Translations under genes and position numbers: made by a program | Source of the DNA: a virus | DNA length: 25,284 bases | Direction: 5' to 3' (one strand) | Virus record (IMG/VR): IMGVR_UViG_3300037155_000213 | Coordinates: 1-25,284 of that record | The notes under the pieces: model-generated | Database searches by the model: none | What the model was told of the DNA's origin: nothing | Seen by the model: the letters and a program-made list of their open reading frames with translations, nothing else | In this document: piece after piece, positions 1-25,284 of the stretch | Numbering within the stretch: the stretch's first letter is position 1 | Layout: each line of letters begins with the position of its first letter

Positions 1-441
1 ATGGACGCTCAGGCGAACAAGGGGAAGCAGACTCGGAACGGCTGCATGATGCTGGTCATCGCGGTGGTGATCATCGTAGGCGTGGTGATCGCCATCGGGT
101 CCGCGTCCAACACGCCGGCCGCAAAGCCGAATGCAGCCGTGCCGTCTCCGGCTCTCGTAGAAGGCAAGGCCCACAGTGCACTTCGCGCGGTCTCGCTCGA
201 CAACGGTGTGACCATGGACAGCCTGGTGGACGTTATCCGGGTGTCGACTGACGACGGCGTCGCAGTCACGGTCACGCTGAATCAGACCTCGGATGCGCTT
301 GCGGGCAGCTCGGGGTCGAACGGTCTGGCCAAGATCGCAGCCGCATACGAAAAGGTCGTGATGGACAGCATCCCCGAGGTCACCGGCGTCGCCATAGCCG
401 ACGCAGACAACAACGTCATCGGGGCCGACACTCGCCCCTGA
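1..441 (+). CDS. Small membrane-anchored hypothetical protein
   Basis: A 146-residue protein and the only plus-strand gene in the window, convergent with the lysis cassette. After a short polar, basic start there is one strong hydrophobic segment (about residues 15-34), followed by an Ala/Pro-rich spacer and a soluble domain of about 95 residues, presumably exposed outside the membrane. There is no lipobox: the Cys at residue 15 precedes the hydrophobic segment. The ORF begins with ATG at base 1, so neither a ribosome site nor an upstream extension can be checked and the true start may lie outside the window. I do not recognise the family. Its position opposite to the phage genes fits an accessory (lysogenic-conversion or exclusion) gene or the first host gene, but this is inference. 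Confidence 0.6.
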   Translation: MDAQANKGKQTRNGCMMLVIAVVIIVGVVIAIGSASNTPAAKPNAAVPSPALVEGKAHSALRAVSLDNGVTMDSLVDVIRVSTDDGVAVTVTLNQTSDALAGSSGSNGLAKIAAAYEKVVMDSIPEVTGVAIADADNNVIGADTRP

Positions 442-461
442 TTGACCCGGAGCACGCACGA

Positions 462-493
462 AGGCCCCGCCACCAGCTACGGTGACGGGGCCT
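462..493. terminator. Bidirectional terminator-like hairpin between convergent genes
   Basis: An 8-bp GC-rich stem (AGGCCCCG at 462-469 with CGGGGCCT at 486-493) continues, after one mismatch, into CACC/GGTG (471-474 with 481-484), closed by a 6-base loop. On the plus strand it is followed by a pyrimidine-rich CTTCTTC. It lies 20 bases past the stop of the plus-strand gene and 22 bases past the stop of the minus-strand gene at 515, so it can serve both. The tail is not a pure T-run, so efficiency is unknown. Confidence 0.7.
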
Positions 494-514
494 CTTCTTC
501 GATGCAAGCGGGTG

Positions 515-901
515 CTACGCCTTCGCGGGCTTGAAGCTCTCGGGGATGCGGCGTTCACCGGGAACGATGCGTGACGGACACTCGCGCGCGATCTCGCAGT
601 CCTCGGACTCCTTGATCTGGCGGATGATGCCGCTGACCAGCGACTTGAGATCGCCGACATCGCTCTCGAGTGCTTCAACCTTGCGCTTCAGCGTCGTGCG
701 CTCGGACACCAGCTCCTCGATCTGCTTTTCGTAGAGAGCGATGAGTCGGTCCGCGGCCTTGTCTCCCTGCTCCTCAACCGCGTCGACGCCCTTGGTGCGG
801 CCCATCCAGATCCGCGATCCGACCTCCGCGATGAGTCCGACTCCGAGCAGGGCCGCGATCACCCACGACACGAAGCCGGGAAGCCATGACGGCGCGCTCA
901 C
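515..901 (-). CDS. Single-TM coiled-coil protein, candidate holin or lysis accessory protein
   Basis: A 128-residue protein. I chose the GTG at 901 because it overlaps the endolysin stop in a GTGA junction; the longer in-frame ORF runs back into the endolysin and reads like out-of-frame sequence. One hydrophobic segment (about residues 10-27) is followed by a charged heptad-like region (about 45-100) that should form a coiled coil, then a basic/proline C-terminus with two Cys. Being last in the lysis cassette, directly after the endolysin, suggests a holin-like or spanin-like accessory role. No family signature is visible, so the role rests on topology and position. Its stop lies 22 bases from the bidirectional terminator. 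Confidence 0.65.
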   Translation of the reverse strand: MSAPSWLPGFVSWVIAALLGVGLIAEVGSRIWMGRTKGVDAVEEQGDKAADRLIALYEKQIEELVSERTTLKRKVEALESDVGDLKSLVSGIIRQIKESEDCEIARECPSRIVPGERRIPESFKPAKA

Positions 902-1614
902 CGGACGTACGTCTTCCCGGTCGCGGAGCGCGTGCAGACCCAGCCCACAGTGCCGCGGTAGCTTGTGAGGATCCACGCGCCGCTGCGAGCGCGGACGCTC
1001 AGATGCGTGTGGATTGCGAGGCCGTCGACGAGGATCTTCGACAGTAGCGTCCGTGGCTTGGCGCGCATGCGGAGGCCGGGGACGACGACTTCCATCGTCG
1101 GCAGCGGCTTCGGCTTGGGAGCCGGGGCGGGAGCGGGCTTCGGCGCGGGCGGCGTGACCGGTGGCGCCGGCGGCACCACGGGCGGCTTCGGGGCGGCGGC
1201 CATGAACCCGCCGAGATGCGCGGTCTTGAGCCGCATCCAGATACCGTGGCGGGCCGTCACGCCGTTGTGTGCGTCGTTCAGGCGGTACTTCGGCGTGCCG
1301 TAGTCCTTGCCGCGTGCCTCGACCGTCCAGAGCGCACCGTGCGCGTCAGGGCCGAAGAACATGCCGATGTGGTGCGCATGGCCATTCGCGTCCAGCTCGA
1401 CGAAGTAGTCGCCCACCTCTGACGGCTTCGAGATCCTGACGCCCATGCGGTAGTAGCTGTCCGCGGTCACGCGCGACCTCACAAGGCCGAATCCCTCCGG
1501 ACCCATGACGTCGTAGAACAGCTCCGAGCAGTCTTCCTTCGCCCACGCGTACGGCTTGCCGACCTGAGCCGTGAGCAGCTTCTGTAGCTTCGCGCCGTTC
1601 GGTGTCAGTGCCAC
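898..1614 (-). CDS. Endolysin: NlpC/P60-like peptidase with C-terminal SH3-like domain
   Basis: A 238-residue lysis enzyme predicted to cut peptide bonds in peptidoglycan. The N-terminal half has NlpC/P60 hallmarks: GKPYAWAKEDCSE places the likely catalytic Cys at residue 29, and NGHAHHIGMFFG supplies the His (79-82). A Pro/Ala/Lys-rich linker (about 137-173) leads to an SH3-like domain (about 174-238, ending with TVGWVCTRS), a usual cell-wall-binding module. I chose the GTG at 1614 because GGGAGG lies six bases upstream and the previous gene stops at 1626; the longer ORF extends into that membrane-protein gene. No signal peptide is visible, so export through a holin is expected. The third catalytic residue was not assigned. 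Confidence 0.85.
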   Translation of the reverse strand: MALTPNGAKLQKLLTAQVGKPYAWAKEDCSELFYDVMGPEGFGLVRSRVTADSYYRMGVRISKPSEVGDYFVELDANGHAHHIGMFFGPDAHGALWTVEARGKDYGTPKYRLNDAHNGVTARHGIWMRLKTAHLGGFMAAAPKPPVVPPAPPVTPPAPKPAPAPAPKPKPLPTMEVVVPGLRMRAKPRTLLSKILVDGLAIHTHLSVRARSGAWILTSYRGTVGWVCTRSATGKTYVR

Positions 1615-1625
1615 TCCGCGCCTCC

Positions 1626-2009
1626 CTAGTCGGTGCCGCCTACTTCGATGTCCTCGGGCGCGATCTGTCTCTCGATGCGCCGGACGATGGATTCGATCTC
1701 TTCGCTGTTGCGGTACGTGGCCTCGCCGCGGGCGTCTGCCTTCTCCTGCTGGGCGGCTTGGCCGAACAGGATGATGGAGAGCAGTACGAGCTGCAGGAAC
1801 GTCTGCGCGACCCATCCGACGACGACCAGCAGGGAGCCGGATGCGACGGCGGCCGGAAGGCTGAGCAGGGCCAGCAGCGCGAACAGGTACGCGCACCACA
1901 TCGTTCCGACCGCGTTGGTGACGGCGAGCCCGATCCGGCGGTTGAATGCGCTGACGGCCGGCTCACAGTCGTGCCATGCGTCCAGGATGTCGCGCGGGTG
2001 CGTCGGCAT
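1626..2009 (-). CDS. Two-TM membrane protein, candidate holin
   Basis: A 127-residue protein with a soluble N-terminus (about 1-30), two hydrophobic segments (roughly 37-58 and 66-86, joined by a short turn) and a charged C-terminal tail. The motifs GTMWCAYLFALLALLSLP and WVAQTFLQLVLLSIILFGQ resemble a family of small two-TM proteins common in actinobacteria and their phages. Immediately upstream of the endolysin it is the best holin candidate in the window. The ATG at 2009 follows AAGGGG by about seven bases and lies just past the tail-hub stop at 2014. Holin function is inferred from topology and position only. Confidence 0.7.
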   Translation of the reverse strand: MPTHPRDILDAWHDCEPAVSAFNRRIGLAVTNAVGTMWCAYLFALLALLSLPAAVASGSLLVVVGWVAQTFLQLVLLSIILFGQAAQQEKADARGEATYRNSEEIESIVRRIERQIAPEDIEVGGTD

Positions 2010-2013
2010 GCGG

Positions 2014-3546
2014 TCACCCCTTGAGCGCGAGCGCGGGCGTGCCGAGCACGAGCTCGTCGTACAGGTCGCCGACCGTCCACGTGATCTGCTGGATGAGGTC
2101 CTGATACGTCCGGCCATCGCCCATCCCGGTGACGGCGACGAGCAGGCCCGGGCGCAGCGTTGCATCATGGTCGACGAAGATGCGGATCGACATACGCGGC
2201 TGAGCCCACTGGTCGAAGTAGGTGCTCGCGCACGCCTGCGCCTGTGCGGCGGTGGCAAGCGAGCTTGACGAGATGGCGAGTGAGCGCATGCCGTACTGCG
2301 CGATCGACGCGGCGTCTTGGAAGACCCACGTGTTGGACCCATACGTGATCACGAGCTGATTGACGACCCCGCGGGCGCTGTATGTGGGGTCGAAGCCTCG
2401 CAGCGTCACGTTCAGGGTGTACGTCTTGTCGACCGCGGTGCGGTACGGTTCGGCATTCAGGGTGTGCGTCGAGTCCAGCCAAAAGGTCATCCCGGAGAGC
2501 TGAGCAGCGGCCTTGATCGCGTCGGCACACGGCATGTTGCTGGTGTCGAGCGCGTACGCGGTCGGCGGCAGCGCGCCCGTCGTGACCGCGAAGTTGTCGA
2601 GATACACAATGGTCGTGGTGCCAGATTCGCCGCGCACACCGGCGATCCCTGGCGCGGTGATGACCGTGTCAGTGTCGCTGTGTACCTGCACGCCGTTCAC
2701 ATACGCAGTGAGCGCGCTCCCGATGACGCTGAACGCGAGCGCGTCACCAACCACGAGTGCATCGGAGAACGCAGCCGAGGTCGACAGGGCGGTATAGGTG
2801 GCGCCGGTCTTGCGGTAGAAGACGACTGTTGTCGCGTTGAATATCGCCAGATAGAAGCTCGTGGTCGACGAGTAGCGCGCTACGATCCCAAGGTTCCCGG
2901 CGCTCCCCGCACTCGCGAGCATGACCTGTACGCACATGTCGGCGCGAGGAGTGAGCGAAGTGTTGACGTAGACGGCCTCTTGGCTGCCCGTGATCGAGAT
3001 CCGCATATTGCCGGACGATGCGCTGGCGCTGGCCGACCCGATCACCCGCGCCCATGACCCACTGAGCGATCCGGGGAATGCGTCGAGGAGAACCCGGAAC
3101 GGAATGTTGACCTTTGCCGCGTCCCACGCCCACTGAATGCCGGTCCCAGACGACGCGCGCTGATGCGCGACGGCGTCCGACATTACGAGATCGGCTGGCT
3201 GGCTGAGGGTTATTGATGCATCCATGGCCGCGCCGGGACTGGCCCCCAAGCCCAGCTCTCCGACGCACTTCACGTCGCAGGTCAGTTCCATCAGATGCGG
3301 CGTGTAATCGTCGACCACGTACGTCGCCAGCTTCGCGCCGTCTTCCCAATATTCGACGGTCGCAGCCTCGTCGATGATGCTCGCCAACGACGCCGGCGTG
3401 ACGCAGGCCAGCGTGAAGTCGAGGGATCCGACATCGCTCAGCACCTGCGTGCGAGTGAGCCGAGTGAACCCGCCAGTGGTGGCCGACGTGACATCGGTGT
3501 AGGAGCCGGAGCCGTGCTTGTAGATGCGCAGTGTCTCGGTAGCCAT
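2014..3546 (-). CDS. Tail hub / tail-tip protein with inserted concanavalin-like domain
   Basis: A 510-residue protein translated right after the tape measure (1-base gap). Residues about 1-120 and 325-510 look like the split tail-hub (gp27-like) fold of siphophage tail-tip proteins, with phrases such as GSLDFTLACV, VEYWEDGAKLATYVVDDY and, near the end, TWTVGDLYDELVLG. Between them, residues about 153-324 (starting LLDAFPGSLSGSW, ending IVYLDNFAV) read as a LamG/concanavalin-like jelly roll, a common carbohydrate-binding insertion. No separate distal tail protein or fibre gene follows before the lysis genes, so this may be the whole tail tip. The hub assignment rests on position and general pattern; the jelly roll is the more secure part. 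Confidence 0.75.
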   Translation of the reverse strand: MATETLRIYKHGSGSYTDVTSATTGGFTRLTRTQVLSDVGSLDFTLACVTPASLASIIDEAATVEYWEDGAKLATYVVDDYTPHLMELTCDVKCVGELGLGASPGAAMDASITLSQPADLVMSDAVAHQRASSGTGIQWAWDAAKVNIPFRVLLDAFPGSLSGSWARVIGSASASASSGNMRISITGSQEAVYVNTSLTPRADMCVQVMLASAGSAGNLGIVARYSSTTSFYLAIFNATTVVFYRKTGATYTALSTSAAFSDALVVGDALAFSVIGSALTAYVNGVQVHSDTDTVITAPGIAGVRGESGTTTIVYLDNFAVTTGALPPTAYALDTSNMPCADAIKAAAQLSGMTFWLDSTHTLNAEPYRTAVDKTYTLNVTLRGFDPTYSARGVVNQLVITYGSNTWVFQDAASIAQYGMRSLAISSSSLATAAQAQACASTYFDQWAQPRMSIRIFVDHDATLRPGLLVAVTGMGDGRTYQDLIQQITWTVGDLYDELVLGTPALALKG

Positions 3547-3547
3547 G

Positions 3548-5182
3548 TCAGCGCCGACCGGTGCGGCCGGCGTCTGTGGTCACGATACCCAGCGCACGCG
3601 AGACCTTGTTGCCGTCGAGGTTGGTCACGACGCCGTTGCGCTCCAGGCGCTCGAGCACAGCGAGCAGGCGCGCGTTGACGCTGCCGGCGGACGCACCGGA
3701 GCCTCCGAACGACCCGGCTCCCGCGTACGCGACGCTCGGCATCCCGCCGATGACCGGCGCGCCGATCTTCATGCCGCCCAGCTTGCCGTAGTGCTTCGCG
3801 ATCTCGGCCGCGCCCGCGATGACGTTGTCCACGAGCGACGGGGAATGACGCTGGAACGGGTTCAGGTTCCCGAGCACCTTCAGCGCCTCGGTGACCGGCC
3901 CCATGATCATGGCGCCAAGGTTCTTCAGCGCGTCGAGTGCGCGCTGCGGCAGGCTCGCGATGAAGCCGACGATGGTGTCGATGCCCTTCTTGCAGAACGC
4001 GACCGCGCCGTCCCACATCTTCTTCAGGAACGGGCCGATGACGTCCCAATGCTTGGCGATCAGCAGCGGCACGCCGATGAATGGGACCATGACCGCGAGG
4101 ATCTCCGTGCCCCACTTCGCGAAGAAGGCCTTGAGTCCGGCCCACAGCTTGCCGAAGAAGGCCGTGATCTTCGACCAGTTGGCGACGACGAGGTACACGG
4201 CGCCGGCCACGAGAGCGATGCCCGCGATGACGAGCGCGATCGGCCCCAGGGTGGCGACCCACGCGATACCGGCGGCGATGGACTCAGCGGAGAGGGCGGC
4301 CGTAAGAAGGCCGAACCCGGCCACGATGGTCGGGAGCACCCCGGCGAGCATCGTCAGCGCGCCACCGAACACGAGCACGCCCGCTGTGATGGCCGCCCCC
4401 ATGCCGACGAAGTTCTTCATCTCAGGTGAGAGCTTGTTGAACCACTGCAGCACGCCCGCGAGCCACTTCTCCGCGAGCGTCTTCAGCGGCAGCATCATCA
4501 GCCCGAGCTGGACGGTGAGTCCCTTCGCGGACTCCTCGTTGTCCTTGACGGCGGCGTTGTACGCCTTGCACGCGTTGACCTGGTCCTGCGAGAGGATCAG
4601 GCCGTTGCGTTCCGCGCTCGCGGTGATGTCGTCGATGCCCGCCTTGCCGTTCGCGAGTATCGGCAGCAGCGACAGGTAGCCCTTGCCGAGCACCTTCGCG
4701 GCCAAAGCGGTGGCCGCCGTCTTGTCCGTGGCCGTCGAGTAATACTGCGCGAGGTCGGCCAGGACGGCTTGTGCGCTTCGGTTGTGGCCGCTCGCGTCCT
4801 GCGTGGCGATGCCGGCGGCCTTGAGCGCCTTACTCTGGCCGACGATGGCCGTGTCCAGCGACTTGATGATGCGCCCGGCGCCGGTCGCGTCCACGCCGTA
4901 TCTGCCGAGGATGGCCGCCCACTTCGACGACTCCTCGGCAGAGGCTCCGGTCAGGCGCTGCACGGTCAGGACCTGGGACCCGTATGCTGCCGCGGCGTCC
5001 CCCGCGGAGTTTAGCGCCGCAGCGATCGCGACTCCGGCTCCGACCGCCGCGGCGCCACCGGCGACCATGCCCATGTTCGCCTGCGCGCCGTCGATGTTCT
5101 TCGACGCGGACGCGAGGCCCTTCTGAGTCTCGTCCTTGGCGCGGAGGATGATTTCGAGGATGCGCTGGTCGACTCCGGCCAT
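3548..5182 (-). CDS. Tape measure protein
   Basis: A 544-residue protein that sets tail length and is ejected with the DNA. It has an Ala-rich helical N-terminus, long hydrophobic segments in the middle (about 255-340), Trp/Lys-rich repeats such as FFGKLWAGLKAFFAKWG, and the C-terminal NPFQRHSPSLVDN motif seen in many siphophage tape measures. Following the tail tube and frameshifted chaperones and preceding the hub is the canonical place. It is short for the family: at the commonly used 0.15 nm per residue the tail would be roughly 80 nm. The ATG at 5182 lies 4 bases past the chaperone stop. Confidence 0.9.
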   Translation of the reverse strand: MAGVDQRILEIILRAKDETQKGLASASKNIDGAQANMGMVAGGAAAVGAGVAIAAALNSAGDAAAAYGSQVLTVQRLTGASAEESSKWAAILGRYGVDATGAGRIIKSLDTAIVGQSKALKAAGIATQDASGHNRSAQAVLADLAQYYSTATDKTAATALAAKVLGKGYLSLLPILANGKAGIDDITASAERNGLILSQDQVNACKAYNAAVKDNEESAKGLTVQLGLMMLPLKTLAEKWLAGVLQWFNKLSPEMKNFVGMGAAITAGVLVFGGALTMLAGVLPTIVAGFGLLTAALSAESIAAGIAWVATLGPIALVIAGIALVAGAVYLVVANWSKITAFFGKLWAGLKAFFAKWGTEILAVMVPFIGVPLLIAKHWDVIGPFLKKMWDGAVAFCKKGIDTIVGFIASLPQRALDALKNLGAMIMGPVTEALKVLGNLNPFQRHSPSLVDNVIAGAAEIAKHYGKLGGMKIGAPVIGGMPSVAYAGAGSFGGSGASAGSVNARLLAVLERLERNGVVTNLDGNKVSRALGIVTTDAGRTGRR

Positions 5183-5186
5183 GGGA

Positions 5187-5435
5187 TCACCCCGGGTTCA
5201 GGTTGTAGATGTGTTCGGCCTCAGCGCCGCCGAAGATGACGAAGTACGCGTAGACGTCCGCGCGCTGATCCAGCAGTCCGCCCGGATCCGGAAGCGCGCC
5301 GAGGTTCTTCGCCATGAAGTAGAGGCCGATGAGCCGCGCGATCTCCGGCGCGGCCGCGAGCGCGTTACTGGGCGGCGCCGTTGGCGGGCTCGACAGGCAG
5401 CTCAGCATCAGGCGCCGGGCCTCGCGCGCTGGCAT
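5187..5435 (-). CDS. Tail assembly chaperone, frameshift extension (gpT-like part)
   Basis: An open frame overlapping the end of the gpG-like gene, +1 relative to it, and ending 4 bases before the tape measure. The ATG at 5435 lies deep inside the upstream gene and has no well-placed ribosome site, so the product is probably a fusion made by programmed frameshifting, as for lambda gpG/gpGT. A plausible slip site is CCC-G at 5388-5385: Pro-tRNA can re-pair from CCC to CCG. That would give 156 residues of the first frame plus 65 of this one (221 total). The extension contains GALPDPGGLLDQRAD, a pattern typical of such C-terminal parts. The exact slip site, and +1 rather than -2, are inferred. 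Confidence 0.7.
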   Translation of the reverse strand: MPAREARRLMLSCLSSPPTAPPSNALAAAPEIARLIGLYFMAKNLGALPDPGGLLDQRADVYAYFVIFGGAEAEHIYNLNPG

Positions 5436-5853
5436 CAGACGGGATGGCCGCCTCCCACACCGACTTGACCTGCTCGTCGACCCACGCCGATGACACCGGG
5501 TCCATGTCGCCGTACTGCCTGATGACCTGCTCGCCGCCGATGTTCTCGCTGTTGATGAACATCCGGACGGCGAGCGCCTTGAGGCGGAACTCGCGCACCT
5601 TCACCGAGTCCGGAGCGTTCCTGACGTTGGCCTGCGCCTTCTTGAGCGCGTCGGGATCCTTCTGCGCGTCGGCGAGGATCTTGTCGGTGTCGACCCCGGT
5701 CGCCTTGAGCCGGTCCATCTCGGACATGGCCTCGTCCCGCGCGATGATGTCGCACGCGTTCACGTCGCGCTGCCGAGGGGCAGAGAGCAGCACGAGCTTG
5801 TCGCCGTCCGAGTCGGTGAACTCGACGGTGTCGCTGTCGCGGATGACTCTCAC
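5365..5853 (-). CDS. Tail assembly chaperone (gpG-like)
   Basis: A 162-residue soluble, highly charged, mostly helical protein located between tail tube and tape measure, where siphophages encode the chaperone that coats the tape measure before tube assembly. It starts with a beta-rich segment (VIRDSDTVEFTDSDGDKLVL), followed by helices, and ends in a Pro/Ala-rich tail that overlaps the next frame. The ATG at 5853 is 14 bases past the tail-tube stop and is preceded by an AGGAGG-like site (CCAGGAGGCGTCAGTG). The assignment rests mainly on gene order and on the overlapping downstream frame; sequence conservation in this family is low. Confidence 0.8.
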   Translation of the reverse strand: MRVIRDSDTVEFTDSDGDKLVLLSAPRQRDVNACDIIARDEAMSEMDRLKATGVDTDKILADAQKDPDALKKAQANVRNAPDSVKVREFRLKALAVRMFINSENIGGEQVIRQYGDMDPVSSAWVDEQVKSVWEAAIPSDASARGPAPDAELPVEPANGAAQ

Positions 5854-5866
5854 TGACGCCTCCTGG

Positions 5867-6829
5867 CTAGGTGTTGATGGTCGCGATCGTGTTCTGCGCC
5901 TCGACGAGGATCTGGCGACTGGTCGCGGTGTCGTAGAAGGCGGCGAAGTTGCCTTCTCCGGTGACGACCGCTTCCGCGATGTCGTTGTCGAAGCCGCCGG
6001 TGTACTGGCACGCGGGCAGCGTGACGCGCAGGAACTTCTGGTAGGCGTGCGAGATCACGTCGCCGTCGAGCTCGACCACGAGCGCGAACTGCGAAGCGCC
6101 GATGAGTCGCGTGAGCTCCGCAGTCGGGAAGTCGATGAACTTGATCTTGCCGGTGGCGTCCGGCGCTTCCTTGGAGCGGATGACGTGCGGAGCGCCGGAC
6201 GCGGCCTCGATCGTCGGCGGCGCGTCGAGCTTGTTGTCGAAGCTGATCTCGAAGTTGTCGATCGTCGTGTCCGCGGACCCCGCGATCTTGATGGTCGCGG
6301 AGCGCACGGTGAGCACGTCGGTCGTGTACACCGGCGTGGAGGTGAACGTCGCGCCCTCGACATGCGTCAGAGCGAACCACTCGATCTGGAGATGCGCGAC
6401 CTCGCCCACCTGGCCGAGGAGCGTGATCTTGTTGATCTTGACGTCCGCCTGCCGCGACTTCGCATACACCTTGTCGCCCTCGCCCGTGAGGTTGACCGGG
6501 TCGGTGTCGGTGATGGTGTGCAGGTAGACGGTCGGGTCGGTGCCGGACGCGGGCTGCGATGAGACGACGTTGCCGAGCGCCCAATACCACGGGTGCGGCG
6601 TGGACGCCATGACCTCGCACAAGCACTTGCCCTCGGGCTTTGTGTAGCCCTGGCGCATGGGAAGGTTGCGCCCGGTCCCGATGAAGGACTTGCGGACGAT
6701 GTGCGTCGGCTTCGCGTTCATGCCGAAGTTCTCGGTCGGCAGGAACGTCGTGACCGTGGTCTCCGCCGTCCCCGCGACCGCCTGGGGCTTGAAGCCGAGG
6801 GTTTGCTTCGCGCCGAGAGCGTTAGGCAT
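5867..6829 (-). CDS. Major tail tube protein
   Basis: A 320-residue beta-rich protein that should polymerise into the tail tube. The N-terminal pattern (GTAETTVTTFLPTENFGMN) and the alternating hydrophobic strands resemble the larger siphophage tube proteins. Its place after the terminator and gp10-like genes and before the chaperone pair is standard. The ATG at 6829 overlaps the stop of the preceding small gene by 8 bases (ATGCCTAA), so translation is probably coupled. A cell-adhesion (Ig-like) extra domain, common in tube proteins, is not obvious here. Confidence 0.85.
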   Translation of the reverse strand: MPNALGAKQTLGFKPQAVAGTAETTVTTFLPTENFGMNAKPTHIVRKSFIGTGRNLPMRQGYTKPEGKCLCEVMASTPHPWYWALGNVVSSQPASGTDPTVYLHTITDTDPVNLTGEGDKVYAKSRQADVKINKITLLGQVGEVAHLQIEWFALTHVEGATFTSTPVYTTDVLTVRSATIKIAGSADTTIDNFEISFDNKLDAPPTIEAASGAPHVIRSKEAPDATGKIKFIDFPTAELTRLIGASQFALVVELDGDVISHAYQKFLRVTLPACQYTGGFDNDIAEAVVTGEGNFAAFYDTATSRQILVEAQNTIATINT

Positions 6830-7019
6830 CGCTGTCTCCTGTCGTGTCGATCGCGGGTTCCTTCACGTACAGCCGGCCGCCGATGACCAGCTCTCCTGCC
6901 TGTTCGAGAAGCGCCGCGTGCTCCGGGCTGAGTCCGGGCATGGAAAGGGCCCCGGCATCGGGGCCCTGCGTCTGCTCTGTGGCCGCCACCTCGGGCGGGG
7001 CGTCCTTGTCCTTCACCAT
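6822..7019 (-). CDS. Small acidic hypothetical protein in tail module
   Basis: A 65-residue acidic protein with a charged, Pro/Ala-rich N-terminus and a short hydrophobic/beta patch (AGELVIGGRLYVKEPA). I prefer the ATG at 7019, six bases after AGGAGG; a GTG at 7022 is also possible but sits only three bases after it. The start overlaps the gp10-like stop and its end overlaps the tail-tube start, so it is translated within the same chain. I do not recognise the family; small genes at this spot are common in siphophages. Confidence 0.65.
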   Translation of the reverse strand: MVKDKDAPPEVAATEQTQGPDAGALSMPGLSPEHAALLEQAGELVIGGRLYVKEPAIDTTGDSDA

Positions 7020-7483
7020 CACGCGCCTCCTGTCTTGAGTTCGTGCATCACGTCGTCGAGGATCCGGCGCAGCTCCCGGACCGCCTCTTCCTTCTTGGCC
7101 GCGAATCCGGGGTAGAAGAACGCGTACCGGCCACCGAACAGTGGGTCGAACTCGAGACGCTTCCCGTAGCGGTAGCCCTTGTACTTCGATGCCTTGCGCT
7201 TCGTGCCCTTCGCCACGGCCGTGTTCACGACGCGCACGCTCATGTCGCCGGGTCGGACTCGCGTGGACTCCTCGAGCTTGTGGGTGGCGCCTCGAGGCGT
7301 GCGCTTGCGGATCTCGACGGCGATGATCTCGCCCGCGGGCTTCAGGCGCTTGCGGATGCTCGAGCGCGCTTCCTTGCCCGCCCCGCGGATCGCCGCCGAT
7401 ACCGCCTTCGCTTCGGGAGCCGAGAGCAGGAAGCTGCTTTGTCCGCTGCTCGTCTTGGGAGACGAGTTGCGAAACGCGCTCAC
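7019..7483 (-). CDS. HK97 gp10-like neck / tail-completion protein
   Basis: A 154-residue basic protein (GTG start at 7483 in a GTGA overlap with the previous stop). The pattern AIRGAGKEARSSIRKRLKPAG, followed by KRTPRGATHKLEESTRV and RYAFFYPGF before a C-terminal helix, is characteristic of the HK97 gp10-like family, which helps complete the head-tail joint. It lies between the terminator-like gene and the tail tube. No oddities were seen apart from the high Lys/Arg content, which is usual for the family. Confidence 0.8.
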   Translation of the reverse strand: MSAFRNSSPKTSSGQSSFLLSAPEAKAVSAAIRGAGKEARSSIRKRLKPAGEIIAVEIRKRTPRGATHKLEESTRVRPGDMSVRVVNTAVAKGTKRKASKYKGYRYGKRLEFDPLFGGRYAFFYPGFAAKKEEAVRELRRILDDVMHELKTGGA

Positions 7484-7959
7484 GCGGTCAGCCTCGCCAT
7501 GACGGAGTACGTCTGCATGACCGAAGCCTCACGCGACGCGCCGGACAGGAGAGCGTCCTGTTCGTGTGAATCGGCAGGAAGGCACGAGGACACCTGCCAG
7601 CCGTCACCTGACGCCAGCGGGCCTCCTGAGAGGTTCCACGTGCGGATCGACTCGTCTACCGCATCCGCCAGCGCGTATGCGCGCGCCTCACGTGCGGGAG
7701 TATCGTTCGCGACGGCGCCGACGACGCTGACGAGCACCTCGAGGTCGTACGTCTCGTTGGCTGCCGTCATGCCCGCGACGAACGCCTTCTTACGGTTCGC
7801 CACGTTGCCGACGACCACGAGCTCGCCTGACTCGGACAGCGGATACGGGTTGCCCCACGTCACCATCAGGTCGGGGCCGGTGATGTTCGGGTCCGCGCCT
7901 AGGCGTGCGAGCAGGGCCGCCTTGAATCCCGGCACCGATGAGCGCATGGGCGTGGCCAT
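7480..7959 (-). CDS. Tail terminator-like protein
   Basis: A 159-residue protein read after the connector. After an N-terminal helix (PGFKAALLARLGADP) it has strands typical of tail-terminator folds, including TYDLEVLVSVVG, and a helix EARAYALADAVDESIRTW that resembles the conserved C-terminal helix of lambda gpU/SPP1 gp17-like proteins. Such proteins cap the finished tail tube and join it to the head. The ATG at 7959 leaves a 1-base gap to the previous stop; a second ATG four codons further in is possible. Assignment is from pattern and gene order; sequence similarity in this family is weak. Confidence 0.65.
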   Translation of the reverse strand: MATPMRSSVPGFKAALLARLGADPNITGPDLMVTWGNPYPLSESGELVVVGNVANRKKAFVAGMTAANETYDLEVLVSVVGAVANDTPAREARAYALADAVDESIRTWNLSGGPLASGDGWQVSSCLPADSHEQDALLSGASREASVMQTYSVMARLTA

Positions 7960-7960
7960 G

Positions 7961-8839
7961 TCAGTACACCCCGAGGTTGCGGTTATACGGCTGGAACGCG
8001 CGGTGAGCCGAGAGCGGGATGTCCCACGTCTGCGCGATGCCGGCGGAGATCTGGCGCGGGGCCTGCGAGTCGATCGCGGAGATGTCTGACACCGGCTTGC
8101 TCAGCCACGACAGCACGCATTCGACGGCGGCCTCCTGGATGTCGTCCGGGACGTCCGCGACGGTGTCCCAGATGCCCCAGTCTCCCGTGACCTCGATCTG
8201 CTTCATGCCGAACCGGCGCGAGAAGTCCGATTCGATCGTGAGCGCGGCCGAGAGCTGGATCTCCTCGAACGTGCCCGTGAGGCGGCACGGCCGCAGGATG
8301 TAGTCGACACCGGGCGTCAGCGTGCGCGGAGTGCCGTTCGGGTCCAGCACAACGCTCGTGGCACTGCGCAGGTCGGAGGCGACGAGGTCGATGAGCCGGT
8401 GGTCGAAGTCGAAGGTGCGCGTGCCGGTCGTGTGCGGCATGAACTCACAGCCGTACCGGGTGCTCACCTTCGGAAGGACCGTGGTGATGAGCTGGTCGAT
8501 CGTTGCATCCTGCGCGATCGTCGTGATGAGTGAGCGTGCCTTGACCTGCTGGCGCGTGCACAGCGCGGCACCGATGCCATCCAGGACGACGTACCGCTCC
8601 ACGACCGTTCGGATTTGCGCGGCAGCCCGCATGTTCCACCGGAACTCGAGCGTGTGGCCGACAAGGGCCGCCGGGATGTCCGCCGACTCCACCGTCATCG
8701 CCCATGCGGCTCCGGACAGCACGGGCTGCCCCAAGTCGAGCGTCGCGCCACCGTCCGAGACGATGAGCGCCAGCTCGTCGATCGTCACGTCGGGAGTGAA
8801 CGTGACCTGCTGCGTTGATTCCGCGATCAGGTAAGGCAT
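7961..8839 (-). CDS. Head-tail connector (adaptor) protein
   Basis: A 292-residue protein. Residues about 80-292 fit a head-tail adaptor: an N-terminal helical bundle (CTRQQVKARSLI, QLITTVLPKVSTRYG), beta segments, and the typical end of a helix in a DWG-led stretch (GDWGIWDTVADVPDDIQEAA) rich in helices. The first 75 residues are a beta-rich extra domain (TFTPDVTIDELALIVSDGG) not usual for the family. I chose the ATG at 8839, which overlaps the previous stop by 13 bases; the longer in-frame ORF runs through the upstream repeat gene and looks like an artefact. It would dock under the portal and bind the neck. Confidence 0.75.
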   Translation of the reverse strand: MPYLIAESTQQVTFTPDVTIDELALIVSDGGATLDLGQPVLSGAAWAMTVESADIPAALVGHTLEFRWNMRAAAQIRTVVERYVVLDGIGAALCTRQQVKARSLITTIAQDATIDQLITTVLPKVSTRYGCEFMPHTTGTRTFDFDHRLIDLVASDLRSATSVVLDPNGTPRTLTPGVDYILRPCRLTGTFEEIQLSAALTIESDFSRRFGMKQIEVTGDWGIWDTVADVPDDIQEAAVECVLSWLSKPVSDISAIDSQAPRQISAGIAQTWDIPLSAHRAFQPYNRNLGVY

Positions 8840-10170
8840 GTCGCGCTCCCGTCCATGACGAGCGGTGTGCTGGCGCTGGACCCATCCGGCGTGATGGTGA
8901 TCTCCGTGACGCCGCCCGGAAGCGTCTCGACCGTCACGGTCCCGCTGATGTGCTGTCGATACTGCTCGCGCACCAGGGCGAACACGCCGCCGGAATGCAG
9001 CGCGTGGTAGCAGTCGTCCACCGCGGCGACGATGTGTCGCTGCCGGATCTGCACGTCGTCGGAGTCGAGAGCGAGCTCGCCATCGAACAGGGAGAGCAGC
9101 TTCGACGCCTGCGCGAACTGCTCGAGCGTCACGAGGTCGGACACGATCGCGTCGAACGCGTCGTTGATGGCCAGATGCTTGCCCTGCACGAGCGCGACGG
9201 TGTCCGAGGCCACGGCATGGACGGTGTTGTCCACGGCGAGCAGATCGTTCAGGTGGACGACCTGGTGCTGGACGAGGTCGGGCGACGAGCTCGTCAGCGC
9301 GTGCCATGCGACGGCCACCGCGACTACGTGGTGCTGCGTGATGGTGGGCGAGGCGCTGGAGACTACGTGCGTCGCTCCCGCGATCGCTACCTTGTGAGTC
9401 TGGGCGAGGTCAGCCGCGGTGCTCGTGACCGCGTGGGCGCTGCCGTCGACGGCCAGCCACTTGCGCTGGGTCAGGTTTGGGACGTCCGATGCCAGTGTAT
9501 GCGTGCTGCTCGCGATGAGGAGTGCGTGATGCTGGACAAGGCCTGGTGCGGTCGACGTGACGGCGTCGACCATACCGTCGACGGCAAGGATGTTGTGCTG
9601 GGCCAGCGCGACCGCGGACGATGTTGCTGCGTGCGCGGCGCTGTCGATCGCCAGTGTCAGCACGAGCTCGAACGTCACCGGATCGGCGTACGTCCATCCG
9701 CTCGGAACGCCTGCGGCCTCGGGGGCGACCCGGTACTGATACGTGGTCCCATCCGCGACCGAGTAGTCGTCGTATCCGGTTGAGCCCGCGGCTAGTGCGA
9801 ACCGCGTCCATTCGCCGAGCGTGACCACCCCTGAGACGACTCCGTGCCCAGCGTTGTCGACTGCCAGCGTCAGCACTGTCGGGACGACCAGCGTCAGGTC
9901 GTACGCCCACGGTCCGGTCGTCGCGTGCTGGGCAAGATCCGGCGCGTCCGACGCCAGCGCATGAGTCGCATTGTCGATCGCGAGCGCGCCGTGTGCCGTC
10001 AGGGTCGGATTTCCCGAAGTGACGGCGTGGGCCGCGCTGTCTACGGCCAGAGAGCTGCCAGTGTGCACGGTGAGTGCCATGTTGTCGCTGGCAAGCGCAT
10101 GGGCGGCATCCGCGACGGTGAGCAGACCCGCCTTGAGCGTCAGGTCGTACGCCCACGGTCCGGTCGCCAT
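8827..10170 (-). CDS. Virion-associated repeat protein with 22-residue repeats
   Basis: A 447-residue protein built mainly of degenerate 22-residue units, approximately L-A-V-D-x-x-x-H-A-V-x-S-x-x-P-x-L-x-Q-H-x-x (for example LAIDNATHALASDAPDLAQH). About a dozen units fall in two arrays (roughly 16-82 and 170-350), separated by a short FN3-like stretch (about 105-165). GPWAYDLTL occurs at residue 4 and again near 86. A His recurs at the eighth position of most units. The C-terminus (about 385-447) is non-repetitive. The ATG at 10170 leaves a 1-base gap to the previous stop. Similar His-containing repeats are, as I recall, found in other phage structural proteins. Between glycosidase-like and connector genes, it is probably a capsid or neck appendage; function unknown. 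Confidence 0.7.
   Translation of the reverse strand: MATGPWAYDLTLKAGLLTVADAAHALASDNMALTVHTGSSLAVDSAAHAVTSGNPTLTAHGALAIDNATHALASDAPDLAQHATTGPWAYDLTLVVPTVLTLAVDNAGHGVVSGVVTLGEWTRFALAAGSTGYDDYSVADGTTYQYRVAPEAAGVPSGWTYADPVTFELVLTLAIDSAAHAATSSAVALAQHNILAVDGMVDAVTSTAPGLVQHHALLIASSTHTLASDVPNLTQRKWLAVDGSAHAVTSTAADLAQTHKVAIAGATHVVSSASPTITQHHVVAVAVAWHALTSSSPDLVQHQVVHLNDLLAVDNTVHAVASDTVALVQGKHLAINDAFDAIVSDLVTLEQFAQASKLLSLFDGELALDSDDVQIRQRHIVAAVDDCYHALHSGGVFALVREQYRQHISGTVTVETLPGGVTEITITPDGSSASTPLVMDGSATCLT
9891..10166. repeat. Exact 30-bp direct repeat in the repeat-protein gene
   Basis: The 30 bases at 9891-9920 recur exactly at 10137-10166, 246 bases (82 codons) apart and in frame. They encode the duplicated phrase TGPWAYDLTL. 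The matching spacing suggests an internal duplication of the N-terminal unit, or conservation of a linker boundary. Confidence 0.85.
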
Positions 10171-10171
10171 G

Positions 10172-11518
10172 TCAGACCGCCTTGCGCTCGAGGAACCAGC
10201 CGTCTTCGCCACTCGCGGTGTCTGCCCATACGACCGCGATATGGTCGCGCGCGGACGTCGCCGCGAGTGTGGTGGAGATTCCGGCTTGGCTCACGATCGC
10301 TGCGGCCGAGGCGTTGTACTTCATGTTGGTGAGCGTCATCCCGTAGTCGGCGCGCTCGTATGGCGCGTTTGCCCCGGCGAGCATGTCGGTGATCGCGTTC
10401 ACCACGTACTCTGCTGCTGTGGCCGGGTGGGATGCGGCCAGTGCCCCGGCGATCCATCCTGCGGTGTAGAACCAGTAGCCGCCGTTCTGGTAGGTGCCCG
10501 CCGCGACCGCCAAGAAGAACGTCGACCAGTTGCCATCGGTGACCCTGCGTTGCCGGACCCCGCCGCGACAACCGGTCGCGAACGTGAAGAGGTCGCCCGC
10601 GCCGCCGGCTGCCTTGTCGAGCCCGTAGCGCCAGTTCAGCCAGTCGGAGGCCTGCGCGGTCTGCGTCGCGTTCAGGATCCCGCTACACACGGCGTATCCG
10701 GTGACGTCGGGTGACATGACATCGCTGTTGCCGCCGATGGTCCACTTCAGATAGCCGCCGTGTGCGTCGGTCGTGAACGTCGCTTGGATGGCCGACTGTA
10801 CCGCCGCGGCCGTGACGGCCCATGTCTCTTGGTTCGCGGCCCCGTTCGCGTGGCCGTACATGTCGGAGAGGGCGCGCGCCGCATTGCACGAGAGCACCGA
10901 GCAGCCGATGTTCGCGCCGGACAGGTTGATGCAGTCGAGGAATCCCCACGTTGTTGCGGGGCTGCTGCCGTACTGCGTCACGAGGTTTCCGGTGCGTGGA
11001 ATCGCGTTGTAGGCGTTCACTAGCGCGGTCGCGTTGGCCGTGAACCACGCCTGCCACGTCGCGTCCCAGGCGCGCGCGCTTCCGTACTGCCACGCGAGCT
11101 GCTGGACGATGACGTTGTTGTCCATGCTCGGCCGGCTGTTGAGCCGCCCGCTCGGGTTGATGCCGAAGTAGTCGCCCGGGCCCCATCCCACCTGTCCGCT
11201 TGCGCTCAGGTGGTCCGGGATGCTCCCGGCCGGATAGGTGCTGACCGAGGACGAGAGCTGCTTCGAGAGCAGCCAGTCGAGCATCCGGCGCTGGTCGGAA
11301 TCGCTGATGGTCGCGCCCGCCTCGAGCATGTAGAGCAGGTCGCGCGGCCAGAAGCCTCCGGCATAGCCCGGGCCCGGGTTGTAGTAGTAGCCGCCGCCGG
11401 TGTCCGTGATCGCATTGCGCGATGCCGCGACGATCGTGTCTCGCCGCGCAACGCCGTTCGCCGAGAGGGTGGCGTCGACCGGAACGGCTGCGGTCGAGAC
11501 CGCGTAGAGGTCTGCCAT
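10172..11518 (-). CDS. Six-hairpin glycosidase-like protein, probable virion-associated glycan hydrolase
   Basis: A 448-residue protein with the look of an (alpha/alpha)6-barrel glycoside hydrolase. GGFWPRDLLYMLEAG (55-68) recalls the W-x-RD segment of GH15-like and related six-hairpin enzymes, and further motifs at regular spacing (SRPSMDNNVIVQQLAW about 128-143; NPGPGYAGG; GYWFYTAGWIAGAL) fit successive helical hairpins. There is no signal peptide, as expected of a virion protein. It lies between two adhesin-like genes inside the head module, with 1- and 12-base gaps, so it is co-expressed with capsid proteins. A role in degrading a host surface glycan is plausible. Catalytic acids and exact family were not established. 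Confidence 0.6.
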   Translation of the reverse strand: MADLYAVSTAAVPVDATLSANGVARRDTIVAASRNAITDTGGGYYYNPGPGYAGGFWPRDLLYMLEAGATISDSDQRRMLDWLLSKQLSSSVSTYPAGSIPDHLSASGQVGWGPGDYFGINPSGRLNSRPSMDNNVIVQQLAWQYGSARAWDATWQAWFTANATALVNAYNAIPRTGNLVTQYGSSPATTWGFLDCINLSGANIGCSVLSCNAARALSDMYGHANGAANQETWAVTAAAVQSAIQATFTTDAHGGYLKWTIGGNSDVMSPDVTGYAVCSGILNATQTAQASDWLNWRYGLDKAAGGAGDLFTFATGCRGGVRQRRVTDGNWSTFFLAVAAGTYQNGGYWFYTAGWIAGALAASHPATAAEYVVNAITDMLAGANAPYERADYGMTLTNMKYNASAAAIVSQAGISTTLAATSARDHIAVVWADTASGEDGWFLERKAV

Positions 11519-11530
11519 AGCGCCAGCCCC

Positions 11531-13108
11531 CTACAGTCCGTCTTGGATGTCGTCGAGCCACATGTTGAAGGCCGTGCCGCACTCGTAGCAGCCGGCCACG
11601 AGGTACTTGCTCGCCGACTTCCAGCCCGTGGTGATGCAGACGCTCGTCTTCGTTCCCAGCACTGTCGTGCCGTCTGAATCGTAGAGCGTTGTCGTGTACG
11701 TGCCGCGGTTGTCGGTACCGGTGTTGAGCGCGACCGTGACCTTGTACCACTTGTTCGCGGTCAGTGCGGAGGCGTAGACAGCCTCGTGGCTCCCCGCGAT
11801 CTGGTTCATCAGCTTTCCGAGGCCGACGCCTGTGTCGTACGCGATGGAGACTTCGATCGGGCCCCAGGCCGAAACCGCTTGGTCCGGCGCGAGGCCTATG
11901 ATCACGGCGTCTCGGCTCGTGACGGCGGGAAGCGAGTCGATGCGGAACCAGCGCGAGAAGTTGACCGTCGTCGAGTCCGCGCTCGGCATCGTCACAGGCT
12001 TGGTGAGCTTCGGGCCCCAGCCACTCGCCACGCCGGTCACCTTGCTCGAGTACGTGCCCGCGTGCGCCTGATCGGTGACGCGCGCGAAGGTGCCGTTGTA
12101 TGCCGAGTACGGCGTCTGCGCGACCTCGAAGGTGATGACGTTCGATGCCACCGCGGACACGATGGAGGATACAGCCGTCTCCACGCCGCTCACGACCGCC
12201 GTCACGGCGTACTTGTACGTCAGCGTGGCTGTCAGCGAAGAGTGGATATACGGAGAAGTCACGCCCGCGATCTTCGTGCTGGCCTTCGTCGGGTCGGTGC
12301 CGTCGCTCGTCCAGTAGAGGTTGTACGATGACGCTCCCGAGACCGCATCGAACGCGACCTTGTTCGCGAGGTAGTCGATCGCGACTGCCGTGACGTTCGC
12401 CGGTGGGGAAGCCGCGGCAGCAGGCGTCGCAACCGCGCTCGCCGCGCTCCAGGGGGAGGCTCCGGTCGCCGCGTACGCGCGCACCTGGTAGTAATACCCG
12501 GTGCCGTTCGCGGGCGCGTTCCCGCCACCCGTGTTGTTCGTGTACGCGTTCGTGCCACACGCGGTCGTGAGCACCACGAGGTTCGCGCTCATGCCGCTGT
12601 CGGTGGCGCGCCGGACCTCGTAGCCTGCCGCACCTGAGATCGCGGACCATGCCAGCGCGACCGAGGCGTCTCCGGCGGTGGGCGTGACGGTGCCGACCTG
12701 CGCGACTCGTGTGCCGGCCGCCCATTCGAGCGCGCCCACGGTGAGCGCCGCCGAGGTCGAGGCCGCGAGCTCCGTCTGCTTCAGGTAGACGGGCTGGTTG
12801 CCGCCGATGCACTTCACGCCCACGTCCAGCGGAGAGCTCGTGAACGTGCCGTTGTACGTGGCGCACACCTGAAGATGCGCGGGCGGCGTGAACACGGTGT
12901 CCGTCACCGAATCCTGCCCGGGGTCGTCCCCGGTCGTGTCGTCGATCGCGCGGAAGTAGGCGGTGTACACGGTGCCGACCGCAGGCAGCACGAGCGGGGA
13001 GACGCCGGAGATGGACACGAGCGTGCCCGTGCGCAGGCCCGTCTCGGAGTTGGCGCCCCCAGACTCTATGCCGCTGGCCTTGAAGAACAGGCCACACTTG
13101 TTCGCCAC
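11531..13108 (-). CDS. Virion protein with two FN3 domains and C-terminal jelly roll
   Basis: A 525-residue protein. Residues 1-130 form a beta-rich N-terminal domain, possibly the capsid attachment. Residues about 138-229 and 236-325 are two fibronectin type III-like domains (VALAWSAISGAAGYEVRRA, GYYYQVRAYAATGASPWS; then VAFDAVSGASSYNLYW, YKYAVTAVVSGVETA). Residues about 326-525 resemble a concanavalin-like jelly roll (VNFSRWFRI, KWYKVTVAL, MWLDDIQDGL). FN3 and jelly-roll modules are commonly glycan- or surface-binding in phages. It follows the small capsid-associated gene and precedes the glycosidase-like gene, suggesting a decoration or appendage of the head. The ATG at 13108 is preceded by GGGAGGC. 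Confidence 0.75.
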   Translation of the reverse strand: MANKCGLFFKASGIESGGANSETGLRTGTLVSISGVSPLVLPAVGTVYTAYFRAIDDTTGDDPGQDSVTDTVFTPPAHLQVCATYNGTFTSSPLDVGVKCIGGNQPVYLKQTELAASTSAALTVGALEWAAGTRVAQVGTVTPTAGDASVALAWSAISGAAGYEVRRATDSGMSANLVVLTTACGTNAYTNNTGGGNAPANGTGYYYQVRAYAATGASPWSAASAVATPAAAASPPANVTAVAIDYLANKVAFDAVSGASSYNLYWTSDGTDPTKASTKIAGVTSPYIHSSLTATLTYKYAVTAVVSGVETAVSSIVSAVASNVITFEVAQTPYSAYNGTFARVTDQAHAGTYSSKVTGVASGWGPKLTKPVTMPSADSTTVNFSRWFRIDSLPAVTSRDAVIIGLAPDQAVSAWGPIEVSIAYDTGVGLGKLMNQIAGSHEAVYASALTANKWYKVTVALNTGTDNRGTYTTTLYDSDGTTVLGTKTSVCITTGWKSASKYLVAGCYECGTAFNMWLDDIQDGL

Positions 13109-13151
13109 AGCGTGCCTCCCACGGTTCGTTCAGGTTCAGGACGGGCGCGCG

Positions 13152-13565
13152 CTAGGTCGGATTCGCGATCTCGATCTTCCACGCGGGGAAGTCGACGGTG
13201 TTGCCGGACGTGAGTGCCTGGCCGGTGCCGGTGGTGACATAGAGCAGCACGGAGTTGACCGTGTCGACCAGCGCCACGCACGCGAACGTGCCCGACGCTG
13301 TCACGGACACGCCGGTCTTGGCGCCGACGGTGACCTTGCGCCCGGACGTGTCACCAGCCGCCAGCGCGAAGTCGGTTCCGGCCATGGCCACGGATGCGAG
13401 CGCGTAGGTGGCGTTGGCCTCGGTGAAGGTCGCGGGGCTGTTGCCGGACCCGTTCACCGAGCAGGCGATCATCTTGTTGCAGGGTCCGAGCCCGGTCACG
13501 CCCGTCTTGATGACGTTGAGCGCGCCATCGAGAACGCCGGTGTTGATGGTCTTCGTAGCGGCCAT
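13152..13565 (-). CDS. Small capsid-associated (decoration-like) protein
   Basis: A 137-residue beta-rich protein with small residues dominating (Ala, Thr, Gly, Val). I chose the ATG at 13565 (MAATKTINTGVLDG), which follows GAGAGGA by about nine bases; the longer ORF reads back into a hairpin region. Size, composition and position just after the major capsid and a coiled-coil gene suggest a head decoration or minor head protein, but no specific family was recognised. The upstream gap holds two strong overlapping inverted repeats, so its expression may be set separately from that of the capsid. Confidence 0.65.
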   Translation of the reverse strand: MAATKTINTGVLDGALNVIKTGVTGLGPCNKMIACSVNGSGNSPATFTEANATYALASVAMAGTDFALAAGDTSGRKVTVGAKTGVSVTASGTFACVALVDTVNSVLLYVTTGTGQALTSGNTVDFPAWKIEIANPT

Positions 13566-13600
13566 GATGTGGTTCCTCTCGATGGTGGTGAGCGGGCTTC

Positions 13601-13669
13601 GCCCCCACAGCGCACGGATCACGTCGGTGCGCTGTGGGGGCGGCGCTGACCTCGAGGGCCAGCGCCGCC
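13601..13669 (-). promoter_or_regulatory. Two overlapping strong hairpins in a late-operon gap
   Basis: The 112-base gap between the coiled-coil gene (stop at 13678) and the decoration-like gene (start 13565) holds two inverted repeats. One is a perfect 15-bp stem (13601-13615 with 13627-13641, 11-base loop). The other is a perfect 10-bp stem (13639-13648 with 13660-13669, 11-base loop). They share 3 bases. Neither is followed by a T-run on the minus strand, so a mRNA-processing, stability or attenuation element is more likely than a classical terminator. Confidence 0.65.
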
Positions 13670-13677
13670 GCGCGGTG

Positions 13678-13953
13678 CTACTTGGCGGCCTTGTCGGCCT
13701 CCGCCTTGGCTGCGGCTTCCGCTTCGGCTGCGGCCTTGTCGGCCTCCGCCTTGGCTGCCTTCTCGCGGGCCTCGGGCGCGACCTTCTCGGTCGTCGACTT
13801 CATGCCGGCGATCGCCTTGACCGCCTTGATCTCGGACTCGATCGCCGCGACCAGGTCCTTGTCGCCCTTCGCCTTCGCGCCCGCGAGCTCGCGCTGATAG
13901 GCGGGGATGATGACGTCCTTGATCTGGACACTGTTGTCCGTGTGGAGCCTCAT
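13678..13953 (-). CDS. Ala/Lys/Glu-rich coiled-coil hypothetical protein
   Basis: A 91-residue protein, almost entirely helical: residues about 28-91 are rich in Ala, Lys and Glu with few hydrophobics. The last 25 residues are a low-complexity repeat (AEADKAAAEAEAAAKAEADK, with an 8-residue KAEADKAA unit occurring twice). The ATG at 13953 has a good site (AGAGGAGAAGG) whose first part lies in a small hairpin. Located directly after the major capsid gene, it might be a scaffold-like or head-associated factor, but the capsid protein carries its own N-terminal delta-like domain. I do not recognise the family. Confidence 0.65.
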   Translation of the reverse strand: MRLHTDNSVQIKDVIIPAYQRELAGAKAKGDKDLVAAIESEIKAVKAIAGMKSTTEKVAPEAREKAAKAEADKAAAEAEAAAKAEADKAAK

Positions 13954-13961
13954 GCCTTCTC

Positions 13962-14010
13962 CTCTCGCCGGAGAGAGGGACCGACTGAGAGAGAAGACTC
14001 AGCCGGTCCC
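13962..14010 (-). promoter_or_regulatory. Hairpin pair after the major capsid gene
   Basis: Just past the capsid stop (14020), arms 13977-13989 and 13998-14010 pair in 12 of 13 positions around an 8-base loop. In the reading direction the stem is followed by TCTCTC, which gives it a weak terminator-like look. A second small hairpin (CTCTC/GAGAG, 13962-13975) touches the ribosome site of the next gene. Together they could lower expression downstream of the highly expressed capsid gene; this is inference. Confidence 0.55.
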
Positions 14011-14019
14011 CTCCGGGAT

Positions 14020-15366
14020 CTAGAACGTCGGGACGACCAGGCCGGTGCCGCTGATCGTGGAGATCGCGGCCGGGTAGCGGCCCGCGGTGAACGCGGAGTA
14101 GCCGTACAGCACGAGCTTGGTGGTGAGGTTGCCGCCGAGCGTCTGCTCGAAGCGAGCCGTGCGCGGCGTGCCGTCGCCCTCTTCCCACAGGAGCAGGTCG
14201 GCCGCGCGGTAGGCGACCATGACGTCCTGGTTGGTGCCCGTGCCGAGGTTGGTCGCGATGTTGGCGTCCGAGGTCACGGGCTGACCCTGGAGGATGCCGA
14301 CGTTGCGGCCGTACGCCGCGGCCGAGCCGAGACCGGCTGCGTCCGACGCCTCAGCGAACGGGGCGCCTGCGACCGGGACGACCAGCGGACGGCTGTGCGC
14401 GTCGAGAGCGGCCGTGAACCAGCCCCAGCGGCGCGGGTGGCACAGGAAGGTGTCCGCGGGCAGGTAACGCTTGGACGCGACCTGCTGCAGTGCGTCGGAC
14501 AGCTTCGGGTAGATCTCGGCGACGGTCGGGGAGGCCGACGTGTACGTCACGGCGTTGATGTTGGCGGTGGCCAGCATCGCCGCGAGGTACTTCGCGTCGA
14601 GCTTGGTGGCGTAGTCGAGCAGGAGGTCCTGGAAGATCAGCTCGTCCATGCCGGGCGTGCCGCGCTCCATGAGCTGGCGGGAGACGTCCTGCTGGCCGGA
14701 GATCGTGTTGACGCTGACCGGGAGCAGGGTGTCGTCGACGTCGGTGGAGCTGACGGCGGTGTTCTCCGTGTCCTGGCTGGCGGTGGTGCTGCCGGTGGTC
14801 AGCCGCGAGATGTTGAAGACCATGCCCTCGGCCGGGAGCGGCAGGTGGCGGCAGGTGTCCGCGAACGGACGTCCGGCGCGCGCCATCGGCGCGTAGAGGT
14901 CGACGAGGTACTGCGGGACGACGAGGCCGGAGAACGCGGAAGTGCCGGCCGCACGCTGGGACGGCGCGAGGTCCGCCATCTCGCGAGCGTTGCGCGTCTG
15001 GCGCTCGGCCGCGGCGCGATCGCCCTGGAACTGCGCAGCGTACATGTCACCGAAGAAGCTGACCTGCGTGCTGTTGTCGCGGCGGTACGTGGCCGGCTCG
15101 TGCACTTCGACGCGGGCGCCCAGGGCCTCGCGCTGCGCGGGAGCGGGCACGTCGACTTCGACGAACATGCCGACGGCCGACGCGCGGTGCTCGGCGGCGT
15201 CGAGGTTCGCCTTGGTGCGCTTGGCCTCGGCCTCGACCTCGTCGAAAGCCGTGCGCAGGGCGTCGAGATCGGCGCCTTCGGCCGGGTTCTCGCATGCCTC
15301 GGCAGCGGCGCGAAGAGCGACGACCGCGGCGTTGAATGCGATGCGGAGCTCGTGCATGTGGATCAC
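14020..15366 (-). CDS. Major capsid protein (HK97 fold) with N-terminal delta-like domain
   Basis: A 448-residue protein. Residues about 4-65 form a charged coiled coil (RTAFDEVEAEAKRTKANLDAAEH) expected to act as scaffold and be removed by the prohead protease. From about residue 135 the HK97-like shell follows: SAFSGLVVPQYLVDLYAPMA, the DTENTAVSSTDVDDTLLPV strand region, a spine helix (TPGMDELIFQDLLLDYATKLD) and the A-domain (FLCHPRRWGWFTAALD). The GTG at 15366 overlaps the protease stop (GTGA), close behind AAAGGA; an ATG at 15357 (MHELR) is an alternative. The protease upstream also begins MHEL, perhaps coincidentally. The cleavage site was not identified. Confidence 0.9.
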   Translation of the reverse strand: MIHMHELRIAFNAAVVALRAAAEACENPAEGADLDALRTAFDEVEAEAKRTKANLDAAEHRASAVGMFVEVDVPAPAQREALGARVEVHEPATYRRDNSTQVSFFGDMYAAQFQGDRAAAERQTRNAREMADLAPSQRAAGTSAFSGLVVPQYLVDLYAPMARAGRPFADTCRHLPLPAEGMVFNISRLTTGSTTASQDTENTAVSSTDVDDTLLPVSVNTISGQQDVSRQLMERGTPGMDELIFQDLLLDYATKLDAKYLAAMLATANINAVTYTSASPTVAEIYPKLSDALQQVASKRYLPADTFLCHPRRWGWFTAALDAHSRPLVVPVAGAPFAEASDAAGLGSAAAYGRNVGILQGQPVTSDANIATNLGTGTNQDVMVAYRAADLLLWEEGDGTPRTARFEQTLGGNLTTKLVLYGYSAFTAGRYPAAISTISGTGLVVPTF

Positions 15367-16142
15367 TCGTCCTTTACGGGCTCGTAGGTGTCCGCGGACC
15401 TGACGTGTGCCAGGAGCGCGAGCTTCTTGCGAGCGACCGCTTCACGCGCGCCGTCCGTTGAGGCTGGCGAGACCGCAGGGCCGTCCTGCGCGCCGTCGCC
15501 GCTCGAGGTGACCTCACGACTGGTTACGTGAGCGCCGAGGGCCAGAGACCGCAAGGCGGCCTCCGTGGTCGAGTACGCGCCTTGGGCGCATACGCAGACG
15601 TCGTAGAGCTGACCGATCTCCACCAGCGTGCGCAGATCGGTCTCCTTGCCGTTCTCGTCGGTCTCGGACTCCCACTTGAGGCCCGCGGCCTTGACCGAGA
15701 ACGCGAAGGACATCTGGTCCATGATGCCGAGGTCCATCTTGGCCGCGAGCGCCTGAACGTCGGGATCGGCGCCGGAAAGCCGGGCGTAGACGCGCAGCCC
15801 ATGCGGATCCGCCGTGAGCTGCAGGCCGCCGATGCCCTGGACACCCGTGCGCGCCATGGCGCGCGACATGTCGTGCCCGATGTTCAGGTGCACGTCCGGG
15901 TTGCGGGACAGCACGGCATCGAACGCGCCCGCGGCGATGACCTCGTCGAGCTGGTAGTACGTGCCGTCGTAGAGCGTCGTGCGCTGGTTGCAGACCGCGG
16001 CGTACCCGGTGAGGATGCGGGAGCCGTCACCGGAGCCGCTCTCGCGCCACTCCAAGTCCCGCATGGGGACGGCGACTGTGCGCATCTCCGGGCTGAAGAG
16101 TGCGCGGACGCTGTCCCGGGTGAGTCCGTCGAGCTCGTGCAT
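15363..16142 (-). CDS. Prohead protease (HK97 family, S78-like)
   Basis: A 259-residue maturation protease that trims the capsid N-terminus. It has the typical layout: GYAAVCNQRT near 46, DEVIAAGAFDAVL, the His motif LNIGHDMSRAMART (His90), then a G-rich strand region and DQMSFAFSV with Ser145 as the likely nucleophile. Residues after about 190 form a low-complexity tail. I chose the ATG at 16142 because GAGGAG lies eight bases upstream; a GTG at 16151 overlapping the portal stop is the alternative. It lies between portal and capsid as expected. Confidence 0.9.
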   Translation of the reverse strand: MHELDGLTRDSVRALFSPEMRTVAVPMRDLEWRESGSGDGSRILTGYAAVCNQRTTLYDGTYYQLDEVIAAGAFDAVLSRNPDVHLNIGHDMSRAMARTGVQGIGGLQLTADPHGLRVYARLSGADPDVQALAAKMDLGIMDQMSFAFSVKAAGLKWESETDENGKETDLRTLVEIGQLYDVCVCAQGAYSTTEAALRSLALGAHVTSREVTSSGDGAQDGPAVSPASTDGAREAVARKKLALLAHVRSADTYEPVKDE

Positions 16143-16147
16143 GGTCG

Positions 16148-17410
16148 TCACTCCTCGCTTGCCTTGGGGACCGGAACGCCAGCGGGCGAGCCGCCAACCG
16201 GGATGATCTGTGGGATCTGGCCGAGGCCGTCTTTCAGAGGCTCGAGACCGTCCTTGGCGCGGGACTCGTCGACGAGCCACTGGCCGGACTGGACCTTCTT
16301 GAGTGAGATCTCCGCGGAGGTGGCGGCATCCGGATGGATGAGTTCGCTCGTGTCGAACGCGAACCGAGTCGCAGAGCCTGGACCGAAGAAGTCGGGGTCC
16401 GCGTTGATCGCTGCCTCGAGGCGCCGGAGGCGGGTGTTCAGTCCGTGGTTCACCCAGCGCGTCTCTTCGTGCTCGGGGAGCTGCGTCTTGGCGGCCTTCT
16501 CGTTCACGCCCAGGAACCACGGCGGCACGTCGAAGATGTTCGATGCGTCGAGGATCGAGAGGCCGACCGATTCCACGAACTGCGCGTCGACCTGACTCAT
16601 GCCGACCGGCGTGAGTGTGGCGCCGCCGCCGGTGACGCGCGTCTTGCCGGTGTTGCTGACGCCCGCGTTCTGCGAGTCGAAGAGCTCACGCCACCTCTCC
16701 GCCTGCTCGCGTGTGGTCCCGCCGGGATAGGAGAGCACCGCGCCACCCTGGACGCCGTTCTCGTAGAGATTCGCCTCGTGCTGCAGCTTCGCGAGTCCCA
16801 CTCCGAGCGCCGTGCGGTACTGCGTGATGGGAGAGGGCGCGACGAGCTCGCCTGTCCCACCGCGGCCCCGGATATGGCGGACGACCGAGCGATCGACCCT
16901 TACGCTCGCGTGCATACCGACCTCGGGCGGCGTCGGGTATGCCTCACCGAACGCGACGCGGAAGAGGATTTCGCGCGTGGTCGACTCGCGGTTCATGTAG
17001 ATCTGGTCAGGGTGCAGCGCGTAGGCGGCCACAAGCTTGCCCGCGGCGTCCTTCGACTTCCAGATGTAGCAGTTGCCGCGGTAGTCCAATGACGCCTGCA
17101 GCGCCTCAAAGAACTCGAACCAGGTCTGCTGGTCGTTCGGGACGGCGCGGAAGAACCGCGCCTGCCACGTCGAGTCGACGCGCTGAGCCAGCGGACCGTT
17201 CCCGCTCCATACGGCTGGGGTCAGCATCGCCACGGACTGCGCCGCGAACGAGACCGCCTTGCCGACCGCGGGGATCCCGGCGACCGTCATGGTGGTCACG
17301 GGGACGCCGGCGGTGGGGCCGTACCCGACCCGGCCAAGCCCGTACTGCGACAGCAGCGTGCCGAGCTCGCTGCGGAGCTCAACGTCGCCGCCGCGGGTGC
17401 GCACGATCAT
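16148..17410 (-). CDS. Portal protein (HK97 family)
   Basis: A 420-residue protein forming the dodecameric portal at the packaging vertex. Family signs are the clip/stem pattern: AVGKAVSFAAQSVAMLTPAVW near 48-68, SLDYRGNCYIWK about 107-118, a loop with ALHPDQIYM, ENGVQGGAVLSYPGG, and the C-terminal ILDASNIFDVPPWFLG with the following helix KTQLPEHEETRWVNHGL. It ends in a Pro/Gly-rich tail. The start ATG at 17410 overlaps the stop of the preceding small gene. Length is near the usual for HK97-type portals. Confidence 0.92.
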   Translation of the reverse strand: MIVRTRGGDVELRSELGTLLSQYGLGRVGYGPTAGVPVTTMTVAGIPAVGKAVSFAAQSVAMLTPAVWSGNGPLAQRVDSTWQARFFRAVPNDQQTWFEFFEALQASLDYRGNCYIWKSKDAAGKLVAAYALHPDQIYMNRESTTREILFRVAFGEAYPTPPEVGMHASVRVDRSVVRHIRGRGGTGELVAPSPITQYRTALGVGLAKLQHEANLYENGVQGGAVLSYPGGTTREQAERWRELFDSQNAGVSNTGKTRVTGGGATLTPVGMSQVDAQFVESVGLSILDASNIFDVPPWFLGVNEKAAKTQLPEHEETRWVNHGLNTRLRRLEAAINADPDFFGPGSATRFAFDTSELIHPDAATSAEISLKKVQSGQWLVDESRAKDGLEPLKDGLGQIPQIIPVGGSPAGVPVPKASEE

Positions 17411-17658
17411 GCCGCACCTCCGAGGACCTGCACGAAGACGACGCGCTCAGCGGGGACTTCGACGATGCCCTCGAGCGCCAGCTTGGAGTCCGCGCCGTTC
17501 ACGAGTTGGGGCAGCAGCAGAATGTAGTGACCGCCCCACCTGCCGATGAGCACGCCTTCTATGCTCGGCATCGTGATGTCGGGACGGTCCTCGAGATGCA
17601 GCAGCACGTGGCGCTTGCCGCGGCACGCGTAGAACAGCCGCGCGATGAGTCTCACCAT
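17407..17658 (-). CDS. Small hypothetical protein between terminase and portal
   Basis: An 83-residue protein. I chose the ATG at 17658 because the terminase stops at 17669; the longer ORF overlaps the terminase end. It begins with a basic helix (MVRLIARLFYACRGKR), then strands typical of a small beta protein (SIEGVLIGRWGGHYILLLPQL) and ends VPAERVVFVQVLGG. Proteins with the phrase 'IEGVL.G.W.GHY' occur between terminase and portal genes in many high-GC phages. No function is known to me; position suggests a packaging-related role. Its stop overlaps the portal start. Confidence 0.75.
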   Translation of the reverse strand: MVRLIARLFYACRGKRHVLLHLEDRPDITMPSIEGVLIGRWGGHYILLLPQLVNGADSKLALEGIVEVPAERVVFVQVLGGAA

Positions 17659-17668
17659 GCCCGCCCTC

Positions 17669-19162
17669 CTACCAGGTTTCGGCCCACGGTTCGCTCCCGG
17701 GTTCGTTGTCCTCACGCCAGCCGATCAGCGCCATCGCGAGGGCTATGCAGGCATCGTTGTTCTTGCTGAGGTCGCGGTTGCCGCTCTTGGTCTTGGCCTT
17801 GACGAAGCGCCAGCCGCCGGTCGGGGTGACTTCACCCGCCGTGCCGAGCACCTGTGAGCGGAAGTCCCGATCGCCGTCGTGCACGATCTGGCCGTTGTTG
17901 ATGAGGTCGAACGTGAGCTGCGACGCGGGAACCATCTTCACGGCCTGCTGGCTGCACTCCTGCATGGGGTAACCCTCGGCGGAGAGCACCGCCGCCATGT
18001 CGTCCAGGTGCCACTTGTCGTAGTTCACGCGCCGGAGCTGGTACGTCTTGCCGAGGCGTCGCAGTTCGGCTTCGATGAGCGGGGCCGCTGTGGCGCGTCC
18101 CTCCGGGGCCACGAAGATGCTCGCCCCGACGCGCACCTTGCCGTTCGGACGTGGGCACGCCCAGGCGATCGCTCCGGTGTCGCGCAGGCCGCCGTTGTCG
18201 ACGCCGACCCAGATCTCGGACTTGGGCGGGATTGAGCCGGGGACCATGCAGGCGTCCCACGCGGCCGGCTGGATCGCGGCGTCGTCACCCTTGACCCACT
18301 GGTTCAGGTACAGGCGCCGAAACACGCTCTCGGGTTCGCGGTGCGCGGCCAGGCGAAGGTTCTCGTCGGTGATCCAGGATGCCGGGTTGCACGCGCGCCA
18401 GACAGCGGGGTCGGTCACGTCCGCGTCTTCCGGCGCTCCGTACCAGATGAGGAGAGACTTGCCCTCTTCGTCGCGGCCGATCGTCAGACAGTCATGCTCG
18501 CGGTACTCGAGCACGTGCGTCTTGATGATCGCGTCGTACTTCTCGCCCAGCAGCGAATCCTTGTCAGGACCAGCCGTGGTGATGGTGAACATGACCGAAT
18601 CGGGACGCTTGTGCAGCGTCGTGGTCTGCGAGTAGTAGAGCTCCTCTTGCTTGCCGGTCGTGAACGCGTGCAGCTCGTCCACGATGATGACGCTCGGGTT
18701 CCGGCCATGTTGCAGGAGGCCGTCAGCGGAGAGCGCCTTCATGATCCCGTCGTTGCTCGGGCAGGTGATCGGCCCCATCGCCTTGCGGGACCGGGGAAGT
18801 TCTATCCAGTCACGCAGCGGGCCGTCGTTCACCATGTCGTAGGCGAACCCGTGAACGACGTGTGCCTGTTCTTTGGCCGCCGCGCAACAGTGAACGGTCG
18901 GCGTGCCGGTGCCGGACAGTATCTCGTAGAGCGCGAGTCCGGCCGTGAGGGGCGACTTGCCTTGGCCGCGCGGGATCCCGATGAGGACCTCGCGCCAGAT
19001 CCGGTGGCCGTCCGCGTCGACCTCGTACACCAGGTCCAGCATGTCGCGCTGCCACTGGTCGAGGATGAAGGGCTGACCCTTCTTCTCGCCCTCGGTGATG
19101 ACGATGTTGCCAGCGAAGAAGTCAGCGACCGCAGGACCGAGCGTTCCTGTGGCCTGTGTCAT
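17669..19162 (-). CDS. Terminase large subunit
   Basis: A 497-residue DNA-packaging motor. The ATPase part shows Walker A GIPRGQGKS (62-70) and Walker B VIIVDE (158-163). The C-terminal nuclease (RNase H-like) starts with the strand IWVGVDNGG (Asp322) and ends with a late acidic motif, NNDACIALAMAL. The ATG at 19162 overlaps the small terminase stop in an ATGA junction; the longer in-frame ORF extends through the small subunit in another frame and is not credible. With the adjacent HNH nuclease and the P27-type small subunit it forms a packaging set often linked with cohesive ends. Confidence 0.93.
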   Translation of the reverse strand: MTQATGTLGPAVADFFAGNIVITEGEKKGQPFILDQWQRDMLDLVYEVDADGHRIWREVLIGIPRGQGKSPLTAGLALYEILSGTGTPTVHCCAAAKEQAHVVHGFAYDMVNDGPLRDWIELPRSRKAMGPITCPSNDGIMKALSADGLLQHGRNPSVIIVDELHAFTTGKQEELYYSQTTTLHKRPDSVMFTITTAGPDKDSLLGEKYDAIIKTHVLEYREHDCLTIGRDEEGKSLLIWYGAPEDADVTDPAVWRACNPASWITDENLRLAAHREPESVFRRLYLNQWVKGDDAAIQPAAWDACMVPGSIPPKSEIWVGVDNGGLRDTGAIAWACPRPNGKVRVGASIFVAPEGRATAAPLIEAELRRLGKTYQLRRVNYDKWHLDDMAAVLSAEGYPMQECSQQAVKMVPASQLTFDLINNGQIVHDGDRDFRSQVLGTAGEVTPTGGWRFVKAKTKSGNRDLSKNNDACIALAMALIGWREDNEPGSEPWAETW

Positions 19163-19659
19163 GCACTCTTCACAGCCCTGATCGGTGTCGGCGCCGCGCC
19201 CACGCCCGGGAGCGTCTTGGCCGGCGGCTTGCCCGCCAGTCCGAGGTTGTTCATGCGGGCGCGCGACGCCGGACCGATGCCGAGCTCGGCGTAGAGCTGG
19301 CGGAGGTTGGACAGCGACTTCGACCGCGCTGTCACGGCAGGGTTCGCGATGTCCCCGCCCATGGCGCCGGTGATGACGATGCCGTTCTCTTCGATGAGCT
19401 TGTTGCACTCGTCGACGTTGTCTTCCTCGATCGCGGCGAGCTCGATCATGCCGCGGTCGGCCAGGTCGAGGTATCCCGCGTCGGACAGTTCGGCCACGAG
19501 CGCGCGGAACCGAGCAGCCTGTCCCGCGGTCAGATAGGACGACGGCTGCGGATTCCCGCGACCGGCCACAAGGAGAGGAGTCTGCTGATCGCGCGCACGC
19601 ATCGTGCCTTCGTCGCGCTTCTGCTCGGTCGACTTGGGCGGCCTTCCGGTGCGAGGCAT
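19159..19659 (-). CDS. Terminase small subunit (P27-like)
   Basis: A 166-residue packaging protein that recognises the phage DNA. It begins MPRTGRPPKSTEQKRDEGTMR, with the GRPPK box typical of P27-like small terminases, followed by the helical core (YLTAGQAARFRALVAELSDAGYLDLADRGMI; then LSNLRQLYAELGIGPASRARM). The ATG at 19659 is preceded by GGAGG at a good distance; a TTG at 19671 is a poorer alternative. Its stop overlaps the large subunit's start, so translation is coupled. Confidence 0.88.
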   Translation of the reverse strand: MPRTGRPPKSTEQKRDEGTMRARDQQTPLLVAGRGNPQPSSYLTAGQAARFRALVAELSDAGYLDLADRGMIELAAIEEDNVDECNKLIEENGIVITGAMGGDIANPAVTARSKSLSNLRQLYAELGIGPASRARMNNLGLAGKPPAKTLPGVGAAPTPIRAVKSA

Positions 19660-19756
19660 GATGACCTCCAAGCCAGCCGCGCGAAGTAGGTTCGCGACTT
19701 ATGGCTTTTCACGAGTTTAGGAAGCGGTTCTTTCGCGCCATCGCCCAGGGCTCTGA
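19660..19756 (-). promoter_or_regulatory. Gap before small terminase: inverted repeat and weak hairpin
   Basis: About 97 bases without a gene and slightly more AT-rich than the surroundings. It holds an inverted repeat CGCGAA-5-TTCGCG (19680-19696) just upstream of the small-terminase ribosome site. At its right end, overlapping the HNH stop, there is a 6-bp stem (TACCCC 19758-19763 with GGGGTA 19770-19775). No convincing sigma-70 promoter was found. It could hold an operator or a packaging-related site; a cos site cannot be recognised by eye. Confidence 0.35.
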
Positions 19757-20092
19757 CTACCCCCCTCTAGGGGTATGAGCCTCTGACCTGCGGTTTTGCA
19801 GCACGGTACCGAGGAATCGGTTCACCTTGGGCACGTACGGGCGTGGGTCCTTGCCCAGCAGCCGCATGTTGTCGACGTGCGCGTGACATGAGCGGCAGAG
19901 CGTTGCCGTGTTGGTGAGGTCGAAGGGTGCGCCGCCGTCTTCAAGCGCGATGATGTGGTGCGCGGTGTCCCCGTACTTGCCGCACCGCTTGCACGAGTAG
20001 TGATCGCGAATCAGAGTTGCGATGCGCGTGGCTGCCCACTCCGGGCTGTTGTAGATCGCCTTGATCCACGCGGGACGCACCGGCCTCGGCAT
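19757..20092 (-). CDS. HNH endonuclease
   Basis: A 111-residue nuclease with a complete HNH/zinc core: CKRCG (Cys34, Cys37), the catalytic HHIIALEDGG (His45-His46), LTNTATLCRSCH (Asn61, Cys66, Cys69, His70). N-terminal helix YNSPEWAATRIATLIRDH is typical of phage HNH proteins encoded beside the terminase, which are known in several HK97-like phages to be required for packaging with the large subunit. I chose the ATG at 20092, overlapping the previous stop by one base; a GTG at 20104 is possible. The final residues cover a weak hairpin. Confidence 0.9.
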   Translation of the reverse strand: MPRPVRPAWIKAIYNSPEWAATRIATLIRDHYSCKRCGKYGDTAHHIIALEDGGAPFDLTNTATLCRSCHAHVDNMRLLGKDPRPYVPKVNRFLGTVLQNRRSEAHTPRGG

Positions 20093-20307
20093 CAGATGCC
20101 GCACACGCCGCGGTTGTCCCGCATCATGTGCTCGATCCTGTGCTGTTCCCGCGTGAGTTGCGGATACGCGAGCACCGAGTACGTGTGGTCGTCCGAGACC
20201 GGCTCCATCGCCGCGAAGTCATCCAGGCAGAACGCCTCGTGCAGCGGTGCGGTCAGGCGACGGGCACGGCACAGAGGACAGCTCCATGCGGTGAATCGCT
20301 GCGGCAT
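20092..20307 (-). CDS. Small CxxC hypothetical protein, first gene of the late operon
   Basis: A 71-residue protein starting at ATG 20307, six bases after GGAGG; the longer ORF (to 20370) would run into the promoter region. It has one Cys pair (SCPLCRARRL, residues 10-13), a third Cys (28) and an acidic middle, then a basic helix TREQHRIEHMMRDN. It may bind zinc through the Cys pair and nearby His residues. It is the first gene after the promoter/operator gap and its stop overlaps the HNH start. I do not recognise the family. Confidence 0.65.
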   Translation of the reverse strand: MPQRFTAWSCPLCRARRLTAPLHEAFCLDDFAAMEPVSDDHTYSVLAYPQLTREQHRIEHMMRDNRGVCGI

Positions 20308-20351
20308 GGACGCCTCCGGGCACGCGAAAGGCCGCCCGATGTGGACGGCTC

Positions 20352-20396
20352 TCGTGCACAGTTCGTGCACCTGCGCAGGATTGTACCACGTGTCAA
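20352..20396 (-). promoter_or_regulatory. Putative late promoter (extended -10) with operator-like repeats
   Basis: On the minus strand TACAAT (20385-20380) is preceded by TGG (20388-20386), an extended -10 form (TGnTAnAAT-like). TTGACA stands at 20396-20391 but only five bases before the -10, so it is not a normal -35. Downstream, TCGTGCAC occurs twice in direct orientation (20352-20359 and 20363-20370), 11 bases apart, i.e. one helical turn; GTGCAC is itself palindromic. The arrangement suits a regulated promoter for the gene at 20307 and the late genes after it. Predicted by eye. Confidence 0.5.
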
Positions 20397-20406
20397 TAGC
20401 GGGTGG

Positions 20407-20682
20407 CTATGAGCGCAGGTCGAGGGCTTGCCGAAAGTCAACGAGCCGCAGTATCTGCCGCACCCGCTCGCGCGTCACTCCATGCGCTTCCCCGATCGCC
20501 GCGAGCGTCATGCCCGAGATGCGCTGCTGGGCCATCTGGTACGTCCTCGCGTCCGGCAACTGCACCGGCGTGGCGTCAGGCGGCTCGGCGTTCGTGAGCC
20601 CCAGGCGCTTGCGGCATACCGGGCACATCAGGCGCCCGTACTGGGTGGGTCGCGCCATGCACGAGCAGCAGGTGTCGCTCAC
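20407..20682 (-). CDS. Sigma-70 region 4-like HTH protein with N-terminal Cys cluster
   Basis: A 91-residue protein, GTG start at 20682 in a GTGA overlap with the previous stop. Residues 5-8 (CCSC) and 20-23 (CPVC) look like a small zinc ribbon. Residues about 57-80 (GMTLAAIGEAHGVTRERVRQIL) closely follow the helix-turn-helix of sigma-factor region 4, which binds -35 elements. No regions 2 or 3 are present, so it is not a complete sigma factor; a transcriptional regulator of phage late genes is plausible, since the next region is the promoter gap before the packaging genes. Confidence 0.75.
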   Translation of the reverse strand: MSDTCCSCMARPTQYGRLMCPVCRKRLGLTNAEPPDATPVQLPDARTYQMAQQRISGMTLAAIGEAHGVTRERVRQILRLVDFRQALDLRS

Positions 20683-20837
20683 GGCTTCCCGCCCTTCCAC
20701 ACCCTCGCCACCGGCGCGATCACCACGACCAGCGCCCTCCCGCACTTCGGGCACGGCACCGCGTCCACATCGCGCATCGCCCGCTTGACCTCGCCGCTCC
20801 ATCCACACTCACAGCGCATTGAGTAGACCACGCTCAC
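20679..20837 (-). CDS. Small zinc-ribbon protein
   Basis: A 52-residue protein starting at GTG 20837 (GGGGAGG six bases upstream, GTGA overlap with the previous stop). It has two Cys pairs, MRCECGW (Cys8, Cys10) and VPCPKCGRA (Cys29, Cys32), fitting a zinc ribbon; the first pair has an unusual C-x-C spacing. Ends in a basic tail. Probably a small nucleic-acid- or protein-binding factor; no specific function recognised. It lies between two other Cys-containing genes. Confidence 0.65.
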   Translation of the reverse strand: MSVVYSMRCECGWSGEVKRAMRDVDAVPCPKCGRALVVVIAPVARVWKGGKP

Positions 20838-21469
20838 GACGCCTCCCCGGTTCCGTGGCAGGTGCGGCAAGTCGTGAGATAGCCGGTCATTCCCTCGCTG
20901 TGCCGCATCCTACCGCTTCCTCCGCATGTCGGGCATACAGCGGATGCGGTGGTGGGTTCGAGGGCGGCATTGAGCAGGTCTGCGATGAGGTAGGCGCGTG
21001 CGCTGGCGCGGACGTTGTGCTCCTCGGTCATGGCGCTTCCGTACTCGAACGAACAGATGATGTCGTAGAGCGATGTCGTCCCGGCGTGGTGCGGAGTCCC
21101 GACGTACATGTGGTCGCCCAATCTCTGAACGGTCACGACCTTGTAGTCGTTGTCGCCACCTATATTCGCGTCGGGCAGGTGCCTCCCCGCCTCCACCAGC
21201 CGTGCGTACTGCTCGCGGAGGGTGGTGAGTTCGGCAGCAGAGTCGAACGCTGCCGCCAGCCCTGCGTTCCCGCGATGGTGCTGTACGAAGTCAGCGACGG
21301 CGCATCCGTGAGGAAGTCCAGCCGACTCACACGCCTCGTCGTACTCGACAAGGCGGCGCTCCAAGTCGCAGATGTAGACGTGGATTCGGTTGACCTCCAC
21401 GCCGTGGTTCGGAAGCGGAGGCAGCGCGTACAGGTCACGCATCGCCTCGTCGTGCCCATAGTCGCTCAT
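20834..21469 (-). CDS. Hypothetical protein with C-terminal DnaJ-type zinc motif
   Basis: A 211-residue protein. Its N-terminal 60 residues are helical and acidic with the motif HVYICDLERRLVEYDEACESAG. The middle (about 90-170) has a predicted coiled stretch (AAELTTLREQYARLVEAG) and an unremarkable domain. The last 35 residues contain CPTCGGSG and CRTCHGTG, i.e. two C-x-x-C-x-G-x-G units as in the DnaJ cysteine-rich domain, but only two of the usual four. No J-domain is present. The ATG at 21469 overlaps the previous stop (ATGA). I do not recognise a family for the N-terminal part. Confidence 0.7.
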   Translation of the reverse strand: MSDYGHDEAMRDLYALPPLPNHGVEVNRIHVYICDLERRLVEYDEACESAGLPHGCAVADFVQHHRGNAGLAAAFDSAAELTTLREQYARLVEAGRHLPDANIGGDNDYKVVTVQRLGDHMYVGTPHHAGTTSLYDIICSFEYGSAMTEEHNVRASARAYLIADLLNAALEPTTASAVCPTCGGSGRMRHSEGMTGYLTTCRTCHGTGEAS

Positions 21470-22278
21470 GCGCTCTCCTCCTCTGACGGCTTCAGGTGGG
21501 GGGCGTAGGTGCGGAGGAGGTGCGCCGGGTACTCTCCGTAGGGGTCGCACTCGAACTCGCGCGCATCGCGTTCCAGCACCGCCCTCGGCACCATCACCAT
21601 GCCGTCCTGCTGTGCGAGTGCTGCGCGGAGGGTGGCGAGATGCGCGAGGTACCCGTCCAGCACGTGTGTTCCGTCGTACTCGTCGTGAATGAGCGACTCG
21701 ATAGCGTCCAGCGCCTCGCTCACCGCCTCACTCGTGACGGGCTTGCGCTTCGACTCCGCGAACGTCTTGCACTCGGCGCAGTCCTCGTCGGTGCCACGTC
21801 CACGGCACAGAACCGCGTCGCAGACTTCCTCCATGTAGGTGACTCGCTTGCCTGTCCGCTGTGCGTAGGCAATCTCGTTCGCCGTCGAGCGCCCAATGTA
21901 GCCGCCCACGTTGATGACGTGGATGCGGTCGGAGAGGTCAATCTTGCGGAAGTGCAGCGCGTCGAGCATGACCTTGACCGCGCTCGGCTCGTCGTCCGTC
22001 CCGATGTCCAATCCTTCGAGATGCCCGAACAGGCCCACGGAGATGACAATGCGGCCTTCGAGGGTGAGGCGACGATTCTCCGCCCCGAACGCGTCACGGA
22101 AGCGCGTAGAACCGCAGAGCGTCACCACTTCGGGGCGCTCACTCGTGACGGGGTGGGCGTGCTGGTCGATGAAGGCGGCGACTGTGTGCCACGGGCTTCC
22201 TCCGCCTCCGTCTACCGCGAACTCGCTTAGGAACCCCAACGCCTCACGCGCCGCTTCGGGGGTGATGGGGTCGCTCAT
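21466..22278 (-). CDS. Nucleoside 2-deoxyribosyltransferase-like protein
   Basis: A 270-residue protein. Residues about 50-150 carry the recognisable pattern of a phage/bacterial NDT-like family: VVTLCGSTRFRDAF, LTLEGRIVISVGLFGH, ALHFRKIDLSDRIHVINVGG and YIGRSTANEIAYAQRTGK. Known NDT enzymes exchange bases on deoxyribonucleosides, and members of this superfamily also act in nucleotide salvage or signalling; the substrate here cannot be told. The last 100 residues are an unrelated helical extension with Cys154, Cys158 and Cys166/Cys169 (CAEC). Helical pieces on both sides (1-40 and 180-225) look like small phage proteins fused to the enzyme. The start at 22278 overlaps the previous stop. Confidence 0.8.
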   Translation of the reverse strand: MSDPITPEAAREALGFLSEFAVDGGGGSPWHTVAAFIDQHAHPVTSERPEVVTLCGSTRFRDAFGAENRRLTLEGRIVISVGLFGHLEGLDIGTDDEPSAVKVMLDALHFRKIDLSDRIHVINVGGYIGRSTANEIAYAQRTGKRVTYMEEVCDAVLCRGRGTDEDCAECKTFAESKRKPVTSEAVSEALDAIESLIHDEYDGTHVLDGYLAHLATLRAALAQQDGMVMVPRAVLERDAREFECDPYGEYPAHLLRTYAPHLKPSEEESA

Positions 22279-22679
22279 CTCGTTCCCTCCTCTATCTGCT
22301 GGGCGGCTGCGAGGGTGGCGGCGATTTCAGCATCGAACTCTGCACGCCACTTGTCGTAGATACGCTCTCCATGGCGGGGTCTGCCGATAACTTTGATGGC
22401 GATTATCTCCACCGCAGCGTCCAGCCGTGCTTGCAGGGTGGCGGCGTGGGTGCGCTCGGCTGCGATTGCTTCGACGGCCTCCTGCCGGAACAGCGCGGCG
22501 TGTGACTGCTTGCGGTAGCGCGCCTCGGTCTTGCTGCGGACGACACGTACCAGCGATGCCAGCCGTTCTTCGCTCATGCGCGACGGCATCGCCTTCCACG
22601 ACTCGCAACCAGCGTCAGCCAGTCGCGCTTCACGCTTGCAGACGGACTCGAACACGCAGGTCGGGCATCCCTCACTCAT
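22275..22679 (-). CDS. Hypothetical protein with N-terminal Cys motif
   Basis: A 134-residue protein starting at ATG 22679, overlapping the preceding stop by 8 bases (ATGAGTGA). The first 30 residues hold four Cys (CPTCVFESVCKREARLADAG, then a Cys at 25), resembling a small zinc-binding knuckle. The rest is helical and charged (ERTHAATLQARLDAAVEIIA; then AEFDAEIAATLAAAQQIEEG), suggesting a coiled-coil dimer. I do not recognise the family. Its stop overlaps the start of the NDT-like gene. Confidence 0.65.
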   Translation of the reverse strand: MSEGCPTCVFESVCKREARLADAGCESWKAMPSRMSEERLASLVRVVRSKTEARYRKQSHAALFRQEAVEAIAAERTHAATLQARLDAAVEIIAIKVIGRPRHGERIYDKWRAEFDAEIAATLAAAQQIEEGTR

Positions 22680-23070
22680 CGCGTGCCCCTTCCTGTGCCG
22701 CTTCCATGAGCTTGCCGCGTACCGATTCCGGGTCGAAGTGGCGCCGGACCGGGGCATGGACCTCGCGTATCTGGATGCCGCCCATGCTCTCGATCGGCTC
22801 CGACTCCCGCTCAAGCCGCTTCGTGAGGTTGCCCCACTCGTTGTCGGCGTCCTGCGCGAGCCGGGTCAGCCGCCTGACCGCGCCGGCGCATTGCTCACGC
22901 CCTGGGGGACGGCTTCCCGGCTTGTTCGTGTGCCCGCCGCCCGAACTCGATACGCGCGGGTCGTTCGCATCGGCTATGCAGCGGGCCGCGTGGATGAACT
23001 TGGCGACGGCCGCGACCACGCTCGGGTCGCTGATCTCGTGCAGTTCGAGGATGGTGTCAGCGGGGATCAT
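22672..23070 (-). CDS. Hypothetical helical protein
   Basis: A 132-residue protein starting at ATG 23070, overlapping the replication gene's stop (ATGA). It begins with helices (DTILELHEISDPSVVAAVAK, FIHAARCIADAN), has a Gly/Ser/Pro-rich linker at about 40-60, and a second helical half with a coiled-coil-like segment (LAQDADNEWGNLTKRLERE). It follows the replication gene directly, so a replication-accessory role is possible, but no family was recognised. Confidence 0.6.
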   Translation of the reverse strand: MIPADTILELHEISDPSVVAAVAKFIHAARCIADANDPRVSSSGGGHTNKPGSRPPGREQCAGAVRRLTRLAQDADNEWGNLTKRLERESEPIESMGGIQIREVHAPVRRHFDPESVRGKLMEAAQEGARDE

Positions 23071-23702
23071 CCGCGCCTCGCTTTCATGTTCGCGATGGTC
23101 TGCTTCACTTGCTCCTGCACTTCTGCCGGAATAGTCGGCCCGGCCTCTTGGACGGGTCGGGGCGACTCATCGCCTACAACGGGTTCTTGATCTAGCCCTG
23201 TCCTGACCTGCCCTAGACCGGGCAGGACAGGGCTAGACTGGGCAGGACAGGACAGGGCATCACCTGAGTCCCTGTGTTCACTCGGTGTACACTCGGTGTA
23301 CACATCGGAGTAACGACCCCTTTGAGCACCGCTTTTGTCGTTTTCCCAGACAATCCAGCGAGGCAGCGGAAGCGTCGGCGGTTGCGGATTTCGCGGCCGT
23401 TCGTGCTCGCTCATCGTCGGGATGTACAAGCAACGCGTCCCGGAGCCCTTGTACGGCACCAGTTTCTTCTGCCGAACGAGCTCCTTGCGCCATTCGGTCA
23501 TCGCCTCGACGCTCATGTCGTCGTCCAGGGGCCCGGACCACGCGGCGATCTTCCAGCCCAGCGGATCATCCTCGACGCAGCACGAGTCCTCGGCCATCGC
23601 CCACAGCGACTGGTAGAAGATGCGCTTGAGGATGGGCCACCGCTTCATGGTGGGGTCAGTCCAGAAGTCACCTTTTACCATCCTGTTTCGGAGGCGACTC
23701 AC
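23067..23702 (-). CDS. Replication initiator-like protein (winged helix N-terminus)
   Basis: A 211-residue protein. Residues about 8-105 follow the pattern of phage replication (replisome-organiser-like) winged-helix domains: MVKGDFWTDPTMKRWPILKR, FYQSLWAMAEDSCCVEDDP, a helix-turn segment around DDDMSVEAMTEWRKEL, VRQKKLVPYKG and RCLYIPTMSEHERP. Residues about 110-190 form a low-complexity Ser/Pro linker, and 191-211 a basic helix. I chose the GTG at 23702, overlapping the ParB stop (GTGA); an internal ATG at 23681 lacks a ribosome site. The linker-coding DNA holds the iterons and inverted repeats described as a candidate origin, as in the lambda O gene. Confidence 0.75.
   Translation of the reverse strand: MSRLRNRMVKGDFWTDPTMKRWPILKRIFYQSLWAMAEDSCCVEDDPLGWKIAAWSGPLDDDMSVEAMTEWRKELVRQKKLVPYKGSGTRCLYIPTMSEHERPRNPQPPTLPLPRWIVWENDKSGAQRGRYSDVYTECTPSEHRDSGDALSCPAQSSPVLPGLGQVRTGLDQEPVVGDESPRPVQEAGPTIPAEVQEQVKQTIANMKARRG
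23192..23236. repeat. Long inverted repeat inside the replication gene
   Basis: CTAGCCCTGTCCTG (23192-23205) is matched by its perfect reverse complement at 23223-23236 (14 bp, 17-base spacer). A second inverted pair, CCTGCCC/GGGCAGG (23207-23213 with 23220-23226), is nested and overlaps the right arm, so two alternative structures exist. Next to it GGGCAGGACAGG occurs twice (23220-23231, 23240-23251). The coding effect is a Ser/Pro/Gly/Gln linker, consistent with DNA structure rather than protein being selected. Confidence 0.7.
23274..23306. repeat. Three tandem 11-bp iteron-like repeats (candidate replication origin)
   Basis: Units GTGTTCACTCG (23274-23284), GTGTACACTCG (23285-23295) and GTGTACACATC (23296-23306) follow without gaps, each built on a GTGTACAC-type palindrome and exactly one DNA turn long. 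They lie in the linker-coding part of the replication-initiator-like gene, next to the inverted repeats at 23192-23236. This matches the layout of origins inside initiator genes. Origin activity is inferred. Confidence 0.6.
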
Positions 23703-24118
23703 CGATGTTCCAGTCTCGACGCGAGCAACTCGGTCAGCGCATATAGCGGAGTCGGGCCGCACACGGTTCCATTGAGTGGAATCCCGTGGATGATCTTGTG
23801 ACACGCCGGGTGCAGGAGCAGGAGGTCGTCGGTCCGTACGGTGTTCTCGGCGATGAGCGCGGCGATCTGCATGTGCTCGTCAACGGTGTCATGCACGACG
23901 GCCGGTATGGTGGACTGCTCCGCGAGGATAGACGCCTCGACGCGGCGGTGTCCGGCGATGAGCGTATAGCGGTCGCCAGCGCGCGCCACGACGATGGGCT
24001 CCACGACACCCTGCTCGCGGATGCTGTCCGCCAGCGGCGTGAGGTCGCCCATGTCGAGTCGCGGCTGCGCGGGATTCGGGTCGATCAGGGACAGGTCAAG
24101 ATGCGCGAACTCAGTCAC
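23699..24118 (-). CDS. ParB-domain protein with HNH-like C-terminal tail
   Basis: A 139-residue protein, GTG start at 24118 in a GTGA overlap. Residues about 8-96 are a ParB/Srx N-terminal domain: IDPNPAQPRLDMGDLTPLAD, SIREQGVVEPIVV, then the nucleotide-binding motif GHRRVEAS (56-63) and IAALIAENTVRTD. Instead of the usual helix-turn-helix, residues 98-111 read DLLLLHPACHKIIHG, the pattern of the C-terminal end of an HNH nuclease (Cys106, His107, His111), followed by a short unrelated tail. No frameshift is visible. Such ParB-like phage proteins may act as nucleases or CTP-dependent switches; the chimera's function is unclear. Confidence 0.75.
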   Translation of the reverse strand: MTEFAHLDLSLIDPNPAQPRLDMGDLTPLADSIREQGVVEPIVVARAGDRYTLIAGHRRVEASILAEQSTIPAVVHDTVDEHMQIAALIAENTVRTDDLLLLHPACHKIIHGIPLNGTVCGPTPLYALTELLASRLEHR

Positions 24119-25020
24119 AGCGCCGCCCTCGATTCCCCGTGCATCTCAGCGGCGTCGATCAGCGGGAACACGTGGTCACGCATGATCTCGTCCGCGAACA
24201 CAGGCACATGGCGGTGCAGCACGTAGTCCAGGAACGCGACCTTGGTGTCGACCGCCTCCGCACGCAGATCGCAGACGAGTTGCGCGGTCGTGAGCGCCTC
24301 CGCGAAGAGGGTGGCCTCGGCCTCGACGTTGACCGGTTCGTCGTACTCGCTGAACGCGGCCTCGACGATGGCATGGAGCGCAGGCCCGTCCGGGAGCGGG
24401 ACGTTGCCGACGAACATGGCTTCGGATTCGGTCATGGGCGCCGGCTGAGAGAGTGACATCGCTGCCGCCTGCTGCTCGGGAATCGCGGCGTCGGCCATGC
24501 GGTGCAGCGGTGCGGGATCAGGCGTCGTCACGGGAAGCGCCCCCCCCGGCTTCACGGAGTGGACGCGCGTCTTGTGCAGCGCGAGGCCCTGGGCGCTGGT
24601 GAACACGCGTCCGCATCCATCCTCGGCGCAGGCAAAGGTGGTCGGTGTATCGGTCATGCTCATGTCCCTTCGTATCGGTGCGACGGCCACTTGACGCGCC
24701 GCCTTCTTGTTCGGGTTGATGCAGAAGCGGGCGTGCTTGAGTCGGCAGGGTCCGCAGTACAGCGGGCCGAGGTCGGTGTCGGAGATGTCCGTCGTGCAGC
24801 CCGGCTCGGTGCAGATGCGAACGCGCGGGGCCACGGCGGGCGCAGGACGCGGGTCGAACGCAGATACGCGACGGTCCGCGCGCTTGGTCTTGTCCACGCA
24901 TGCGCCCATGTACGGCGCCCTGCGCCTGCCGGTGATCGTGCAGGTGAAGCGACCGGACGCGTCAGGGCAGCCGTAGCAGTCGTCGAGCGAGACCGCGCGA
25001 GCGGCACCGTGGCCCCGCAT
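24115..25020 (-). CDS. Multi-zinc-finger protein with possible internal start
   Basis: A 301-residue protein if started at ATG 25020 (a TTG at 25047 would add nine). It has three Cys/His-rich modules: CYGC with Cys27 and Cys41 (15-41); CTEPGC, CGPC and a last Cys100 (70-100); and a C2H2-type finger (Cys131, Cys136, His149, His154; ALHKTRVH). From 160 on it is Pro/Ala-rich, then helical (about 225-301). AAGGGA seven bases before ATG 24657 (MTDTPTTF) would give a 180-residue shorter product beginning at the C2H2 finger. Probably nucleic-acid binding. The C-terminal helical domain is unrecognised. The start is uncertain because no good ribosome site precedes 25020. Confidence 0.65.
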   Translation of the reverse strand: MRGHGAARAVSLDDCYGCPDASGRFTCTITGRRRAPYMGACVDKTKRADRRVSAFDPRPAPAVAPRVRICTEPGCTTDISDTDLGPLYCGPCRLKHARFCINPNKKAARQVAVAPIRRDMSMTDTPTTFACAEDGCGRVFTSAQGLALHKTRVHSVKPGGALPVTTPDPAPLHRMADAAIPEQQAAAMSLSQPAPMTESEAMFVGNVPLPDGPALHAIVEAAFSEYDEPVNVEAEATLFAEALTTAQLVCDLRAEAVDTKVAFLDYVLHRHVPVFADEIMRDHVFPLIDAAEMHGESRAAL

Positions 25021-25077
25021 AGCCGTCGCCGATGCCCCTGGCGACAAGCGAGACGCCCTGGCGGTCCGTGGCCGGCA

Positions 25078-25284
25078 TCAGCGCGTTCGGATCCCATAGA
25101 TGCGAACGCCGGCCTTCGTCAGCGCGGAGAGGCCGGACGGGTCCACGATCTGGTTGCCGCCGAGCCCCAGCGTCTGCAGGTTCGTCAGCGCGGAGAGGCC
25201 GGACGGGTCCACGATCTGGTTGCCGTCGAGCCAGAGCGTCTGCAGGTTCGTCAGCGCGGAGAGGCCGGACGGGTCCACGATCTG
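25078..25284 (-). CDS. Leucine-rich-repeat protein, C-terminal part (truncated by window)
   Basis: The C-terminal 68 codons of an ORF open to the window edge. It contains consecutive 22-residue LRR units (LSALTNLQTLWLDGNQIVDP) typical of internalin/bacterial LRR proteins, ending in the short cap KAGVRIYGIRTR. Two full units and the start of a third are visible. The upstream part, including any domain that tells its role, is missing. LRR genes are unusual in a phage early region; it may be a phage accessory or a recognition protein. Fifty-seven bases separate it from the next ATG. Confidence 0.75.
   Translation of the reverse strand, partial: QIVDPSGLSALTNLQTLWLDGNQIVDPSGLSALTNLQTLGLGGNQIVDPSGLSALTKAGVRIYGIRTR
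25117..25284. repeat. 66-bp tandem repeats in the LRR gene
   Basis: Units begin at 25117, 25183 and 25249 (the last cut by the window end). The first two are identical at 63 of 66 positions, and two of the three changes alter residues (G/W and G/D) on the exposed LRR strand. Such near-identity means recent unit duplication. Confidence 0.85.

Follow-up and report, generated by a model that had tools for sequence, protein, structure and literature searches.

A six-hairpin glycosidase-like gene in a phage late operon: member of an uncatalogued family and candidate glycan-cleaving virion enzyme

What does a six-hairpin, glycosidase-like gene do in the late operon of a phage? The great majority of known phage depolymerases are beta-helical or beta-propeller proteins, and an earlier note on this DNA had proposed a six-hairpin enzyme as a virion gene without giving a strand. 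The DNA, here called the window, is the whole of a 25,284-base virus record from IMG/VR and has 67% GC. The frame in question lies on the minus strand, occupies exactly 10172..11518 and encodes, from an ATG start, a protein of 448 amino acids that includes GGFWPRDLLYMLEAG. At the base composition of the window, a random frame of this length has a chance of about 3e-5 per start. An AGGGGG ribosome-binding site precedes the ATG, which lies 12 bases past the stop codon of the upstream gene, the TGA directly abuts the ATG of the next gene, and another phage encodes a relative with about 40% identity. The frame is therefore a real gene.

The late genes of the window are all on the minus strand, and the glycosidase gene sits among them, downstream of the capsid gene and upstream of the head-tail adaptor. 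Upstream are the terminase small subunit (19671-19159), the terminase large subunit (stop at 17669), the portal (17410-16148), the protease (ending at 15363) and the major capsid protein (14020..15366; phrog_2263, 2e-51), which is 33-40% identical to mycobacteriophage capsids. A small gene without a family match (13152..13622), possibly, at a guess, a decoration protein, separates the capsid gene from an upstream partner gene (11531..13108) that combines an fn3-like region with a C-terminal beta-sandwich and weakly matches SO2946-like_C. Downstream come a repeat-rich gene (8827..10170) whose ATG stands straight after the glycosidase stop, the head-tail adaptor (phrog_442, 5e-13; 7961..8884 is an upper bound of the frame, with the start codon likely slightly downstream), the tail tube (6829-5867) and the tape measure (5182-3548). 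Exact peptide patterns from the window terminase retrieved no relatives from the viral contigs searched. The slot between capsid and connector genes holds an O-methyltransferase and glycosyltransferases, non-structural-looking enzymes, in the related phage Courthouse, and little or nothing extra in Bipper and prophiGD43A-5.

Several further features of the window were seen along the way, in genes or frames of the minus strand. Two overlapping frames between the tail tube and the tape measure (5187-5853) fit a tail assembly chaperone made by programmed frameshifting. The downstream gene at 8827..10170 consists of diverged repeats around LAVDxxxHAVTS and contains a 31-base exact direct repeat (9890-9920 and 10136-10166, 246 bases apart) that encodes TGPWAYDLTL. 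The C-terminal residues of the glycosidase (HIAVVWADTASGEDGWFLERKAV; 10172-10250) resemble the opening half of a fibronectin-III domain. An apparent second half (GEWTRFALAAGSTGYDDYSVADGTTYQYRV; 9670-9830) is found in the downstream gene, in another frame and after the repeat block; the two halves may once have formed a continuous domain that an insertion has divided. A gene that runs off, or is cut short, at the extreme end of the contig (25078-25278) encodes leucine-rich repeats (LRR_4, E 4e-14), which are unusual in a phage.

Searched alone, the window protein matches nothing in Pfam, PHROGs or NCBIfam, no PDB sequence and none of 50,697 named phage records, and it retrieves no relatives from viral contigs. 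A scan of genome contigs yielded two Phycisphaerales proteins that are 26% identical to it. A profile built from these two homologues reached more Planctomycetota homologues and, once these were added, seven viral contigs, two of which (L015 and L016) are nearly identical. The family thus comprises, besides the window protein, six distinct phage versions and around twelve close homologues in Planctomycetota. With the phage members included, the profile scored strongly at 14 places when run against 298 genomes of the same class, and two of these places were in the genomes from which the search had started. Across six family versions, the glycosidase domain is unmatched in the 50,697 named phage records. 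In a tree, the window protein groups with L014 (100/100) and the phage members cluster, a pattern that falls short of proving one origin. Membership of the window gene in an uncatalogued family of six-hairpin, glycosidase-like proteins is well supported.

AlphaFold run on the sequence of the window protein alone gave a useless model (pLDDT 33). From ten aligned sequences it reached a pTM of 0.72 and a mean pLDDT of 63.6, with many core helices at 85-97, bearing out the repeated helical hairpins noticed earlier. The best PDB match of this model by Foldseek is the GH100 invertase InvB (E 2e-8), which VIA-align superposes with a Z of 29.5 and an rmsd of 3.6 over 348 residues. Among the matches listed by VIA, all 50 are six-hairpin enzymes, including members of GH100, GH116, GH94, GH63, GH37 and GH78 and a debranching enzyme, and matches in a viral structure library comprise giant-virus debranching enzymes and two unnamed proteins. 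Profile searches of PDB sequences reach GH78, GH94, GH100 and GH15-related chains. Profile-profile comparison by HHalign with GH100-like proteins gives 97.6% over 335 columns, or 91% over 138 columns when only the phage members are used, and one bacterial relative (L010) exceeds the Pfam cut-offs for MGH1-like_GH and Trehalase. A profile match to the phycobilisome linker CpcN (5.8e-9) was discarded because none of its separate stretches scores better than E 10. Structure search, PDB-sequence profiles and profile-profile comparison thus agree on a predicted (alpha/alpha)6 six-hairpin fold, which is well supported; a fold other than an alpha/alpha barrel, the outcome that the earlier note had named as fatal to its proposal, did not emerge. 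The window protein shows the features that characterise the six-hairpin superfamily: a modelled barrel of twelve helices, kinship to curated members and a putative carboxylate pair at the two catalytic positions.

That pair had gone unidentified in the earlier note, which called for a search of the barrel mouth. Conservation and alignment with GH94 and GH100 enzymes point to D195 and E388 as the most likely catalytic acids. D195, the proposed general acid, lies in a GFLD motif (10934..10936, minus strand), and its counterpart in alignments with GH94 chitobiose phosphorylase is residue 492. We take this Asp492 to be the general acid of that enzyme; a literature search returned no paper stating so. 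E388, the proposed general base, lies in PYER (10355..10357, minus strand) and is matched in GH100 InvA by the Glu of EYYD. The catalytic residues of InvA are given as Asp188 and Glu414 (PMC6995568), and E388 corresponds to residue 414 only if a one-residue offset of the crystallised construct is assumed. Two further motifs accompany the acids: WPRD (residues 57-60; 11339..11350, minus strand), which aligns with WxRD of a GH15-related isomaltose glucohydrolase, and YQNGGYW (residues 343-349; 10472..10492, minus strand), which corresponds to YHNGG.W of the GH100 invertases. All 16 aligned sequences, one of which is a GH100-like protein (L041), have D60 and D195, and 15 of the 16 have E388. The loss of central acids that the earlier note would have taken as a refutation did not occur. 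The exception, L018, probably has a neighbouring Glu in an equivalent context that is misaligned. The model has low confidence in both loops of the active site (residues 191-197 and from 382 on), leaving the spatial geometry of D195 and E388 unproven.

The setting of the domain in other phages bears on where such an enzyme might act. In L015 and L016, it ends a protein of 1,018 amino acids that resembles annotated tail fibres in its N-terminal part (37-38% identity). L015 has a tandem pair of tail-fibre genes (1371-9422) that start alike at the N-terminus, and only the second bears the six-hairpin domain. In L017, the domain follows an N-terminal region of phage type (phrog_25888), and its gene lies one small gene past the capsid gene; in L019, it is joined to a module that also occurs in Stenotrophomonas phage proteins annotated as pectate lyase or lectin domain; and in the phi29-like L020, the gene lies between the collar genes and the terminase, near the position that the appendage gene has in phi29. 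A late-operon position after the capsid gene is common to the window, L014 and L017. L018 is the exception, with the glycosidase gene adjoining a helicase gene and not structural genes. By sequence inspection, no signal peptide is apparent in the window protein, and the bacterial homologues L006 and L010 start with export-signal-like N-termini.

Fold, kinship, conserved acids and genomic setting together favour, with a probability of roughly 0.6, a glycoside hydrolase of an uncatalogued six-hairpin family that the virion bears in order to cleave glycans, as a depolymerase or by trimming receptors. Such an enzyme would be inverting: D195 would serve as its general acid and E388 as its general base, and a glycosidic bond in a glycan of the host surface or matrix would be broken in a single displacement, within a pocket lined by the WPRD and YQNGGYW motifs. 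The neighbouring beta-sandwich gene would probably supply carbohydrate binding or attachment to the head. A place on the virion is suggested by tail-fibre fusion for L015 and L016 and by operon position for the window protein, in which no anchor domain was recognised; its beta-sandwich partner is the best candidate for that anchor. Given the conserved acid pair and the tail-fibre attachment in relatives from other phages, phages probably use the six-hairpin fold as a rarely recognised sugar-cutting tool of the virion.

A bolder form of this reading, which we consider considerably less probable, mounts the active glycosidase on the capsid, so that the head and not the tail carries the (alpha/alpha)6 enzyme, and has a beta-sandwich and glycosidase cassette exchanged between phages with different heads. 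L014, the nearest relative of the window glycosidase, carries the same two-gene cassette: its glycosidase gene is preceded by a homologue of the window's beta-sandwich partner (31% identity, 2e-17), and its head families differ from those of the window (capsid phrog_212, head-tail adaptor phrog_332). The shared cassette also speaks for the broader virion-enzyme reading. A search for more viral relatives of the partner's beta-sandwich domain found none further. A family-2 glycosyltransferase gene follows directly after the L014 glycosidase (L014:9605-10384), recalling the glycosyltransferases of Courthouse in the same slot. If true, a capsid-mounted glycosidase would amount to a glycan-processing capsid coat.

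The observations that count against a virion enzyme, namely the helicase neighbour in L018, the non-structural-looking enzymes in the Courthouse slot and the missing recognised anchor, suit instead a late enzyme outside the virion that trims or processes phage or host glycans or is freed at lysis to degrade matrix glycans. The glycosyltransferase beside the L014 glycosidase fits this account too, but the tail-fibre N-terminus fused to the domain in L015 and L016 does not, nor does the binding-type phage module attached to it in L019, and we judge the account unlikely. Slightly less likely still is a six-hairpin domain that has lost its catalytic function and binds glycans without cleaving them, a capsid adhesin aiding attachment in the manner of Hoc or the phi29 head fibres. 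The proximity of the capsid gene and the lectin-like beta-sandwich of the partner would agree with such a binder, as would the carbohydrate binding of known phage head decorations (PMC7602432), but the acid pair and pocket motifs, needless for a pure binder, are kept across phage and bacterial members. An auxiliary metabolic enzyme of invertase, trehalase or debranching type, acting on cytoplasmic host storage sugars, is very improbable: neutral invertases, trehalases and debranching enzymes are among the closest fold matches, but identity to them is only about 10-16%, none of their Pfam families matches the window protein, the gene lies in a structural operon and its relatives are fused to fibre parts.

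The virion-enzyme reading, if correct, adds to a sparse record. Of 984 phage proteins whose fold is one that degrades polysaccharides, DepoScope computationally classed 11 as alpha/alpha toroids; it excluded these toroids from its training and remarked that some uncommon folds have never been studied in phages (PMC11326577), while DepoCatalog demanded a predicted beta-helix (PMC13385381). The window family is probably not among the 11, since the glycosidase domain of six versions has no match in named phage records. The suggestion that a six-hairpin enzyme is a different phage solution therefore survives in part: the family is new, but given the earlier toroids (PMC11326577) the fold is not wholly so, and the family belongs to a kind already known, if rare and uncharacterised, rather than founding a new category. 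One apparent precedent, gp69 of Acinetobacter phage B9, described as alpha-helical in a review, was dropped on finding a pectate_lyase_3 domain in its GenBank record. Depolymerase searches often build on the prevailing folds and would then miss the six-hairpin family, which occurs in several dissimilar phages with its acid pair conserved and offers a concrete target and possible new glycan specificities. Enzymes on phage heads become a directly testable question.

Among known enzymes, the GH100 alkaline/neutral invertases (Anabaena InvA and InvB, Arabidopsis CINV) provide the best structural match and share the Y-x-NGG-x-W motif and the position of the C-terminal catalytic Glu. The window protein differs from them in its 14% identity, its diverged N-terminal half and its place in a phage late operon, and it has no Pfam match to PF12899 (GH100); its sequence suggests a protein that works like GH100 enzymes and is not a member of the family. 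GH15 (PF00723) gave no match even at E 10, while controls were detected. The MGH1-like/GH63 glucosylglycerate and mannosylglycerate hydrolases (PF22422) are similar to the window protein in size and fold, and their cut-off is passed by the bacterial relative L010 only (33.2 over 27 bits), with no match in the window protein or the other phage members. GH94 phosphorylases and GH78 rhamnosidases give profile matches around D195 and the following hairpin, but are multi-domain proteins with N-terminal beta-sandwiches that use different acid pairs or phosphate. The DepoScope toroid candidates represent the same broad fold class, likewise predicted on phage proteins. The beta-helical tailspike depolymerases share with the family a modular fibre or lectin-like attachment and a presumed cleavage of glycans, but their fold is wholly different, and the window protein would be expected to act as a monomeric alpha barrel and not as a beta-helical trimer.

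Follow-up and report, generated by a model that had tools for sequence, protein, structure and literature searches.

The initiator gene and its neighbourhood

The window, by which we mean the whole stretch of DNA analysed, is a linear IMG/VR virus fragment of 25,284 bp and 67% GC, and its recognisable genes all lie on the minus strand. These comprise genes for the small and large terminase subunits, portal, prohead protease, major capsid, tail and tape-measure proteins, and early genes fill the window from about 20 kb up to its right end. Among them are three genes of one operon, the middle one carrying the repeats that concern us here:

23699..24118, minus strand: gene for a 139-aa ParB_N-domain protein (PF02195, 2.7e-19), upstream of the initiator gene in the same operon
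23067..23702, minus strand: replication initiator gene, 211 aa, GTG start at 23702 (PHROG profiles, AlphaFold2 model, 4-bp overlaps)
23358..23690, minus strand: winged-helix-coding part of that gene, matched by PHROG 2149
23258..23357, no strand: AT-richest 100 bp of the whole window (only 48% AT), a candidate unwinding element adjoining the repeats
23292..23302, minus strand: 11-bp iteron 1, TGTACACCGAG, exact copy, lag-11 period
23281..23291, minus strand: 11-bp iteron 2, TGTACACCGAG, exact copy
23270..23280, minus strand: 11-bp iteron 3, degenerate TGAACACAGGG, 8/11 identical, abutting iteron 2
23191..23258, both strands: second block of GGGCAGGACAGG-type G-rich repeats with a 5-bp period, two plus-strand copies and one inverted on the coding strand
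22672..23070, minus strand: 132-aa gene without assigned function, downstream of the initiator gene in the same operon

The open reading frame of the initiator has a longer form (23067-23804). Since homology starts only at residue 39 of that form, and since translation from the GTG at 23702 would give a 4-bp overlap with the end of the upstream ParB_N gene, matching the overlap of the downstream gene with the initiator stop, we take 23067-23702 (211 aa) as the gene. Its product matches PHROG 2149 (E 5.9e-12 to 9e-12), 1408 (3.4e-8) and 16167 (5.1e-6) from residue 5 to residues 115 to 139; all three are annotated 'replication initiation protein', and these profiles assign the gene to the phage replication initiators of the PHROG 2149/1408 type.

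An earlier note on this DNA had placed the repeats in the low-complexity linker-coding part of a winged-helix replication gene, and both halves of that description hold. Alongside the profiles, an AlphaFold2 model has a confident N-terminal winged-helix-like domain (residues ~10-100) and a final helix (193-210), with a tail predicted to be disordered (pLDDT <50 at residues 135-143 and 149-168). Viral structure matches of the model include replisome organizers; a fold search of the PDB returned generic winged helices only (E >0.05), and the family has no sequence relative among solved structures. Neither a C-terminal domain match nor a recognisable helicase-loading domain was found in the window's initiator with Pfam and PHROG, and a C-terminal DnaT/DnaD-like domain is not universal in the family, the Pfam DnaT profile matching two of 30 members.

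Some neighbouring products also merit description. By eye, the C-terminus of the ParB_N protein (LLLLHPACHKIIHG) is reminiscent of how an HNH nuclease motif ends; this protein is possibly a ParB-HNH fusion. The 132-aa product downstream of the initiator has no credible family match in Pfam or PHROGs, and the same databases gave no match for a 448-aa product encoded among the tail genes (10172-11518, minus strand). The C-terminus of a 238-aa product (20834-21550, minus strand) weakly matches the DnaJ zinc finger (CXXCXGXG).

Repeats in the initiator gene are maintained as DNA

The array had previously been described as three abutting 11-bp iterons; two of these are exact copies and lag-11 periodicity is detected, and the third unit is the degenerate one listed above. 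The second block contains the perfect 14-bp inverted repeat that had been reported, CTAGCCCTGTCCTG (23192-23205) and CAGGACAGGGCTAG (23223-23236), which in extended form matches at 17/18 positions. The 12-bp direct repeat GGGCAGGACAGG is likewise exact, at 23220-23231 and 23240-23251, and lies inside a 19-bp repeat (95%) with a spacing of 20; Tandem Repeats Finder calls periods of 5 and 20 in this block. Together the repeats encode initiator residues 134-144 and 149-171, which is to say the disordered tail, and neither GTGTACACCGAG nor GGGCAGGACAGG has a match with <2 mismatches elsewhere in the 25 kb.

The repeat score of this tail is 50, against a mean of 4.5 over 69 tiles of the same size from the window, two of which reach 50. 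The scan shows two other repeat-rich places, the leucine-rich-repeat end at 25.1-25.28 kb and a region near 13.55-13.75 kb. At the former, 66-bp tandem repeats that are almost identical (97% matches; 25078-25284, minus strand) encode a leucine-rich-repeat-like product that continues past the contig end; at the latter, inverted and direct repeats cluster between and inside head genes (~13541-13753).

When the codons of the tail were shuffled synonymously with the protein kept (n=300), a score of 1.3 was expected against the 50 observed (p 0.003). None of the repeat offsets (11, 20 and 25) is divisible by 3, so the copies sit in different frames and cannot be the by-product of a repeated peptide. 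This frame-breaking spacing, and the failure of codon shuffling to reproduce the repeats, indicate that they are maintained as DNA; lambda O, included as a positive control, is positive in the same test.

Maintenance of the nucleotide sequence could in principle serve the transcript, with the inverted repeats forming an mRNA hairpin that acts as an attenuator or as a translation or stability signal, and the minus-strand RNA of 23185-23310 does fold stably (-60.5 kcal/mol, z -4). We consider this very improbable, given that the segment contains no U-tract terminator, that it has no match in Rfam or as a tRNA, that the relatives described below have mostly direct repeats with a 10-11-bp period rather than hairpins, and that a hairpin gives no account of the 11-bp array.

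Recurrence in distant relatives and co-variation with the initiator

No close relative of the window was recovered, whether with protein or DNA patterns in IMG/VR, with megablast against phages or with its protein against GTDB genomes, and a plasmid search gave chance-level matches only. Our family set therefore consists of distant relatives, 158 IMG/VR loci fetched via family alignments together with loci from annotated phages, those tested being roughly 16-29% identical to the window's protein. Absence of the repeats from close relatives had been named beforehand as grounds for abandoning an origin; the distant relatives available here mostly carry repeats. In 101 of 128 distinct initiators no tile of the locus is more repetitive than the one coding for the tail, where about 10 such cases would be expected. 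Among 70 representatives (69 clusters at 70% identity and the window), repeats number 5.4 per kb in the tail and 0.63 outside it. Repeat offsets are distributed almost neutrally by frame in the tails (85/62/59) and are predominantly in-frame elsewhere (279/45/47), and the codon-shuffle comparison for these representatives gives 1678 observed against 122 in the shuffles.

The tail arrays upstream of the G-rich tract peak at lag 11 (z 17.8), lag 22 (z 12.8) and lag 10 (z 10.8), with most other lags near background, and a 10-11-bp period (>99th percentile at lag 10 or 11) is present in 46/70 representatives against two at control lags; the window's own array falls outside the stretch examined in this test, its lag 11 having been scored separately. 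A second set of 99 sequences, <80% identical to the first set and to each other, gave 74/99 against four. The in-gene arrangement of repeats, at about the same codons, is thus common to most of some 170 distant relatives. Short tandem repeats in a disordered, weakly constrained tail might be suspected to have arisen neutrally, by slippage or tandem duplication that the linker tolerates. Yet neutral change of this kind predicts neither that distant relatives should share a 10-11-bp period at the same codons nor that iterons should track one residue of the protein, as set out below, and we regard it as very unlikely.

The surroundings of the iterons are more variable. An AT-rich neighbourhood is weak as a family trait (mean rank 0.39 vs 0.5). 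Directly 3' of the iterons, about half of the family carries a second block, a coding-strand purine or GGAACAGG tract with a 5-8-bp period, and purine runs of at least 18 occur in 33/70 tails against 1/68 downstream stretches. Among the papers listed in a literature search for the tract sequences, none was relevant. Examples in the relatives' initiator tails are:

L022, 4429-4553, coding strand: purine/GGAACAGG tract
L043, 3305-3430, coding strand: purine/GGAACAGG tract

We considered whether the window shares this coding-strand purine tract and rejected the idea, its longest purine run being 7; the window's second block is instead G-rich, with a 5-bp period and copies in both orientations. 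Six initiators (L104, L105, L126, L127, L148 and L166) have an apparent in-frame HNH endonuclease insert that separates the winged helix from the repeat-bearing tail, borne out by profile for L104 and L127, and the repeat block is displaced downstream along with it.

If an initiator binds the repeats in its own gene, the iteron should change with the protein, and there is one residue with which it does. Sorting iteron cores into TCGCGA and TCASTGA splits a single alignment column perfectly (D in 14/14, N in 14/14; next best column 0.79), namely the residue that follows H-Q-x-[IV] where the winged helix ends. With initiators grouped by this residue and the count restricted to DNA past the motif, the first set contains 22 cases of H-Q-x-I-D with TCGCGA, 18 of H-Q-x-I-N with TCANTGA and none of either crossed combination (22/0/0/18). 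The rule was found in this set by column search, so that the second set is its test; there the counts, in the same order, are 9/0/1/13, the one exception having the odd context HQHINPR. In each class, sequences with neither core make up about half to most of the total, the extreme being D in the second set (57/66). Serine at this position pairs with TCCGGA (mean 1.5 vs <0.1 for D and N), a post hoc observation in eight sequences. Contacts of asparagine with adenine and of aspartate with cytosine would be compatible with such a rule.

Shared descent weakens these counts. Residue and core switch together about six times on the best tree, always in the predicted direction, but only two of these co-switches lie on well-supported branches, so the tree alone does not statistically secure the phylogenetic independence of the rule. 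Nevertheless, since iteron core and one protein residue change together, the initiators of this family very probably recognise the iterons in their own genes. The window stands outside the D, N and S classes, with R at the rule position (H-E-R-P-R-N-P) and the core GTGTACAC, and there is no second example of this pairing among the sequences compared.

Co-variation of this kind indicates recognition, not its purpose, and the repeats do belong to the coding strand of genes coupled in one operon. They could accordingly be an operator or silencer, bound by the initiator in autoregulation or by some other regulator, with the origin elsewhere. Against this, they lie ~400 bp inside the gene, away from any promoter position, a consensus scan of 22.6-24.3 kb found no sigma-70-like promoter, and repeats inside initiator genes have been shown or annotated to be origins in lambda, phage L and SPP1 (PMC5043065, PMC8022706, PMC6316719). 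An operator seems to us unlikely.

A candidate origin and its parallels

Because the gene is identified as an initiator, the repeats are kept as DNA, the arrangement recurs across the family with its residue rule, and the lowest-GC 100 bp of the window adjoins the array, we regard the window's repeats as a candidate lambda-type replication origin inside the gene of its own initiator, with a probability of about 0.85. Counted against this are the arginine at the rule position, the lack of a purine tract, the lack of a helicase-loading domain and the weakness of the GC-skew minimum, a local one at 23604 (p 0.04) that we do not count as evidence.

In our proposal, the 11-bp iterons (23270-23302), being helically phased, are the binding sites of the winged-helix initiator, whose copies would probably line up cooperatively along one face of the DNA. 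The AT-richest stretch (23258-23357), the G-rich block (23191-23258) or both might then be opened or used in helicase loading, and replication would start there, in parallel with the action of O at ori-lambda (PMC5043065) and of gp38 at SPP1 oriL (PMC6316719). For the family as a whole, we incline to a broader reading. In this widespread group of phages and prophages, from actinobacteria to proteobacteria, each initiator gene would house its own origin of phased 10-11-bp iterons, often followed by a G-rich tract, with H-Q-x-I-D, -N or -S setting the core as TCGCGA, TCANTGA or TCCGGA respectively.

Origins formed by iterons inside an initiator gene are already known, and phage L, lambda and SPP1 provide the precedents. 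The nearest parallel to the window is gene 18 of the P22-like phage L, in which six imprecise 11-bp repeats (TGTCCAACGGA) inside the initiator gene are annotated as a putative origin (PMC8022706). In both, an 11-bp in-gene array begins at codon 132; the phage L initiator, however, belongs to PHROG 345 (O-like) and not 2149, its iteron sequence is different, and its origin is an inferred one as well. In lambda, O acts at ori-lambda, inside gene O (PMC5043065), and as in the window the iterons and an adjoining AT-rich region lie 3' of the part encoding the DNA-binding domain; lambda iterons are 18-19 bp long at a 20-24-bp spacing, with a dimer on each, whereas those of the window are 11 bp. A profile comparison of the window's family with lambda O found no homology (hhalign probability 0.7%), the sole tie being that both match PHROG 5810, and we understand the window's system as working like lambda O and place it in a separate family. 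Older work on the Streptomyces linear plasmid pSLA2 is said to have located iterons within rep1. The lambda-type parallel that the earlier note drew is sustained by in-gene repeats in lambda O, in phage L gene 18 and across the window's family. SPP1 is similar in arrangement, gp38 binding direct repeats within gene 38 (oriL), which also carries an AT-rich unwinding element (PMC6316719), but has a second origin. Neither phased 10-11-bp arrays across PHROG 2149-type initiators nor the residue-iteron rule was found in the open-licence literature searched.

For the window, these results turn a guess into a testable origin candidate of ~170 bp. More widely, they suggest that many phages and prophages have their origins inside a gene annotated merely as 'replication initiation protein' or 'hypothetical', and the residue-to-DNA rule predicts which origin each initiator uses. 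If this is true, both origin and specificity could be read from sequence alone in many uncharacterised phages, the GTGTACAC variant of the window included.

Also close to the window's system are the 'RepA-like replication initiators' of actinobacteriophages (Charlie, Fishburne, Matteo, prophiGD102-1, pMLP1 and Alderaan), of which the tested members match PHROG 2149 and carry in-gene tail repeats as the window does; their second block, unlike the window's, is of the GGAACAGG type, on the coding strand with a 7-8-bp period. A literature search found no published origin for these members. For other mycobacteriophage RepA systems, a study of extrachromosomal mycobacterial prophages did not succeed in locating the origin and suspected it to lie upstream of repA or within repA itself; direct-repeat parS sites are found beside repA in mycobacteriophages (PMC7157519). 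That arrangement, and the overlap of the ParB_N gene with the start of the initiator gene, might suggest that the window's repeats are parS for the neighbouring protein. This we find barely credible, as that protein is 139 aa long with ParB_N as its only Pfam domain, no ParA turned up in the proteins scanned, and the repeats also occur in annotated relatives whose displayed neighbourhood includes no ParB gene. On the reading of the repeats as an origin, the tail-coding part of the initiator gene is a definite segment in which to seek the origin in family members such as prophiGD102-1.
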